From positions 1 through 64,000 of the forward strand of contig NZ_JAPNLJ010000022.1 in assembly GCF_026627445.1 (NCBI RefSeq): 64,000 bases of DNA. Reading direction: 5' to 3'. The position numbers and the translations under genes are program-made. Under the pieces are notes generated by a model. The model saw nothing but the letters and a program-made list of their open reading frames with translations, was not told the DNA's origin and did not search any database. Of the stretch, positions 1-64,000 are shown piece by piece. The first letter of the stretch is position 1, and every line of letters begins with the position of its first letter. Source of the stretch: Streptomyces sp. H27-H1. Its GTDB lineage: Bacteria > Actinomycetota > Actinomycetes > Streptomycetales > Streptomycetaceae.

Positions 1-963
1 CCCGCCACCGGCTCCGCCGCGGCGGAGCCGGTGGCCGGCACCGAGCCGCCCTTCGACGCCACAGGGTCCGCAGCCGCGCCCGACCCCGCAGCCGCCCGGA
101 TCCCCAGCTACCCCGCCGCCGAGCGCGCCGTCAAAGCCGTCGCCGAAGCCGTGCGGTACGGGCAGTGGCGCCGGGGCAACGCCGATGTCGGGCAGGTGCC
201 CGAGTTCGAGGACATCGACGAGAGCGGGGCCGCCGGGCAGCTCTCCCGCCTGCTGGCCGGAGTAGGGGAGGAGCAGGTCCTCGCCCTGGCCGACCCCGAT
301 GCCCGCGAGCTGCTCGCCCGGTACGGGATCCGGGTGCTCACCACTCTCCCCGCCCCCAGCCCCGACGCCGCGGTCCGCGCCGCCCAGGTCCTCGGCTACC
401 CCGTCGCGCTCAAGACCACCGCCCCGCACCTGCGCCACCGCGCCGACCTCGGCGGCGTCCGCCTCGACCTCACCACCGAGGCCGAGCTGCGCCGCTCGTA
501 CGAGGAACTCACCCAGGCCCTGGGCAAGCCGCAGGAGCTGCTCCCCGTGGTCCAGTCGATGGTCCCCCGGGGCGTCGACACCGTCATCCGCTCCGTCATC
601 GACCCCGCCGCCGGCGCCGTACTGTCCTTCGGGCTCTCCGGGGTCGCCTCCGAACTGCTCGGCGACACCGCCCACCGGCTCGTCCCGGCCACCGACAAGG
701 ACGCGGCGAGCCTGCTCCGCTCGATCCGCACCGCCCCGCTGCTCTTCGGCTGGCGCGGCAGCGACCCCGTGGACACCCCCGCCCTGGAGGAACTGCTCCT
801 GCGCCTCTCCCGCCTCGTCGACGATCACCCCGAGGTGGTCGGGGTCTCCCTGGAGCCCGTAGTCGTCGCCACCGAGGGCTTGTCCGTGCTCAGCGCGACC
901 GTCCGCGTGGCCCACCCGCCCGCCCGCGGCGACCTCGGCCCGCGGACGCTTCCCAGCTACTGA
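1..963 (+). CDS. Acyl-CoA synthetase / Pat-type protein, C-terminal ATP-grasp part (5' truncated by window)
   Basis: The frame is open from the first base, so the start lies outside the window. The visible 320 residues end in an ATP-grasp domain of the NDP-forming acyl-CoA synthetase type. The stretch LLARYGIRVL is followed by the ATP-binding segment GYPVALKTTAPHLRHRADLGG and a C-terminal half around VPRGVDTVI. In Streptomyces such domains often form the tail of GNAT/CoA-binding/ATP-grasp fusion proteins (Pat-like lysine acetyltransferases), so the full gene is probably of that kind; only the ATP-grasp part can be seen here. It ends 47 bp before the DUF5998 gene on the same strand. The ATP-grasp family call is solid; the assignment to acetyltransferase or ligase is inference. 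Confidence 0.75.
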   Translation, partial: PATGSAAAEPVAGTEPPFDATGSAAAPDPAAARIPSYPAAERAVKAVAEAVRYGQWRRGNADVGQVPEFEDIDESGAAGQLSRLLAGVGEEQVLALADPDARELLARYGIRVLTTLPAPSPDAAVRAAQVLGYPVALKTTAPHLRHRADLGGVRLDLTTEAELRRSYEELTQALGKPQELLPVVQSMVPRGVDTVIRSVIDPAAGAVLSFGLSGVASELLGDTAHRLVPATDKDAASLLRSIRTAPLLFGWRGSDPVDTPALEELLLRLSRLVDDHPEVVGVSLEPVVVATEGLSVLSATVRVAHPPARGDLGPRTLPSY

Positions 964-1010
964 GGTACGGGGCGGCCAGGGTGCTCCGTGCGGGCCTTAG
1001 GATGGACCTC

Positions 1011-1607
1011 ATGGCGAAATCCGGTACGACGACCCAGGGGCTGCGCACGGCGATCGAGCGCAGCGGCTACTACCCCGCCCTCGTGGCCGAGGCCGTGGAG
1101 GCCGCGGTGGGCGGCGAGCCGATCGCGTCGTACCTGGTCCACCAGGAGACGACCTTCGACTCCAATGAGGTGCGCCGGCACGTCACCGTGCTGGTCCTCA
1201 CCGGCAACCGCTTCATCGTCAGCCACACCGACGAGCAGGCCGCCGACGCCGGGTCCCCGTCGCCGTACGCGACCACCTCCACCGAGTCGGTCAAGCTGGC
1301 CAGCATCTCCTCCGTGGTGCTCAGCCGCGTCGTCGCCAACCCGGAGTCCTACACTCCCGGCACGCTGCCCCGCGAGGTCGTCCTGACCATCGGCTGGGGC
1401 GCGGTCTCGCGCATCGACCTGGAGCCCGCCGCCTGCGGAGACCAGAACTGCGACGCCGACCACGGCTACACCGGCAACTCCACCGCCGACGACCTCAGCC
1501 TGCGCGTCAGCGAGGCCGGCGACGGCCCGGAGGCGGTCCGCCAGACCCTGCGCTTCGCCCAGTCGCTCAGCGAGGCGACGGCGGCAGCCTCCGCCCCCGC
1601 CCGCTGA
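1011..1607 (+). CDS. DUF5998 family protein
   Basis: This encodes a 198-residue cytoplasmic protein recognised as the conserved actinobacterial DUF5998 family. The N-terminal signature is IERSGYYPALVAEAVEAA, followed by a beta-rich middle with VTVLVLTGNRFIVSHTDE, and there are two cysteines in the C-terminal third (AACGDQNC). No catalytic motif or membrane segment is visible. An ATG nine bases upstream (1002) is also in frame; 1011 is preferred because homologues recalled from this family start at MAKS-like sequence. Its TGA overlaps the ATG of the phosphatase-like gene (TGATG), so the two are translationally coupled. The function is unknown; the constant link to the next gene suggests a shared role. 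Confidence 0.85.
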   Translation: MAKSGTTTQGLRTAIERSGYYPALVAEAVEAAVGGEPIASYLVHQETTFDSNEVRRHVTVLVLTGNRFIVSHTDEQAADAGSPSPYATTSTESVKLASISSVVLSRVVANPESYTPGTLPREVVLTIGWGAVSRIDLEPAACGDQNCDADHGYTGNSTADDLSLRVSEAGDGPEAVRQTLRFAQSLSEATAAASAPAR

Positions 1608-2812
1608 TGGCGTACTCCGCCGCGCAGAGCTGGCAGGACGAGCCGGAACTGCTGGACCTCGCCGGCGCTCCCGTCCCGGAGTACGGCACCGGATCGCTCG
1701 CCGACCTGCTGCCCACCCTCGTGGCCGGCCAGGGGGTACCCGGCTTCGAGGCCTCGATCGCCGAGCTGACCCCGGCCGACCGCAACTGCGTGTTCCTGGT
1801 CGACGGCATGGGCTGGGAGCAGATCAAGGCCCACCCGGACGAGGCCCCGTACCTCACCTCCCTCCTCGCCACCTCGCGCGGCGGCACCGGCCGCCCGATC
1901 ACCGCCGGCTTCCCGGCGACCACCGCCACCTCGCTGGCGTCCGTCGGCACCGGCCTGCCGCCCGCGCGGCACGGCCTGCCCGGCTACACCGTCCGCAATC
2001 CCGCCACCGGCGAACTGATGAACCAGCTCCGCTGGCACCCGTGGACCCCGCCCAAGCCCTGGCAGCCGTACCCGACCGTCTTCCAGCAGGCCGACGCGGC
2101 CGGCGTGGCCACGGCGCAGGTGTCCTCGCCCGCCTTCCAGACCACTCCGCTCACCAAGGTTGCGCTGAGCGGCGGCACCTTCCTCGGCCGGATGACCGGC
2201 GAGGACCGCATGGACCTCGCGGCCGAGCGGCTCGCGGCCGGCGACCGCTCGCTCGTCTACACGTACTACAGCGAGCTCGACGGGGCCGGCCACCGGCACG
2301 GCGTGGACTCCGACGCCTGGCGCGGCCAGCTCATGTACGTCGACCGACTCGTCCAGCGGCTCGCCGAGCAACTCCCGCCGCGCACCGCGCTGTACGTGAC
2401 CGCCGACCACGGCATGGTGGACATCCCCTTCGACGAGGACTCCCGCGTCGACTACGACGACGACTGGGAACTCGGCGCGGGCGTCGCCCTGTTGGGCGGC
2501 GAGGGCCGGGCCCGGCACGTGTACGCCGTACCGGGAGCCGAGGCCGACGTCCTGACCGTCTGGCGCGAGGTGCTCGGCGACCGCTTCTGGGTCGCGAGCC
2601 GCGCGGAAGCCCTGGAACTGGGCTGGTTCGGTACACCGGGCGAATGCGACGAGCGGGTCCTCGGCCGGATCGGCGACGTGATCGCCGCCGCCCAGGCCGA
2701 CGTGGCGATCACCGCCTCGCGCGCCGAGCCGAACGAGTCGGCCCTCGCGGGCATGCACGGCTCCATGACCCCGGCCGAGCAGCTCGTCCCGCTGCTCGAA
2801 ATCCGCTCCTGA
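1607..2812 (+). CDS. Alkaline phosphatase family / type I phosphodiesterase-nucleotide pyrophosphatase
   Basis: This 401-residue protein has the alkaline phosphatase superfamily fold of the type I phosphodiesterase / nucleotide pyrophosphatase group. Metal and nucleophile signatures are in order: FLVDGMGWEQI (first metal Asp), FPATTATSLASVGTG (Thr nucleophile region), YTYYSELDGAGHRHG (Asp/His metal ligands), VTADHGMVD (Asp-His pair), and a late His in GMHGSMTP. There is no signal peptide, so it is likely cytoplasmic. It is expected to hydrolyse a phosphodiester or pyrophosphate bond; the substrate cannot be read from the sequence. It overlaps the DUF5998 stop by one base and lies 58 bp ahead of tdk, probably in one transcript. 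Confidence 0.88.
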   Translation: MAYSAAQSWQDEPELLDLAGAPVPEYGTGSLADLLPTLVAGQGVPGFEASIAELTPADRNCVFLVDGMGWEQIKAHPDEAPYLTSLLATSRGGTGRPITAGFPATTATSLASVGTGLPPARHGLPGYTVRNPATGELMNQLRWHPWTPPKPWQPYPTVFQQADAAGVATAQVSSPAFQTTPLTKVALSGGTFLGRMTGEDRMDLAAERLAAGDRSLVYTYYSELDGAGHRHGVDSDAWRGQLMYVDRLVQRLAEQLPPRTALYVTADHGMVDIPFDEDSRVDYDDDWELGAGVALLGGEGRARHVYAVPGAEADVLTVWREVLGDRFWVASRAEALELGWFGTPGECDERVLGRIGDVIAAAQADVAITASRAEPNESALAGMHGSMTPAEQLVPLLEIRS

Positions 2813-2870
2813 CGCTCCCGAGCGCCCGCCCCCCACGCTTCCCCCTTCCTGGAAAGGCCCTGTACTCCCC

Positions 2871-3521
2871 ATGCCCGAGCTGGTGTTCTTCTCCGGAACG
2901 ATGGACTGCGGAAAAAGCACGCTGGCGCTCCAGATTGCCCACAACCGTGACGCGAGAGGGCTTCAGGGCGTGATCTTCACGCGGGACGACCGGGCGGGGG
3001 AGGGCAAGCTGTCCTCCCGCCTGGGCCTGGTGACGGAGGCGGTGGAGGCGCCGGAGGGCATGGACCTGTACGCGTACCTGGTCGCCCAGCTGTCGAAGGG
3101 TGGCAAGGCGGACTACGTGATCGTGGACGAGGCGCAGTTCCTCGCCCCCGACCAGATCGACCAGCTCGCCCGCATCGTCGACGACCTCGGCCTGGACGTG
3201 TTCGCCTTCGGCATCACCACCGACTTCCGCACCAAACTCTTCCCCGGCTCGCAGCGTCTGATCGAGCTGGCCGACCGCATCGAACAGCTCCAGGTCGAGG
3301 CCCTGTGCTGGTGCGGCGCCCGCGCCACCCACAACGCCCGCACGATAGACGGTGAGATGGTCGTCGAGGGCGCCCAGGTCGTCGTAGGCGATGTGAACCG
3401 CCCGGCGGGAGAGATCGGCTACGAAGTCCTCTGCCGCCGCCACCACCGCCGCCGCATGACCTCGGCCGCGGCCCACGCGGGCGCCCTCTCTCCGGATGTC
3501 CTCCCGGTCAACCACGTCTGA
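2871..3521 (+). CDS. tdk: Thymidine kinase, intact copy
   Basis: Thymidine kinase transfers the gamma phosphate of ATP to thymidine in the salvage pathway. The protein is 216 residues, normal for type II bacterial kinases. The P-loop is SGTMDCGKST (residues 8-17). The Walker B-like segment is DYVIVDEAQF, and the usual ITTDFRTKLFPGS follows. The zinc-site cysteines sit in LCWCGARAT and in LCRRHH near the C-terminus. This is the only copy in the window with a start codon and a working P-loop. Three more 3' copies lie downstream (9738-10350, 12966-13583, 14986-15435), plus short relics at 24044 and 35290. It is the likely parent locus at which the toxin cassettes accumulated. Confidence 0.97.
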   Translation: MPELVFFSGTMDCGKSTLALQIAHNRDARGLQGVIFTRDDRAGEGKLSSRLGLVTEAVEAPEGMDLYAYLVAQLSKGGKADYVIVDEAQFLAPDQIDQLARIVDDLGLDVFAFGITTDFRTKLFPGSQRLIELADRIEQLQVEALCWCGARATHNARTIDGEMVVEGAQVVVGDVNRPAGEIGYEVLCRRHHRRRMTSAAAHAGALSPDVLPVNHV

Positions 3522-3545
3522 CAGGGCCCTCCCAGGGGGCCTGAG

Positions 3546-3571
3546 GGAACCGGTGGGGTCCCCGATAGCGT
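3546..3571 (+). promoter_or_regulatory. Conserved promoter-like element of toxin module 1 (GGAAC-N17-GCGT)
   Basis: GGAAC at 3546-3550 is followed after exactly 17 bases by GCGT at 3568-3571, about 43 bp before the ATG at 3614. The same element with the same spacing occurs before the other two modules at 13642 and 35337. It resembles ECF sigma (SigE-type) promoters, which have GGAAC at -35. The sequence conservation is seen directly; the sigma-factor assignment is inference. Confidence 0.5.
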
Positions 3572-3656
3572 GTTCCTCTAGGACGCTGGCCGGCGCTGGA
3601 GGGGATGCAGCCCATGGAACTGACCGTAGAGATCGCGGCGATACGGGACGGGGTGG

Positions 3657-4028
3657 GTGGGTGATCCCGGCCGTTTGCTGGGGGAGTTCCGGCGGGCCGT
3701 CCTGCTGGTTCCGGTCGCCGACGGCCCCGATGGTGGCCTGATGCCGGCGGTGTCGGGCGGCATCCGCTGGATCTATGCCTTCACCGACGAGGAGGCTTTG
3801 GCCCGGTTCGCCGAGGCGCGCGGGGAGTCCGGCCGGGAGTGGGAGTTCCTCTCGGTGCTGGGCGCGCGGCTGGTGGATGCGGTGGTTCCGATGGCGGACG
3901 GTCCCGCCGGTGTGGCCGTGAACGTCGCGGACGGGGACGGGGACGGGTCGATGTTCTTCCCGCCGGTGGCGGGGATCGTTCCCGAGGGCAGCGCCGTGGA
4001 TATCGGTGACCGTGGGGAGGTGGCCTGA
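3657..4028 (+). CDS. SseB-like family protein of toxin module 1, N-terminus frameshifted
   Basis: This ORF of 123 residues matches the second-module protein at 35404 almost throughout: GGIRWIYAFTDEEAL, REWEFLSVLGARLVD, and FFPPVAGIVP. The family resembles SseB-like small proteins found beside Rhs loci in Streptomyces; its role there, chaperone or adaptor, is not known. The natural start should be the ATG at 3614, which has the same upstream sequence as module 2. That frame stops after 16 codons because of an indel in a G-rich run near 3645-3660. The GTG at 3657 is the best in-frame start left. Its TGA overlaps the ATG of the next gene. It may be a weakly translated or dead copy. Confidence 0.6.
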   Translation: MGDPGRLLGEFRRAVLLVPVADGPDGGLMPAVSGGIRWIYAFTDEEALARFAEARGESGREWEFLSVLGARLVDAVVPMADGPAGVAVNVADGDGDGSMFFPPVAGIVPEGSAVDIGDRGEVA

Positions 4029-4591
4029 TGGCGGGGAACGGGGATCTCGAGGTTTCGCCGGCTGCGGTCAAGAACATTCAGGATGGTCTGCGGGCGGCGA
4101 TCGGGGAGTTGCGGGAGTCGGGGGACGCGGCCGGTGCGTCGATGGGCGCGGGGTTCGAGAACTTGGCGATGACGGGGATGGAGGCCGGGCACGCCGGGCT
4201 CGCCACCGACTTTGAGGATTTCTGCGAGCGCTGGGAGTGGGGTGTTCGCAGTCTGGTGCAGAACGCGAGCACGCTGGCCCAGTCGTTGGGGATCGCGGCG
4301 GGGACGGTGTGGGAGGAGGAGCAGTATCTCCACGGCACGTTCCGGGTGGTCGCGAACGCCGCGTACGGCAATCCGCACGCCAGTGAGGACGAGATCGAGA
4401 AGAAGCCGTGGGGCGAGATCTTCTCCGCGGACGTCTACAAGCCCGATTACAGCGCGGAGTCCTTCGAGAAGAGTGCCGAGGACATGAAGAAGACCTGGTC
4501 GGACACGGGGGACACGATCACCTCCACGGGCAGGATCGGTTCGTTGAAGGACCTGCTGGAGCAGGCCAAGCGGGACGGGGACGGTCACTGA
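4028..4591 (+). CDS. ESX/WXG-like helical partner protein of toxin module 1
   Basis: This 187-residue protein is mostly alpha-helical and acidic with no signal peptide or membrane segment. It begins with NGDLEVSPAAVKNIQDGL and has a helix-turn-helix core around FCERWEWGVRSLVQNAS, then a conserved tail ending LLEQAKRDGDGH. Arrangement and length fit the small ESX-type partners that travel with WXG/LXG polymorphic toxins. A WEW motif stands where WXG proteins carry W-x-G, so the relationship is only suggestive. It starts on the stop of the SseB-like gene and its own TGA overlaps the Rhs ATG, implying translational coupling of all three. The module-2 copy at 35814 is nearly identical, with changes clustered in the last third. 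Confidence 0.7.
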   Translation: MAGNGDLEVSPAAVKNIQDGLRAAIGELRESGDAAGASMGAGFENLAMTGMEAGHAGLATDFEDFCERWEWGVRSLVQNASTLAQSLGIAAGTVWEEEQYLHGTFRVVANAAYGNPHASEDEIEKKPWGEIFSADVYKPDYSAESFEKSAEDMKKTWSDTGDTITSTGRIGSLKDLLEQAKRDGDGH

Positions 4592-7500
4592 TGGGGTGGC
4601 GGGACTTCGTTCCGGACGGGGTCGAGGACTGGGCCGAGGACCGGGTCGAGGACGTGGGTGACGCGGTCGAGTGGACCGGCGACAAGGCGGCCGGTCTTGC
4701 CGAGGACGTCGGCCTGGATGACGCCGGTGACTGGATCCGTGACAAGAGCCGCTCGGCTGCCAACCGGCTGGGCGCGGACGTCGCGGAGTTGGAGCTGGGC
4801 CAGACCGAGGAGCCGAACAAGCTGGTCTACGGCAGTGTGTCGAAGATACGCGCGCAGGTCTCCCACCTGAACGACTTCAAGGCGTCTTTCGACAAGGTCG
4901 GCAACGGGCTGAAGGGGATGGGGGAGCCGGACGGCCTGAAGGGCAGGACGGCGGATTCGTTCAGGGAGTCGGTGGCGAAGGAGCCGCCGCGGTGGTTCAA
5001 GGCGGCGGAGGCGTTCGGGAAGGCCGCAGACGTGATGGGCCGGTTCGCCGAGACCGTCGAGTGGGCGCAGGGCCAGGCCAAGGAGGCGTTGGAGGAGTAC
5101 AACCGGGCGAAGAAGGTCTCCACCGAGGCTCGCACCGCGCACAACAAGCTGGTCGACACCTACAACAACGCGCTGAAGGCGAAGCAGGACCCGCTGCCGC
5201 CCCGCCCCTCGGAGAACTTCACCGATCCGGGTACCGCGATCGCGACGGCCGCGCAGGACAAGCTGGATACGGCCCGCAAGCAGCGCAACGACGTCGCGGA
5301 GACGGTTCGTACGGCGGTGCGGGCGGCGCGGGACGCGGCTCCGCCGAAGCCCTCGTACGCGAAGCAGCTCGGCGACGGCATGGATTACCTGGATCTCGCC
5401 AAGACGCACCTGACGGGTGGTGTCATCAAGGGCACGGCCGGGATTGTGAACTTTGCGCGTGCGCTCAATCCGATGGATCCGTACAACCTGACGCATCCGG
5501 CCGAGTACGTCACCAATCTGAACTCGACGGCGGCGGGTCTGGTCACGGCGGCCAACGACCCGATGGGCGCGGGCAAGAAGATGCTCGCCGAGTTCATGAA
5601 GGACCCCTCCGAGGGACTTGGGAAGATGATCCCGGAACTTGTCGGTTCCAAGGGCTTGGGCGCGCTCAAGAAGGGCGCCACGGTCGCCAAGCACGCCGAT
5701 GACGTCAAGCCCGGCCGCGGCCAACTCGACCAGGACGGCCCCGACGGCCCCTCGCGCGCCCCCAACGACAAGACGTGCATCGACGACCCGGTCGACGTCG
5801 CGACCGGGCGGATGGTTCTGCCGCAGACCGACCTCGTCCTGCCGGGCTCGCTGCCGCTGGCCCTCACCCGCACCTTTGAGTCCTCGTACCGGTCCGGCCG
5901 TTGGTTCGGGCCGTCCTGGGCCGGCACGCTCGACCAGCGGTTGGAGATCGACGCCGAAGGGGTCGTCCGGATCGGCGAGGACGGCAGCCTGCTGCGCTAC
6001 CCGCACCCCGCCCCGGGCGTCCCCGTGTTCCCCACCCATGGCCGGCGCTGGCCACTGGATCGCACGCCCGAGGGTGAGTTCACGGTCACCGACCCCGACG
6101 CGGGCCGGGTTTGGCACTACACCGCAGAGGGCGCCCTGATTCTGCTCGACGACCGTAACGGTGCCTGGATCGCGTACGAGTACGACGATGACGGCAGCCC
6201 GTCAGCCGTCAGCCACAGCGGCGGCTACCGGGTGTGCATCACCACCGCCGAGGGCCGGATCACCTCGCTCTCCCTGGGTGACGGCACCAGGATCCTGGAC
6301 TACGGCTTCGACGGCGGCCACCTCACCGAGGTAGTCAATTCCTCGGAGAAACCACTCCGTTTCGGCTACGACGAACAGGCCCGCATCACCTCCTGGACCG
6401 ACACCAACGGCCATCACTTCGATTACGCCTACGACGACCGCGGCCGCTGCATCGCCCAGTCGGGCACCAACGGCCACCTCAACATGCACTACTCGTACGA
6501 GCCGGGCGTCACCCGCGCCACGAACGCACTGGGCCACCTCCGGCGGTACGAGACGAACGAGCGGGCGCAGGTGGTGGCCGAGACCGATGCCACCGGTGCG
6601 TTGGTCCGTACCGAACGCGACCGTTTCAACCGCCTGCTATCGCACACCGACCCGCTGGGCCACCGGACCAGCCTCTCGTACGACGAGGCAGGCCGGGTCA
6701 CGTCCGTGGTGGGACCGGATGGCCGTAGGTCGACGGCGGAGCACAACGGCCTCGGCCGCCCGGTGCGGATCGTGAACTCCGATGGCACCGTGGTCCGGCA
6801 GACCTTCGACGAGCGGGGAAACCGCACCTCGGTGACGGGCTCTTCGGGCAGCACCACTCGCTTCGCCTACGACGAGCGCGGGCACATCGCCTCGGTGACC
6901 GACGCACTGGGCAACATGACGGCGGTCCGCTGCAATGCGGCAGGACTCCTCGTCGAGACGGTCGATCCTCCGGGCAACGTCACCCGTTGGGAGCACGACG
7001 CCTTCGGCCGTACCACCGCAGTGACGGATCCACTGGGCCACACCGTCCGCATGGAGTGGAGCGTGGAGGGCCGGATGCTGCGCCGTACGGCCCCGGACGG
7101 CAGCTCGGAGTCGTGGACGTACGACGGCGAGGGCAACTGCGTCCGGTTCACCGACGCCGCAGGCGGCACGACCTTCTCCGAGTACGGGGACTTCGACCTG
7201 CTCTCCGCCCGCACCGGCCCGGACGGAGTGCGGTACAGCTTCACTCACGATGCCGAGCTGCGGCTCACGGACGTCACACCCGCAGGGCCTGACCTGGTCG
7301 TATAGGTACGATCCGGCGGGCCGCCTGGTCGGAGAGAGGGATTTCGACGCCCGCCTCACCGGCTACACCTACGATCCGGCGGGTCGCCTCACGGCCCGCA
7401 CGACGGCCACCGGCGAACGGATCACCTACGCGTACAACGAGCGGGGCCAGGTCCTCCGCAAGGAGGCCGCCGGAGCGGTTACGACGTACGAGTACGACGT

Positions 7501-9244
7501 CTCGGGCAAGCTCGCCCGGATCGTCGGCCCGGAAGCAGAGGTCAAACGGTTGCGGGACCGGGCCGGACGGCTGCGCTCCGAGACGGTCGACGGCCGCACG
7601 CTGACCTTCACCCACGATGAGGTGGGTCGTCGGACGGGTCGCACCACCCCCGTGGGGGAGCAGACCGAGTGGACGTACGACGCGGCCGGCCGCCGGACCC
7701 GCCTCACCACGGCGGGCCGAACGGTCACCTTCGAACGTGATGCCGCGGGCCGGACCCTGTCACGCTCCCTGGGCGGTGGAGCCTCGCTCTCCCACACCTT
7801 CGACGAAGTGGGCCGCCTCACGGGGCAGCAGCTGATCGGCCACGATGGCCGGGGCCTGCGACGACGCGGCTACGCCTACCGCGCAGACGGTGCTCTCACG
7901 GATGTCGATGACAGCCTGACCGGCCCCAGTGCCATCACCCTCGACGCGGCTTCCCGCGTCACGGCGGTCGACGCGGAGAACTGGACCGAGCGGTACACCT
8001 ACGACGAGGCCGGCAACCAGACCTCGGCCTCATGGCCGACCTCACACCCCGGCGGCAAGGCCCAGGGGGACCGGGTGTACGAGGGCACCCGTATCCAGCG
8101 TGCCGGCTCGGTTCGCTACGAGTACGACGCGGCGGGCCGCGTCACCCTCCGGCAGAAGGTCCGCCTTTCCCGCAAGCCCGACACCTGGCGGTACACGTGG
8201 GACTGCGAGGACCGGCTCACCTCGGTGATCACGCCGGACGGCACGACCTGGCGGTACCGGTACGACCCGCTGGGGCGTCGCACTTCCAAACAGCGTCTCT
8301 CCGGATCCGGAGAGGTGGTGGAGGAGACCCTGTTCACCTGGGACGGCCCGGTGCTGTGCGAACAGACCACGGTCTCGCCCGACCTGCCGCACCCGATCAC
8401 GCTGACCTGGAACCACCAGGGCGCGCACCCGCTGACGCAGACGGAGCGCATCACCACGGGCTCCTCCCAGTCCGAGATCGACACCCGGTTCTTCTCGATC
8501 GTCACGGACTTGGTGGGCACTCCGACCGAGCTGGTCGACGAGAGCGGGCAGATAGCCTGGCACACTCGGGCCACCGTGTGGGGCACGACCACCTGGAACC
8601 GGGACGCGACGGCGTACACCCCGCTCCGGTTCCCCGGGCAGTACTTCGACCCCGAGTCAGGCCTCCACTACAACGTCTTCCGGACCTACGACCCGGAGAC
8701 GGCGCGCTATCTCTCGCCCGACCCGCTGGGTCTCGCCCCGGCAGCCAACCCCGTGGCCTACGTCCACAACCCGCACACCTGGGCCGACCCGCTGGGCCTG
8801 ACACCGTGTCCTGAGGACGAGCATCTGTTCCGGGGCACCACGCGCGGATTCGACGGAAGCCCGGGCGTCCAGGAGCTGACCATCACGCCGACGTCGACCG
8901 ACCCCGGTGTGGCGACGGTGTTCGCGACCCGGGCCCAGGAGTTCGGTGACGCCATCGTCCAAGTCGTCCCGCGCAGTTCCCTGGACGGGGTGGAGACTTA
9001 TCACGGCTACATCCGGCGGGAGGCGGAGGTACCCGTCGGTCTGACCCCGGCGGAGGTCACGGCCCGTGCGTCGGCGGAGATTCCGTCCGCGGCTGCCCGT
9101 GACATCCTGAGGGACATGGGCATCCATGTCCCCAGTCGGATCAACCAGGCGGACATGGACCCCCTGCTGGAATACGACGTCCCTAAACTGACGCCGGAAC
9201 AGATCTCGGAATTCGTTCGAAGGGCTCATGAGTATGGCGGCTGA
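4591..9244 (+). pseudogene. Rhs polymorphic toxin 1 (T7SS-type N-terminus, YD repeats, ART-like tip), split by a 2-nt deletion
   Basis: Domains in order: a helical WXG/T7SS-signal-like region (about residues 1-230, from GWRDFVPDG), a linker, and a DUF6531 entry (CIDDPVDVATGRM, near residue 395). Then come many YD repeats, an RHS core ending in DPLGL, and a variable tip. The first frame runs 4591-7305. Beside module 2, the sequence near 7270 has lost two bases (GTCAC-ACCC against GTGACCAACCC). The rest of the protein continues in another frame to 9244. Apart from this the downstream frame is open to the end, so the lesion looks recent. The intact protein would be about 1550 residues, exported and likely used against neighbouring bacteria. 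Translation of the tip needs a frameshift or internal initiation. Confidence 0.85.
8806..9244 (+). other. Toxin tip of Rhs 1: ADP-ribosyltransferase-like domain
   Basis: Right after the RHS core boundary (DPLGL twice, 8724-8803) the sequence changes to a unique domain of about 145 residues. It opens with HLFRGTTRGFDG, has TSTDPGVATVFATRA, and then a Glu-rich strand YIRREAEVPVGLTPAEV. The order Arg, Ser/Thr strand, Glu matches the R-S-E pattern of the ART superfamily, as in several polymorphic-toxin tips. The fold call is inference from motif spacing. The tip is not shared with module 2, as expected for an exchangeable warhead. Confidence 0.5.
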
Positions 9245-9515
9245 CACCCACCGGCTCCTCATCATCTCGGTCGAGAGCGCAGAAACCTCACGGGCCGTCT
9301 GCGTGGTGCGGAGCCTGTACGGCTCCGCACGCGTCGGGACGCTCTACCAGCTGCCTTCCCCGGCGGACGGAACCGTGGAACTGACGGAGATCGAGTGGTA
9401 CGGGCATTCCCGGGAGGTGCTGGACGAAATGCACCACGGGAAGGTCTGCCTCGTAGGGTCCGGTGCGGGTGCGCTGCGGGCCGAGGACGCCCTGGCGGTG
9501 CAGGAACGGAGGTGA
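9228..9515 (+). CDS. Putative immunity protein for Rhs tip 1
   Basis: This is a 95-residue, probably beta-rich cytoplasmic protein with no signal peptide. It starts 17 bp inside the end of the Rhs frame, the usual toxin-immunity coupling. Recognisable segments are HRLLIISVESAE, a middle VGTLYQLPSPADG and the tail GSGAGALRAEDALAVQERR. I do not recognise a named immunity family. The functional call rests on position, small size and uniqueness compared with module 2. The last 20 or so codons and the following 140 bp reappear at 25610-25815, which shows that a related cassette once sat there. Confidence 0.65.
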   Translation: MSMAADTHRLLIISVESAETSRAVCVVRSLYGSARVGTLYQLPSPADGTVELTEIEWYGHSREVLDEMHHGKVCLVGSGAGALRAEDALAVQERR

Positions 9516-9652
9516 CCGGACCTCCGATCCAGGTCAAGCTCGGGACGGCCGGCCTTGGACGACGGGCAGGCGGTATCGGAAACATCCCTCGCGCGGGAGG
9601 TCTTCAGCAACGGGCTGGGCGCGCTGACCCGCAGTCGGACGCGGGCTGAGGG
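9452..9652 (+). repeat. Dispersed repeat, copy A (immunity 3' end plus downstream flank)
   Basis: About 200 bp from within immunity gene 1 to 9652 are repeated, with roughly a dozen substitutions and one 3-nt insertion, at 25610-25815. The part past the immunity stop contains an in-frame TTG-started stretch (9555, LDDGQAVSETSLAREVF) whose differences between copies are mostly silent and whose only indel is a codon. That hints at a coding remnant of unknown function. Confidence 0.8.
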
Positions 9653-9737
9653 TCGCGGTTCGGGGTGCATGGCCCAGACCCTGCCCTCGTACAGACGACT
9701 TCGCGGTGATCCCGCTCCTGAAAGTTGGTGGATGGCC

Positions 9738-10350
9738 CAGTAAAAAGACACTGGCGCTCCGGATCGCCCACAATCGTGACGCGCGGGGCCTGGCAGGCGT
9801 GATCTTCACCCGTGATGACCGGGCGGGGGAGGGCAAGCTGTCCTCGCGCCTGGGTCTGGTGACGGAGGCGGTAGAGGCGCCGGAGGGCATGGACCTGTAC
9901 GCGTACCTGGTCGCCGAGCTGTCGAAGGGCGGCAAGGCGGACTACGTGATCGTGGACGAGGCCCAGTTCCTGGCGCCGGAGCAGATCGACCAGTTGGCGC
10001 GCATCGTGGACGACCTGGGCCTGGACGTCTTCGCCTTCGGCATCACCACGGACTTCCGTACGAAGCTGTTCCCCGGCTCGCAGCGTCTGATCGAGCTGGC
10101 GGACCGCTTGGAGCAGCTCCAGGTCGAGGCCCTGTGCTGGTGCGGTGCCCGCGCCACCCACAACGCCCGTACGGTGGGCGGCGCCATGATCGTCGAGGGC
10201 GCCCAAGTGGTCGTCGGTGACGTGAACCGCCCGGCGGAGGAGATCGGCTACGAGGTCCTGTGCCGCCGCCACCACCGCAAGCGGATGACGAGCGCTGCAG
10301 CCCACGCCGGCGCCCTCTCCCCGGACGTCCTCCCGGTCAACCACGCCTGA
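9738..10350 (+). pseudogene. Displaced 3' thymidine kinase copy (tdk copy 2, no P-loop)
   Basis: This is about 200 codons of thymidine kinase, from TLALRIAHNRD to the normal C-terminus, without start codon or P-loop. The frame is intact and differs from the functional Tdk at only about 11 residues, while many third positions differ; the copy therefore evolved under selection as a real tdk before being displaced here. The P-loop region is replaced by GATGGCCCAGTAAAAAGAC, and nearly the same altered junction precedes copy 3. It lies 90 bp past the repeat that follows immunity gene 1. A protein from the upstream GTG at 9706 would be catalytically dead. Confidence 0.9.
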
Positions 10351-10377
10351 GCTTCTTCTTCCATGCCGGCGACCGAG

Positions 10378-11508
10378 TTACCGGAGACCGTGACTGTCGA
10401 GACGGTGGATGAGGCCGGGCCGGCTCCGGTAGGTGTCGCGCAGGAGCCCCAGACGCTGCTGGAAATCGACACCGTGTCCGGCGTGAGCGCAGGCATCGCG
10501 CAGGTCACGAAGGAGGGCGACAGTCGCGTCGTAGGCACTGGTCTTCTTGGAGGCGATGTGTGCTTCGGCCTGGTTCCAGATGGCGTCCGCCTCGGCGGCG
10601 AGTGCGGTCAGGCGCGTGGCGCGGGCTCGCAACCGGTCGCGTTCGGCGTGCCCGTGGCGCTCGGCGCGGCGGGTGTGCGCCGCATCCAGCAGCCGGGCGG
10701 CGGTCCGGCGACCGGGTGCGGTCGCCGGGGCGGACGTTTCCCGCAGACGATGCAGGAGCTCGCTGTGCAAGTGGGGCTCCGGGCCGAGGGCGAGGCGCAC
10801 CAGTAGGGCATCCTTCTCCTCGTCCGGGAGGGCGGAGACGAGTCGCGCGAGCTCCTTCCGTGTCAGACGGGCCGCGGGTTCCGGCGCTGCGGTGCTGCTC
10901 TGCGCGGCGACAGCGAGCAGGTCGGTGTCGACGCGCAGGAAGTCCGCGAGCGCGCTTTGCGGAGCCGTGAGTTCACCCAGGCCGGCGGGGACGGGAGGCT
11001 CCAGGGAGGACTGGTACGCCTGTTCCTCGTCGTCCTCGGTTTCCCAGGCAGAGAGGGCGGAGAGCCACGCCAGGTAGAGGGGCCGCATATCGCCGGTGGC
11101 GAGTTCCTCGCGTACGCCGATGACCGCTGCCAGGGAATCGTCGGCTCCCTCGTCCCAGTCGGCTCCTTCGTCCTCGCTGGTCAGGTCGAGGAGAAGGTGG
11201 GTCCGGGTGACCCAGGCTTCGACGTGGTTGCCGAGACCGTACGGTTGGACGCTGCGCAGGGCCAGGCGCTGTAGGGGTAGGCGGAGCATCAGCCGGCGTG
11301 TGCCCCAGCTGGCGACGTACAGATGGGCGTCGAAGTACCGTTCCAACAGGGTTCGCGGATCCCCCCGCAGGTCGCCCCAGTGGTATTCGTTGGTGAAGCT
11401 CGTGGCGGTGATCCTGGCACGGCTGGAGATGCCCCGCAGTGCTTCCCGCTGGTCGCCGCTCAGCGGCCGGTCGAGGGCCTGGAACTCGTAGTACTGGTAC
11501 TCGCTCAC
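10378..11508 (-). CDS. Conserved hypothetical protein (SEYQYYEFQALDRPL family)
   Basis: This 376-residue soluble protein belongs to a conserved bacterial family of unknown function that starts MSEYQYYEF. The typical next motif is ITATSFTNEYHWGD, followed by YFDAHLYVASWGTRRLMLRLP and an acidic stretch SEDEGADWDEGADD. The C-terminal third is a charged, helical, probably coiled-coil region. The start is the GTG at 11508, since an upstream in-frame extension is low-complexity and outside the family. It is divergent from the pRiA4b ORF-3 gene, 92 bp apart, and the pair is bracketed by tdk copies 2 and 3. Its role is unknown. Confidence 0.75.
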   Translation of the reverse strand: MSEYQYYEFQALDRPLSGDQREALRGISSRARITATSFTNEYHWGDLRGDPRTLLERYFDAHLYVASWGTRRLMLRLPLQRLALRSVQPYGLGNHVEAWVTRTHLLLDLTSEDEGADWDEGADDSLAAVIGVREELATGDMRPLYLAWLSALSAWETEDDEEQAYQSSLEPPVPAGLGELTAPQSALADFLRVDTDLLAVAAQSSTAAPEPAARLTRKELARLVSALPDEEKDALLVRLALGPEPHLHSELLHRLRETSAPATAPGRRTAARLLDAAHTRRAERHGHAERDRLRARATRLTALAAEADAIWNQAEAHIASKKTSAYDATVALLRDLRDACAHAGHGVDFQQRLGLLRDTYRSRPGLIHRLDSHGLR

Positions 11509-11600
11509 TGGGAGCACCCTACGGCTGACGGCGGTGCGGGAGGGTAGGTTCGGCGAGGCGGCGAGGCGGCGAGGCGGCGAGGGCACGGAACGGAGCGGTT

Positions 11601-12836
11601 GTGGACGAGTCTCATGGCAAGACAGTGGGACAGGTGCGGGAGTTGGTCGGGTGGATCGGCGCGGGACGGAAATTGACGCAGACCGGCCGCATCACTCTCG
11701 CGGACGCCCGGACCTTGGTGGAGCTGCTGGGCACCGGCGACCAGATGGACCCGGTGATCGGTGACCGGATGTTCAAGACGAAGTCCAGCGAGGAGCTGTA
11801 CCACCTCAACCTGCTGGCGGAATGGGCCAAGGCCGCTCGACTGCTGAGGGCTGCCGGTGGCCGTCTGCTCCCGGTGAAGAAGAACGCCCGGCTGCTCGAC
11901 CGGACCGACGGCCTGTGGAACGCCCTCTTCGAAGCGGTACCGCGCATCGGGAGTGCCGTACTGGTCTCGGGGTGGCTTGAGTCGGTCTTCTCGCAGGAGT
12001 ACGCCGCCGGCCTGCGGACGCTGCTGCATCGGCTGTACGCGGCTCGCGGCCCGGTCGCCGGCGACGCGCTGCGCAGCGCGGTGTGGCAGGCGGTGACCGC
12101 TCCCTACATCCTCGACGATGTGCCGCCCGAGCGGCTGCGGGGCTGGCGCGGTAGCAACGACCGTGACGTGCGGCTGTTGCTCGACGCCCTCGCGGCCCTC
12201 GGGGCCGTCCGAAGCGACGATGACACCGTGGAGCTGACCGGTCAGGGCAGGCGGGCCGTGGCCGTGATGCGCGGCGAACCGCTCCCCGGAGAACCGGTGT
12301 TCCAGCTGCGCATCGATCTGGAGGACATTGTCGAACCGGCGGTCTGGCGACGTGTGCTGGTGCCGGCCGCGGCCCGGCTCGACCAAGCGCATGCTGTGAT
12401 CCAGGCTGTCATGGGCTGGGAGAACAGCCATATGCACGCCTTCACCGTGGACGGCGTCCAGTACGGCCGGGCCAACACCGAGCTCGACTTCGGGGACGAG
12501 CGGGGCGTCACTCTCGGCGCCCTCCTCAAGGAGGGAGGGAGCCTTGTGTACACGTACGACTTCGGTGACTCCTGGGACCACCGCGTCACCGTGGAGCACC
12601 GGACCGCAGCCGAGGCGGACCGGACCTATCCCGTCTGCGTAGCCGGTTCCGGCGCCTGCCCTCCTGAGGACTGCGGAGGTGCCGGGGCCTATGAAGACCT
12701 CAAGCGGACTCTCGCCGATCCGACGCGGACGGAGCACGACGACCTCGTGCGGTGGCTTGGCCTTGACTCCGGGGTGGGGTTCGACCCGGCCCGGTTCACC
12801 CCCGGCGATGCCAATGACAGACTCCAGCAGATGTAA
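11601..12836 (+). CDS. Plasmid pRiA4b ORF-3 family protein
   Basis: The 411-residue protein has two parts. The first 235 residues are a helical region of unknown role. From about residue 237 a pRiA4b ORF-3 domain begins: QLRIDLEDIVEPAVWRRVLV, VMGWENSHMHAF, YTYDFGDSWDHRVTVE, and a cysteine-containing end with CPPEDCGGAGAYE. The domain is common on plasmids and mobile DNA; its biochemical function is not established. The start is GTG (VDESHGKTV). It sits between two direct copies of 3' tdk, so it may be cargo of a displaced cassette. The family call is confident, the function is not. Confidence 0.88.
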   Translation: MDESHGKTVGQVRELVGWIGAGRKLTQTGRITLADARTLVELLGTGDQMDPVIGDRMFKTKSSEELYHLNLLAEWAKAARLLRAAGGRLLPVKKNARLLDRTDGLWNALFEAVPRIGSAVLVSGWLESVFSQEYAAGLRTLLHRLYAARGPVAGDALRSAVWQAVTAPYILDDVPPERLRGWRGSNDRDVRLLLDALAALGAVRSDDDTVELTGQGRRAVAVMRGEPLPGEPVFQLRIDLEDIVEPAVWRRVLVPAAARLDQAHAVIQAVMGWENSHMHAFTVDGVQYGRANTELDFGDERGVTLGALLKEGGSLVYTYDFGDSWDHRVTVEHRTAAEADRTYPVCVAGSGACPPEDCGGAGAYEDLKRTLADPTRTEHDDLVRWLGLDSGVGFDPARFTPGDANDRLQQM

Positions 12837-12965
12837 CCCACCCGTCCCGGGCGCCACTCCTGGGCGGGCTCGGTGTGGGCGCGCGGCCCTCGTACTCTCG
12901 CACCCGAGAGTCGGACGGTGCCGAAGGGCTGCGGGGAGCGGTCCCGGCTCAGCTGACATGGCGGA

Positions 12966-13583
12966 TGCCCCAGTGAGAAGACTTTGGCTCTCCAGATAGC
13001 CCACAACCGTGACGCGCGGGGTCTGCAGGGTGTCATCTTCACGCGGGACGACCGGGCGGGCGAGGGCAAGCTTTCCTCGCGCCTGGGTCTGGTGACCGAG
13101 GCGGTCGAGGCCCCGGAAGGCATGGACCTGTACGCGTATCTGGTCGCGCAGCTCTCCAAGGGCGGCAAGGCGGACTACGTGATCGTGGACGAGGCCCAGT
13201 TCCTGGCCCCGGAGCAGATCGACCAGCTCGCGCGCATCGTCGACGACCTCGGGCTGGACGTCTTCGCCCTCGGCATCACGACGGACTTCCGTACGAAGCT
13301 CTTCCCGGGCTCGCAGCGCCTGATCGAGCTTGCGGACCGCTTGGAACAGCTCCAGGCCGAGGCCCTGTGCTGGTGCGGTGCCCGCGCCACGCACAACGCC
13401 CGTACGGTGGGTGGCGAGATGGTGGTCGAGGGAGCCCAGGTGGTGGTCGGCGACGTGAACCGCCCGGCTGGGGAGATCGGCTACGAGGTCCTCTGCCGCC
13501 GCCACCACCGCAAGCGCATGACCTCGGCGGCGGCCCACGCGGGCGTCCTCTCCCCGGACGTCCTCCCCGTCAGTCACGCCTGA
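12966..13583 (+). pseudogene. Displaced 3' thymidine kinase copy (tdk copy 3, no P-loop)
   Basis: This is a second displaced thymidine kinase 3' segment. The open frame runs from LALQIAHNRD to the C-terminus (PVSHA) with a few changes from the intact enzyme, such as FALGITTD for FAFGITTD. The start and P-loop are missing. The left junction, GATGCCCCAGTGAGAAGAC, matches that of copy 2 closely. The copy is followed directly by the promoter-like element and remains of a third toxin module, the same order as intact tdk plus module 1. This supports a unit made of tdk and module. Confidence 0.9.
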
Positions 13584-13641
13584 GGGGGAGGGCTACATCC
13601 CTGAACCACCGTCCGACTCGGCCCACCCGGGGGGGCCTGGG

Positions 13642-13667
13642 GGAACCGGTGGGGCGCCCGCTAGCGT
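13642..13667 (+). promoter_or_regulatory. Promoter-like element of degraded toxin module 3 (GGAAC-N17-GCGT)
   Basis: GGAAC at 13642-13646 and GCGT at 13664-13667 are separated by 17 bases, exactly as before modules 1 and 2. The flanking sequence (CCTGGGGGAACCGGTGGG) also matches module 1. It now reads into a deleted SseB-like gene. Confidence 0.45.
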
Positions 13668-13688
13668 GGTGTTCCAGGACGCTGGATG

Positions 13689-13882
13689 CAGGGCGGGAGT
13701 GGGAGTACCTCGAGATGCTGGGTGCGCGGCTCGTGGACGCGGTGGGTCCGGTCGCGGACCGCCCGGCCGGGGTGGTCGTGAACGTCGCCGACGGTGAGGG
13801 GGCGATGTTCTTCCCACCTGTCGCGGGGATCGTCCCGGACGCGAACGCCGTGGATCCGGCCGACCGGGGGGAGGTGGCCTGA
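13689..13882 (+). pseudogene. SseB-like gene remnant of module 3 (5' half deleted)
   Basis: Only the C-terminal 60 or so codons remain, with REWEYLEMLGARLVD, GVVVNVADGEGAMF and PPVAGIVPD. Compared with module 2, a deletion removed the ribosome site, the start codon and the first 75 or so codons, fusing the leader (GCTGGATGCAG) to the middle of the gene. The stop still overlaps the ATG of the next reading frame. Confidence 0.8.
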
Positions 13883-14694
13883 TGGCGGGTGACGGGGATC
13901 TTGAGTTCTCGCCGGTGCGGGCCGTCCTCGGCCGGGACGGCACCTTCGCCCCCTCCTGGCTGCGCGGCAAATCGGTTGCCCCGGTGCCTGCGGGCACTCG
14001 GCTCGACGCGGCGCTGGGCCGCCGGATCGCGGCCGGCTGCCGTGCGGTCGGGTCCCCGTACGTCCTTGCCACAGACCTCGCCGACGGCCCCGCGACGATC
14101 GCCCGTGCGCGGTCCCGGTCGGCCACGGGCACGGAGGGCATGGACATCCGCCCGCCGTTCCTGCTGTGCGCGCCCGGCCTGCAAGGGGCTGTCCTGTTCC
14201 CCGGCCCGGGCTACGCGCTGATCGCGGGAACGGCCGCGTTCATGGCGGCGGCGGTCGGGGAAGGGGTCGACGCGGCACGCGCGCGCTTCGGCCGTCATGC
14301 GCGCGCCCTGGCGGACCGCCATCCCGACCTGCCGGCCGTGGCAGCCGCGTACGGGCCCGTGCACCGGGCATGGGCCCGGCCCGACGACGTCGACCCGCAG
14401 AGCGCCGCCGCACGGCAGCTGGCGCTGCTCGACGCGTTCGCCGAAGGGACCTGCGCGGCAGGGGACTTCGCAGCCGGCTGGTGGGAAGCCCGTCGTGCGT
14501 CCCAGGCGAACGGCGAACGACTCCAAGGGGCGCTCGGCACCCTCTTCGACCAGGTGTTCATGATCCTTGAGGACTACGAGGTCGATCCCGGGTTCGCCGA
14601 GCCCGGGGACCTCGACGACGTCGGGCTCAAGTCCGCGGTGCTCGCCGCCCGGGACGCCTCCCGGAACCAGGGAACCGGCCGAAGCGGGAACTGA
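13882..14694 (+). CDS. Chimeric ORF: first codons of ESX-like partner fused to a colicin-immunity-like protein
   Basis: The first 12 residues (MAGDGDLEFSPV) are the start of the module ESX-like partner. The next 258 residues are unrelated to it. The C-terminal part, WEARRASQANGERLQGALG, LFDQVFMILEDYEVDP and a final DDVGLKSAVLAA, resembles the colicin D/E5-type self-protective immunity family (Colicin_immun). A deletion thus seems to have removed the rest of the partner gene and the whole Rhs toxin and placed an immunity gene under the module's own start codon. Because the fusion is in frame and the foreign part is open throughout, it may be expressed as an orphan immunity protein. The function is inferred by similarity only. 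Confidence 0.65.
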   Translation: MAGDGDLEFSPVRAVLGRDGTFAPSWLRGKSVAPVPAGTRLDAALGRRIAAGCRAVGSPYVLATDLADGPATIARARSRSATGTEGMDIRPPFLLCAPGLQGAVLFPGPGYALIAGTAAFMAAAVGEGVDAARARFGRHARALADRHPDLPAVAAAYGPVHRAWARPDDVDPQSAAARQLALLDAFAEGTCAAGDFAAGWWEARRASQANGERLQGALGTLFDQVFMILEDYEVDPGFAEPGDLDDVGLKSAVLAARDASRNQGTGRSGN

Positions 14695-14788
14695 AACGCG
14701 GTAGCCTCCCGGGCCTGGGGAGGGGTGGGGGCGGCGTCCACCGCGGAGTGCGCCGGCCGACCTCGACGGCAGGGACGCGCTGGCAGAG

Positions 14789-14977
14789 GTGATGGACTCC
14801 CCCCCGGCGGTGCGGGCGGAGCTGGCGGGGGTGCTGGACGCACTGGACGCCCGGTTCGGGGCCGCCACCGACCAGGACGTGACGGGAGCGCTCGACCCGT
14901 GGTTGCGCACCGCGCGCGGCCGGGCGCCGCAGGCCCACGTCTGGTGGTGGCGCGTGCCGAAGTCCGCGCCGTGGTGA
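14789..14977 (+). CDS. Small hypothetical ORF, possibly the 3' part of a second orphan gene
   Basis: This is a 62-residue frame with GC bias of a real gene: AVRAELAGVLDALDARFGAA, then a Trp-rich end HVWWWRVPKSAPW. The frame stays open upstream to about 14740 (APADLDGRDALAEV) without a clear start. I do not recognise the family. Its place, between an orphan immunity gene and a tdk relic, suggests a remnant of another small immunity-type gene. Confidence 0.35.
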   Translation: MMDSPPAVRAELAGVLDALDARFGAATDQDVTGALDPWLRTARGRAPQAHVWWWRVPKSAPW

Positions 14978-14985
14978 GTCCGGAC

Positions 14986-15435
14986 ACGCGTACCTGGTTG
15001 CCGAACTCTCCAAGGGTGGCAAGGCGGACCACGTCATCGTCGACGAGGCTCAGTTCCTGGCTCCCGAGCAGATCGACCAGCTGGCCCGAGTCGTGGACGA
15101 CCTGGGCCTGGACGTGGTTCGCCTTCGGCTTCACCACGGACTTCCGTACGAAGCCGTTCCCCGGCTCGCAGCGCCTGATCGAGCTGGCCGCCCGCATCGA
15201 GCAGCTCCAGGTCGAGGCCCTGTGCTGGTGCGGAGCCCGCGCCACCCACAACGCCCGCACGATTGACGGCGAGATGGTTGTGAAGGGCGAGCAGGTCGCC
15301 GTCGGTGACGTGAACCGCCCGGCGCAGGAGATCGGCTACGAGGTCCTCTGCCGCCACCACCGCTGCCGCATGACCTCGGCCGCGGCCCACGCCGGCGCCC
15401 TCTCACCTGACGTCCTCCCGGTCAACCACGCCTGA
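14986..15435 (+). pseudogene. Thymidine kinase relic (tdk copy 4), truncated and frameshifted
   Basis: Homology starts at the codons for YLVAELSKGG (about residue 65 of Tdk) and runs to the normal end PVNHA. An extra G near 15117 (GACGTGGTTCGCC) shifts the frame, so two frames are needed to read the remains. Substitutions at conserved positions (KADHVIVD, TKPFPGS, VVKGEQVAV) show that it is no longer constrained. It is the most decayed of the long copies and marks the right end of the tdk-bounded block. Confidence 0.88.
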
Positions 15436-15719
15436 CGGGTCTGTGCTTGCCCGCCCATGCCCTTGTCCGGGCACCTCTGGAACGCCTCGAACCTGCGGCC
15501 ACGTGGTGGAGTGCAGCCGGACCTCGCAGAGTTGGTCTCAGTCAAGCCGTGTTCACCTTTCGCAGCCTGACCCGTGACTTCAGCGCAACCAATGCCCCGT
15601 CCGGTGGCCTGAGACGCTGCCGGAGATGGTTCCAAGGCCGGCTGCTGCCAGGTCTCGGGCCGCCCGCGTCGCCGACGACGGAAATGCTGACGCGGTCCTG
15701 AGCTCGGGAAACACCGGCG
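15436..15719. other. Non-coding gap after the last long tdk copy
   Basis: About 280 bp with no credible reading frame, no recognisable gene remnant and lower coding bias than its surroundings. It separates the tdk-anchored accessory block from the protease region. Confidence 0.5.
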
Positions 15720-15749
15720 GCCGGCAGGACCCCGCAGGGCCCTGCCGGC
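15720..15749 (-). terminator. Hairpin terminator after the M4 protease
   Basis: GCCGGCAGG at 15720-15728 pairs with CCTGCCGGC at 15741-15749 around a 12-nt loop. It lies about 20 bp past the protease stop on the minus strand; there is no T-tract, as is common in Streptomyces. Confidence 0.6.
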
Positions 15750-15767
15750 GTGGGGCGTGCCGTCGGG

Positions 15768-17402
15768 TCAGTTCACGTTGACGCCGGACCAGGCCGCGGC
15801 GACGGCCTGATACTCCGCGGACGTCGATCCGTACAGGTCACCCGCCGCCTTGAGGGTGGCCACGCGGGCGCCCTGGTAGTTGGTGGTGGAGGTCATGTAG
15901 ACGGTGAGCGCCCGATACCAGACCTGGAGGGCCTTGTCGCGGCCGATGCCCGTAACGGTGGCGCCGGTGTAGGTCGGGCTGTTGTAGGCGACGCCGTTGA
16001 TGGTCTTGGCGCCGCTGCCCTCGGACAGCAGGTAGAAGAAGTGGTTGGCGACGCCCGAGGAGTAGTGGACGTTGAGGCTGCCGACGGTGGAGGACCAGTT
16101 GTCGGCCGACTTGCCGTCCTTGGAGGGCTTGTCCATGTAGCGCAGCGGGGTGCCGTTGCCGTTGAGGTCGATCAGTTCACCAATGAGGTAGTCGCCCTTG
16201 TCCGCGGCGAGGTTGGCGTAGAACTCCACGGCGGTTCCGAAGATGTCGGAGGTGGCCTCGTTCAGGCCGCCGGACTCACCGGAGTAGTTCAGGCCGGCGG
16301 TGTTCGCCGTGACGCCATGGCTCATCTCGTGGCCGGAGACGTCCAGTTCGGTCAGCGGGTGGGTGTTGCTCGCGCCGTCGCCGTAGGTCATGCAGAAGCA
16401 GGAGTCGCTCCAGAAGGCGTTCACGTAGTTGCGGCCGTAGTGGACCCGGCTGAAAGCGCCGACGCCGTCGTTGCGGATGCCGTTGCGGCTGAAGGTGTTC
16501 TTGTAGAAGTCCCAGGTGGCCGCCGCGCCGTACTGGGCGTCGACCGCCGCGGACTGGCCGTTGGAGGCCGTGCCGTTGCCCCAGGCGTTGTCGGCGTCGG
16601 TGTAGAGGGTTCCGTTCCCGCCGGTCTTGTTGGCGAGGCCGACGGTGTACTGGCCTCCGCGCGTGGCGTCCTTCAACTCGTAGGTGGATCCCGTGAAGTT
16701 GGTGGTCAGCGGTACAGAGCCGACGAAGACGCCGTTGCCGGTGCCGGCGGCGTTGGCGGTCTGGACTCCCTCGTGGGCGGAGAGGACCTCGCCACTCGTG
16801 GCGTCGGTGACGACGCGCTGGCTGCTGGGAGTGCCGTCGGCGCGCATGCCCTCGACGAGGGTCTCGTACGCGAGGCGCGGGGTGCCGGTCGCGGCCCAGA
16901 CGACGAGACGGGCGGCCCCGGTCCGGTCGACCGAGGTGAGGGCCGGCTCGTCGGCGTCCTTGGCGTTGCCGATGGTGGCCTTCACGGCGCCGGTCGCCTT
17001 GGCGGAGGCCTGGTCCGCCGAAAGCTTGGGGGCGAGCGAGGCGGGAGCGATGTCCGCCTTCGCCGCCTTGTCCACCGACTTCACGGATCCCCTGGAGTCC
17101 TGGTGGACTATCAGGTCTCCTCCGAGTACGGGGAGGCCGTTGTAGGTGCGCTCGTAGCGCACGTGACGGTTGCCGTTCGAGTCGGTCACGACGTCCTTGG
17201 CGACCAGCTTCTCCGTGCCGCCCAGTCCCAGGGCGCGGGCCGTGGCGGGGGCCTCGGTGCCGGCCTGGGCGAGCAGGGCGGCGCGCTCCTGGGCGGGGGC
17301 GGGCACGGGGGCGGCCTGTGCCATCCCTGCGCCGGCCTGGATGGCGCCGGCGAGCAGGGCCGAGGCAGAGAGAACGGCTCCGACTGCGAGCTTTCGCTTC
17401 AC
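15768..17402 (-). CDS. Secreted M4 (thermolysin-like) neutral metalloprotease
   Basis: This 544-residue preproenzyme starts at a GTG (VKRKLAVGAVL) with a GGAAGGA ribosome site. A Sec signal peptide spans about residues 1-31 (ends AQAA). An FTP/PepSY propeptide follows to about residue 215. The catalytic domain has HEMSH (358-362), with both zinc histidines and the catalytic Glu, the third zinc ligand in NEATSD (381-386), and a C-terminal helical domain ending AAWSGVNVN. It degrades extracellular protein. A longer upstream frame to 17522 is ruled out by the clear signal peptide and ribosome site. A long upstream region with inverted repeats suggests regulated expression. Confidence 0.95.
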   Translation of the reverse strand: MKRKLAVGAVLSASALLAGAIQAGAGMAQAAPVPAPAQERAALLAQAGTEAPATARALGLGGTEKLVAKDVVTDSNGNRHVRYERTYNGLPVLGGDLIVHQDSRGSVKSVDKAAKADIAPASLAPKLSADQASAKATGAVKATIGNAKDADEPALTSVDRTGAARLVVWAATGTPRLAYETLVEGMRADGTPSSQRVVTDATSGEVLSAHEGVQTANAAGTGNGVFVGSVPLTTNFTGSTYELKDATRGGQYTVGLANKTGGNGTLYTDADNAWGNGTASNGQSAAVDAQYGAAATWDFYKNTFSRNGIRNDGVGAFSRVHYGRNYVNAFWSDSCFCMTYGDGASNTHPLTELDVSGHEMSHGVTANTAGLNYSGESGGLNEATSDIFGTAVEFYANLAADKGDYLIGELIDLNGNGTPLRYMDKPSKDGKSADNWSSTVGSLNVHYSSGVANHFFYLLSEGSGAKTINGVAYNSPTYTGATVTGIGRDKALQVWYRALTVYMTSTTNYQGARVATLKAAGDLYGSTSAEYQAVAAAWSGVNVN

Positions 17403-17566
17403 GTAGGTTCCTTCCGGATCCGACCGCGTGTGCGCGGTCGCGCCTCGTTCCGGGGCACCGGGTAAGTGCCTGCAGGGGGCGGAACGGGCGAGGACGTGCT
17501 GCTCCGTGGGGTCGATCGGCACCTGCCGGAGGGGTCGGCCGGCGGTGCGTACGGGGCTGACGGAAG

Positions 17567-17605
17567 CATGACAATCAACTGGCTCGAATGAACAGGTCTG
17601 TCATG
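17567..17605 (-). promoter_or_regulatory. Inverted repeat upstream of the M4 protease
   Basis: CATGACA (17567-17573) and TGTCATG (17599-17605) form a perfect 7-bp inverted repeat with a 25-bp spacer, 165-203 bp upstream of the protease start. Position suggests an operator or activator site; nothing identifies the regulator. A 10-bp palindrome, TTGGTACCAA, lies further up at 17740-17749. Confidence 0.3.
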
Positions 17606-17910
17606 GAATTGGCGTGGTTTCGCCACGGAGGGGCGAAGGGAGTTCTGTTGGGATGAGGCCTGGAGATGCGGGCAATCCGGGCGAGTCAATCTGCTGGATT
17701 GGTGTTACCGGGTGTACGGACAGGTGCGATTCGGTGAATTTGGTACCAACTCCCGCATGGCCGTCAATGTTGCGTGCGTGTGGCGATGGCGTGTTCCTCC
17801 GTGGGCCCGATCGGGAGGTGGCGGGAATTTGCCACTCCGGATGGTTGCCCGAATGCCTGGGGTCTGATATTCGGAAGTGAAAGCCCCTGCGGATAAGCCC
17901 GTTCATGGCG

Positions 17911-17943
17911 AAGCCTCCACGGCGCTGGGCGTCGTGGAGGCTT
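17911..17943. terminator. Perfect 11-bp inverted repeat, possible bidirectional terminator
   Basis: AAGCCTCCACG at 17911-17921 pairs perfectly with CGTGGAGGCTT at 17933-17943, loop 11 nt. It sits in the 750-bp gap between the glycosyltransferase 3' end and the M4 promoter (17403-18149), in which I see no gene. It probably ends the upstream minus-strand transcript. Confidence 0.5.
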
Positions 17944-18023
17944 GTCGGGCGGTATGGGCACGCCCTGAACAGCGCTGGTGGGGGAGGTGTGGCAGTGTGC
18001 CCGGATGGAGCCGCTCGGCGCGC

Positions 18024-18121
18024 GCGTCGCAAAGACGCTTTCCCGGCCCGGATGCCGGGCTCGCCAAGGGAAAGCCCGGCCTGAATTGCCGCACCCCGGC
18101 GGAAGTTACACGGGTTCCGCC
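18024..18121 (-). ncRNA. Candidate structured RNA: three consecutive hairpins
   Basis: Three perfect hairpins follow one another: 18098-18121 (GGCGGAA arms), 18054-18080 (8-bp arms GCCGGGCT/AGCCCGGC) and 18024-18038 (GCGTC arms). On the minus strand the unpaired segments include AACCCGTGTAAC and GGGGTGCGGCAATTCAGG. The density of structure resembles a riboswitch leader and weakly recalls actinobacterial c-di-AMP (ydaO) elements, but the conserved 3' core of that class is not evident. It could equally be the 3' UTR of the glycosyltransferase gene, whose stop is 28 bp upstream. Confidence 0.3.
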
Positions 18122-18149
18122 ACGGCCGGCTCACCGATTTGCGTGGTGT

Positions 18150-20525
18150 TCAACTCCATTGGGATTCCCCGCGCATCTCCTGTGCGGGAGCTTCCTGAAT
18201 CCACGCATTCGGACTGGGGTGGGATGTCCGGGTGAGATCCGAGTAATAGCCGGCGCCCGGCGCGAGCGCCGCGGCGCGCTGGGCTTCCTCGGTCCAGATC
18301 TGGGCGAGTTCCAAGCCCGCCGGTGCGGGGACGGGGAAAGAAGTGGGGACGGTGACAGAGGTGGGGGCGGGTGGCCCGGGCTCGGTTGCGCCGCCCGGGA
18401 CCTGGAGGCTTCCGTAGCGCTCCATCCGCTGCCAGCGCAGACGTGATCCGGCGATGGCGGTGAAGACGGACTGGATGACGACGAGGTACATGAGCTGGCG
18501 GTAGACGAACTGCTGGAAGGGCAGGCTCCAGAGCGGTCCGGGCCGTTCCCCGTCGAGATGGAAGGCGTAGAGACCCATCAGGGCCTGGAGGAGCAGGAAC
18601 GCGGTCCACAGGCCGAGGATGCGCAGCGGATCCAGGAAGATCAGGCCGTAGATCGCGAAGACGTCCACGACCGGGGCCAGCAGCGGCAACAGGACTTGGA
18701 ACATGAGCAGGTAGACCAGACCGCGGCGGCCGAGCTTGCCGGCCTGGCCGCGCTGGGCGAGTGCGCCGCGGTGCTTCCACATGGCCTGGAGGGTGCCGTA
18801 GCACCAGCGGTAGCGCTGCTTCCACAGGGCGCCGAGCGAGGCGGGCGCCTCCGTCCAGGCCTTGGCCCGCTCCTCGTAGACGACGCGCCAGCCGTCGCGG
18901 CACAGGGCCATGGTCAGGTCGGTGTCCTCGGCGAGGGTGGTGTCGCTGACGCCACCGACACGCAGCAGCGCTTCGCGGCGGAAGGCGCCGACGGCGCCGG
19001 GGACGGTCGGCATGCACTCGGCGAGGTCGAACAGGCGGCGGTCGAGGTTGAATCCGACGACGTACTCGATGTGCTGCCAGCGTCCCAGCAGACCGCCCCG
19101 GTTGACGACCTTGGCGTTGCCGGACACCGCGCCGACACGGCGGTTGGCGAAGGGCTGGACGATCATGCGGACGGCATCCGGTTCGAAGACGGTGTCTCCG
19201 TCGACCATGACGAGCAGGTTGCAGGAGGCCGCTGCGATGCCGGTGTTGAGCGCGGCGGGCTTTCCGGCGTTCTGCTGCCGGATGACCCTGACACCGGGCA
19301 GGCCGAGGGCTTCGACGAGATCGGCGGTGCCGTCCGTGGAGCCGTCGTCGACGACGATGATCTCGACCGGGTGGTCGGACGCCAGGAGGGAGCGGACGGC
19401 TGCCTCGATGCCCGCGCTCTCGTTGTAGGCGGGGACGATGACGCTGACGGGTTCGGTCACCGGAGCCCCCCACGGTCTGCGGCGCATCCGTACGTGGCGC
19501 CGGGCGGCGACGAACACGGCGACGGCACGCAGCAGGCTGATCGCGCCCGCTGCCCACAGCAGCCAGGAGAGGGCCCCAAGGATCCAGTCACCGGTCCGGA
19601 GCGCGGTGATCAGAGCGAGGCCCTGCCAGTGCTCGCCGGTCTTCGCGGGCTGCGCCGCCGCGGGGAGGCCGACCGCGCCCCCGACCGTGGAGAAGGTGAA
19701 CCCGGACGCCTTGAGCCGGGGCACCAGCTGCTCCAGGGCGGCGACGGTCTGCGAGCGGTCCCCGCCCGCGTCGTGCATGAGCAGGATCTGTCCGCCGGTG
19801 CCCTTGGGAGTGGCGTTGGCGATGATCCGCTCGACGCCCGGCCGGCGCCAGTCCTCGCTGTCCAGAGTGGTGAGGACGGTGAGGTAGCCCTCCTGACCGG
19901 CCTGTACGACGGCGTCCCAGTCGGCGTCGGTGAGGGCGGTATTGGAGGAGGAGTACGGGGGCCGTAGCAAGGGGGTGGTGACACCGGTGGCGCCGGCGAC
20001 GGTGAGCTGTGTTTCGCGAAGCTCCAGGGAACGCCGCCAGGCGGAGGCGGTGCCCAGGTCGGTATGGGTGAAGCTGTGGAGTCCGATCTGGTGGCCGTCT
20101 TCGACGATCCGGCGGGCGAGTGCGGGGTTATCGGCAACTCGGGTGCCGACGGTGAAGAAAGTGGCGCGGACATCGTTGCGGCGCAGGACGTCGAGGATCT
20201 TCGGTGTCCAGACGGGGTCGGGGCCGTCGTCGAAGGTCAGCGCGATCGTGCGCGCGGCCGGCCTGGCGGTGCGGCCTTCCGCCCCCTCGATCACCGGCCC
20301 GCCGGAGGCTATCGCAGCCGGTACGGAACCGGCCGGTCCCTTTCCTCGGGGGGCGCCGTCGGCGGTGGAGTCGAACATGTGCCGGGTATAGCCCTGGAGC
20401 AGCAGCGCGGCCGAGAGGGTGAGTACGAGCGTGGTGAGCAGCAGCCAGTGCGTACGCAACGGAACGTTGCGCACGGTGCTGTGCCGGCCGCGGGGCGGGG
20501 CCTGGCGGCGACGATTCTTGGACAA
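18150..20525 (-). CDS. MatB-like bifunctional polysaccharide deacetylase / family 2 glycosyltransferase
   Basis: A 791-residue membrane enzyme. An N-terminal TM helix (about 26-44) precedes a polysaccharide deacetylase domain: TFDDGPD (residues 98-103) and HSFTHTD supply the metal site. A second TM pair leads into a processive GT2 domain with VSVIVPAYNES, VVDDGSTDG, VDGDT, AEDTD and KQRYRW, the D,D,D,Q/RxxRW signature. Further TM helices and a Pro-rich cytoplasmic tail follow. This architecture matches MatB, which makes poly-beta-1,6-N-acetylglucosamine for pellet formation in Streptomyces; the naming is inference from architecture. The start is TTG at 20525 with a GGAAACA site. It lies 34 bp behind a small single-TM gene, likely the same operon. 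Confidence 0.88.
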   Translation of the reverse strand: MSKNRRRQAPPRGRHSTVRNVPLRTHWLLLTTLVLTLSAALLLQGYTRHMFDSTADGAPRGKGPAGSVPAAIASGGPVIEGAEGRTARPAARTIALTFDDGPDPVWTPKILDVLRRNDVRATFFTVGTRVADNPALARRIVEDGHQIGLHSFTHTDLGTASAWRRSLELRETQLTVAGATGVTTPLLRPPYSSSNTALTDADWDAVVQAGQEGYLTVLTTLDSEDWRRPGVERIIANATPKGTGGQILLMHDAGGDRSQTVAALEQLVPRLKASGFTFSTVGGAVGLPAAAQPAKTGEHWQGLALITALRTGDWILGALSWLLWAAGAISLLRAVAVFVAARRHVRMRRRPWGAPVTEPVSVIVPAYNESAGIEAAVRSLLASDHPVEIIVVDDGSTDGTADLVEALGLPGVRVIRQQNAGKPAALNTGIAAASCNLLVMVDGDTVFEPDAVRMIVQPFANRRVGAVSGNAKVVNRGGLLGRWQHIEYVVGFNLDRRLFDLAECMPTVPGAVGAFRREALLRVGGVSDTTLAEDTDLTMALCRDGWRVVYEERAKAWTEAPASLGALWKQRYRWCYGTLQAMWKHRGALAQRGQAGKLGRRGLVYLLMFQVLLPLLAPVVDVFAIYGLIFLDPLRILGLWTAFLLLQALMGLYAFHLDGERPGPLWSLPFQQFVYRQLMYLVVIQSVFTAIAGSRLRWQRMERYGSLQVPGGATEPGPPAPTSVTVPTSFPVPAPAGLELAQIWTEEAQRAAALAPGAGYYSDLTRTSHPSPNAWIQEAPAQEMRGESQWS

Positions 20526-20559
20526 CTAGGGTGTTTCCTGCCTGCTGCGTTCCGGTGGC

Positions 20560-21129
20560 TTACGGGTGGGAGCTGGGCTTGCCGCCGCCCTGGCCGGGTG
20601 GGGAAGTGGGGCGACCGCGCGCGGTGTTCGTCGCCGCCGGGGAAGCGCCTTTCCCGGGGGCGACCGTGGGCGTCGGGGCGATGACGGGGACCCCGGTCGG
20701 GCCTGGCGCGGCCGTCCGGCCGGCCGCAGTGGCAGCCGTGGAGGGGGCGGTGCCGCGAGCCGCGGACCGGGTGGGGCTCACGCCCTGGCTTGCCGCGCTG
20801 CCACGGGAAGGGCTCGGTGCGGTGGTCCCGGCCGGGGAGGCTGCGGGCTTGGGGGTGTGCGGTGCCGGGGCGACGGGGAGGAGCGGTGAGCGGACCGTGG
20901 GGCCGCCCATCAGGGTGCTGATGAGCAGAACGGCGTAGGCGGCGGCGGGTATGACGAGCAGACGGCCCATCCGGCGCACCCGGCGCTGTCGGCGCCCCGA
21001 TGCGTCAACGAAGACGGGGCTCGGCTCGTGAGCATGCGGCGGCGGGGCATCCACCGGGGCCAGGTGGCCGTCCGTGACCCCGGGGATCGGCACATTGCCC
21101 TCGGTCAGGGTGCCAAGTCGTCGTTGCAT
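20560..21129 (-). CDS. Single-TM protein with Pro/Ser/Thr-rich extracellular region (possible MatA-like partner)
   Basis: A 189-residue protein with a cytoplasmic basic stretch RRQRRVRRMGRLL, one TM helix (about residues 56-74, VIPAAAYAVLLISTLMG), then 110 residues of Pro, Ser, Thr, Ala and Gly that should lie outside the membrane. No enzyme domain. It directly precedes the MatB-like gene with a 34-bp gap. In characterised mat loci MatB is preceded by a small membrane protein (MatA); the position fits, but low complexity prevents a sequence-based claim. Confidence 0.65.
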   Translation of the reverse strand: MQRRLGTLTEGNVPIPGVTDGHLAPVDAPPPHAHEPSPVFVDASGRRQRRVRRMGRLLVIPAAAYAVLLISTLMGGPTVRSPLLPVAPAPHTPKPAASPAGTTAPSPSRGSAASQGVSPTRSAARGTAPSTAATAAGRTAAPGPTGVPVIAPTPTVAPGKGASPAATNTARGRPTSPPGQGGGKPSSHP

Positions 21130-21194
21130 CGGTGGGGCCTCTAGGGGTAGCGGGGTCGGGCCGGGCGGTCGGGAACGCGGGTTGGGCTTACGGG

Positions 21195-22028
21195 TTACCC
21201 CTTGGGGCGACTGGTCGGGGGGCCGGGCCGGCTGTCCGGAGGGCCGGTCGGGTGGTCGCTGGGTTCGTTCGGCGTGCGGGTCTGGGCCGGGCCCGCCGTG
21301 GTGGGCCGTTTGCCCGGCTCCGGGGCGCCCGGCGTCGGGCGGCCGCTCGGCCGTCCGGCCGGGGTATGGCTTGCCGGGGCCGTCGGATCAAGGCCCGGTC
21401 CGGCTGTGGCGTCCACCACAGGGGCGCAGTAGCGAGGGACGTTCTCCGGACTTCCGGCCGCGGCGACCAGAAAGGCGAAGCGCTGTTCGGCCGGCACGCC
21501 CTTGGGATTCGCGCCGATCGCCCGGGCATAGGCACGACAGGGTTCCACCAGGTCCGTGGGCACGGGTGCGATGGGCCTCCTCGTGACGGAGGGCGCGGCC
21601 GCGCCGGACGTGGCACCACCCGACGTGGGCGCGGCCGAAGTCGCCGCCGGCCCCGGCTCGCTGCGGGCGGGATCGCCGCCCAGCGCGGCAGGCAGGTGAC
21701 CGGTGCCGGCAGCGACGGCGACGCCGCCGAGCGCGGTGGCGACGACGAGGGCCGCGACCTTGGCGCTCAGGAGCTTCGCCAGCGTCGACGTTGGCATCGG
21801 CCCCCTCCGGGGGCGGTGCTGAGGAACAGGATCGGGTGCGAGGCGAACAGCCCGGAACGCGGCCAGCGCCGCCTGTTCGCCGGCCAGCTCATTTTCCGCA
21901 GCGGGAGCGGCAGCGGCGGCGAGCAGTCCCGCGAGGGCGTCGTGGTCGCCCGACGATGCGACAGGGCCCCGGCCGAGCAGCTGCTCGGCGGTGCTCTGGT
22001 CGATCCGACGGGGACGGTTGGTGCTCAT
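21195..22028 (-). CDS. Membrane protein partner of ECF sigma factor (putative anti-sigma or sensor)
   Basis: A 277-residue protein whose ATG overlaps the sigma-factor stop (ATGA). A cytoplasmic N-terminus (MSTNRPRRIDQSTAEQLLG) of about 85 residues is followed by one TM helix (LSAKVAALVVATALGGVAV). The external domain has two cysteines (EPCRAYARAIGANP, RYCAPVVD) and a long Pro/Gly/Thr tail. It lacks the HxxxCxxC zinc motif of ZAS anti-sigma factors. Coupling to the sigma gene and topology support an anti-sigma or signal-transducing role, not proven. The in-frame extension to 22550 is a shadow of the sigma gene. Confidence 0.7.
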   Translation of the reverse strand: MSTNRPRRIDQSTAEQLLGRGPVASSGDHDALAGLLAAAAAPAAENELAGEQAALAAFRAVRLAPDPVPQHRPRRGPMPTSTLAKLLSAKVAALVVATALGGVAVAAGTGHLPAALGGDPARSEPGPAATSAAPTSGGATSGAAAPSVTRRPIAPVPTDLVEPCRAYARAIGANPKGVPAEQRFAFLVAAAGSPENVPRYCAPVVDATAGPGLDPTAPASHTPAGRPSGRPTPGAPEPGKRPTTAGPAQTRTPNEPSDHPTGPPDSRPGPPTSRPKG

Positions 22029-22786
22029 CTCATGCCCTTCAGCGTTGGTGGCGTCTTCGGTGTCACTCCCCGGGCGGAACTTTCTGCCGGCGTCTGCGAC
22101 GGGTGCGCTGCCGAGGCTGCTCCGGTGCCCGCTCCCGTGGCGGTGCCCGCTGTTCGCCGCGATCCTTCGAGCCGTTCGGCGAGCTTGCGCAGGCCGCGAT
22201 GAGAGGCCATCCGCACCGCGCCGGCCCGCTTGCCGAGCACCCGCGCGGTGGTCTCCGCGTCCAGATCCATGACCACTCTGAGCAGCACGGCCTCGGCCTG
22301 GTCGCGAGGCAAGGTGGCTATGAGAGCCAGTGCCGCCGTCGTGTCCACCGTGGCCAGGGCCGCGGCCTCGGTGTCGTCGGCCGCCGGCCGGTCGCCGAGC
22401 AGGTCCTCCACCGGCACACCGCTGACCGGCCGACGGCGCTGGGCGCGCAACAGGTCCATCGCCCGGTTCCGGCCGATCGTCGCCGCCCAGCCGCGGAATC
22501 CGTCGTAGTCCCCTCGGAACGAACCGAGGTCCCGGGCGATCTGTAGCCACGTCTCCGAGGCCACGTCCTCGGCCTCCGCGCCGACCAGCACCCTCAGGTA
22601 GCGCAGCAGGCCGGGCTGGACGGCACGGAACAATGCTCCGAAGGCGGCCTCGTCACCGTTCCGGGCGGCTTTCACCTCCTCGGACATCTCCGCAGGGCCG
22701 CGCTGGGGGGGCACCCCGGGGTTCCCCGTCTCGTCCTCGGCCTCTCCGGACCGCTCCGCATTCTGCACCGGGTCATCATGCGGCAC
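22025..22786 (-). CDS. ECF RNA polymerase sigma factor
   Basis: A 253-residue extracytoplasmic-function sigma factor. Region 2 is AAFGALFRAVQPGLLRYLRVLV and DVASETWLQIARDLGSF, with the promoter-melting part GFRGWAATIGRNRAMDLLR. Region 4 is TLPRDQAEAVLLRVVMDLD followed by the helix-turn-helix VLGKRAGAVRMASHRGLRKL. The start is placed at the GTG at 22786; the internal ATG at MSEEVKAARNG is also possible. The tail is Ala/Gly/Pro-rich. It is coupled to the membrane partner and precedes the mat-like genes on the same strand, and could control them. Confidence 0.9.
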   Translation of the reverse strand: MPHDDPVQNAERSGEAEDETGNPGVPPQRGPAEMSEEVKAARNGDEAAFGALFRAVQPGLLRYLRVLVGAEAEDVASETWLQIARDLGSFRGDYDGFRGWAATIGRNRAMDLLRAQRRRPVSGVPVEDLLGDRPAADDTEAAALATVDTTAALALIATLPRDQAEAVLLRVVMDLDAETTARVLGKRAGAVRMASHRGLRKLAERLEGSRRTAGTATGAGTGAASAAHPSQTPAESSARGVTPKTPPTLKGMR

Positions 22787-22937
22787 GGTCCGCCCGGGCC
22801 CTCCGGCAGGCGGCGAGCGAGCCCGGCGAACCGGTTGCGTACGAGCCCTGGCTAAGACGGGCCGGGGTGCGCGATGATCACGCCGCATCACGTCAGCACC
22901 CTGTCCCGTGCATCACATCCCAACCCGGAGGATGTCC

Positions 22938-23984
22938 ATGGATCGCCGCACACCCCGCGGCCTCACCGCCGCAGCCACCGCCACCGTGGCCCTGTTCGCC
23001 CTGGCCGGACCGGCCACGGCCTCGGGTCCGGCCAGGGCCGGCGCTCTGCCCCAAGCCCGTGTCTTCATGGTCAGCCCGGTCCAGTCCTCGGGCGATCAGA
23101 TGCTCACCGACTCCAAGGACGCCGCGGCCGCCGTACCGTCCTCCGCCTACGCCACGGCCGCGCTGCGCAACCTGGACGGCAGCGGCGGACTGTCGGGGAA
23201 GTGGGCCTACGTCCGATCGGACACGGGCGCCTCGGCGAACGTCGCCGACGTGGGCGCCTTCACCCGCGCCGACGACCAGTTCGAGCAGGTCATGGCCTAC
23301 TTCTGGGTCAACGAGGCACAGGAGTACCTGCAGGGCCTGGGCTTCGGAAGTGAGCTGCCCGGGGCCAACGACCGGGCCCAGCCCGTTCGCATCAACCAAT
23401 GGGGTGCCGACAACTCCTTCTTCACCGACAAGAAGGCGGAGATCCGGTTCGGCAAGGGCGGAGTCGACGATGCCGAGGACGCCGAGGTGATCGTCCACGA
23501 ATACGGGCACGCGGTGCACAACGCCCAGGTTCCCGGCTTCGGTACCTCCCCCGAAGCCGGAGCGATAGGCGAGGCCTTCGGCGACTACCTTGCCGTCGAG
23601 GTCGGCTCCTTCGCGGACGCCGCCTACGGGTGGCCGCGGAAGACGGACCTGGCATGCGTCGGCGACTGGGACTCGGTGACGTACAGCTCCGCCCCGCACT
23701 GCCTGCGCCGGATCGACGGGAACAAGGTCTACGCGGACCGGGTCGGTGAGGTCCACGCCGACGGCGAGATCTGGTCCCGCGCCCTCTTCGACATCCGGGG
23801 CGCACTGGGCGGCAGGACCGCCGACCGCATCATCGTCAACGCGCAGTTCGGCTTCGCGCCCGACACCAGCTTCCAGGACGCGGCACTGAAGACGATCGCC
23901 ACCGCTCAGCGCATGTACGGCAAGAGTGCCGCGGACGCCGTGCGCCAGGCGTTCAGTGCCCGTCAGATCCCGGGAATCCAGTAA
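22938..23984 (+). CDS. Secreted M36/fungalysin-like zinc metallopeptidase
   Basis: A 348-residue secreted enzyme. The signal peptide covers about residues 1-29 (LAGPATASG). The zinc site is HEYGH (187-191), and the third ligand Glu lies in AIGEAFGDYLA (212). A late conserved segment VHADGEIWSRALFDIRGALGG is typical of the M36/M4-like fold. It is shorter than classic fungalysins because the large propeptide is missing. Two ATGs compete; 22938 has the better distance from GGAGG, 22932 is too close. It is divergent from the ECF sigma gene and followed by a strong hairpin. Confidence 0.82.
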   Translation: MDRRTPRGLTAAATATVALFALAGPATASGPARAGALPQARVFMVSPVQSSGDQMLTDSKDAAAAVPSSAYATAALRNLDGSGGLSGKWAYVRSDTGASANVADVGAFTRADDQFEQVMAYFWVNEAQEYLQGLGFGSELPGANDRAQPVRINQWGADNSFFTDKKAEIRFGKGGVDDAEDAEVIVHEYGHAVHNAQVPGFGTSPEAGAIGEAFGDYLAVEVGSFADAAYGWPRKTDLACVGDWDSVTYSSAPHCLRRIDGNKVYADRVGEVHADGEIWSRALFDIRGALGGRTADRIIVNAQFGFAPDTSFQDAALKTIATAQRMYGKSAADAVRQAFSARQIPGIQ

Positions 23985-23999
23985 GGCCCGCCTGTTGGC

Positions 24000-24026
24000 G
24001 GCCGGCACGGCAAGGGGGTGCCGGCC
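24000..24026 (+). terminator. Terminator after the M36-like protease
   Basis: GGCCGGCA at 24000-24007 pairs perfectly with TGCCGGCC at 24019-24026, loop 11 nt, 16 bp after the stop codon. Confidence 0.65.
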
Positions 24027-24043
24027 GTCGGCAGGAGAACCGG

Positions 24044-24105
24044 CCGGGCGGGCGAGGGCAAGCTGTCCTCCCCGCCTGGGCCTGGTGACGGAGGCGGTGG
24101 AGGCC
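24044..24105 (+). pseudogene. Short thymidine kinase relic (copy 5)
   Basis: Sixty-two bases correspond to Tdk codons for DRAGEGKLSSRLGLVTEAVE and adjoining residues, with one inserted C near 24070 and almost no other change from the intact gene at 2988-3048. The match ends abruptly on both sides. The following 230 bp up to the PASTA gene hold nothing recognisable. It shows that tdk-linked DNA was once inserted here. Confidence 0.8.
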
Positions 24106-24339
24106 CGGCCAAGTGCTTGGAAGGCACCGGATGCGCGCCGAGACGATGCGCCCCTGAGCTGCACGAACGGCTGCGGCACGCGGCTGGTTACCCAAAGGTT
24201 CCGCCATTCTCGGGAATCCCGTGCCGGCCCTGCTACCCCCCCCCGCAGGCGTTGTCGGTGACTACGGCTGGTGCCCGTCCCCTCCAGGGAGCCGAGGGCG
24301 AGGGAGGCCTGTCGGAGCCATGGCAGGCGGCGTCGACAG

Positions 24340-24972
24340 CTAGGGGCAGGACTCCTCGGTCTTGGCGACGGTGAAGGCCAATGGCTGACCGGTGAGGGCG
24401 GCGCCGGCCTTCGGGCCCTGCGTGCAGACCTTCCAGTTCGACTCCTGGAGGACCATGCGGCTCTGTACCGCGTCCTTCACGGTGATGCTCGCATTGCCCG
24501 GGAGCGCGGAACGGGCGGCCCTCATCGCCTGGCCGACGAAGTTCGGCATGACGTCGCCCGCGGGTTTCGGGGTGGGCGCGTCCGTGGCGGGGCAGGTTTC
24601 TTCGAGCTTGACCGCGCCGAAGTCCACAGTGGTCTTGGTGTCGAGGCCCGCGCCCGGCCCTGGGGTCTGGCTGCACACCTTCCAGTTCCGGTCGAGAGCC
24701 TGGAGCCGCTCGCGGCCGAGGGCGTCGTGCGACCTGAGGACGAAGAAGCCGGCCCGCTGCGCTTCGTCCTGGGCCGTCTGGAGGCCCTTGCCGACGAGGT
24801 CGGGCAGGGTGGCCGTCTTGGCGGAAGGGGCGGGGCTGGACGCCGCCGGGGTGGTGGTAGCCGGGGCGCCGGTCGTTGCGGGCTTCCCGCTGTCGGCGGC
24901 CTGCGGGTCGCACGCGGTGAGGGCGATGACACTCGCGGCAGCCAGGAGGGTGATGGTGCGGTGTGTGCGCAT
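24340..24972 (-). CDS. PASTA-domain lipoprotein
   Basis: A 210-residue lipoprotein. The start at 24972 gives a clean lipoprotein signal, RTHRTITLLAAASVIALTAC, with the lipobox LTAC. A Ser/Thr/Ala/Pro linker leads to two PASTA-like repeats: LPDLVGKGLQTAQDEAQRAG and MPNFVGQAMRAARSALPG, each followed by NWKVC(S/T)Q and a paired Cys. PASTA modules bind peptidoglycan or beta-lactams when linked to kinases or PBPs; here there is no kinase. The upstream in-frame extension to 25032 would put the signal inside the protein, so it is rejected. Confidence 0.82.
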   Translation of the reverse strand: MRTHRTITLLAAASVIALTACDPQAADSGKPATTGAPATTTPAASSPAPSAKTATLPDLVGKGLQTAQDEAQRAGFFVLRSHDALGRERLQALDRNWKVCSQTPGPGAGLDTKTTVDFGAVKLEETCPATDAPTPKPAGDVMPNFVGQAMRAARSALPGNASITVKDAVQSRMVLQESNWKVCTQGPKAGAALTGQPLAFTVAKTEESCP

Positions 24973-25435
24973 CGCGCCATGTTCGCGGGGTCTGGGTGGC
25001 TGTGTGGGCGCTGTGACTGGTCTGTGACGCATGAAGGCCCGTGCTGGGGCGGTCCTGCCTCCGTGAGGGGACGGGCTCCGGGGCGGTCAGTCAGCTCCGA
25101 GGGACGCGGCGAATACGCGCTGGAAGAGATCCGGTTGACCCTGGAGGCTCTCGACGGCACCGACCTCGAGCCCGAGGAGATCGCCCACGTCCTGCGGGGC
25201 GCCATCGGTGCCGGCGGACTCGGGGCCGGGGTCGTGGGCTAGTCACGGAATCCTCCGGCGCCGTGTGCCGGACATGGGGGATACGGTGCGCGGTGTCCCC
25301 GGCGTGCTTGCCGAGCATGGCTCTGACCAGGTACTTAGGGCAGAGCAGGGTGAGTAGGCGTACTCAGGTGGTGGGCCTCGGCAGCTTCGAGACTGGGGAG
25401 TCCTTCCGGAGTCCGCCCCGCGCCCCGCGGACTGG

Positions 25436-25591
25436 GTGCCGGACACGTCCGAGGCCGACAAGTTCGACATGTTGGACGGCTTCGGCTTCTCCGCTGCGGT
25501 CCTGGTCAGCGCCCTGATCAACGCCGCGGCGATCTGGGCCCTGCTCCGCTACGTGACGCGGCGGCGCGGCGCCGGTAGTGCGCAGGTCTAG
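25436..25591 (+). CDS. Small single-TM ORF, probably a gene remnant
   Basis: Fifty-one residues from a GTG: a polar start DTSEADKFDMLDGFGF, a hydrophobic helix AAVLVSALINAAAIWALLRY, and a basic end RRRGAGSAQV. It looks like the C-terminal end of a membrane protein. The rest of 24973-25987 (about 1 kb) shows only fragments, including a short open stretch near 25130-25242 (EEIRLTLEALDG) and the dispersed repeat at 25610. Unknown function. Confidence 0.35.
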   Translation: MPDTSEADKFDMLDGFGFSAAVLVSALINAAAIWALLRYVTRRRGAGSAQV

Positions 25592-25609
25592 CCGTACGGA
25601 CATTCTGTC

Positions 25610-25815
25610 TCGTCGGGTCCGGTGCGGGTGCGCTGCGGGCCGAGGAAGCCCTGGTGGTACAGGAACGGAGGTGACCGGACCTCCGATCCCGGTCAAGCTC
25701 GGGAGGGCCGGCCTTGGACGACGGGCAGGCGGTATCGGAAACATCCCCCGCGCGCGAGGTCTTCAGCAACGGGCTGGGCGCGCTGACCCGCAGCCGGTGG
25801 ACGCGGGCTGAGGGA
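25610..25815 (+). repeat. Dispersed repeat, copy B (relic of immunity gene 1 3' end and flank)
   Basis: This matches 9452-9652: the last 20 or so codons of immunity gene 1 (GSGAGALRAEEALVVQERR then TGA) and the following 140 bp. Differences are about a dozen substitutions plus a 3-nt insertion near 25797. No toxin sequence remains upstream. Together with the tdk relic at 24044 it outlines a deleted cassette related to module 1. Confidence 0.85.
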
Positions 25816-25987
25816 GGAGCGGCCGGGGCGTCCTTTGTCACCGCCACCGCCGCTGAAACGGGCGGAGAGCGGCCGGAGAGTGGCCGGAGAAGGCGGGGAA
25901 TGCGGAGAAAATACAGAATCCGTGCAGTCTTCTTTGCGACGTTGGTCCTTCGACCCCGCACCCCGGGGCCCGGTGGGAGGAGCGAAC

Positions 25988-26566
25988 ATGGGGACAGCAC
26001 GGGACGCCGTACTCGAGTACGCCGCGGGCACCTTACGGCTGCTGCCCGGCCAGGCCGTGGTGACCTCCGCGGTGCTCCAGGGGCCGCCCGCCGCCCTCCT
26101 GGAGCGGATCCCGCAGCTGGTGCGCGGTTTCGCGGGCGAACGGGCCGACGGCGGGGCTCTGTTCCGCGCGGCGGCTGGACTCCCGGGGGAGACGGCCGCC
26201 CCGGGCCGGTCCTCCGGGGCGGACGACGGGCGGGGCTGCGCCCTGGTGCAGTCCCTGCCCGCGCTGAGCCGGGAGTCGGTGGGGAGCGTGATGGCCTCCC
26301 GCGCGGACCGGCTCACCGAGGCCGCCGACCGGCTGCACTGGGAGCTGGCCGAGCGAGGGGACCTGTCCGAGGGCCCCGCCGCCGGGCGCCTCGCCGCCCG
26401 GTACGCGCTCTGCTACGCAGGGGCCGCCCTCCTCTGGCTGTGGCGGGCGGGCGGGGAGAGCTGTCAGGAGTGGACGTACGAGGCCGTGGACGCCGTCCTG
26501 TCGGCACTGGAAGACCCCTCCCGCGTGCCGGACGTCCGGGCCGCGCTCGCCCTGCTCCCTGCCTGA
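25988..26566 (+). CDS. Hypothetical protein resembling an acyl-CoA dehydrogenase C-terminal helical domain
   Basis: A 192-residue alpha-helical protein with an ATG and GGAGG six bases upstream. The segment LAARYALCYAGAALLWLWRAG followed by a helix ending DAVLSALEDP recalls the final helices of Streptomyces acyl-CoA dehydrogenase-like proteins. The flavin-binding N-terminal and middle domains are absent, so it is not an active dehydrogenase on its own. The similarity is weak and read by eye. It is convergent with the SARP gene, whose stop lies 20 bp away. Confidence 0.6.
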   Translation: MGTARDAVLEYAAGTLRLLPGQAVVTSAVLQGPPAALLERIPQLVRGFAGERADGGALFRAAAGLPGETAAPGRSSGADDGRGCALVQSLPALSRESVGSVMASRADRLTEAADRLHWELAERGDLSEGPAAGRLAARYALCYAGAALLWLWRAGGESCQEWTYEAVDAVLSALEDPSRVPDVRAALALLPA

Positions 26567-26585
26567 GGATCGCCAACAGCCTCGT

Positions 26586-27347
26586 TCAGGCGGCGAGTGC
26601 GCCTGACAGGGCCTGCTGGAAGGTGCGGGTGAGCAGCGGGCCGGGGCCGACGCCCAGCTGGTCGGCGAGCAGTTCCCGGCCGGAGTGGAACTGGAGCAGG
26701 GCCGCCGCGGGCTGGCCCGCACGGCACTGGGCGGTCATCAGCAGGCAGCGCAGCCGCTCCCGCAGCGGGTACCGGGCAACCAGTCTGGTCAGTTCGGCGA
26801 CCAGGCCGTGCGGTAGCCCGGTGGCGAGCTCCGCCTCGGCCCGGTCCTCCAGGGCCGTCAGCCGGGCCTCCTCCAGCCAGGGGCGCTCCTCCTGGGCCAG
26901 TTGCTCGGTGGTGTCGGCCAGGGCTTCGCCCTGCCAGAGGCCGAGCGCCGATCGCAGGACGGCGGCGGCCCGTGGCGCGTCCCCCTGTCGCAGCAGCGTG
27001 CCGCCGAGCGCCGCACGCTCCGCGAACAGGCGGTGGTCGCAGGCCAGTTGTCCCGGGGTGGCCGACAGGCGGTAGCCGCGTCCCACCCGTTCGAGCCGGG
27101 CGGCCCCGTCGAGGGGGGCGCGCAGCCGGGAGGCGTAGGTGTGCAGCTGGGCGACGGAGCGGGCCGGGGGGCGCTCGCCCCACAGGGCGCGGATCAGGCG
27201 GCTGTCGGGGACGACCCGTCCCTCGGCGAGCAGCAGTGCGGCGAGGACCGTGCGGGGCTTCGGGCCGCCCAGGGCGTTCTCCGCGTCCCCGGACGCGGCC
27301 CGGATGCGGACCGGTCCGAGCAGTGCTGTCTCCAGAAGGGGCGTCAT
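26586..27347 (-). CDS. SARP-family transcriptional regulator (short type)
   Basis: A 253-residue AfsR/SARP family activator. An OmpR-like winged-helix DNA-binding domain fills residues 1-95 (LLGPVRIRA, KPRTVLAALLLAEGRVV, LIRALWGERPPARSVAQLHT, GYRLSA). A bacterial transcriptional activation domain follows to the end, with LYWQGEAL-like LGLWQGEALAD and YPLRERLRCLLMTAQCRAG. Short SARPs usually switch on secondary-metabolite or developmental genes; no biosynthetic cluster is visible here. It is divergent from the large SARP at 27483, with 135 bp between them, so the two may share control. Confidence 0.88.
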   Translation of the reverse strand: MTPLLETALLGPVRIRAASGDAENALGGPKPRTVLAALLLAEGRVVPDSRLIRALWGERPPARSVAQLHTYASRLRAPLDGAARLERVGRGYRLSATPGQLACDHRLFAERAALGGTLLRQGDAPRAAAVLRSALGLWQGEALADTTEQLAQEERPWLEEARLTALEDRAEAELATGLPHGLVAELTRLVARYPLRERLRCLLMTAQCRAGQPAAALLQFHSGRELLADQLGVGPGPLLTRTFQQALSGALAA

Positions 27348-27482
27348 GGGAAGCGACCGTATGCGGGCGGCGCATCCTCCCGGTATCGGCCGCTTATCGG
27401 TGGTCCGGACGCCGATTCGGCCGGGCTCGTTCCCTCTGTCGAATCTGTGGCCCAGCTATTATGATCATGACAACTTTCAGGG

Positions 27483-30464
27483 ATGGGGCCCGGGTTGGCG
27501 TCGATACGGTTCGGTCTGCTCGGGACACTCCGGCTGACATGCGAGGACCGGGAGATCCGGCTCGGCGGAGCCCGTCAGCGCGCGGTGCTGGCCCTGCTCC
27601 TGTTGCGGCACGGCCGCACGGTCTCGGTGGACGAACTCGCCGAGACCGTCTGGGACGGTTCGCCGCCGCCCACCGCCCGGACCCAGATCTCCATCTGCGT
27701 CGCCCAGCTGCGCAAGCTGCTGCGGGAGGCGGGCGTCGACGGCGAGGCCATCGTCACCTCCCACCCCGGGTACCGGCTCGACACCAAGGGCCACGGACTC
27801 GACCTCGTGGACTTCCTCTCGCTGACCGGGCAGGCCTCCGCGCTGGCGGGCTCCGGCTGCCCGGCGGAGGCCGCCGACGCCTACCGGCGGGCCCTCGCCC
27901 TGTGGCGGGGCCCTGCCCTGAACGGCCTGACCGGCTACGCGCTGGAGCAGGAGGCCTGCTGGCTGGAGGAGCAGCGGCTGACCGCGCTGGACGGCCACGC
28001 CGAACTGCGGCTCACCCTGGGCCGCCACCAGGAGCTCACCGCCGAACTGGCCGCCCTGGTCAGGGAGCACCCGCTGCGGGAGCGCACCCGGCACTCGCTT
28101 ATGCTCGCCCAGTACCGCTCCGGCCACCGCGCCGACGCCCTGGAGACCTTCCGCACCGGGCACCAGCTGAGCGTCGACGAGCTGGGGCTAGAACCCGGCG
28201 CCGCACTGCGGGAGCTGCACAACGCGGTCCTCTGCGAGGACCCGGCCATCGCGGCCCCGCCGACCGTCCCCGAGCCCGTCGCGGCCGTCGCATCTGCCGT
28301 GCCCGTCGCGCCCGTTGCACCCGTTACGGCCCAGGGGCCTGAGACCTCGCCCGCAGACTCCCCGGGCGAGGCCCCCGCCGACCGCCGCCCAGCCGCGCCC
28401 GCAGCCCCGCCGCTCGCCCCGTCCGACCTCCCCCCGAACATCCCCTCCTTCACCGGCCGCACCGGCGAGACCGAGGTCCTCGACGCCCTGCTGGGCGGCC
28501 GCCCCGACGGCGAGCCGCCCCGGGTCGCCCTGGTCACCGGGGTGGCCGGGATCGGCAAGACCGCACTGGCCGTGCACTGGTCGCACCGCGCGGCCGCCTC
28601 CTTCCCGGACGGCTGCCTCCATGTGGACCTGGGCTCCGCCCCGGCCGCCCCCGGCGAGGTGCTGGGCCGCCTGCTGCGCTCGCTCGGCGCGCCCGGCGAC
28701 CGGCTGCCCGACGACGAGGCGTCCCGGGTCTCGCTCTACCGCAGGCTGCTGCGCGGCCGCCGGCTCCTCGTCGTCCTGGACGACGCCTCCTCGTTCGCGC
28801 AGGTCGCCCCGCTGCTGCCGGCCAACGGCGGCTGCTGTGTGGTCGTCACCAGCCGGGAGAACATGGAGGAGCTGGTGCTGCGGCACGGCGCCGTCCGGGT
28901 GCCGCTCGGGGTGCTGGACCGGGCCGACTCCACCGCCCTGCTCGACCGGATCGTCACCGGCGGCCGCACCGCCGCCTTCCCCGCGCAGACGGCCCGGCTG
29001 GCCGAACTCTGCGACGGGCTGCCGCTCGCCCTCTGCATCGCCGCCGCCCGGCTGGCCACCCGGCCCCACTGGAACGTGCGCCGCCTCGCCGACCGGCTCG
29101 CCGACGAGCACCGACGCCTGGACGAGCTCAGCCTCGGCGGGAGCCGGGTCCGGGCCAGCTTCGAACTGAGCCACGGCTGCCTGGCGCCACACCTCGCCTC
29201 CGTGTACCGGCGGCTCTCCCTGCTGGACGTCCCCGACGTGCCGGCCTGGGCCGTCGCCGCCCTCCTGGACTGCCCGGTGGAGACCGCCGAGCAGTACCTG
29301 GACGAACTCACCGACGCCCACCTCCTGGAAGTCTCCGGTCCGGACGCCACCGGCCAGTACCGCTACCGTTTCCAGAGTCTGCTCCGCCTCTACGCGCGCG
29401 AACGCGCCCAAGAGGACCCCGACCGCCCGGCTGCCGAGGCGGCCCGGGACCGGGCGCTGCACAGCTGGCTGACCGTCGCCGAGGCCGCCCACCGCCGCGA
29501 GTACGGCGGCGACCACTCCGTGGTGCACGGCCCGGCCCCCCGCCCGCACGTCGACCGGGACCTCCTGGACGACCTGCTGGCCCGCCCGCTGGACTGGTTC
29601 GACTCCGAACGCCACTGCCTGGTGGCGGCCGTCACCCAGTCCGCCCGGCTGGGACTCGCCGCGCTCGCCTGGGACCTGGCCGCCTCCACCGTCGGCTTCT
29701 GCGAGATCCGCAGCAACACCGACGACTGGCGCCGCCTCTGCGAGGAGGGCCTGGCGGCCTCCCGGGCCGCCGGGGACCGGCAGGGCGAGGGCGTGATGCT
29801 CGGCGAGCTGGGCGCCGCCCTGCTCTACCGGGGCGAGTCGGAGGCCTCGGTCCGGCTCCTGGAGGAGGCGGACGGCGTACTGCGGGCCGGCGGCGAGGTC
29901 TACGGGGCCGCGCTGAACGCCTGCAAGCTGGCCGTCGTGGTCCGCCAGCGGGGCGACGCGGGCGCGGCACGCGCACTCCTGCACGGGGCGCTGCCCGCGC
30001 TGCGGGCCGCAGGGGACCTCTCCGCGCAGGCCCACGCGCTCAACAACCTCGCCCAGATCACCCTGGACGCGGGGGACCCGGAGGAGGCCGTACGCCTCGG
30101 CCGGGAGGCGGTCGGGCTGGCCCGGGGGCTGGGAGCGACCCGGGGCGCGGCCCAGGCCTTCCACCGACTGGGGCGCGCCCTGCTGGCGGCCGGGCGGCTG
30201 CCGGAGGCGGAGGAAGCACTGACCGGGGCGGCCGGAATCGTCCGCGCCAAGCACGACCGGCTGGGCATGGCCTACGTTCTGCTGGGTCTGGCCGAGGCCC
30301 GCCTGCGGGCCGGCCGCGCCGACGAGGCCGACGCGGACCTCACCGCCGCCCTCGCCCTGGCCGAGGAGACCGGCAGCACCGTCCTGCTGGGCCGTCTGCG
30401 CCTGCTTCGGGTCGAACTCGAGGAGGCGCGGGCGCCGGGCGCGGAGCTCCCACAGGAGGCGTGA
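27483..30464 (+). CDS. AfsR-type large SARP with NB-ARC ATPase and TPR domains
   Basis: A 993-residue regulator. Residues 1-100 are the OmpR-type winged helix (IRFGLLGTLRLTC, RQRAVLALLLLRHGRTVS). Residues 100-255 form the activation domain (LWRGPALNG, HPLRERTRHSLMLAQYRSG). After a Pro/Ala linker an NB-ARC ATPase begins with SFTGRTGE and the P-loop GVAGIGKTAL, then LLVVLDDA and LCDGLPLAL. The C-terminal 300 residues are TPR repeats. AfsR-like proteins couple ATP-dependent oligomerisation to activation of antibiotic genes. The ATG at 27483 has no strong ribosome site; the next plausible start is a few codons in. Confidence 0.92.
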   Translation: MGPGLASIRFGLLGTLRLTCEDREIRLGGARQRAVLALLLLRHGRTVSVDELAETVWDGSPPPTARTQISICVAQLRKLLREAGVDGEAIVTSHPGYRLDTKGHGLDLVDFLSLTGQASALAGSGCPAEAADAYRRALALWRGPALNGLTGYALEQEACWLEEQRLTALDGHAELRLTLGRHQELTAELAALVREHPLRERTRHSLMLAQYRSGHRADALETFRTGHQLSVDELGLEPGAALRELHNAVLCEDPAIAAPPTVPEPVAAVASAVPVAPVAPVTAQGPETSPADSPGEAPADRRPAAPAAPPLAPSDLPPNIPSFTGRTGETEVLDALLGGRPDGEPPRVALVTGVAGIGKTALAVHWSHRAAASFPDGCLHVDLGSAPAAPGEVLGRLLRSLGAPGDRLPDDEASRVSLYRRLLRGRRLLVVLDDASSFAQVAPLLPANGGCCVVVTSRENMEELVLRHGAVRVPLGVLDRADSTALLDRIVTGGRTAAFPAQTARLAELCDGLPLALCIAAARLATRPHWNVRRLADRLADEHRRLDELSLGGSRVRASFELSHGCLAPHLASVYRRLSLLDVPDVPAWAVAALLDCPVETAEQYLDELTDAHLLEVSGPDATGQYRYRFQSLLRLYARERAQEDPDRPAAEAARDRALHSWLTVAEAAHRREYGGDHSVVHGPAPRPHVDRDLLDDLLARPLDWFDSERHCLVAAVTQSARLGLAALAWDLAASTVGFCEIRSNTDDWRRLCEEGLAASRAAGDRQGEGVMLGELGAALLYRGESEASVRLLEEADGVLRAGGEVYGAALNACKLAVVVRQRGDAGAARALLHGALPALRAAGDLSAQAHALNNLAQITLDAGDPEEAVRLGREAVGLARGLGATRGAAQAFHRLGRALLAAGRLPEAEEALTGAAGIVRAKHDRLGMAYVLLGLAEARLRAGRADEADADLTAALALAEETGSTVLLGRLRLLRVELEEARAPGAELPQEA

Positions 30465-30477
30465 CCCGGGCCGCCGC

Positions 30478-30633
30478 TCAGTCCCAGGGCTCGGTCTGTA
30501 CGACCGTCGTCGTCCCACCGGCCGCGGCCGTCACCGTCGCCCCACCGGCCACCGCGGTACCGGCTGCCAGTACAACACCCGCGATGACCGCCGCGACCGC
30601 CACAACCGCCTTGACCAGACGCTCGTTCCCCAT
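30478..30633 (-). CDS. Small secreted or membrane peptide (51 aa)
   Basis: A short frame with an ATG and purine-rich upstream GGGAGTGGGG. The product begins MGNERLVKAVVAVAAVIAG, a basic start plus a hydrophobic helix, and ends GGTTTVVQTEPWD. It looks like a signal-anchored or secreted peptide. It is convergent with the AfsR-type gene, 14 bp from its stop. No family recognised; the call rests on topology, ribosome site and codon bias. Confidence 0.5.
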   Translation of the reverse strand: MGNERLVKAVVAVAAVIAGVVLAAGTAVAGGATVTAAAGGTTTVVQTEPWD

Positions 30634-30798
30634 GTCCCCACTCCCTCTCACTCCTCGCCCACCGGACTGCGGCCCCTTGCCGGTCCGTTCCCCGGGCGAC
30701 TTGCTCTGATGTCAGCAGACGTTAGGCGAGGGGGACTTCGAATCCTTATCGGCCCGTTATCCCTTCCTTTTCCTGCCCCTCCCACCTGCGGAAAAGGG

Positions 30799-30830
30799 CG
30801 CGGCCCCCAGCGGGGGAGCCGGGGGCCGCG
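30799..30830 (-). terminator. Terminator after the S8 protease
   Basis: CGCGGCCCCC (30799-30808) and GGGGGCCGCG (30821-30830) form a perfect 10-bp stem with a 12-nt loop, about 40 bp downstream of the protease stop on the minus strand. Confidence 0.75.
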
Positions 30831-30868
30831 CGGTCGGGAGTGGTTCGGAGTGGTCCTGACAGGACCGG

Positions 30869-33256
<2,388 letters not shown>

Positions 33257-33451
33257 GGCAGGCTCCAGGGAGTAGGCACCGAGCGGGCGGTGCCGCGGCG
33301 GTAAGTAAGAAGAGGGGGCAACTCGCTCATGAGACCCGCGAGTTCTGGGCCGGAAGTTCAAGGGGGTGGGGCCGTGTGCTCAGGCCCCGGGGCGGGGGAC
33401 GGGGCAGCAGCGTTGTTCAGCTGCCCGGTCCCCCTGCGATCACGCTGCCCG

Positions 33452-35062
33452 TCAGGTGGCGTTGGCGCCGTTCTTCGGGTGGCCGCCGTAGAAGACCGCG
33501 GTGTAGTACGTGTACGCGGTGGACCGGCAGGCGCTCTTCCAGAAGTACGCCGGGCAGGTGTTGTAGTACAGGATGTTGTAGAACGCGACGTCGGTGGCGA
33601 TGCCCTTGTTGCGGTCCAGGTAGTAGCGGTAGCCCTTGTAGCTGTTGCCGATGGTGCCGTAGCCGTAGTCGTGCGAGTCGCAGGCGGCACGGAAGTCCCA
33701 GCCGGCGGGCTTGTCGGCAGCGCTGGTGCAGTGGTCCTTCTCGACGCCCATGATCCAGGCGCCGGTCGGGGTCTTGCGCCAGCTCGGGTTGCGCCAGCCG
33801 TAGTGGGCGACCTTGGTCGCACAGCCGCTGTACTGGTACCACATCCACGTCTCGGGCCGGGAGCAGTAGCTCGGGTAGGCCTGGGCGGAGGTGATCTCGC
33901 CGCCGGCGAAGTCCTCGGCGGCCGGGGCGATCCCGTCCCCCTGGGCCAGGCTGGGGGCGCCCTGGACGCTGCTGCCGGCTTCCGGACGGATCCCGGTGGT
34001 CTCCACCGACTGCGGGGCGGCCGCATCACCGGAGAAGGTCAGCTGCCAGGACGCGCCGTCCTCGGCGGAGGCGGCGATCACCCGGTCCGAGGCGTCGTAG
34101 CTGTAGGTGTTGAGCTGGCTGCCGGCCGCCGGGTCGTCGACCTTGCGGAGCAGGCCGGAGCCGTCGTACGAGTAGCGGGCCAGGGTCTGCACGGTCTGGC
34201 CGACGGTGACGGTGATGTCCTTGACCTGGCCGGCGACATCGCCGAGGGTCTGGCCGGAGGCGGTGCTGGTCGTCGCGTAGTTGACCTTGACGGTCTGCGC
34301 CGGGACGTCGGCACGCGCCGGGTCCTTGACGGTGGAGACGCGGCCGGTGCTGTCGTAGGTGACCGTCGTCTGCTTGAAGGCGGCGCTGCCGACCGCCGTC
34401 ACCCGCCAGTTGTCGCCGCTGCCGCCGACCTGCTTCCAGGTGTAGGACGGCTTGAGGGAGGTGGCCGGGACCGGGTTGCCGGAGGAGTCCAGCGGTACGT
34501 CGTCACCGGAGGCGACCTGGGCGAGGTCGATGTTGAGCGTCTCGGTGACCGTGGTCTTCAGCATGCCCGCGAGGTCGTCCCACTGCACGTTCTCCACCAG
34601 CGTGGAACCGTCGGACGCCTTGTAGGTGTTGATGCTGCCGCCGTTGGCGCCGGCCACCGAGTCGGTCAGGCCGTAGCGGACGGACTCGGCGGTGTCCAGG
34701 TCGGTGGTGGTGATCGAACCGGAGCCGGGGACCAGCTTGCGGTTCAGCTGGCCGCCGACGAACTCGGCCTCCCAGCTCGGACCGAACACCCCGAGGTCGG
34801 CGCGGGCGGCCGGGGCGTCCTGGGCCTGGGCGACGCCCGGCCCGTTCCCGTCCACCGTGTGGGTACGGCTCATCAGGCCGTACGACACGTCGTTCTCGGA
34901 TATCTGGAAGCTGTCGTCGGCCGACTGGTACATGCCCGGGCCGATCAGCTGGGTCTCCCCGGTCTCCAGCGCCGGGGAGGGGATGTCCTCGGCGATGGCC
35001 GACTGCGGGAGCAGCAGGGCCAGCGACATCGCCGCCACTGCGGGAAGCGCGATTCTGCGCAC
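33452..35062 (-). CDS. Secreted YD-repeat-like protein with C-terminal phospholipase A2 domain
   Basis: A 536-residue exported protein. A signal peptide (residues 1-24, LLLPQSAIAED) is followed by an Rhs-like lead-in FGPSWEAEFVGGQLNRKL. A region with YD-type repeats comes next (TVTYDSTGRVSTVKDP, RYSYDGSGLLRKVDDP, TYSYDASDRVIAAS). The last 130 residues are a prokaryotic phospholipase A2: KDHCTSAADKP, ACDSHDYGYG with the catalytic His464-Asp465 pair, DRNKGIATDVAFYNILYYNTC and several Cys. It should hydrolyse phospholipids outside the cell. It resembles a mini-Rhs protein carrying a lipase tip, with a Sec signal instead of the T7SS-like domain. No immunity-type gene adjoins it. Confidence 0.88.
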   Translation of the reverse strand: MRRIALPAVAAMSLALLLPQSAIAEDIPSPALETGETQLIGPGMYQSADDSFQISENDVSYGLMSRTHTVDGNGPGVAQAQDAPAARADLGVFGPSWEAEFVGGQLNRKLVPGSGSITTTDLDTAESVRYGLTDSVAGANGGSINTYKASDGSTLVENVQWDDLAGMLKTTVTETLNIDLAQVASGDDVPLDSSGNPVPATSLKPSYTWKQVGGSGDNWRVTAVGSAAFKQTTVTYDSTGRVSTVKDPARADVPAQTVKVNYATTSTASGQTLGDVAGQVKDITVTVGQTVQTLARYSYDGSGLLRKVDDPAAGSQLNTYSYDASDRVIAASAEDGASWQLTFSGDAAAPQSVETTGIRPEAGSSVQGAPSLAQGDGIAPAAEDFAGGEITSAQAYPSYCSRPETWMWYQYSGCATKVAHYGWRNPSWRKTPTGAWIMGVEKDHCTSAADKPAGWDFRAACDSHDYGYGTIGNSYKGYRYYLDRNKGIATDVAFYNILYYNTCPAYFWKSACRSTAYTYYTAVFYGGHPKNGANAT

Positions 35063-35289
35063 GTTCGGTTCCTTCGGGTTACCGGCGGCATACGGTCCAG
35101 GCCCTCGCGGCCGGCCCCTGTCTCGCCTGTTCGAACCGGTCGTTCTCGGCCGGCAACGAGAAACTTAGGAACTCGCCCCTTCGATCCGTTATGCCTCCGC
35201 CATCGCCCGCCCCGATACCTCGCCGATGGCGCCCGGTTGCCCGTACGGTGACGCCCGGCGCCTCGGCGCCCCGCTACCGCCGGCGGGCG

Positions 35290-35313
35290 TCCTCGCGCCT
35301 GGGCCCGGTGACG
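35290..35313 (+). pseudogene. Minimal thymidine kinase relic (copy 6) before toxin module 2
   Basis: Twenty-four bases (TCCTCGCGCCTGGG and the following CCCGGTGACG) match the tdk stretch coding SSRLGLVT with two changes. Alone it would be chance-prone, but it stands immediately ahead of the module-2 leader, where modules 1 and 3 have tdk. It is likely the last trace of a tdk copy. Confidence 0.45.
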
Positions 35314-35336
35314 TAGGCCTCACAGCCTCCCCGGAC

Positions 35337-35362
35337 GGAACCGGCGGGCCCCCCGATAGCGT
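35337..35362 (+). promoter_or_regulatory. Conserved promoter-like element of toxin module 2 (GGAAC-N17-GCGT)
   Basis: GGAAC at 35337-35341 and GCGT at 35359-35362 with a 17-bp spacer, 41 bp before the ATG at 35404. The element is shared with the leaders at 3546 and 13642, and the leader around it (GGCGCTGGAGGGGATGCAG) is nearly the same as in module 1. Confidence 0.5.
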
Positions 35363-35403
35363 TCTTACTGCGGACGTGGACCGGCGCTGGAGGGGATGCA
35401 GCC

Positions 35404-35814
35404 ATGGAACTGACTGGAGAAATCGCCCTGATTCGGGACGGACGGGGTGATCCGGCGCGCCTGGTGGGTGAGTTTCGGCGGGCGGCGCTGCTCGTTCCGC
35501 TCACGGACGGTCCCGGTAGCGGTCTGATGTCGGCGGTGTCGGGTGGAATCCGCTGGGTCTACGCCTTCACCGACGAGGAGGCGCTGACGCGGTTCGCGCA
35601 GACGCGCGGGGAGGCGGGCGCCGGCCGGGAGTGGGAGTTCCTTTCGGTGCTGGGTGCGCGGCTGGTGGACGTGGTGGTTCCGATGGCGGACGGCCCGGCG
35701 GGTGTGGTGGTGAACGTGGCGGATGAGGACGGGTCGATGTTCTTTCCGCCGGTGGCGGGGATCGTTCCCGACGGCAGCGCCGTGGACCTCGTCGACGGCC
35801 GGGAGGCGCTCTGA
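35404..35814 (+). CDS. SseB-like family protein of toxin module 2 (intact)
   Basis: A 136-residue cytoplasmic protein, MELTGEIALIRDGRGDP at the start, then VGEFRRAALLVPL, GGIRWVYAFTDEEAL, EWEFLSVLGARLVD and FFPPVAGIVP. It matches SseB-like domains found with Rhs genes in Streptomyces. This is the complete version; module 1 has a frameshift near codon 15 and module 3 lacks the 5' half. A GGAGGGG ribosome site precedes the ATG. The stop overlaps the next ATG (TGATG). A role as secretion chaperone or adaptor is inference from gene order. Confidence 0.78.
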   Translation: MELTGEIALIRDGRGDPARLVGEFRRAALLVPLTDGPGSGLMSAVSGGIRWVYAFTDEEALTRFAQTRGEAGAGREWEFLSVLGARLVDVVVPMADGPAGVVVNVADEDGSMFFPPVAGIVPDGSAVDLVDGREAL

Positions 35815-36377
35815 TGGCGGGGGACGGGGACCTCGAGGTCTCGCCGGCGGCGGTCAAGAACATCCAGGACGGTCTGCGGGCGGCGATCGGCGAGCTGCGG
35901 GAGTCGGGGGACGCGGCGGGCGCTTCGATGGGTGCGGGTTTCGAGAACCTGTCGATGACGGGGATGGAAGCCGGGCACGCGGGCGTGGCGACCGATTTCG
36001 AGGACTTCTGCGAGCGCTGGGAGTGGGGGGTGCGGAGTCTGGTGCAGAACGCGAGCACGCTCGCCCAGTCGTTGGGGATCGCGGCGGGCACGGTGTGGGA
36101 GGAGGAGCAGTACCTCCAGGGTTCCTTCAAGGTGGTGGCGAACGCGGCGTACGGCAATCCGCACGCGAGCGAGGACGAGATCGAGCAGAAGAAGTGGGGG
36201 GACATCTTCAGCGCGGACGTCTACAAGCCCGACTACAGCCAGGAATCCTTCGAGAAGAGCAACGAGCAGATCCGGCAGACCTGGTCGGACACCGGGGACA
36301 AGCTGACGTCCACGGGGAAGATCGGCTCTCTGAACGACCTGCTGGAGCAGGCCAAGCGTGATGGGGACGGTCACTGA
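35814..36377 (+). CDS. ESX/WXG-like helical partner protein of toxin module 2
   Basis: A 187-residue helical protein nearly identical to the module-1 partner over its first 130 residues (DLEVSPAAVKNIQDGLRA, FCERWEWGVRSLVQNAST, GIAAGTVWEEEQYL). Differences gather near residues 140-165 (QESFEKSNEQIRQTW against AESFEKSAEDMKKTW). No signal peptide. One-base overlaps with both neighbours suggest fixed stoichiometry with the Rhs protein. Probably a co-secreted or chaperone-like partner of the Rhs T7SS-type domain; no direct evidence. Confidence 0.7.
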   Translation: MAGDGDLEVSPAAVKNIQDGLRAAIGELRESGDAAGASMGAGFENLSMTGMEAGHAGVATDFEDFCERWEWGVRSLVQNASTLAQSLGIAAGTVWEEEQYLQGSFKVVANAAYGNPHASEDEIEQKKWGDIFSADVYKPDYSQESFEKSNEQIRQTWSDTGDKLTSTGKIGSLNDLLEQAKRDGDGH

Positions 36378-39300
36378 TGGGCTGGCGGGACTTCGTACCG
36401 GATGTCGTCGAGGACGGTGTCGAGAAGGGCGCGGAGAAGGTCGGGGACGCGGTCGAGTGGGCCGGCGACAAGACGGCCGACCTCGCGGAGGACGTGGGTC
36501 TTGACGACGCGGGTGACTGGATCCGCGACAAGAGCCGCTCGGCCGCCAATCAACTCGGTGCGGACGTCGCCGAATTGGAGCTGGGCCAGACCGAGGACCC
36601 GAAGAAGCTGGTCTACGGCAGCGTGTCGAAGATACGCGCCCAGGTCTCGCACCTGAACGACTTCAAGGCCTCCTTCGACAAGGTCGGCAACGGCCTGAAG
36701 GGCATGGGCGAGCCGGACGGGCTGAGGGGCAGGGCGGCGGACTCCTTCCGTGAGGCGGTGTCGAAGGAGCCGCCGCGCTGGTTCAAAGCCTCGGAGGCGT
36801 TCGGGAAGGCCGCCGACGCGATGGGCCGGTTCGCGGAGACCGTGGAGTGGGCCCAGGGCCAGGCCAAGGAGGCCCTGGAGGAATACAACAAGGCCAAGAA
36901 GACCTCCACCGACGCCCGCACCGCCCACAACAAGCTGGTCGACACCTACAACGACGCGCTCAAAACGAAGCAGGACCCGCTGCCGCCCCGCCCCTCGGAG
37001 AACTTCACCGACCCGGGTACCGCGCTCGCCACGGCCGCGCAGGACAAGCTCGACACCGCCCGCAAGCAGCGCAACGATGTCGCGGAGACGGTCCGTTCGG
37101 CGGTGCGGGCGGCGCGGGATGCGGCCCCGCCGAAGCCCTCGTACGCGAAGCAGCTCGGCGACGGCATGGACTACATGGACCTCGCCAAGACGCACCTGAC
37201 CGGCGGTGTCATCAAGGGCACGGCCGGGATCGTGAACTTCGCCCGTGCGCTGAATCCGACGGATCCGTACAACCTGACGCACCCGGCCGAGTACGTGACG
37301 AACCTGAACTCGACGGCGGCGGGTCTGGTCACGGCGGCCAACGACCCGATGGGCGCGGGCAAGCAGATGCTCGACGAGTTCATGAAGGACCCCTCCGAGG
37401 GCATCGGCAAGCTGATCCCGGAACTCGTCGGTTCCAAGGGCCTGGGCTCGTTGAAGAAGATCGGCTCCGCCGCCAAACACGCCGACGACCTCAAGGGGCC
37501 CGGCCGCACCGCCCTGGACGCGGACGGCCCCCACGTGCGCGAAACGCCGGATGTCGCGAAGCGGTACGACAACACCGACCCGATCGACCTGGCCACCGGC
37601 CGGATGTTCCTCCCGCAGACCGACATCGTGCTGCCCGGCGTCCTGCCGCTGGCCTTCATCCGGCGCGCGGAATCGGGGTACACCGCCGGCCGCTGGTTCG
37701 GGCCGACCTGGGCGTCGACGATCGACCAGCACCTGGAGGTCGACCCGGAGGGCGTCGTCCTCGTCACCGACGACGGCCTGATCGTCGCCTACCCGCATGC
37801 CGCCCCCGGCGTCCCCGTCCTGCCGGTGTCCGCCTCCGCGCCCCGCCACCCCCTCGAGCGCACTCCGGACGGCGACTGGACCCTCACCGACCCCGCTGCC
37901 GGGCAGGTCCGCCGCTTCACCCCGCCCGCCGGCGACCCGGACGGCGACGGTGCCGCGCCGATCGCCCAGCTGGAGGACCGCAACGGGAACCTCGTCACCT
38001 TCGAGTACGACGCTGACGGCACCCCGCTGGGCATGGCCCACTCCGGCGGATACCACCTTCGCTTCGAGACCGCCGAAGGCCGCATCACCGCCCTCCACCT
38101 CGACGGCGGCCCGCGCATCCTCGGCTACGGCTACACGGCCGGACATCTCACGGAGGTCGTCAACTCCTCCGGTCTGCCACTGCGCTTCACCTACGACGAC
38201 CGCGGCCGCATCACATCCTGGACCGACACCAACAACCGCTCCTACACCTACGTCTACGACGAGCGGAACCGCTGCGTCGCGGAGGGCGGCGGCGAGGGAC
38301 ACATGGTGCTGCGCCTGGCCTACGACGCCCTCGACGAGGCAACGGGCCACCGCGTCACCGAGACCGTCACGGGTGAGGGGCACACTCGCCGGTACCTCGT
38401 CGACGACACGTACCGGATCGTGGCCGACACCGATCCCCTCGGCAACACCACGCGCTAGGTGCGCGACCGCCGTAACCTTCTGCTCGCACAGACGGATCCG
38501 CTCGGCCGCACCACCTCCTACCGCCACGACGACGACGGCAACCTCGTCTCCATGACGCGCGCCGACGGGCGCGAGAGCACGGCCCGCCACAACGAACTCG
38601 GCCAGCCCGTCCATGTCAGAAGGGCCGACGGCCACGTTGTCCGGTACGCCTACGATGAGCGCGGCAACCGGGTCTCGGCCACCGACTCGCTCAACAGGGC
38701 CACCCGCTTCACCTACGACGAGGCGGGCGGCCTCACCTCGGTCACCGACTCCCAGGGCAGCACGACCGCCATCCGCTGCGACCGCGTCGGCCTCCCCGTC
38801 GAAGTCACCGATCCGCTCGGTGCCACCACCCGCTTCGAGCGGGACGCCTTCGGCCGGCCCACGGTCGTCACCGATCCGACAGGCGCCACCACGTATCTGG
38901 AGTGGACGGTCGAGGGCAGGCCCGCGCGCCGCGTCCACGCGGACGGCGCCGTGGAGAGCTGGACCTGGGACGGTGAGGGCAACTGCACCAGCCACACCGA
39001 CCGGCTCGGCGGGGTCTCCCGGTTCGAGTACACCGAGTTCGACGTCCTCACCGCCCGCACGGGACCCGACGGAGTCCGCCACACCTTCCGGCACGACGCC
39101 GAACTACGCCTCACCGAGGTGACCAACCCCCAAGGCCTGACGTGGAACTACGCGTACGACCCCGCGGGACGCCTGACCTCCGAGACGGACTTCGACGACC
39201 GCACGATCACCTACGTCCACGGGCCCACCGGCAGCCTCATGTCGCGCGCGAACGCACTGGGTCAGACCACCGCGTTCGAGCGCAACGCACTCGACCAGAT

Positions 39301-41038
39301 CGTCCGCAAGGACGCCGACGGCAGCGTCACCACCTACGCCTACGACCTCACCGACCAGCTCGCCCAAGTCCAGGGCCCCGACGGAACGACCGTCACCCTG
39401 CTGCGCGACCGCGAGGGTCGCCTGCTGTCGGAGACCGTCGATGGACGGGCTCTCACCTACACCTACGACGAGCTGGGCCGGCGTACGGGCCGCACCACGC
39501 CGACCGGTGCGACGGCGACGTGGAGCTACGACGGCGCGGGCCGCCGCACGAGCATGACGGCCTCGGGCCGCTCTCTCGACTTCACCTACGACGCCGCGGG
39601 CCGTGAGGTGACGCGCCGCGTCGGCGACGAGCTCGTCCTGAGCCACGTCTTCGACCCCGTGGGGCGCCTCACGGCCCAGACGGTCACCGGCCCGGCCGGG
39701 GCCCGCGTACGGCACCGCAGCTACACCTACCGGGCGGACGGCCACCTCACCGCAGTCGACGAAGCCGGCAGCGGACGGCAGGAATACGAGCTCGACCGCG
39801 CCGGACGGGTCACCGGGGTACGGGCGGCGGACTGGACCGAGAACTACGCCTACGACCAGGCCGGCAACCAGACCTTCGCGTCATGGCAGACGGAGCACAC
39901 CGGCCATGTGGCCAACGGCGTGCGCGCCTACGAGAAGAACCGGATCCTTCGCGCGGGAGCCGTGCGCTATGAGCACGACGGGCTCGGCCGCGTCACCGTG
40001 CGGCGCAAGACGCGTCCGTCCCGCAAGCCGGACGTCTGGCGCTACGAGTGGGACGTCGAGGACCGTCTCGTCCGCGCCACCACTCCGGACGGTGCCGTGT
40101 GGAGTTACCTCTACGATCCCCTCGGCCGCCGCACGGCCAAGCTCCGCCTCGCCGCGGACGGCCGGACCGTCACCGAGCGGACCGATTTCACCTGGGACGG
40201 GAACACCCTGTGCGAGCAGACCAGCAGCTCGGACGATCTGCCTCACCTGGTCACCATCACCTGGGACCACCAGGACATCCGGCCGATAGCCCAGACGGAA
40301 CGCATTCTCGACGCATCCCGGGAAGAAATCGACTCCCGGTTCTTCGCGATCGTCACCGACCTGGTCGGCACCCCCACCGAGCTCGTCGACGAGTCCGGCA
40401 ACGTGGCGTGGCACAACCGTTCCACGCTGTGGGGCATCACCACGTGGGCGTCGAACAGCACCGCTTATACGGCTCTGCGCTTTCCGGGCCAGTACGCCGA
40501 CCCGGAGACCGGCCTTCACTACAACCACTTCCGCCACTACGACCCCGAGACCGCCCGATATCTCACCTCGGACCCCCTGGGCCTCACCCCGGCGCCGAAC
40601 CCCTACAGCTACGTGGCGAACCCGCACGCGTGGACGGACTACCTGGGCCTGGCCCCGGACTACATCCCGATCTACCGCACGCCCAAGGGGGCCCACGCCC
40701 AGTACGAGCTCGACCACGGGCCGAACCCGGCCAACCACCAGCCCGGGGTGGACATCGGCGGCGGTATCATGTCGGACGGCAAGATCTACTTTGGCGAACG
40801 GGCCGTGGCCGCGGAGTACGCCGGGCCGACGGGAGCGAACTTCGCCAAGGGAATGGTCAAGTACGAAATGCACCCGTCGTTCCTCGAAGAGTTCGGTGAC
40901 CATGCGAAGGTCCACGACAGGAACGGGCCGAACGGCGCGCCGCGCCTCGAGTTCGAGATCCCTGTGGACAAGCTCGACCGGTTCAACGAGCTCACCCAGG
41001 GCCGCAGCTGGGTCGAAATCTTTGGAGGGCCCAATTGA
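36377..41038 (+). pseudogene. Rhs polymorphic toxin 2, interrupted by an in-frame amber codon
   Basis: One frame of 1554 codons interrupted by a TAG at 38456-38458. Domains: a helical WXG/T7SS-type region (1-230) nearly identical to Rhs 1, DUF6531 entry at NTDPIDLATGRM (near residue 398), and many YD repeats. After the amber codon come more YD repeats, the RHS core ending DPLGL (about 40575-40655) and a unique tip. In Rhs 1 the same place codes for sense (GALVRTERDR). The first product (693 aa) would be a shell fragment. A GTG directly follows the TAG, so termination-reinitiation is conceivable but no ribosome site is seen. The remainder is open to the end, so the mutation looks recent, or is suppressed. 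Confidence 0.85.
40660..41038 (+). other. Toxin tip of Rhs 2: possible ADP-ribosyltransferase-like domain
   Basis: About 125 residues with no similarity to tip 1. It opens with YIPIYRTPKGAHAQYEL, then GGGIMSDGKIYFGERAVAAEYAG, and closes with RLEFEIPVDKLDRFNEL. The opening Arg strand, a central Ser/Tyr/Phe strand and a late Glu strand follow ART topology, like several short RHS tips. The biochemical call is inference; the fact that this is a distinct exchanged tip is direct. Confidence 0.4.
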
Positions 41039-41304
41039 GGTTCCGTGATCATCAAGAACTCGACGTGACGGTCGTCGCGGTCGCTCCCGTGGGCGCGAAG
41101 GTGGAAGTGGACGGATCCGCCGACGCATTCGGATTCATCGACCAGGTGAAGCACCCGTCGTGGCGGGACGAGAACGTGGCGCCGCCGCGCGCCGGCGACA
41201 AGCTCCACGTCTGTGTGCTGGACGCCACCCGCGAGCCGTTTCCCCGTCTGAGCGCGCTGCAGAACGACATCGACGTCGCCCGGCGCCTGAGGGGCGACGC
41301 CTAG
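41035..41304 (+). CDS. Putative immunity protein for Rhs tip 2 (TTG start, OB/S1-like)
   Basis: An 89-residue protein. The only suitable start is a TTG at 41035 that overlaps the Rhs stop (TTGA), preceded at the right distance by GGAGG at 41025. Sequence features: LDVTVVAVAPVGAKVEVDG, FGFIDQVKHPSW, GDKLHVCVLDATREPFPRLS, NDIDVARRL. The strand pattern and the FGFID / V-VLD-R-P-LS spacing recall an S1/OB-fold RNA-binding domain. Immunity function is inferred from overlap, size and lack of any counterpart in module 1. Confidence 0.6.
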   Translation: MRFRDHQELDVTVVAVAPVGAKVEVDGSADAFGFIDQVKHPSWRDENVAPPRAGDKLHVCVLDATREPFPRLSALQNDIDVARRLRGDA

Positions 41305-41316
41305 CATGGAGTGACA

Positions 41317-41535
41317 GTGACGACAGGTGCATCACCCTGCATCGTCTGCCGGAACCTGACCGTAGGAGTACCGGGCAATCACGAGATCTGCCCGGTCTGC
41401 GGATGCGGCAGCCGCACTCGAAGCCGGCCTGGACAGCGATCCCGTCGGGAGCATCATCTTGGGCGAGGGGGCTGCGGCACCCGTCCACCTGACGCTGGAC
41501 GCGGAACGGTTCCGAGCCCGGATGAACGCCCAGCG
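41317..41535 (+). pseudogene. Remnant of a cysteine-rich CPCC-type gene fused to another fragment
   Basis: The first 33 residues after a GTG (SPCIVCRNLTVG, HEICPVCGCG) look like the start of a CPCC cysteine-rich protein, a family seen near toxin loci. The expected continuation is absent. In another frame an unrelated stretch, LEAGLDSDPVGSIILGEG and LDAERFRARMNAQR, continues to about 41535. This looks like two decayed fragments behind the immunity gene. Confidence 0.4.
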
Positions 41536-41620
41536 AACCCGCCATTCCCGGGACCGTCGAGGGGCGGGGTCCTGCCCCGGTGATCGACGGTCCCGGCGAG
41601 CCGCCGAGGGGCGGTTCCGG

Positions 41621-42067
41621 TCAGGTGGCGGTGGAGCGGTTGCTGCTCGTGTCCGTGCACAGGGCCCAGATGATGAAGATGCCGATGGCGATCGAGATGA
41701 GGGCCCAGAGCGGCGTGTAGGGCAGCCACAGGAAGTTGAGGACGACGTCCAGCGCGACGATCACCACGCCCGTGCCGCGTGCCCAGGCCGCCCCCTTCAG
41801 GATGCCCGCGCCGACGATCGCGAGCACGATGCCCACGATGAGGTGGATCCAGCCCCACGCGGTGGCGTCGAACTTGAAGGTGTAGTCGCCCACGCTCGCG
41901 TAGACGTCGTCGTCCGCGATGCCGACGATTCCCTTCAGGATGCCGAGGACGCCTTCCATGAGCATCAGGACTCCGGCGAACATGGCGCCGCTCGTCGCCC
42001 ACGGGTTGTGTCCGTCGGTGGCGTACCGGCTGTTGGGGGCCCTGCTGGGGGGCGTTGTCTGTGCCAC
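41621..42067 (-). CDS. DUF7144-type four-TM membrane protein
   Basis: A 148-residue integral membrane protein. GTG start at 42067 (VAQTTPPSRAPNSRY) with AAGGAG upstream. Four predicted TM helices: ATSGAMFAGVLMLMEGVLGI, IHLIVGIVLAIVGAGIL, GVVIVALDVVLNFLWLP and WALISIAIGIFIIWAL. Between helices one and two stands a short external segment with DDDVYASVGDYTFKFD, typical of the family. Function unknown; such genes are common in actinomycetes. Confidence 0.85.
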   Translation of the reverse strand: MAQTTPPSRAPNSRYATDGHNPWATSGAMFAGVLMLMEGVLGILKGIVGIADDDVYASVGDYTFKFDATAWGWIHLIVGIVLAIVGAGILKGAAWARGTGVVIVALDVVLNFLWLPYTPLWALISIAIGIFIIWALCTDTSSNRSTAT

Positions 42068-42594
42068 GGGAGACTCCTTCGTCGGGCGGTACACCGAGCG
42101 TGCGGTGTGCCGTCCAGCGTCCGTGGAAGGGGAGTGCGGGGATATTCAAGCGCCGCCATTCGGGTGAATCCGTACGGTTGCCCGAACGGAATTCCAGGTC
42201 AGCTGCCGGGTCAGCCGCCGGGTCCTTGGCCGCGACCCGCGCTTGCTTCCGCGCCCGGTGGGTGGTGCTCGGGCCGGATCCTCCTGTCGTGTGGTCCGAG
42301 TCGCTGGATGGAGGCGTCGCGGCGACGCCGGCCGGGGCGTCCGGCGCCGGGCCGCTCGTGTGAACGGGCCCCGCTTCCGGCCCGGATGCCGTCCCCCCGC
42401 TGCTGCGGCTCGGAACCCGGGCCGGACGGGGTGCCCCCGTGACCTGATCCTGCCCGGGCGGTGCACCGCCGCGCATTGCCGGTGACCGGCAGCCTTTACA
42501 TCGCTCTGATGCCGATGGCGGCGGGACTCGGGCACACATCGCTCCGCGCCCGCGTTGAGTACATGTCATGGAGTCGTGAGGATCGGGGGAGGGC
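42068..42594. other. Intergenic region without a gene
   Basis: About 530 bp between divergent genes. I see no reading frame with start, ribosome site and codon bias, and no RNA gene. It must hold the promoters of the DUF7144-type gene and the PucR regulator. The last 40 bases before 42595 are relatively AT-rich for this region and include the ribosome site GGGGGAGGG. Confidence 0.5.
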
Positions 42595-43659
42595 ATGGCC
42601 GAGGGGGCCGTACCGGCGGAGCACGTGGCGGGGTACGTCGAAAGCCTGGTCGACGCGTGCGTCACGGGTCGCCGGCTGACCCGTGACGAGCTGGAGAGCC
42701 GCAGGGCGCAGGGCACGCGGGCGGCGGAGGCGGGACTGGCCTTGCGCGGGCTCATCCGTGACCATCTGGCCGCGGCGCGGGAGATACAGCCGCGGTTGCC
42801 GGCCGCGGCCACGGGCCCGCTGCTGTTCGCCGTGGAGCAGGCGGTGGACGCCTTCGCCGAGGGGTACGAGCGGGCTCAGCACCAGGCGGTGCGCCAAGCG
42901 GAGGCCGAGCGCCGGGAATTCGTCGACGACCTCCTGTACGGGGGCAGCGACCTGGGCCGGCTGGCGGAGCGGGCCGAGCGGTTCGGTCTCCGGCTGTCGC
43001 AGGACCACGCGGTCGCGGTGGCCCAGGGGCCGGAGCCGTACGGCGACGGCTACCCGGTGGCCCGGGGCATCGAGGAGAGCGTCCTGGCCCGGTTCGGCAA
43101 CCGGCAGATCCTGCTGACCACGAAGGACGGCCGGCTGATCTGCGTGGTCCCGGGCGGCCAGCCGGACGTACTCGCCTTCTTCGCGAAGCAGGCGTACGCC
43201 GCGACCGGCGGCGGGCGGGTCGGCATCGGCCGTTCCCATCAGGGGGCCGGCGGCATCGTCCACTCGTACGAGGAGGCCCGCAACTCCCTCGACCTGGCCG
43301 AGCGGATGGGGCTGGAGGGGCCGGTGCACCACGCCTCCGACCTGCTGGTCTATCCGGTCCTGACCCGGGACCGGCAAGCCATGGCCGATCTGGTGGAAAG
43401 CGTGCTGGGACCTCTCCGGAACGGACGCGGGGGCGCCCAGCCCTTCCTCGACACGCTCACCGCCTACTTCGACAGCGGCTGCGTGGCGACCGAGGCGGCC
43501 CGCCGCCTGTCCCTGAGCGTGCGTGCGCTGACCTACCGGCTCGAGCGCATCCGCACCCTCACCGGCGCCGACCCGGCCGACCCCGTGAACCGGTACACCC
43601 TTCAGACCGCGGCCATCGGCGCCCGCCTCCTGGGCTGGCCGGGCGAAGCCGCGGCCTGA
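42595..43659 (+). CDS. PucR-family transcriptional regulator
   Basis: A 354-residue cytoplasmic regulator with the CdaR/PucR layout. The N-terminal 170 residues are a helical region without a GAF signature. A GGDEF-like middle domain follows (GRVGIGRSHQGAGGIVHSYEEA). The C-terminal PucR helix-turn-helix reads LDTLTAYFDSGCVATEAAR, LSLSVRALTYRLERI, TGADPADPVNRYTLQTA. Ribosome site GGGAGGG immediately before the ATG. Its target is unknown; it stands alone between a membrane protein and the NfeD/flotillin pair. Confidence 0.88.
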   Translation: MAEGAVPAEHVAGYVESLVDACVTGRRLTRDELESRRAQGTRAAEAGLALRGLIRDHLAAAREIQPRLPAAATGPLLFAVEQAVDAFAEGYERAQHQAVRQAEAERREFVDDLLYGGSDLGRLAERAERFGLRLSQDHAVAVAQGPEPYGDGYPVARGIEESVLARFGNRQILLTTKDGRLICVVPGGQPDVLAFFAKQAYAATGGGRVGIGRSHQGAGGIVHSYEEARNSLDLAERMGLEGPVHHASDLLVYPVLTRDRQAMADLVESVLGPLRNGRGGAQPFLDTLTAYFDSGCVATEAARRLSLSVRALTYRLERIRTLTGADPADPVNRYTLQTAAIGARLLGWPGEAAA

Positions 43660-43793
43660 GCGCGCCGGCCGGCAGCCCCGCTTGTGCGTTAAGGCAGCGT
43701 AAAGATTGCCGACGGCAGGCAATGTGCACTGGCCCGTCGCGGTGACACGATCCCGGTGTCCGGCACAAACGCCAGCCATGCGAGGAGGTGCTC

Positions 43794-44303
43794 ATGGGCT
43801 TGTTTCTGGGTCTCGGCATTGCGGGGATCGTGCTGTTGGCCGCCTCGCTGGTCTTCGACGGACTCCTGGAGGGCGTCTTCGACGGCGCTCTGGACGGCCT
43901 GTTCGACGGCTGGCTGTCGCTCCCGGTGGCCGCGGGCTTCGTCTCGATGCTCGGCTTCACCGGGGTGATCGTGCTCGGCGCCACGGGACTCGGGGCGGGA
44001 GCAGCGACAGCCGTCGGAGCCCTCGCGGGCGCGGGGGCCGGCTGGGCGACGTACCGGCTGAGCCAGGCCCTGTTGCGGGACGGCAGCGGGGCCGCGCCCC
44101 GGCACGGCGATCTCGTGGGATCGACGGGGACCGTGGTGACCGCAATTCCGTCGGGCGGCTACGGCGAGGTCATGCTCCGGCTGGCCGGGCAGCCGGTGAA
44201 GTACGCGGCGACCGCCGACGGCCCGCTGGGGCGCGGCGCCGAGGTATGGGTCACGGCCGCGCCCTCGTCCACCTCGGTCAGCGTCCGCTCCGTCGAGCGC
44301 TGA
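43794..44303 (+). CDS. NfeD-like membrane protein
   Basis: A 169-residue protein: three hydrophobic helices (GLFLGLGIAGIVLLAASLVF, LPVAAGFVSMLGFTGVIVLG and a Gly/Ala-rich third) and a C-terminal OB-fold (DLVGSTGTVVTAIPSGGYGE, GAEVWVTAAPSS). NfeD proteins partner flotillins in membrane microdomains, and the flotillin gene follows 65 bp downstream. ATG at 43794 is chosen over the GTG at 43788 because GGAGG at 43784-43788 has proper spacing only to the ATG. Confidence 0.82.
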   Translation: MGLFLGLGIAGIVLLAASLVFDGLLEGVFDGALDGLFDGWLSLPVAAGFVSMLGFTGVIVLGATGLGAGAATAVGALAGAGAGWATYRLSQALLRDGSGAAPRHGDLVGSTGTVVTAIPSGGYGEVMLRLAGQPVKYAATADGPLGRGAEVWVTAAPSSTSVSVRSVER

Positions 44304-44368
44304 GGCCGTCCTCCACCTGTTCATCCATCACCGATCTGCCCCCGAGGGGGAGGCAGGGGGGATTCATC

Positions 44369-45895
44369 ATGAGCCCAGTCGTCATGTCGGTCGTGGGAGT
44401 CGTCGTACTCCTCGTCCTGCTCGCGCTCGTCGTCGTCACCCGCTACAAGGTCGCCGGGCCCAGCGAGGCGTTCATCATCACCGGCCGGCGCGGCAAGAGG
44501 TCCACCGACCCGGAGACCGGACTGATATCGACCGACAACAGCGGACAGAAGGTCGTGGTCGGCGGCGGCGTGTTCGTCGTCCCCTTCGTCCAGCAGCGCT
44601 ACACCCTCGACCTGTCCAGTCGGCACATTCCGATCGCGGTCCGCGGAGCGGTCACCCTGCGCGGCATCAAGGCCAATCTCGAAGGCGTCGCGATCGTCAA
44701 GGTCGGTGGCAACGAGGACGCCATCCGGGCCGCAGCCCAGCGTTTCCTGCAGCAGCAGGACGGCATCGTCGGCTTCACGCAGGAAGTACTGTCCGGCGCC
44801 CTGCGCGCCATCGTCGGCCGCATGTCGGTGGAGGACATCATCCGCGACCGCGCCGCGTTCGCCGGCCAGGTCGCGGAGGAGGCCGAGGCCAGTCTCTCCG
44901 GCCAGGGCCTGGTCCTGGACGCCTTCCAGATCCAGGACATCACCACCGAGGGCTCCTACCTCGAGGACCTCGGCCGGCCGGAGGCCGCCCGCGCCAAGCA
45001 GGAAGCGGACATCGCCGAGGCCAACTCCCGCCAGGCAGCCGAGCAGGCACGGCTGAAGGCCGAGGAGGAGATCGCGGTGGCGCAGCGCACCCTGTACCTG
45101 CGTCAGGCGGAGATCAAGGCCGAGACCGACGCGGCCGCGGCCCAGGCCAATGCCGCGGGCCCCCTCGCGGAAGCAGATCGGCAGCAGCAGATCCTCGCCG
45201 AACAGGAGAAGGTGGCCGAGCGGCAGGCGGCTCTGACCGACCGCCAGCTCGACACCGAGGTCCGCAAACCGGCCGACGCCCGTCGGTACCAGGCCGAACA
45301 GGAGGCGGAGGCCAAGCGTGTCGCCCGCGTCAAGCAGGCCGAGGCCGAGCGGCTGGCCGCCATCGCCGCCGCCCAGGGCGAGGCCGAGCGGGCCCGCCTG
45401 ACCGGTGAGGGCGAGAAGCAGCGTCGCTCCGCCCTCGCCGAGGCGGAGGCCGTCGAGGGAGCCAAGCGCGGTGCGGCCGAGCGGGCCCGGCGTGCGGCGA
45501 TCGCCGAAGCCGTACGCCTGGAGGGCGACGCGGAGGCCGCGGCCATCGCCGCCAAGGGCGCGGCCGAGGCCGAGGCCATGCAGAAGAAGGCCGACGCCTT
45601 CGCGTCCTACGGCGACGCGGCGATGATCCAGATGATGGTCGAGGCGCTGCCGCAGATCGTGGCCAAGGCCGCCGAACCCCTCAGCGCCATCGACAAGATG
45701 ACGGTCATCTCCACGGACGGCGCAGGCAAGCTCTCCCGTACGGTCGCCGACAACGTCGCCCAGGGCATGGAACTCCTCGGCGCCACCACCGGCGTGGACC
45801 TGGCGCAGCTCCTCAAGGGCCTCACCGCCCCGACGAAGCCTGCCGCGGCCGAGGTCGTGCCCGTGGCCCACAAGAAGGTCGAAATCACCGGCTGA
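44369..45895 (+). CDS. Flotillin family (SPFH/PHB domain) protein
   Basis: A 508-residue protein anchored by an N-terminal hydrophobic helix ([20 protein letters not shown]). The SPFH domain spans about residues 25-200 ([47 protein letters not shown]). A long Ala/Glu-rich coiled coil (200-410) contains repeats such as [20 protein letters not shown], and a flotillin C-terminal region ends the protein. Flotillins scaffold lipid microdomains and oligomerise through the coiled coil. The ATG at 44369 follows AGGGGG. Pairing with NfeD is the standard arrangement. Confidence 0.95.
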
Positions 45896-45917
45896 CACCC
45901 CACCGGACCACCGCCTC

Positions 45918-45944
45918 GAGGCCCGCTACGGGGGAGCGGGCCTC
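45918..45944 (+). terminator. Terminator after the flotillin gene
   Basis: GAGGCCCGCT (45918-45927) pairs perfectly with AGCGGGCCTC (45935-45944), 7-nt loop, 22 bp after the stop. Confidence 0.8.
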
Positions 45945-46121
45945 AAGGCCGGTCCGGTTCCCCGGCTCCCGCCGGGGAGCCTGTCGGGGAGGCGCCGAAG
46001 CCGCTCGTGCGAAAGCCAGTTCGTCAGCACGGGACGACGCGCGACCCACGTCCGGGTGGTCCTTGCGCGTGCGGGCACTTTCTGGCGGTCCGGGGCCGTG
46101 CGGGCGGCAAGAGTTGGCTTC

Positions 46122-48122
46122 ATGATCATGGATCCCGATGCCAACTCCGGAAACTCCGAAGCTCCCGGAACCCCCGGAACCCCCGGAACCCCCGGAACCC
46201 CCGGAACCCCCGGCGAGCCCGCCCCCGCTCCCCGCCGGCCCTCCCGCCGCACCGTCATCGCCGGCGCGGCCGCTGTCGCCGGAGCCGGCGGACTGGGCGT
46301 CGCCGTCACTTCCGCCCAGACCTCGCAGGCCGTCCCCGGCTCCGCCGTCGCCGAGTGGGACGCCTGCCTGACGATCGCCCGGGCCATCCTCGTACGGGAC
46401 GAAGAGGACCAGCCACTCGTACCGCGCTACGCCGACATCCTGCTGAAGAACGGCCTGCCCCGCTCGCGCCGCCCCGCCAAGAAGGTGCTGGTCGTCGGCG
46501 CCGGGCCGGCCGGCCTGACCGCCGCCCACCTCCTGAGCCAGGCCGGCCACAAGGTCACCGTCATCGAGGCCAACGGCAACCGGGTAGGCGGCCGCATCAA
46601 GACCTTCCGCACCGGCGGCCACGAGGGCGCTGACCAGCCCTTCGCCGACCCGAAGCAGTACGCCGAGGCCGGCGCGATGCGCATCCCCGACAGCCACCCG
46701 CTGGTCACCGGACTGATGGACAGCCTCGGCCTCGAGCGCCGCCGCTTCCACCTGGTCGACGTGGACGGAGCCGGCCGCCCCGCCTACCGGACCTGGATCT
46801 ACGTCAACGGCATCCGCGTCCGCCGCGCCGACTACGGCCGCGCCCCCCAGACGGTCAACCGCTCCTTCGGCGTTCCGCAGGCGTACGAGTCCGTCCCCGC
46901 CTCGCAGATCGTCCGCGACGCCTTCGCCCCCGTGCGCCGGGAGATCGAGGGCAAGAAGGACAAGGAACTCGTCGAGGGCTGGGCACGGGTCATCCAGCGC
47001 TACGGCCACATGTCGATGTACCGCTTCCTGACGGAGGAGGCCAAGCTCGACGAGCGGACCATCGACCTGATCGGCACCGTCGAGAACCTCACCTCCCGCC
47101 TGCACCTCGCCTTCGTGCACAGCTTCATCGGGGCCTCGCTGATCAGCCCCGACACCGCGTTCTACGAACTGCCCGACGGCACCGCCACCCTGGCCGACGC
47201 GCTGTACGCCCGCGTCAAGGACCTCGTACGGCTCGACCGCCGCGCGACCCGCATCACCCACGGCGAGGACCGGGTCACCGTCGAAACCGTCTCCGAGGGC
47301 CGCGGCGGCAGCCCCGTACGGCGCGAGACCTTCACCGCCGACACCGCCATCATCACCGTCCCCTTCTCCGGGCTGCGCCACATCCCCATCACCCCCGCGC
47401 TCTCGTACGGCAAGCGGCGCGCGGTCACCGAGCTGCACTACGACGCGGCCACCAAGGTGCTGCTCGAATTCAGCCTCCGCTGGTGGGAGTTCGACGAGGC
47501 CGACTGGAAGCGCGAGCTGGAGGCCGTACAGCCCGGCCTGTACCGGAAGTACCAGACGGGTCGGACCCCGGCGGACGGAAGCCTGCTGGGCGCACACCCC
47601 TCCGTACCCGACGGCCACATCTCCGCGGGCCAGCGCTCGCACTACGCCGCCAGCCGCGTGGTCACCCGCGACCAGCCCGAGGCGGCCGGCGTCATCGGCG
47701 GCGGCTCGGCCACCGACAACCCCAACCGCTTCATGTTCCAGCCCTCCTACCCCGTCCAAGGCAGCGCCGGGGGCGTCATCCTCGCCTCCTACAGCTGGTC
47801 GGACGACGCGCTGAAGTGGGACTCCCTGGACGACGAGGAGCGCTACCCGCGCGCCCTCGCCGGTGTCCAGGAGGTGTTCGGGCAGCGCATCGAGGTGTTC
47901 TACACGGGAGTGGGCCGCACCCAGTCCTGGATGCGGGACCCCTACGCCTACGGCGAGGCGTCCGTACTGCTGCCCGGCCAGCACACCGAGCTCTTCCCCC
48001 ACGTCCGCAAGGCCGAGGGCAACCTGCACTTCGCCGGATGCCACACCTCCATCAAGCCCGCGTGGATCGAGGGAGCCCTGGAATCCGCGGTGCGGACCGC
48101 CCTGGACGTGCACACGGCCTAG
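46122..48122 (+). CDS. Exported flavin amine oxidase (L-amino-acid oxidase-like)
   Basis: A 666-residue flavoprotein. An unusual N-terminus with PGT tandem repeats precedes a twin-arginine signal, [19 protein letters not shown], so export of the folded FAD enzyme is expected. The FAD-binding GxGxxG is [19 protein letters not shown], followed by [12 protein letters not shown]. The C-terminal FAD/substrate segment is [20 protein letters not shown]. Between them lies an amine-oxidase helical insertion ([19 protein letters not shown]). It should oxidise L-amino acids or monoamines with release of hydrogen peroxide and ammonia. ATGs at 46122 and 46128 are both possible; neither has a strong ribosome site. 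Confidence 0.9.
46164..46213 (+). repeat. 9-bp tandem repeat in the amine oxidase signal region
   Basis: Five successive copies of CCCGGAACC (unit CCGGAACCC) encode Pro-Gly-Thr repeats just ahead of the Tat motif. Unit length is a multiple of three, so changes in copy number would keep the frame and only alter the spacer. Confidence 0.9.
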
Positions 48123-48190
48123 GCCAATACGCCTGGGGCGTGTCCGGTCGGCCATCTGACTGCCCTGTGCCCAGGCCGTTTTGACGGGGC

Positions 48191-48270
48191 ATGGGGCGGG
48201 ATGATCCGAGTGATGCCGAGTGGGAACGGCTGCGCCCGTTCCTGCCGGTCGACGACTGGGATATTCGCCG
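48191..48270 (+). pseudogene. IS5-type transposase N-terminal remnant
   Basis: About 25 codons (MGRDDPSDAEWERLRPFLPV) match the start of IS5-family transposases (DUF4096-like region). The match ends abruptly near 48265 and the rest of the element is gone. The next 190 bp up to the AraC gene hold no other recognisable sequence. Confidence 0.7.
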
Positions 48271-48458
48271 CGCCATCAGACAAGCTCAAGCACGCCCGAG
48301 CCGTCGCCACCCGAGTCCGGTGTGTCGATGTCAGGGCAGAACGTGCGTACCGACCGCCCCGCCGAGGTTGACCTGAATCCGCGCTGCCGGGACCCGTCCG
48401 GGCCCCCAGCATGGGCCGCAGCCTGCGGAAACGTCGCCTACGGACGGGACGAGCGACC

Positions 48459-49466
48459 ATGACAGCACTCCTCCAGCACGCCGTGTGCCCCGAAGGCACC
48501 TGGGACGTGGCCCTCGCCCGCCCCGGCCCCGCGCTCTCGCCCGGCGTGCGCCTCTACCGGGGCGTGCGCTTCGCGACCGGCGTGGTCCGCCGCCGGCTGG
48601 AGGTCCCCGGGCCCTGGGTCACGCTGGTCCTCGGCTTCGGCCCCCCGATGCGGCTCATCAGCCCGGGCCGGGTCCCGGGGGCCCCGGCGACGGAGCTGCT
48701 CCTGGCCTCCTCGGTGTCGGGCCTGCAGACCCGGCCCACCATCGGGGAGCACGGCGGCCACCTCGCCGCCCTGGAGGTCGTCCTGACCCCGTACGCCGCG
48801 CACCGCCTGCTCGGCGTCGACATGGGTGCGCTGGCCAACCGCCACCTCGACCTCGCCGATGTGGCCGGGGTCCGGGCCGCCCGGCTCGGCGACGCGCTCG
48901 CGGAACTACCGGGCTGGCCGCAGCGGTTCGCCCTGCTCGACCGGGAGCTGGCCCGCTGGATGGAGGCCGGCCCGGAGCCCGCGCCGCCCCTGCTGTGGGC
49001 CTGGCGGCGGCTCGCCGAGTCCGGGGGCCTGCTGGCGGTGTCCCGGCTCGCGGCCGAAACGGGCTGGAGCGTACGGCAGTTGGAGAACCGCTTCAACGAA
49101 CAGGCGGGGATGCCCCCCAAGGCCGTGGCCCGCGTCATGCGGTTGAACCGGGCGATGCGCATGCTCGCGGCCGGCTCTCTTTCCCCGGCCGAGGTCGCCA
49201 TCGCCTGCGGATTCAGCGACCAGCCGCACCTGTGCCGCGACTTCAAGGTCATGACCGGGGCCACCCCGCGCGAGTTCTTCGCGGCCCGGCTCACCGGCCC
49301 CGGCGGACCGGCCGAACCACCCGTCGCCGACCGGATAGCGGGGCAGGTCACGAGCGCCCCCGCCGGGTCCCGGGGCGGGGCGAGTGCGTATTCGTCCAAG
49401 ACCGCGCGCCGTGCACCCCGCGAGGATCTTGTCGCAGCAGGGCGCAATCCGGCGCCGGGCACGTGA
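48459..49466 (+). CDS. AraC-family transcriptional regulator
   Basis: A 335-residue regulator. The N-terminal 190 residues form an effector-binding domain of the type seen in single-domain actinobacterial AraC proteins (SSVSGLQTRPTIGEHGGHLA, ALEVVLTPYAAHRLLGVDM). The C-terminal double helix-turn-helix is SRLAAETGWSVRQLENRF and AEVAIACGFSDQPHLCRDFK, ending GATPREFFAARL. A basic tail of about 45 residues follows. Start at 48459 (MTALLQHAV); an upstream extension adds only Arg-rich sequence. The family call is clear, the regulon is unknown. Confidence 0.87.
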   Translation: MTALLQHAVCPEGTWDVALARPGPALSPGVRLYRGVRFATGVVRRRLEVPGPWVTLVLGFGPPMRLISPGRVPGAPATELLLASSVSGLQTRPTIGEHGGHLAALEVVLTPYAAHRLLGVDMGALANRHLDLADVAGVRAARLGDALAELPGWPQRFALLDRELARWMEAGPEPAPPLLWAWRRLAESGGLLAVSRLAAETGWSVRQLENRFNEQAGMPPKAVARVMRLNRAMRMLAAGSLSPAEVAIACGFSDQPHLCRDFKVMTGATPREFFAARLTGPGGPAEPPVADRIAGQVTSAPAGSRGGASAYSSKTARRAPREDLVAAGRNPAPGT

Positions 49467-49480
49467 GGAGACGCACCATC

Positions 49481-49873
49481 ATGTTCCGTACCTCGAGCGA
49501 CACCCCCAAGAAGTCCCGCACCGTCCGCAGGGCCCTCGTGCTGGCGGGCACGGCCGCCGCCGCGGTGGTGCTCATGGCCCCTTCGGCGGGCGCGGCCGGC
49601 AGTGTCGGGGGCGCGGGCTCCGCCACCTGGTACTCGAACGGTGACAAGATGACCGTCTGCGACCACGCCGCGGACGGCAAGTCCGTCGTGGCCGAGGCCT
49701 ACGTGAACGGCAGCTGGCAGTACAAGTGGCACACCGGCGGCGCCGGCGGCTGCACCGACCGCTCCTACGGCAACCTGCCCGAGGGCTACCAGTTCGACTT
49801 CCGCGTATGTCTGGGCAACAACTACACCGTCGACTGGAGCACCTGCGGCGGCTGGGCCCGCGCCACGGCCTGA
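49481..49873 (+). CDS. Small secreted protein with four cysteines
   Basis: A 130-residue exported protein. Signal peptide: RTVRRALVLAGTAAAAVVLM with a cut after GAAG (about residue 40). The mature 90 residues are aromatic and polar, with four Cys (TVCDHAAD, GGCTDRSYG, FRVCLGNN, STCGGWA) likely forming two disulfides. A WYSNGDKMTVCDHAADGKSV segment is common among Streptomyces secreted proteins of unknown role. It lies 14 bp after the AraC gene and may be its co-transcribed partner. A GAGGAG ribosome site is present. Confidence 0.8.
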   Translation: MFRTSSDTPKKSRTVRRALVLAGTAAAAVVLMAPSAGAAGSVGGAGSATWYSNGDKMTVCDHAADGKSVVAEAYVNGSWQYKWHTGGAGGCTDRSYGNLPEGYQFDFRVCLGNNYTVDWSTCGGWARATA

Positions 49874-49890
49874 TCCGGGAGACCGCCCGT

Positions 49891-49922
49891 GAGGGGCGCC
49901 GGCCCGGCGGCCGGCGCCTCTC
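49891..49922 (+). terminator. Strong hairpin terminator after the small secreted protein
   Basis: GAGGGGCGCCGGCC (49891-49904) pairs with GGCCGGCGCCTCTC (49909-49922) with one wobble and a 4-nt loop, 17 bp after the stop. Confidence 0.8.
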
Positions 49923-50030
49923 ACGCGCCACCGGACCCGCTCAGCCGTGGGCGGTGCCGGTCACACAGGAGCGGCTGCCCTCTGGCTCTTGTCGTCGGAC
50001 AAGTCCCAGGGGCCCGCCCCGGCGCCGCAG

Positions 50031-51983
50031 TCAGCTCTCGGCGAGCACGATCAGCCAGTCCTCCTCGCAGAACCGCACCCGCTGCCGCTTGTCGGGGTTG
50101 ATCCGCACCCCGTAGTCGGGGCCGGTCGCGCTCCGCGCGCGCAGCCGGTAGCCGACGGCGCATTCCCGGCGCCGCCGCGCCGACTCGACGGCGGTGGCGA
50201 ACGAGACCTCCTGACCGGCCCGGACGTAGTCCGCGGCCGGCTTGAGATGGAACTCGTGGCCCTCCGCCGTGAACAACTCCTCGAAGACCTCGGCGAGATA
50301 CGGGCTCTCCGAGATCTGGGTCATCAGCAGACTGATCAGTCTGCCGCTCACGATGAAGTCGGCGCCGCCCCGGGCCGGCGCGAGGAGCCGGTTGCCGTCG
50401 TCGGACATCTCGGTGGTGAGCGCGAGTTCCCGGTGTGCGGCGTCCCCGATGGCCCGCAGGTGCAGCAGGGTGACCAGTGTCCTGTCGTCCGCCCGCGCCT
50501 CCGGATCCGTCACCGGGGCGAGGAGGGGGAGGGGTGCGTCCGAGGCCGCGGCGGCCGGCTCCGTCTCACCGATCACGATCACCCCGTCGTACGAGGGAAC
50601 GTCCAGCTTGGCCAGGGTGAGCGGGGCGGTGATGTCACCGTGGTGGAAAATGACTTCGAGCCGGGACCGCGCGGCCGTGACGGCCTGGGGGCCGTACCCG
50701 CCCGCGTACTCGCCCAGCGCCACGACGTCCAGGGTGGTTCCCGGGCTCACGTACTGGTCGAGCTGCTCGATGACGAGCGGCGCGCGGCGGTTCCAGCCGA
50801 GCAGGAGGAGCCGTTCGGCCTGGCAGGTCCTGGGGCCGGCCGTCACGATGGCGGCCTCCTCGACGTGGGAGGCCATGTCCACCCGTACGGCGGTGTCGTC
50901 GTCCCGGGAGATGACGACGATCCGGTCGGCCGGGCCGATCACCGCCCCCGGGTCCGGATTGAGGGTGACGCTCCCGTCGGCGTGCAGCAGGCCGACCGCC
51001 GAGGACGTGGCGAACGACAGCAGCGCCTCGCCGAACGTCCGCCCCACGAGGTCCTCGGCGGTGACCGGGTAGAACTCGTCGCCCTCGAAGTCCAGCAACT
51101 CCGAGTAGACGAGCGAGAGGCCGGGCTGCCGGGCCGTCTGAACGAGCAGCCGGGCGACGATGTCGTCGACGCACAGGACGTGTCCCGCGGGGCCTGCCGC
51201 CAGCTTGGCGGTCATGTGGTTGCGGGAGTCGCGGACGGCGGCGACCACCACCGCGTCCCCCGCTCCGGAGCCGGGGACGGCAGCGTCCAGGGCGAGCAGC
51301 GTCTTCACCACCTGCGCGTCACCGGTGTCCCCGGTGGGAGGCAGTACCAGCAGCGCCTTCGCGGTCCGCGGACTCACCCGGCACAGCTCGGTGGGGTCGG
51401 TGGTGCTCCCGTTGCGGCAGATGATCCGCGTTCTGCCGCTGCCGCTGTCGCGGACGCGGGTGGAGATCTCGTCCTCCATCCACACCTTGTCCTGCGGGGC
51501 GAGTACGGCGATGGCGGAGCGGCGCTGGTTCGCGTTGGCGGCCACCAGTTCCCCGATCACGGGGAAAACCTGGTCCGACCAGCCCAGTACGACGGTGTGC
51601 CCCGTCTCCAGCACGGTGGAGTGACCGAGGCGCAGTGACATGATGCGCCGGTTGATGCCCGTGGTGATCAGACTGACCAGGGTCGACACGAAGAGCAGCG
51701 CCACGAGCGCGAGCGATACGGAGGCCAGAACGTAGAGCGGGGAGCCGACCGCGCCCCCGATCTTCAGCGTCTGGCCGACGCTGACCCACACGGCGGTGAG
51801 CCGGCCGGACAGCGTGGCCGGAGCGGCCCGGTCGGACCAGACGAGGACCGCGCTCGCCGGAACGACGACGGCGAGGCAGGCCAGGGCGAGCCAGCCGATG
51901 AGGGCGGTCGTTCCCCCCGAGACGAGATGGTCGAAGCGGTACCGGAGACGGAGCCGGAGTGACGTCGTGTGCTGCTGCGCCAC
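50031..51983 (-). CDS. CASTOR/POLLUX-related putative ion channel
   Basis: A 650-residue membrane protein. Two N-terminal TM helices (TALIGWLALACLAVVVPASAV, LYVLASVSLALVALLFVSTLV) flank a pore-like segment (WVSVGQTLKIGG). Two RCK/TrkA-N-like regulatory units follow: HTVVLGWSDQVFPVIGEL and RLLLLGWNRRAPLVIEQL, each a Rossmann nucleotide-binding start. This layout matches the bacterial homologues of plant CASTOR/POLLUX channels. The start is put at the GTG at 51983 (VAQQHTTSLRL) with GGGAG upstream; ten or so residues upstream are also open. Likely transports monovalent or divalent cations under ligand control. Confidence 0.88.
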   Translation of the reverse strand: MAQQHTTSLRLRLRYRFDHLVSGGTTALIGWLALACLAVVVPASAVLVWSDRAAPATLSGRLTAVWVSVGQTLKIGGAVGSPLYVLASVSLALVALLFVSTLVSLITTGINRRIMSLRLGHSTVLETGHTVVLGWSDQVFPVIGELVAANANQRRSAIAVLAPQDKVWMEDEISTRVRDSGSGRTRIICRNGSTTDPTELCRVSPRTAKALLVLPPTGDTGDAQVVKTLLALDAAVPGSGAGDAVVVAAVRDSRNHMTAKLAAGPAGHVLCVDDIVARLLVQTARQPGLSLVYSELLDFEGDEFYPVTAEDLVGRTFGEALLSFATSSAVGLLHADGSVTLNPDPGAVIGPADRIVVISRDDDTAVRVDMASHVEEAAIVTAGPRTCQAERLLLLGWNRRAPLVIEQLDQYVSPGTTLDVVALGEYAGGYGPQAVTAARSRLEVIFHHGDITAPLTLAKLDVPSYDGVIVIGETEPAAAASDAPLPLLAPVTDPEARADDRTLVTLLHLRAIGDAAHRELALTTEMSDDGNRLLAPARGGADFIVSGRLISLLMTQISESPYLAEVFEELFTAEGHEFHLKPAADYVRAGQEVSFATAVESARRRRECAVGYRLRARSATGPDYGVRINPDKRQRVRFCEEDWLIVLAES

Positions 51984-52207
51984 AGCAAGCTCCCGTACAT
52001 GAGTCGAGGCGCCGGTCGGAGTGGCTGCCCGCCACACCGGAATCACCCTAGGCGGATTTCCGCCGCCGCCCCCGCGAACTCCACCGACCTCACTCAGAGG
52101 TATGAACGCGCGGGACCTCGGGCGCTGTTATCTGTTCGGTCACCAGTTCAACGCCGCGACCCGAGGGGTGACACGCGGGTCGTCCGAGCGGTTTGCGCCG
52201 GCGCCGG

Positions 52208-53638
52208 TCAGCCGTGGGCGGCGTGCAGTTCGTCGGTGGAGTGGTGGTGGCTGTGCCGCCACCCCGCCCCGGCGCGGCGGGCCCCGCGCAGGTGTGGGTG
52301 CCCGGGGGTCAGCCCGGTGTGTTCGTGCTCGTGTACGTGGCCCCGGCCCGCCACCGCCACCACGTCCGCCACCGCTACCACCGCCGTGTCGCCCGGCTGC
52401 CCGGCCCCGGCCGGCCACAGGTGCGCGGCGAGGGCCGCGGCCGCGAGCGCGATCGAGCCGAGGGCCGCCGTCGCCCACCCGAGCCCGGCCCGCGCGCCGA
52501 CCCAGCCCGCCAGTGGATAGGTCAGCAGCCAGGCGGCGTGCGACAGGGAGAACTGGGCGGCGAACACCGCGGTACGGTCCCGTTCCGGCGCGGCCCGCCG
52601 GATCACCCGGCCGGCCGGTGTGAGCACCATCGAGCAGGCCGCCCCGAACACCGCCCACGTGCCGAGCAGCGCGGGCCAGCGCCAACCGCCGCCGTGCGCC
52701 GAGGTGATGGCGCCGAGGGCGCCGAAGGCGGCGGGGAGCAGCAGGGCGCCGGCCAGCATCACCCGCCGGTCCGGACGCTTGTCCAGGACCCGCGGCAGTG
52801 CCAGGGCCACGATCAGGGACCCGGCTCCGTACGCGCCGAGGGCCAGGGCGACCGACTCGGCGGACAGCCCCAGGAACTCTCGCACGTACACGACGGAGTT
52901 GACCGTCACCACCGCTCCGGCGGCCGCCACCGCGAGGTTCATCGCCAGCAGGGACCGCAGGGGAGGGGAGCTGAGGAACAGGAGCGTCCCCGCGGTGGCC
53001 TTGGCGTACGCGCCCGCCCTGCCCGCGCCGGATGCCCCGGCGCCGCCGGAGCCCGCGCCCCGCTCGGACGGTGCGGGCAGGACGGCGGACACCACGAGCG
53101 CGCAGGAGGCGAGGAAGCCCGCCGCCGTACCGACGAACAACCGGTCGTAGCCGACCACCGACAGCAGCGCGGCCGCGAGCGCGGGACTGAGGAGGCTCTC
53201 CAGGTCGTATGCGAGCCGCGAAAGGGACAGCGCCCGCGTGTAGTCGCGCTCCTGCGGCAGGACGTCGGGAACGAGGGCCTGGAAGGCCGGAGTGAACGCG
53301 GCCGAGGCGGCCTGCAGCAGGAAGATCAGGACGTAGACCTGCCACACCTGGCTCACGAACGGCAGGCAGAGCGCGACCCCCGCCCGGACCAGGTCGGAGC
53401 CGGCCAGCAGGGTCCGGCGCGGCAGCCGGTCGGCCACCGCCGCGATCGCCGGGGCGATGACGACGTAGGCCACCATCTTGATCGCGAGCGCCGTACCGAG
53501 CACCGAACCGGCGCCGGCGCCCGCGAGATCGTAGGCGAGCAGTCCGAGGGCCACGGTGGCCAGGCCCGTACCGACCAGGGCGACGACCTGGGCGCCGAAC
53601 AGGCGGCGGTAGGTGCGGTCGCGCAGCACGCTCGGCAT
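52208..53638 (-). CDS. MFS transporter with histidine-rich C-terminal tail (probable metal exporter)
   Basis: A 476-residue major facilitator with 12 predicted TM helices; the loop after TM2 has VADRLPRRTLLAGSDLVRAG, close to the DRxGRR family motif. The last 45 residues are cytoplasmic and contain 12 histidines (HVHEHEH, GHPH, RHSHHH, LHAAH), which should bind divalent metal. The divergent neighbour is an ArsR-type sensor with a complete alpha5 metal site. Together they look like a metal-induced efflux system for Zn, Ni or Co; the metal is not determined. Start at 53638 with GAGGAG upstream. Confidence 0.86.
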   Translation of the reverse strand: MPSVLRDRTYRRLFGAQVVALVGTGLATVALGLLAYDLAGAGAGSVLGTALAIKMVAYVVIAPAIAAVADRLPRRTLLAGSDLVRAGVALCLPFVSQVWQVYVLIFLLQAASAAFTPAFQALVPDVLPQERDYTRALSLSRLAYDLESLLSPALAAALLSVVGYDRLFVGTAAGFLASCALVVSAVLPAPSERGAGSGGAGASGAGRAGAYAKATAGTLLFLSSPPLRSLLAMNLAVAAAGAVVTVNSVVYVREFLGLSAESVALALGAYGAGSLIVALALPRVLDKRPDRRVMLAGALLLPAAFGALGAITSAHGGGWRWPALLGTWAVFGAACSMVLTPAGRVIRRAAPERDRTAVFAAQFSLSHAAWLLTYPLAGWVGARAGLGWATAALGSIALAAAALAAHLWPAGAGQPGDTAVVAVADVVAVAGRGHVHEHEHTGLTPGHPHLRGARRAGAGWRHSHHHSTDELHAAHG

Positions 53639-53679
53639 GCGGCTCCTCTGCGGGCGGGGCGGTGGACGGCGCTTCCAAT

Positions 53680-53709
53680 GTATACACGTATGCACACCTG
53701 CGCACATGA
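53680..53709. promoter_or_regulatory. Three 10-bp periodic repeats between MFS and ArsR genes (probable operator)
   Basis: TGTATACACG, TATGCACACC and TGCGCACATG lie head to tail from 53680 to 53709. They share the pattern T-N-T/C-R-Y-R-CACA at a spacing of one helical turn, and the first contains the palindrome TGTATACA. The position in the divergent promoter region fits ArsR/SmtB control of both genes. Confidence 0.5.
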
Positions 53710-53769
53710 TGATCGGATTGCGGACCCGCCCTCACCCTGAGCCGCCCCGGAGCGACCTACCCTGGGGGC

Positions 53770-54129
53770 ATGCCTGCTCGCGAACCCCAGCCACCTGCAC
53801 CCGATGCGCACCTACGGGACCCCGACAGGGCGCGTCTCGCCGAGGCGACCGAGGTCTTCGCGATGCTCTCGGACGTCACCCGGCTGCACCTCCTGTGGCT
53901 GCTCGCCCAGGAGGAGTCGGACGTCGGCTCGCTGGCCGAGCGCTGCGCCGCGTCGAGGACCGCGGTGAGCCAGCACCTGGCGAAACTACGGCTGGCGGGC
54001 CTGGTCGACACCCGCCGCGAAGGCCGGCGCATCCACTACAGCCTGCGCGACGGCCACCTGCGCCGCCTCGTCCTGGAGGCCCTCAGTCACGCCGACCACC
54101 GAGTCAGCGGCACGGCCCCGCACAGCTGA
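53770..54129 (+). CDS. ArsR/SmtB-family metal sensor repressor
   Basis: A 119-residue winged-helix repressor. The recognition helix is SLAERCAASRTAVSQHLAKL. The C-terminal helix holds Asp94, His96, His107 and His110 in the exact D-x-H-x10-H-x2-H spacing of the alpha5 sites of NmtR/CzrA-type sensors (SLRDGHLRRL ... SHADH). No Cys pair of the ArsR/CadC type is present, so nickel, cobalt or zinc is the likely ligand. Divergent from the His-rich MFS gene across the repeat operator. It should release DNA on metal binding. Confidence 0.9.
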   Translation: MPAREPQPPAPDAHLRDPDRARLAEATEVFAMLSDVTRLHLLWLLAQEESDVGSLAERCAASRTAVSQHLAKLRLAGLVDTRREGRRIHYSLRDGHLRRLVLEALSHADHRVSGTAPHS

Positions 54130-54155
54130 CTCCCGTGGCCACGCGTCCGGCCCCC

Positions 54156-55652
54156 TCAGGCCTGGGCCAGGACCGGGTCGTAGGGGCCGGAGCGCCGGCG
54201 GCCCGTCATGAAGGACACGAAGTCGTTGACGAACGCGCCCCGGGAGTACGTGGCTCCGGTGCCCGCCGTATCGCGCAGATCGCGCCGGAACCCGGTGCGG
54301 AAAAGCGACCGGTACTCCTCCTCGTCGATGGACTGGTTCCCGTCGGTGTCGGCGGCGTCGAAGAGCACCTCGGCCGCCCTGATCAGCGCGGGTCCGGCGA
54401 GGGAGGGCACGGCCGCCGCGTACTCCTCCTTGCTGATGCGGCCGTCGCCGTCCGCGTCGAGGGCCTGCTGCAACTCCCGCCACCAGTCGGCGAACGCCCG
54501 GTAGAGCCTGGTCTCCTCGGGTTCGTCGAGGTCGAGCCGCCCGGCGAGCTCGCGGGCCATGGCGGCGAGGTCGGGCCAGTCCAGGTAGCCGTCGCCGGTC
54601 TGGTCGAGCACCTCGTGGAAGAACTCCTCGGCGCTGCGCCGAGGACCCTGCGCCGGGGCGCCGGGACCGGGCTCCGGGGGGAGCGGGGTGAGCAGCCTGA
54701 GCAGGGCGCCGGCCCGTTTGACGCCCTCGAGCACCACGGTGATCGTCTTCGCGCGCGGGTCGTCGCTGCCGGGGACCAGGGAGAGCAGGTCGACCAGTTC
54801 GTCCGTCTTGAGCCAGCCGTCGGGCAGGAACCGCGCCATGCCCATGGCCAGGTACGCGCCCTGCGCCACGGTCTGGGCTCCGGGGATCTCGGGCAGCCCG
54901 GCCCGGCGGCGGAAACCCTCCGGCAGCGAGGACACCGTGATGGCGCCGAGGACGGGCCCGACGAGGGAGCGGCCGGCCGCCCACAGCGTGGGCATGCCGT
55001 CCAGCAGCGGCGGCGCGGGGAGGTGGTCGAAGAGCCCGTAGAGGACGATGCGCAGCGCCTCGGTGTTCTCCAGCTCCTGCGCGACCATCCGGTCGAAGTA
55101 CTGCCAGAACTCCCGCAGGGTCGCCGGCAGATGGCCGGCCTCGTCACCCAGCAGCGCGAGGAACGCCTGGTACTCGGCGTACAACTGCTCCATCTCGGCC
55201 TGGGTCAGGGGCTGGCCGCTGAGCCGGCACATGCTGACGGTGCTCTCGTAGAGCGTCGCCACCACCCAGGCCCGCACCGAGGGGTCCATGGCGTCGTAGG
55301 GCCGCTCGCGCGCGTCGGCGCCGTTGATGCGGGCGTGGAGCCGGTTGAGCCGGGCCGCTTCCCGCTCCCGCACCCCGGCATCGGCGTCGAAGACGCGCTG
55401 CATGCTCAGGAAGGTGTTGCGCAGCCGTCGCCACGGGTGCGCCACGAAGGTGGAGTTGCCGATGAGGGCCGCGCCGATCTGCGGGTGGGCGGCCTCCAGT
55501 ACCGTCGCCCGGATCATGGCCAGCGCCCACCGCGGATCGTTCGAGAACCGGCGGAACTGCGAATCGGGCCCGAACGAAGGCTCCTCGACGCCGTCTGCGG
55601 CAGCCGCTGCGCCCTCACCGGGGGAGGGGGAATCGGGATCCAGGTCGGTCAC
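54156..55652 (-). CDS. MpaB-type oxygenase (DUF2236) fused to EF-hand domain
   Basis: A 498-residue protein. Residues about 25-290 are an MpaB/latex-clearing-type heme oxygenase domain (DUF2236): MIRATVLEAAHPQIGAALIG, AWVVATLYESTVSM, and a long helical rest with LPATLREFWQYFDRMV. The C-terminal 170 residues carry three EF-hand calcium loops: DQTGDGYLDWPDL, DADGDGRISKEEY, DTDGNQSIDEEEY. The GTG start overlaps the stop of uppS (GTGA), so the two are coupled. A calcium-responsive oxygenase is suggested; neither substrate nor calcium effect can be read from sequence. Confidence 0.85.
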   Translation of the reverse strand: MTDLDPDSPSPGEGAAAAADGVEEPSFGPDSQFRRFSNDPRWALAMIRATVLEAAHPQIGAALIGNSTFVAHPWRRLRNTFLSMQRVFDADAGVREREAARLNRLHARINGADARERPYDAMDPSVRAWVVATLYESTVSMCRLSGQPLTQAEMEQLYAEYQAFLALLGDEAGHLPATLREFWQYFDRMVAQELENTEALRIVLYGLFDHLPAPPLLDGMPTLWAAGRSLVGPVLGAITVSSLPEGFRRRAGLPEIPGAQTVAQGAYLAMGMARFLPDGWLKTDELVDLLSLVPGSDDPRAKTITVVLEGVKRAGALLRLLTPLPPEPGPGAPAQGPRRSAEEFFHEVLDQTGDGYLDWPDLAAMARELAGRLDLDEPEETRLYRAFADWWRELQQALDADGDGRISKEEYAAAVPSLAGPALIRAAEVLFDAADTDGNQSIDEEEYRSLFRTGFRRDLRDTAGTGATYSRGAFVNDFVSFMTGRRRSGPYDPVLAQA

Positions 55653-56425
55653 GGTCGGAGGTCTCCGTTCACGGTCGGTGCGAGGCCGCCGAAACGGCGG
55701 TCGCGCTGCTGGTAGGCGTGCAGGCATTCGGCGAAGTGCGTCGCGCGGAAATCGGGCCACAGCACGGGCGGGAACAGCCACTCGGCGTAGGCGACCTGCC
55801 AGAGCATGAAGTTGGAGATGCGCTGTTCGCCGGAGGTGCGGATGACGAGATCCACATCGGGTGTGTCGGGGAACGGCAGGTGGGCGGCGAAGACCCCCTC
55901 GTCCACCGCTTCGGCGGCCAGCCCGCCGCGGATGAGGGAGCGCGCCGCCTCGACGATGTCTCCGCGCCCGCCGTGGTCGAAGGCCACCGTCAGTGTCATC
56001 CCGCGGTTGGCGCCGGTCAGCGTCGTCAGATCGGCGAAGTCCTGGGCCAGCGGGGCCGGGATCCTCGGGTCCGAAACGCCCAGGAACCGGCACCGGATTC
56101 CGCGCGCGAGCAGCAGCGGGGCGTGCTTGCGCACCACGCGGCGCACCAGGCGCATCAGGAACTCCACCTCGCCGCTCGGGCGGGTCCAGTTCTCGGTGGA
56201 GAAGGCGTACAGGCTCAGCCATTCCACCCCGGCGGCCCGGGCCGCTTCGATGACCTCGATCACCGTCGCCTCCGCGGCGCTGTGGCCGGAGGTGCGCGGC
56301 ATCGACCGCTGCGCCGCCCACCGGCCGTTGCCGTCCATCACACAGGCGACATGGCGCGGCACCCGCTCGCGGCCGGCCGGTGCCCGCGACGGGGCCGCAC
56401 TGCCCGGAGCCTGCTCAACCCGCAT
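55649..56425 (-). CDS. uppS: Isoprenyl transferase (cis-prenyl diphosphate synthase)
   Basis: A 258-residue cis-prenyltransferase that extends prenyl diphosphates to polyprenyl carriers. Signature: HVACVMDGNGRWAAQRSMPR with catalytic Asp31, SGHSAAEATVIEV, LSLYAFSTENWTRP, and the C-terminal IRTSGEQRISNFMLWQ and EWLFPPVLWPDF. ATG at 56425 follows GAGAGGGG at good spacing; a GTG six bases upstream is too close. Streptomyces carry more than one such enzyme, so this may serve a specialised lipid. Coupling to an MpaB-type oxygenase suggests that the prenyl product or a derivative is oxidised. Confidence 0.95.
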   Translation of the reverse strand: MRVEQAPGSAAPSRAPAGRERVPRHVACVMDGNGRWAAQRSMPRTSGHSAAEATVIEVIEAARAAGVEWLSLYAFSTENWTRPSGEVEFLMRLVRRVVRKHAPLLLARGIRCRFLGVSDPRIPAPLAQDFADLTTLTGANRGMTLTVAFDHGGRGDIVEAARSLIRGGLAAEAVDEGVFAAHLPFPDTPDVDLVIRTSGEQRISNFMLWQVAYAEWLFPPVLWPDFRATHFAECLHAYQQRDRRFGGLAPTVNGDLRP

Positions 56426-56679
56426 ACCCACCCCTCTCGTCGTCGCGGAGCGCAGCGCGGTGCGCCGGACCCGATTCGGGCCCGGGGGCGACAGGTGCCG
56501 TGACCGGCACCAGGAGCAGAGTGCCGGGCTTCGCGCCGCGTCCGCCCCCGAGTCGGGGTGTGTTCACGCCTACGGGGGATCGGGCTCCGTGGTGGCGACG
56601 GAGGACCTGTACGATCTCCGCCCGCGGGCCGCTGCGGTGTCCGTCGGCCGCGGATCCGGCCGATGTCTTCACCCGGGTT

Positions 56680-56696
56680 GGATAGTTGAACTATCC
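56680..56696. promoter_or_regulatory. Perfect palindrome GGATAGTT-G-AACTATCC at the kinase-MFS start
   Basis: Eight-base arms around a single central base, ending 7 bp before the GTG start at 56704. It is AT-rich in a GC-rich region, typical of MarR- or TetR-type operators. A repressor bound there would block transcription or translation of the downstream gene. The regulator is not identified; no MarR/TetR gene is adjacent. Confidence 0.65.
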
Positions 56697-56703
56697 TGCG
56701 CTC

Positions 56704-59232
56704 GTGGACCAGTTGATCGTCGAAGACCCGACCCGTATCGGCCCGTACCGTCTCATCGCCCGGCTGGGGGCCGGGGGCATGGGCCTGGTCTACCTGGGCC
56801 GGTCCGAGGGCGGGCGCACCGTCGCCGTGAAGGTCGTACAGGCCGAGTACGCAGGGAACCCGGAGTTCCGCAAACGCTTCGCCCGGGAGGTGGCCGCCGC
56901 GCGGCGCGTGGGCGGGAGCTGGACCGCGGCCGTCCTCGATGCCGACCCCGAGGCCGCGGTGCCCTGGGTGGCGACCCAGTACATTCCCGGGCCCGACCTG
57001 CACGCCGTGGTCGCCAAGGACTTCGGGCCGCTGCCCGAGCATTCCGTGCGCACCCTCGCCAACCGGCTCGCCCTCGCCCTGCAGGCCGTGCACGAGGCGG
57101 GCCTGATCCACCGCGACCTCAAGCCCTCCAACGTCCTGGTCACCGTCGACGGTCCGCGCGTCATCGACTTCGGCATCGCCCGGGCCATGGACAGCCTCGC
57201 CGGGGACAGCCTGCTCACCAGTACCGGGATGCTGATCGGCTCGCCCGGGTTCATGTCGCCGGAGCAGGTCCGCGGTCTCGAACTCACGCCCGCCAGCGAT
57301 GTCTTCTGCCTCGGCGCCGTCCTCGTCTACGCCGCCACCGGACGGCTCCTCTTCGGCGCCAGGGACACCGGCCTGAACGCCCACCTCTTCCGCATCGCCG
57401 AGGAGGAGGCGGACCTGACCGGTGTGCCGCAGGAGCTCGTCGGGCTCGTACGCGACTGCCTGCACAAGGACCCGGCCCTGCGGCCCACCCCCAAGGAAGT
57501 CGCCGCCAGTACGGGCGCGGACCAGGCCGGGGAATGGCTGCCGGGCGCGGTCCTGGCCCAACTGGGCCGCCACGCGGCCGAATTGCTGGACTTCGCTCCG
57601 GCGCCCCTGGCCGAGGCCCCCGCGGCGCGCCCGGACCCCCGGGTCCCCTCCCCGCGCCCCCGGCTCCCCCCGCCGCCCGCGTACGCCCCCACGGCCCCCG
57701 CGCACTCCGCCCCCGCGGCGCAGGGCTTCGGGCCACCGCCGGCGGCCACACCCGCCGACGACCGGCCCGCGCCCCCGATTTCGGCGGCCCGGAACCCCGC
57801 CTCCCCGCACTCCAGACGCTGGCGGGGTCTGGTCGTGGCCGCCCTGGTACAGCTGATGGTGCTGATGCAGGGGACGGTCTTCGACATGGCGGCGCCGGAG
57901 CTCCAAGCCGACCTGGGCCTCGGCTCCGAGAGCCTGAATCTGGTGTTCATCGCCTACTGGGTCGCCTTCGGCGGGCTGCTCCTGGCCGGCGGTCACCTCG
58001 TGGACCTGGCGGGGCGCCGGCTGACACTGGTGATCGGCCTGGTCGGATTCACGGCGGCCTCCGCGCTCGGCGGCTCGGCCGGCGGCTCCGGAACGCTGAT
58101 CGCGGTCCGTGTCCTTCAGGGCACCTTCTCGGCGCTCCTGACCCCGGCCGCACTCTCCTTGGTGACGACCGGCTTCACCGACCCCAGGGAACGCGGTAGG
58201 GCCTTCGGGGTCTACGCCGCGCTCGCGGGCGGCGGTTCGGTGCTCGGGCTGTTCGCGGGAGGCCTCTCCTCCGGCCTGGTCTGGAGCTGGAACTTCTACC
58301 TCGCCGTCCCCGTCGCCGTGATCGCCCTGATCCTCGTCCTCTCCCTGCCGCACGACCGTCCGGGCCCGCCCGCCGCCCGCCTCGACGTGCCCGGCCTGCT
58401 GCTCGGCTGCGCCGCCCTCGCCGCCCTCGTCCACGGTCTCTTCGCCGGCGGGCCGTACGGCTGGACCGAGCCCCTCGTACTGATCCCGCTCATCGGCGGC
58501 GCCGTCCTGCTCGGTGCCTTCCTGTGGCGCCAGACCAGGGCGTCGAGCCCGATGCTCCCGCCCTACGTCCTGGGTGACCGCGACCGGCTCGGCTCGCTCC
58601 TCGTCCTGTTCCTGACCGGCGGCGCCACCCTCCTGCTGTTCGCGTTCCTGAACCTGTGCCTGCGAGAAGTCCTCGGCTACACCCCGACCGCCGCCGGAAC
58701 GCTCCTCCTCCCCATGGCCGCCGGCATCCTCATCGGGTCCACCCAGGTGTCCGCCCGGCTGGCGCACCGCGTCGCGCCCGGCCTCCTGATCGCGGCGGGG
58801 CTGGTGCTCGTGGCCGCGGGGCTGCTGATCGTGACCGGCCTCGGAGCCGACGGCGCCTACGTGCCCAAGGTGCTGCCCGCCTCGATCCTCATCGGCCTCG
58901 GCATCGGGCTGGCCTACGTGCCGGCCTTCGACACGGCGACCGCCGGCGTCGACCCCCGGCACGCGGGTGCCACCTCGGCGGCCGTCACCACGGCCCAGCA
59001 GCTCGGCGAGGCCATCGGCGCCATGCTCCTCGCCGCCGTCCTCGCGGCGCACCTGAGCGCCACCTCCGTCGAGGAGCTGACCCGACAGCGGCTGAGCGCC
59101 TACACGACCGCCCTCTGGTGGGCGTTCGGCGCCGTGCTCCTCGCCGCCGTGGCCGCCGGCCTGCTGGTCACGGTCAAGCCGCCCCGGACCGACGCACGGC
59201 AACCGGCCGAACCGCTCCGGGCCCAGCACTAG
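56704..59232 (+). CDS. Ser/Thr protein kinase fused to a DHA2-type MFS transporter
   Basis: An 842-residue single polypeptide. Residues about 10-265 are a Hanks-type kinase: LGAGGMGLVYLGR (glycine loop), VAVKVV (catalytic Lys), HRDLKPSNV, DFGIAR and a SPEQ activation-loop end. A Pro-rich linker of about 80 residues follows. From about residue 375 comes a 14-helix drug:H+ antiporter-like transporter (RGLVVAALVQLMVLMQGTVF, HLVDLAGRRLTLVIGL, RVLQGTFSALLTPAALSLV). The usual extracellular sensor domain of such kinases is replaced by the transporter. The GTG at 56704 (VDQLIVEDPTRIG) matches the normal start of this kinase group. A perfect palindrome overlaps its 5' region. It may phosphorylate in response to transport, or control the transporter. 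Confidence 0.9.
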   Translation: MDQLIVEDPTRIGPYRLIARLGAGGMGLVYLGRSEGGRTVAVKVVQAEYAGNPEFRKRFAREVAAARRVGGSWTAAVLDADPEAAVPWVATQYIPGPDLHAVVAKDFGPLPEHSVRTLANRLALALQAVHEAGLIHRDLKPSNVLVTVDGPRVIDFGIARAMDSLAGDSLLTSTGMLIGSPGFMSPEQVRGLELTPASDVFCLGAVLVYAATGRLLFGARDTGLNAHLFRIAEEEADLTGVPQELVGLVRDCLHKDPALRPTPKEVAASTGADQAGEWLPGAVLAQLGRHAAELLDFAPAPLAEAPAARPDPRVPSPRPRLPPPPAYAPTAPAHSAPAAQGFGPPPAATPADDRPAPPISAARNPASPHSRRWRGLVVAALVQLMVLMQGTVFDMAAPELQADLGLGSESLNLVFIAYWVAFGGLLLAGGHLVDLAGRRLTLVIGLVGFTAASALGGSAGGSGTLIAVRVLQGTFSALLTPAALSLVTTGFTDPRERGRAFGVYAALAGGGSVLGLFAGGLSSGLVWSWNFYLAVPVAVIALILVLSLPHDRPGPPAARLDVPGLLLGCAALAALVHGLFAGGPYGWTEPLVLIPLIGGAVLLGAFLWRQTRASSPMLPPYVLGDRDRLGSLLVLFLTGGATLLLFAFLNLCLREVLGYTPTAAGTLLLPMAAGILIGSTQVSARLAHRVAPGLLIAAGLVLVAAGLLIVTGLGADGAYVPKVLPASILIGLGIGLAYVPAFDTATAGVDPRHAGATSAAVTTAQQLGEAIGAMLLAAVLAAHLSATSVEELTRQRLSAYTTALWWAFGAVLLAAVAAGLLVTVKPPRTDARQPAEPLRAQH

Positions 59233-59939
59233 GCGGTTTCGCGCGAACCACCGGGTCGATGCCCAGCAGGCACGCACGGGGCATCGACCCGGGCCCCGGC
59301 GGGTGCGGCGTGCGGACCCGGCTGGACGCGCAGGGGGCCTTCCAGCGCCGTGACGGCGTTTCCGGTGAGGAGTACGCGGTCCCCGTGCACGGTGGTGCGG
59401 ACCAGGCCGGTCCGCGCGGAGCCTGGAGTCCCGTGAGTTCGCTGCGGCCCAGACGCGCCGACCAGTAGGGGGCGAGCACGGTGTGGGCGCTGCCGGTGAC
59501 CGGGTCCTCGGCAATGCCCCGGGCCGGCGCGAAGAAGCGGGAGACGAAGTCGTGCTCGGCACCGGCCCCGGCGGCCGGCGCCGTGACGATCACGCTCGGC
59601 GTTCTCGTGGGAGTGGGTGAGGAGGACGCCGTAGTGCCGGCTGAGGAACCGTACGGTCCCGGCGAGTCCCCGCTCTTCGCGCGGCACGTGCGCCGTGGCC
59701 AGTGTGGCGTGGCCGCACAGCCTGGACTCGACGAGCGGCGTGAACCAGCGGACGGCCCAGTCGGCCTCGGCCGGGGAGGGCAGCGGGAGGGCGAACGCGG
59801 TCTCGCAATGGTTCATCTCGGCCGCGATCTGCCGCATCCAGGCATCGTCGGGCCACTGCCCGGACGGCAGGAGGCACACGGCCGCCGGGTTCCCGGCGAA
59901 AGGGCGGTCGGTGAAGGCGTCGACGACGTGCATGCGCAT
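59229..59939 (-). pseudogene. PhzF-family isomerase pseudogene
   Basis: N-terminal PhzF sequence (MRMHVVDAFTDRPFAGNPAA, NHCETAFAL, ESRLCGHATLATAHV) is followed by a shift near 59610 into another frame, with SRFFAPARGIAEDPVTGSAH. A second shift near 59415 returns to the first frame, with TVHGDRVLLTGNAVTALEG. About 90 residues normally present in the middle are missing. PhzF proteins are isomerases of phenazine and related pathways; this copy cannot be functional as read. Two separate lesions make simple sequencing error unlikely, although homopolymer errors cannot be excluded. Confidence 0.75.
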
Positions 59940-60075
59940 GCCAGGACCGTAGTGATGCCGAGGTGGCCCCCGCCAACGCCAACCGGGCAGGCTGGCCTGG
60001 CCGGGAGCGTCCAGGTGATGACCTGCCCGGACGGGGGAGTGCCGCCCGGGCGGAGCATGACCCTGAAGAGGCGCC

Positions 60076-60861
60076 CTAGCGCCTGCCGTGGACGAGCGTG
60101 AACACCGCGCCCTCCGGGTCCGCGACCGTGGCCAGCCGCCCGCTCAGGCCCTCGCGCGGCGGCTGGACGATCCGGCCGCCGAGCCGCAGGACCCGGGCGG
60201 CGGCAGCGTCGGTGTCCTCCACCTCGAAGTACGTCATCCAGTGCGGTCCCCGGTCGTGGGGCAGGGAGCGGCCGACCCCGTGCACGGCGGCCACCGGCCG
60301 GCCCTGCAGGAACAGTGTGAGGTAGTCGAAGTCCTCGTCGGCGTCGGCGTGCGCACGGGCCTCGTGGCCGAAGACGTGCTCGTAGAACTTCCCGACCGTC
60401 GAGGTGTCCTGAGTGATCAGCTCGTGCCACACCGGGGTGCCGGGACCGCCGGCCAGCCGGGTGCCGAGGTGGGACGCCGTCTGCCAGAGTCCGAAGATCG
60501 CGCCCAGCGGGTCCGAGCAGATCGCCACCCGGCCGGCGGCCCCGGCGTCCAGCGGGCCCACCGCGACCGTGCCGCCGCAGGATCGGATGGCTTCGGCCGT
60601 CGCGTCGGCGTCGTCCGTGGCGAGGTACGTGGTCCAGGCCACCGGCAGCTGCCGGTCCGGCGGCGTCTCGCCGATGCCGGCCACCTCCCGCCCGTCGAGC
60701 ATGGCCCGCACGTACTGGCCCAGCTGCTGGGGGCCGGGCTCGTACTCCCAGCCGAACAGATCGGCGTAGAACTCCTCGGTGGTCCCGAGGCCGTGCACCA
60801 TCAGGCTCGCCCAGCACGGCGTGCCGGGCGTGCGCCGCGTTGCTTCCGATGCCTCGGTCAT
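60076..60861 (-). CDS. VOC-family (glyoxalase-like) protein, two-domain
   Basis: A 261-residue protein made of two VOC repeats. The first runs from WASLMVHGLGTTEEFYADLFGW to SDPLGAIFGLWQ, the second from VWHELITQDTSTVGKFYEHVFG to ADPEGAVFTLVH. It resembles the CFP30B/hydroxylase-type glyoxalases of actinomycetes. Likely metal-binding residues are the His/Glu at repeat ends, but the first repeat lacks a clear His. Start at 60861 (MTEASEATRR) with GGAGGA about ten bases upstream. Stand-alone gene; substrate unknown. Confidence 0.85.
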   Translation of the reverse strand: MTEASEATRRTPGTPCWASLMVHGLGTTEEFYADLFGWEYEPGPQQLGQYVRAMLDGREVAGIGETPPDRQLPVAWTTYLATDDADATAEAIRSCGGTVAVGPLDAGAAGRVAICSDPLGAIFGLWQTASHLGTRLAGGPGTPVWHELITQDTSTVGKFYEHVFGHEARAHADADEDFDYLTLFLQGRPVAAVHGVGRSLPHDRGPHWMTYFEVEDTDAAAARVLRLGGRIVQPPREGLSGRLATVADPEGAVFTLVHGRR

Positions 60862-61036
60862 GTCAGCCGTCTCCTCCGTCGTCACGCTCGTGACCCTTCC
60901 CGGAGCTGATAGTTCCACTCCGGGGGGCCGGGCGCGCCCCGACCGGCCGGGATTTCGCGGGACCCGGAAGAGATGACCGGAACAGTGCGGCCCGTCGATG
61001 TCGGACTTGTTACGCGGGGTGTGTGCGGGGAGCAAA

Positions 61037-61906
61037 ATGGCCCGCATGACTGCGAACCCGACCCGCTCCCCGCTCGTCTCCGCCACCGACCTGAAAGAGG
61101 AGCTGTCCGGTCCGCTGCCACCGGTCCTCCTGGACGTCCGCTGGCAGCTCGGCGGCCCGAACCTGCGGCCCGAGTACGAGGCCGGACACCTGCCGGACGC
61201 GGTCTACGTCGACCTCGACGCGGAACTGGCAGGCCCGGCGGGGTCGGGCGGACGGCACCCGCTGCCGGATCCGGAGGAGTTCGGGGCGGTGATGCGGCGG
61301 GCCGGCGTCTCGGCGGACGTGCCGGTCGTCGTGTACGACGGCGGCCAGGGCTGGGCGGCGGCGCGTGCCTGGTGGCTGTTGCGCTGGACGGGTCACCCGA
61401 GCGTACGGGTTCTGGACGGGGGACTCGGGGCGTGGCAGGCCGCTCACGCTCCGCTGTCGACCGAGGTCACTCCCGTGAGGGAGGGTGATTTCAAGCCAAA
61501 TCCGGGCTCCATCGGACTGCTGGACGCGGACGGGGCGGCGGCACTGGCCCGGACGGGTGTCCTACTGGACGCACGGGCGGGCGAGCGGTACCGGGGCGAG
61601 GTCGAACCGATCGATCCGGTCGGGGGCCACATCCCGGGCGCGGTATCGGCGCCCACCACGCAGAACGCGGGACCCGACGGCCTGCTCCTTGACCGCGACG
61701 CCCTGCGGTCCCGCTTCGAGGGCCTCGGCGTGCACGCCGACACCGGCACCCCGGTCGGCGTGTACTGCGGCTCCGGCGTCTCGGGGGCCCACGAGGTCCT
61801 CGCGCTCGCGGCGGCGGGCATCCCGGCAGCGCTGTACGCGGGCAGCTGGTCGGAATGGTCCGCGGACCCGGCGCGCGAGGTGGCGGTCGGCGAACTGCCG
61901 GGCTAG
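61037..61906 (+). CDS. Rhodanese-type sulfurtransferase
   Basis: A 289-residue two-domain rhodanese. The inactive N-terminal domain has PVLLDVRWQLGG and GHLPDAVYVDLD. The active C-terminal domain has LLDARAGERYRGEVEPID and GHIPGAVSAP. The catalytic loop is CGSGVSG with Cys244. This loop fits thiosulfate or 3-mercaptopyruvate sulfurtransferases. Start ATG at 61037 after GGGGAG; the ATG at 61046 is also possible. Convergent with sepH, with a strong shared hairpin between. Confidence 0.92.
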   Translation: MARMTANPTRSPLVSATDLKEELSGPLPPVLLDVRWQLGGPNLRPEYEAGHLPDAVYVDLDAELAGPAGSGGRHPLPDPEEFGAVMRRAGVSADVPVVVYDGGQGWAAARAWWLLRWTGHPSVRVLDGGLGAWQAAHAPLSTEVTPVREGDFKPNPGSIGLLDADGAAALARTGVLLDARAGERYRGEVEPIDPVGGHIPGAVSAPTTQNAGPDGLLLDRDALRSRFEGLGVHADTGTPVGVYCGSGVSGAHEVLALAAAGIPAALYAGSWSEWSADPAREVAVGELPG

Positions 61907-61916
61907 GGGCAGCGGC

Positions 61917-61958
61917 CTCCGGTCCCGCGGACGCCTGTGGCCGTCCGCGGGACCGGAG
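61917..61958. terminator. Bidirectional terminator between sulfurtransferase and sepH
   Basis: A perfect 16-bp stem: 61917-61932 (starting CTCCGGTCCCGC) pairs with 61943-61958, loop 10 nt. It lies between two convergent stop codons. Confidence 0.9.
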
Positions 61959-61964
61959 CCCGGG

Positions 61965-62975
61965 TTACTCCTGCTTCTTGCGGCGGGTGCCGAAGACGAT
62001 CTCGTCCCAGCTCGGTACCGCCGCACGGCGGCCGGGCCGCACCCCGTCGGCCTCCGCCTGCCGGTCCGTGGTGCCCGTCAGCCGGTCCCGGTGTCCCGCC
62101 ACGGTGCGCGGCATCAGCACGTCCGCGTACGCGGAACCCGCACCGGCCGAGGCGGCGGGCGGCTCCTCCACCTCCGGTTCGATCACCGGCTCCGGAACCA
62201 CCAGGTCGCCGCGGAAGCTCGGGACCGCCTCCAGCAGGGCCGTCAGCGTGTCCCGCTCGTCCTCGGGCTCCGGCTCCGGCGGGGGAGGGGGAGCGGTGGG
62301 GCGTTCCATCTGGCGGTCGAGCGCCCGGTCCAGCGGCCGGTCGCGAGGCAGCCGGGCGATCCTCGGCACGAACGGGAAGCTCGGCTCCGGGGTCGCCGGC
62401 AGGTCGTCGGACTCGCCGATCAGCGAACGGGCCTCGTCGTCCACGGCCACGACCAGCCGACGGGGCGGGTCGTACGTCCAGCTCGCCGAGTGCGGTTCGG
62501 CCGCGACCCGGTAGACGAGCAGGACCTCCCACGTGCCGTCGTCCCGGCGCCAGGAGTCCCACTGGACGGATTCCTTGTCGGCCCCGCGCAGCGTGAGCCG
62601 TTCCTGGACGGCCTCGCCGAGCTGGGGTCCGGTGTTCTCGCCGGGCCGGCGCACGGGGGTCTTGCGGGCCCGCTCGGCCATGAACGCGCGCTCGGCGAGC
62701 ACGGGGCCCTCGAAGCGGCGTACGCGGTCGACCGGGATGCCGGCCATCTGGGCGACCTCCTCAGCGGAGGCACCGGCCCGTATGCGGGCCTGGATGTCGC
62801 GGGGGCGGAGGTGGCTCTCCACCTCGATCTCGATCTGGTTCAGGCGCGCACGGTCATTGCGCACGGCTGCCCGGAGACGCTCGTCGATCGGAAGCGTGTA
62901 CTCCGTGCTGTCCGCAGCCTTGAGCACCAGTCGTGTGCCGTCATTTGAGACGGCCACGACACGCAGTTCGGGCAT
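61965..62975 (-). CDS. sepH: Septation protein SepH
   Basis: A 336-residue cell-division regulator. The N-terminal DUF3071 domain (about 1-170) starts MPELRVVAVSNDGTRLVL and contains a helix-turn-helix (SAEEVAQMAGIPVDRVRRFE) followed by WEVLLVYRVAAEPHSASWTY. The C-terminal part is disordered, acidic and Pro-rich (APPPPPEPEPEDER), ending with the conserved FGTRRKKQE. SepH binds FtsZ and promotes ring assembly in sporulation septa of Streptomyces (established for this family). ATG at 62975 with GGAGG upstream; the longer frame to 63062 is not family sequence. A genus marker for this window. Confidence 0.96.
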   Translation of the reverse strand: MPELRVVAVSNDGTRLVLKAADSTEYTLPIDERLRAAVRNDRARLNQIEIEVESHLRPRDIQARIRAGASAEEVAQMAGIPVDRVRRFEGPVLAERAFMAERARKTPVRRPGENTGPQLGEAVQERLTLRGADKESVQWDSWRRDDGTWEVLLVYRVAAEPHSASWTYDPPRRLVVAVDDEARSLIGESDDLPATPEPSFPFVPRIARLPRDRPLDRALDRQMERPTAPPPPPEPEPEDERDTLTALLEAVPSFRGDLVVPEPVIEPEVEEPPAASAGAGSAYADVLMPRTVAGHRDRLTGTTDRQAEADGVRPGRRAAVPSWDEIVFGTRRKKQE

Positions 62976-63508
62976 GGGAACCTCCCGGGTGGTGCCTGCC
63001 GACGTCACGTGCGTCGCTGCTTCCGCTAGTCGAGTGTGGCCTGCCCGGGTGCAGCCTGCCACTACCTTGCCGAGTTAAACCGGCGTGTCGGGCATGCGCC
63101 CTTGATCGCTGTTATGGCACGGTTACCTGTTGGGCACGCACAGTGACCGAATGATTACTGTGCGCAGCAGGATCCCGTGCAATATCGCGGCATCGCCGGT
63201 ATCGAGTGCCGATTTTCCACCAGCCGGCCCCCTCTCCCGGGTCCGGACATCCGTAAGGAAGGACGGCCCCAGGGCTCGCCACAGTACTCCATTCGGGCCA
63301 CCTGGGTGGACCGGCGCGCCGCCGAACTTGTCTCGGACGGCGGGAGTTGGGCTGCCCTGAAACGGGATCACGCCCGGCCGGGCCTGCGCTCATCTCCAAT
63401 TCGGGGTGTCCTGCTTCACAGAATCTCCGGAAATGGAACTATCCGTTTCGCTCATCGGTCAGTAAGTGCAAGGAAGTGGTGAAGCGCGAGAGGCAGGACA
63501 CGCAGGGG
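62976..63508. other. Divergent promoter region of sepH and membrane protein gene
   Basis: About 530 bp with no credible gene. An inverted repeat GCACAGT (63138-63144) / ACTGTGC (63157-63163) with a 12-bp spacer stands about 165 bp upstream of sepH and may be a regulatory site. The half nearer 63509 contains a relatively AT-rich stretch (63420-63470). Confidence 0.4.
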
Positions 63509-64000
63509 ATGACGATGGGTCACAAGACGCTGCCGGACATCGAACCGGAACGGGACGGGCAGAAGAAGAAACTGGACCTGAGTGCGGCTCAGGTCGCGGG
63601 TTCCTCTCTGGCCACGGTCGCGGCGGCCCTGCTCGCCTCGCAGATGGGCGTCTACGGGACCATCCTCGGCGCCGGCGTCGTGAGCGTGGTGGCCACCGCG
63701 GGAGGCCCCGTCATCCAGCACTTCTTCCGGCGCACCGGCGACCAGCTGCGCGAGACGGCCCGGCCGAAGGCCCGTCAGGTCCCGGCGGCGGAGCCCCGCG
63801 AGAATCGCGCACCCGACGGGACGATGACGCTGCGCGCCGTCCCCGCCGGCGGGCCGCCCGACGAGGAGTTCGGCGAGGGCACGCTGCACGGCACCCGGAT
63901 GCGGGGCTGGAAGCGGACGGCGGTGGCCTCCGGTGCGGCCTTCTTCATAGCGCTCGGCGGCCTGGGGACCTACGAGGCGGTGGCCGGTACCTCGGTCAGC
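63509..64000 (+). CDS. Membrane protein of unknown function (3' truncated by window)
   Basis: At least 164 residues, open to the window edge. A polar start (MTMGHKTLPDIEPERDGQKK), a first hydrophobic hairpin (SSLATVAAALLASQM, ILGAGVVSVVATAGG), a charged cytoplasmic linker, and a further TM helix beginning AVASGAAFFIALGGLGTYEA. The ATG at 63509 and another at 63515 are both possible. It is divergent from sepH. No family named. Confidence 0.7.
   Translation, partial: MTMGHKTLPDIEPERDGQKKKLDLSAAQVAGSSLATVAAALLASQMGVYGTILGAGVVSVVATAGGPVIQHFFRRTGDQLRETARPKARQVPAAEPRENRAPDGTMTLRAVPAGGPPDEEFGEGTLHGTRMRGWKRTAVASGAAFFIALGGLGTYEAVAGTSVS

Follow-up and report, generated by a model that had tools for sequence, protein, structure and literature searches.

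Analysis of a 64,000-nucleotide stretch of DNA from Streptomyces sp. H27-H1 (hereafter the window) revealed a gene on the forward strand (positions 56,704–59,232, stop codon included) whose product we lean towards regarding, from its sequence, as an AfsK-like membrane receptor kinase in which an EfpA-like transporter of the major facilitator superfamily (MFS) has been turned into the ligand-sensing part. The gene starts with GTG and runs without a break through 842 residues comprising a Hanks-type Ser/Thr kinase, a Pro-rich linker and a 14-helix MFS domain. In the alignment, the start codons of its relatives coincide with the GTG at 56,704; an in-frame TTG 5' of it, at 56,686, is likewise open. 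A preliminary description had placed kinase and MFS transporter in one polypeptide, which was borne out: neither a stop nor a frameshift separates the two parts in the window, and both families were matched by Pfam in all 61 full-length proteins, window included. A sequencing or assembly artefact was ruled out because the fusion was seen again in 60 other intact genes, as was a chance join, since 60 complete, uninterrupted proteins of other records keep the order kinase, linker, MFS.

Domain architecture

The kinase domain (residues 1–297; 56,704–57,594) is supported by Pfam, NCBIfam, the family alignment and an alignment with PknA, with the Pkinase match covering residues 15–268 (125.4 bits, cut-off 31.7). 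The motifs GAGGMG, VAVK, HRDLKPSN, DFG and SPEQ were all found, confirming the earlier statement that the set is complete, and on the strength of these motifs the protein is classed with the Hanks-type (eukaryotic-like) Ser/Thr kinases. Lys43, Asp138, Asp155 and the activation-loop residues Thr172 and Thr174 are invariant in all 61 fusion proteins, and the Gly loop, VAVK, HRD, Asn, DFG and SPE stretches are identical throughout save for positions 23, 159 and 189. AfsK (NF053615) is the best NCBIfam match (residues 1–351), with 300.8 bits against a curated equivalog cut-off of 1300, and the Pfam scan found no PQQ domain in the window protein. The PASTA kinase model NF033483 matched residues 15–262 only, at 169.8 bits (cut-off 450), and PASTA repeats were likewise absent from the Pfam scan.

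The Pro/Ala-rich linker (residues 298–371; 57,595–57,816) evolves fast. It had been described as an 80-residue Pro-rich segment; its composition holds, while its length is 74 residues by the boundaries set here. Across the family, linkers span 32–107 residues (median 72) with a mean of 31% Pro, and no universal phosphosite was found in them, the motif Y.PTAPA occurring in 17 of 61 proteins and a looser form in 41.

The remaining part (residues 372–825; 57,817–59,178) matched MFS_1 over residues 380–773 (137.3 bits, cut-off 33.4). A crude hydropathy scan of the window protein gave 13 helices, while the AlphaFold2 model, with pLDDT mostly between 90 and 98, contains 14 after merging two broken ones; together with the fold match to EfpA (Foldseek against 8ufd_A, TM-score 0.89 by target length), this upheld the 14-helix transporter described previously. 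According to the model, the domain is of the 14-helix type and has the fold of EfpA, QacA and EmrB. The DHA2 efflux model TIGR00711 (efflux_EmrB) scored 147.2 bits, below its curated cut-off of 230.2. The label "drug-type" can be kept for fold and ancestry (EfpA, QacA, EmrB) and not as a demonstrated function.

Upstream region and genomic neighbourhood

A TANNNT (−10-like) motif lies 6 nt 5' of the GTG start on the forward strand (56,692–56,697). Such a motif occurs 5–9 nt before the start in 65 of 78 family upstream regions, compared with none or one of 78 in shifted controls, and Shine-Dalgarno sequences were found in none (strict) or 12 (loose) of the 78; a leaderless transcript is predicted. 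Overlapping the motif is a perfect 8+1+8 inverted repeat (56,680–56,696), possibly a candidate operator, and a related TTGGATA..TA(T/C)C element is present in 15 of the 78 regions, the window among them. No TTA codon (bldA control) occurs in the window gene, and one was found for a single protein, L077, of 82 examined. By crude gene calls, no conserved operon partner was seen across 80 loci. The downstream DUF3071 gene accompanies 8 of these loci, Glyoxalase 7 and Rhodanese 7, with all three at 6, a pattern that reads as synteny.

Distribution and inheritance of the fusion

A genome scan with two patterns of 8 residues, from which 80 of 110 relatives were retained, returned intact, co-linear full-length fusions at 60 of 80 related loci and intact fusions with a shortened MFS at 6 further loci. 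The true family is thus at least this large, and closely related kinases are over-represented in the sample. A single-genome oddity, suggested at first by an empty scan with the window protein alone (21 pattern matches, no relative) and by the plasmid matches, was overturned by the alignment-based scan. Five of the 80 loci are disrupted, including two of eight syntenic orthologues, so that cells may be able to do without the gene unless draft errors explain these copies. On plasmids, one co-linear relative (L001) was found among the matches listed (30 of 691, 60 of 696 and 60 of 105 records), of which three hits were opened. No kinase–MFS fusion was found in the literature searched.

In the kinase tree, 73 fusion-group rows and no others fall on one starred branch (98/89); all derive from the genome scan and comprise 61 full-length (window included), 6 short, 4 disrupted and 2 contig-end-cut sequences. 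Among the 61 full-length proteins, kinase distances are correlated with MFS distances (Mantel r 0.80, reached in 0 of 2000 permutations), which indicates that the two halves were inherited together. The six intact shortened members stop near the same place, after about the ninth helix (8–9 helices), and share one branch (97/90) with a disrupted row and a row cut by a contig end. No split-off C-terminal half was found behind the shortened forms in the fetched flanks. The sole further match in these flanks lies behind L048 on the opposite strand and represents a distinct MFS-like stretch with 33% identity.

None of seven sister kinases carries an MFS, as judged by Pfam (L075, L077, L078, L080), blastx (L083) or hydropathy alone (L081, L082). 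The sister kinase L075 bears an OpuAC solute-binding domain, and some plasmid entries bear annotations as "bifunctional serine/threonine-protein kinase/ABC transporter" fusions, from which we conclude that kinases of this group have also been combined with other modules of transport origin. C-terminal extensions of L031 and L032 gave no Pfam match, and similar ones were seen by eye in L027 and L045.

Coupling residues and distribution of constraint

An Asp in TM1 and an Arg in TM4 are important in efflux permeases of the DHA2 family. In the window protein the TM1 site is occupied by Gln389, although Arg469 in TM4 and the loop 2–3 motif (G430, D434, G437) are retained; in the fused family D434 is kept in 60 and G437 in 61 of 61 proteins. 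For comparison we used 16 standalone, plasmid-borne MFS proteins close to the window protein, taken from the upper part of the 105-record list with obvious duplicates skipped; the set includes the near-identical pairs L086/L089 and L094/L096 as well as L090, retained despite its overlong 787-aa frame. All 16 have both residues, compared with 19 of 61 fused proteins for the TM1 Asp and 40 of 61 for the TM4 Arg; among the 42 that lack the Asp, 10 have Glu. In 40 divergence-matched fused subsets the mean retention was 5.4 of 16 for the Asp and 11.7 of 16 for the Arg, with at least one subset of 16 keeping the Arg throughout. Ranked among 108 columns near-invariant in the standalone set, the Asp has the 18th and the Arg the 45th lowest retention (40 for the Arg, median 43), so the Arg was lost no more than other such columns. 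Other standalone-invariant columns have changed in nearly all fused MFS domains (e.g. 651, 648 and 777, kept in 3, 2 and 0 of 61).

Over the 61 fusion proteins, mean identity is 0.86 for the kinase and 0.44 for the MFS domain. The corresponding NG86 ω values are 0.14 and 0.77, from 21 non-overlapping close pairs (dS 0.265 and 0.267) that were chosen by identity with no sequence reused, some of them not being tree sisters, so that paths may share branches. The family conserves its kinase more than its transport chemistry. Absolute values should be read with care, as NG86 at about 93% GC3 inflates ω. The MFS values of 0.5–1.0 compare with 0.40–0.56 for a standalone MFS gene from the vicinity of the window locus, and an initial reading of strong positive selection on the MFS was withdrawn since standalone controls reach 0.14–0.62 (12 pairs listed). 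The outer-half ω of 1.04 fits diversifying and relaxed selection alike.

Our case rests instead on the contrast between inside and outside, as it reverses between fused and standalone proteins and survives divergence matching. With helix ends and sides assigned from the structure model and the cytoplasmic location of the kinase, mean pairwise difference is 0.48 (inner) and 0.67 (outer) in fused MFS domains, and 0.53 and 0.43, respectively, in standalone ones. The outer part was the more variable in all 40 divergence-matched subsets, and the cytoplasmic side at matched divergence differed by 0.41 in fused versus 0.53 in standalone proteins. In the outer thirds of cavity-lining helices the difference is 0.68 versus 0.37 with similar polar content (0.28 versus 0.32), while cavity Asn/Gln residues are fewer in the fused proteins (5.5 versus 9.8 per protein). 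Peripheral outer thirds of fused domains vary almost as much (0.63) and are less polar than their standalone counterparts (0.25 versus 0.36). Variability in fused MFS domains is thus highest towards the cell exterior, also in the helices that line the cavity, and lowest towards the cytoplasm; in standalone pumps the pattern is inverted.

Proposed function and alternative explanations

We propose that, within Streptomycetaceae and most likely in a single event, an EfpA-like MFS transporter was fused to the C-terminal end of a cytoplasmic kinase resembling AfsK, and that the MFS fold has since been retained mainly as a sensory module. The outward-facing cavity would bind a small molecule, and the movement that follows would reach the kinase by way of the conserved cytoplasmic face and the Pro-rich linker; the kinase might then autophosphorylate Thr172/Thr174 of its activation loop and phosphorylate conserved cytoplasmic targets, while transport would be absent. 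Cavities differ between species and between paralogues of one genome, L018/L044 and L015/L034 being full-length pairs of the latter kind, perhaps serving different ligands with one kinase output. More tentatively, and as something possible rather than probable, the family could represent a large group of receptor kinases with a former multidrug-type pump as ligand-binding part, in which the proton-pump machinery was lost in many members and the outward cavity diversifies between species, allowing Streptomyces to "taste" different small molecules, such as antibiotics of neighbours or signals of their own, with a single conserved kinase output.

The preliminary description had remarked on a transporter in the sensor position of a Hanks kinase, and the conserved fusion family supports the view that this join matters. 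Its further suggestion, a direct coupling of transport with phosphorylation, appears less likely since the proton-coupling residues are often gone (TM1 Asp in 19 of 61, TM4 Arg in 40 of 61), six members are shortened and the window has Gln389. A working efflux or uptake pump, either switched by its own kinase via linker and loops or reporting its transport state to the kinase as in a CbrA-like transceptor, would agree with the high-confidence 14-helix EfpA fold, the near-universal loop 2–3 motif, the retained cavity polar content and the TM4 Arg kept in the window and in 40 of 61 proteins. We nevertheless consider it unlikely given the loss of the TM1 Asp in 42 of 61, the changes at columns 651, 648 and 777 and the shortened 8–9-helix branch. 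Both coupling residues persist together in 15 of 61 members, which, like the Arg of the window protein, runs counter to a receptor function; that no more than 15 do so also counts against a working pump. A transporter-derived receptor fits the sequence data better than an active drug pump, and some members may still transport.

Slightly less probable is an MFS that serves as a mere membrane anchor or dimeriser under relaxed selection, with the kinase sensing a cytoplasmic ligand, a KbpA-like inhibitor or the membrane. Such a role would account for the MFS ω of 0.77, approaching 1 in the outer part, for eroded coupling residues and tolerated shortened forms, and for peripheral outer sites nearly as variable as those of the cavity. 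However, 60 relatives at 44% mean identity retain the frame of 14 helices, the structural glycines and the polar content of the cavity, where one would expect a pure anchor to become smaller or to fill with hydrophobic residues, and conservation on the cytoplasmic side is no lower than in standalone proteins. The concentration of variability in outer loops and outer helix thirds could also reflect escape from a docking phage or bacteriocin rather than ligand sensing. This we regard as very improbable, as cavity-lining helices are at least as variable as peripheral ones, the outer loops comprise few residues (33 scored sites) and no relative was found in viral contigs (one scan, two patterns).

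Comparison with known systems

To our knowledge, most transporter-based receptors described so far are separate proteins, apart from rare fusions to histidine kinases. A single-chain family of MFS and Ser/Thr kinase that is widespread, includes paralogues and naturally truncated members and keeps its kinase conserved would offer a direct system for studying how a receptor arises from a transporter fold and by what route transporter movement is passed to a kinase. As the ancestor was of the drug-pump type, ligands may be antibiotics or signals, which would bear on the control of antibiotic production and resistance in Streptomyces.

The nearest analogues appear to be CbrA and UhpC/UhpB. UhpC is itself an MFS protein, of a different MFS subfamily than the fused domain, and is a protein separate from the histidine kinase UhpB. 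The UhpC/UhpB pair of E. coli resembles the proposed receptor in that a transporter-like sensor of an external solute works with a sensor kinase (PMC5703999). CbrA of Pseudomonas, described in part of PMC13022988 as a "transceptor", combines an SLC5 transporter with a histidine kinase, and its transporter conformations are proposed there to drive the kinase. The fusion likewise unites a transporter domain and a kinase in a single polypeptide; in CbrA, however, the transporter is N-terminal and connected via a STAC domain (PMC13022988), whereas the fusion has an MFS fold, an N-terminal Ser/Thr kinase and a Pro-rich linker. AfsK, a Streptomyces Ser/Thr kinase with bac_PQQ repeats according to passages of PMC1262709, is the best NCBIfam match of the window kinase (300.8 bits, far under the cut-off), but carries PQQ where the fusion has an MFS. 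Actinobacterial solute-binding-domain kinases (L075, the kinase/ABC-transporter records and those covered in part of PMC1262709) combine a kinase of similar type with a C-terminal module of transport origin, which is a soluble binding domain and not a whole MFS. The mycobacterial efflux pump EfpA (8ufd, 8ufe), finally, shares its fold with the entire MFS domain at 29–30% identity, but is a standalone protein with both the TM1 Asp and the TM4 Arg, where the window protein has Gln at the TM1 site.

A single-frame kinase-MFS fusion

The fusion gene spans positions 56704-59232 of the plus strand as one open frame with a GTG start, encoding 842 residues. Pfam matches to a protein kinase (residues 15-268) and to MFS_1 (residues 380-773) both lie far over the cut-off, which bears out the preliminary description of kinase and transporter as one polypeptide. 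The 14 helices assigned to the transporter in that description were likewise recovered in an AlphaFold2 model built with 61 family members, in which the MFS part reached pLDDT values mostly >90 and two helices were broken, while the kinase was poorly modelled. The top NCBIfam matches were AfsK for the kinase (300.8 bits vs a cut-off of 1300) and efflux_EmrB for the transporter (147.2 vs 230.2), both scores falling below the curated cut-offs. Sequence comparison gave PknA/PknB as the nearest solved structures to the kinase and EfpA to the MFS part, the latter superposing on EfpA in Foldseek with a TM-score of 0.89 by target length.

Distribution and origin of the family

Searching 72,556 plasmid records by tblastn yielded, among the matches listed, one co-linear relative, L001 from Streptomyces sp. 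NBC_00212, with a kinase 85% identical to that of the window, a similar linker and just the first six MFS helices. The alignment of both proteins served as query for a scan of 84,980 species, each represented by one genome, which gave 226 pattern matches, 110 relatives and finally 80 loci that were kept. The survey of kinase-MFS fusions proposed earlier showed that the fusion recurs: 60 of the 80 loci encode intact full-length proteins (756-962 aa) and six encode intact shortened ones (L042, L048, L050, L052, L054, L073; 636-672 aa; 8 or 9 hydropathy peaks), kinase and MFS_1 being matched by Pfam in 61/61 full-length proteins, the window's included, and in 6/6 shortened ones. The frame is broken in five loci (L004, L060, L065, L069, L074), two run off the end of a contig (L064, L070), and seven are sister kinases without an MFS domain (L075, L077, L078, L080-L083); in L075 (6001-8049) a solute-binding OpuAC domain of the glycine betaine type takes its place. 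Judged by record titles, the hosts belong to Streptomyces, Streptacidiphilus and Kitasatospora, with single records from Microtetraspora glauca and an 'Actinobacteria bacterium'. On the same basis, five genomes (ISL-43, ADI95-17, tanashiensis, sk2.1 and wedmorensis) hold two members each, one of the two being disrupted in ISL-43 and wedmorensis.

When 82 kinase domains were placed in a maximum-likelihood tree, rooted at midpoint and with bootstrap values not settled, the fusion group of the genome scan (61 full-length including the window, six shortened, four disrupted and two contig-cut members) occupied one starred branch (98/89). Because these 73 rows alone share it, the fusion likely arose once. 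The placement of L001 is unsure, as it falls just outside, paired on an unstarred fork with L075, whose kinase, attached to the solute-binding domain, has a long branch. Kinase and MFS distances among the 61 full-length proteins correlate (Mantel r 0.80, reached in 0/2000 permutations), as expected if both halves travelled together.

DUF3071, a domain that marks SepH-like proteins, is encoded downstream of the fusion gene in the window, and its gene was found again downstream in 8/80 loci, accompanied in six of them by Glyoxalase and Rhodanese genes. Two of these eight syntenic orthologues are disrupted, L004 by an in-frame stop at codon 204 and L060 by a frameshift between kinase and MFS, reflecting either draft errors or real loss. 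Between the fusion and Glyoxalase genes of the window lies a broken PhzF-like gene (59177-59939, minus strand), with profile positions 1-107 and 186-234 in different frames and the middle unmatched; no gene was called in the corresponding interval of L010. At 54159-55646 (minus strand), an MPAB/Lcp-type oxygenase domain is followed by EF hands.

Start region

Upstream regions were compared for the window, L001 and 76 loci with the start codon at the aligned position. TANNNT stands 5-9 nt ahead of the start codon in 65/78, compared with 0 or 1 of 78 at each of five shifted control positions, while a Shine-Dalgarno sequence was found in 0/78 by a strict and 12/78 by a loose definition. The placement of this motif near the start and the absence of strict Shine-Dalgarno sequences predict a leaderless start for most of the family. 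In the window, this -10-like motif lies within 56680-56697 and is overlapped by a perfect 8+1+8 inverted repeat at 56680-56696. Of the 13 regions without TANNNT, 12 come from shortened members and those next to them in the tree (L027, L031, L032, L042, L045, L048, L050, L052, L054, L064, L073, L074), the remaining one being L082.

Divergence of the two halves

The kinase and MFS halves are under different rules. Mean identity over the family is 0.86 for the kinase vs 0.44 for the MFS part; 202/297 kinase columns are ≥95% identical, the catalytic residues are conserved in 61/61, and Thr172 and Thr174 of the activation loop are invariant, aligning with 'VTQTG' of PknA, in which the two Thr are phosphosites. 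Window and L010 share 94% identity in the kinase and 56% in the MFS part, with 92%, 90% and 98% in the neighbouring Glyoxalase, Rhodanese and DUF3071 genes. NG86 omega over 21 non-overlapping close fused pairs was 0.14 for the kinase, 0.51 for the linker, and 0.59, 0.67 and 1.04 for inner, helix-middle and outer MFS sites; five standalone pairs gave 0.51, 0.39 and 0.45, and a standalone MFS gene near the window locus 0.40-0.56. As codon bias inflates absolute omega, the contrast between parts is the evidence.

To sort the MFS sites, each helix was cut into three parts (inner, middle, outer) of equal length and loops were classed as inner or outer, the kinase side being taken as cytoplasmic. 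Mean pairwise difference was 0.48 at inner and 0.67 at outer sites of fused proteins, compared with 0.53 and 0.43 in the 16 standalone controls close to the window's MFS. In the fused set, outer sites account for 35 of the 50 with the highest variability. When 40 overlapping fused subsets of 16 were matched by mean identity to the standalone controls, outer exceeded inner difference in 40/40 (means 0.58 vs 0.41).

Two residues with a role in proton coupling, Asp in TM1 and Arg in TM4, are each present in 16/16 standalone controls. In fused proteins, the Asp is found in 19/61 (Glu in ten more) and the Arg in 40/61, both together in 15/61 and neither in 17/61; the protein of the window carries Gln389 and Arg469. 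Fused proteins retain the loop 2-3 motif (Gly430 61/61, Asp434 60/61, Gly437 61/61), position 431 being His in 55/61 of them vs Arg in 15/16 standalone proteins. The losses should not be over-read: of the 108 columns that hardly vary among standalone proteins, the Asp has the 18th lowest retention and the Arg the 45th lowest, near the median (43/61), and at least one matched fused subset keeps the Arg in all 16 members.

The six shortened proteins stop at about the ninth helix with the kinase intact and, together with disrupted L074 and contig-cut L064, form one eight-row branch of the kinase tree (97/90); on its own, such a protein could hardly go through the normal two-domain cycle of transport. 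After the last helix, L031 (8374-8781) and L032 (8440-8877) continue into a C-terminal extension, very roughly 110 residues long, that has no Pfam match in these two; by eye it is also present in L027 and L045, the four extensions being alike.

A possible receptor function

The best-supported account, which we consider somewhat probable, is that the MFS domain was turned into the ligand-sensing part of an AfsK-like kinase. The outer cavity would receive the input, the linker and the conserved inner face would relay it, and the kinase would deliver the output. The rivals, ranked below it, are a strict transceptor, an MFS domain acting as mere anchor, and surface escape. In the outer third of those helices that we assume to line the cavity, mean difference is 0.68 in fused vs 0.37 in standalone proteins, with polar content of 0.28 vs 0.32 and charged content of 0.077 vs 0.063. 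Peripheral outer thirds are nearly as variable (0.63 fused, 0.47 standalone) and less polar in the fused set (0.25 vs 0.36), and the middle and outer cavity holds fewer Asn/Gln per protein (5.5 vs 9.8), all of which counts against a pure pocket story.

Comparison with known systems

Automatic annotation sometimes gives names such as 'bifunctional kinase/MFS transporter'. The L001 protein is plainly annotated 'MFS transporter', a label that may explain why proteins of this type are overlooked. Judged from titles and abstract starts among the matches listed, the mostly non-subscription literature on kinase-transporter fusions and Streptomyces kinases yielded no paper on a kinase-MFS fusion. The terms 'MFS' and 'facilitator' had 0 occurrences in PMC1262709 and PMC2877116, both of them domain surveys, and in the review PMC6213207. 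UhpC/UhpB are named in PMC5703999, and the nearest one-chain analogue is CbrA (PMC13022988).
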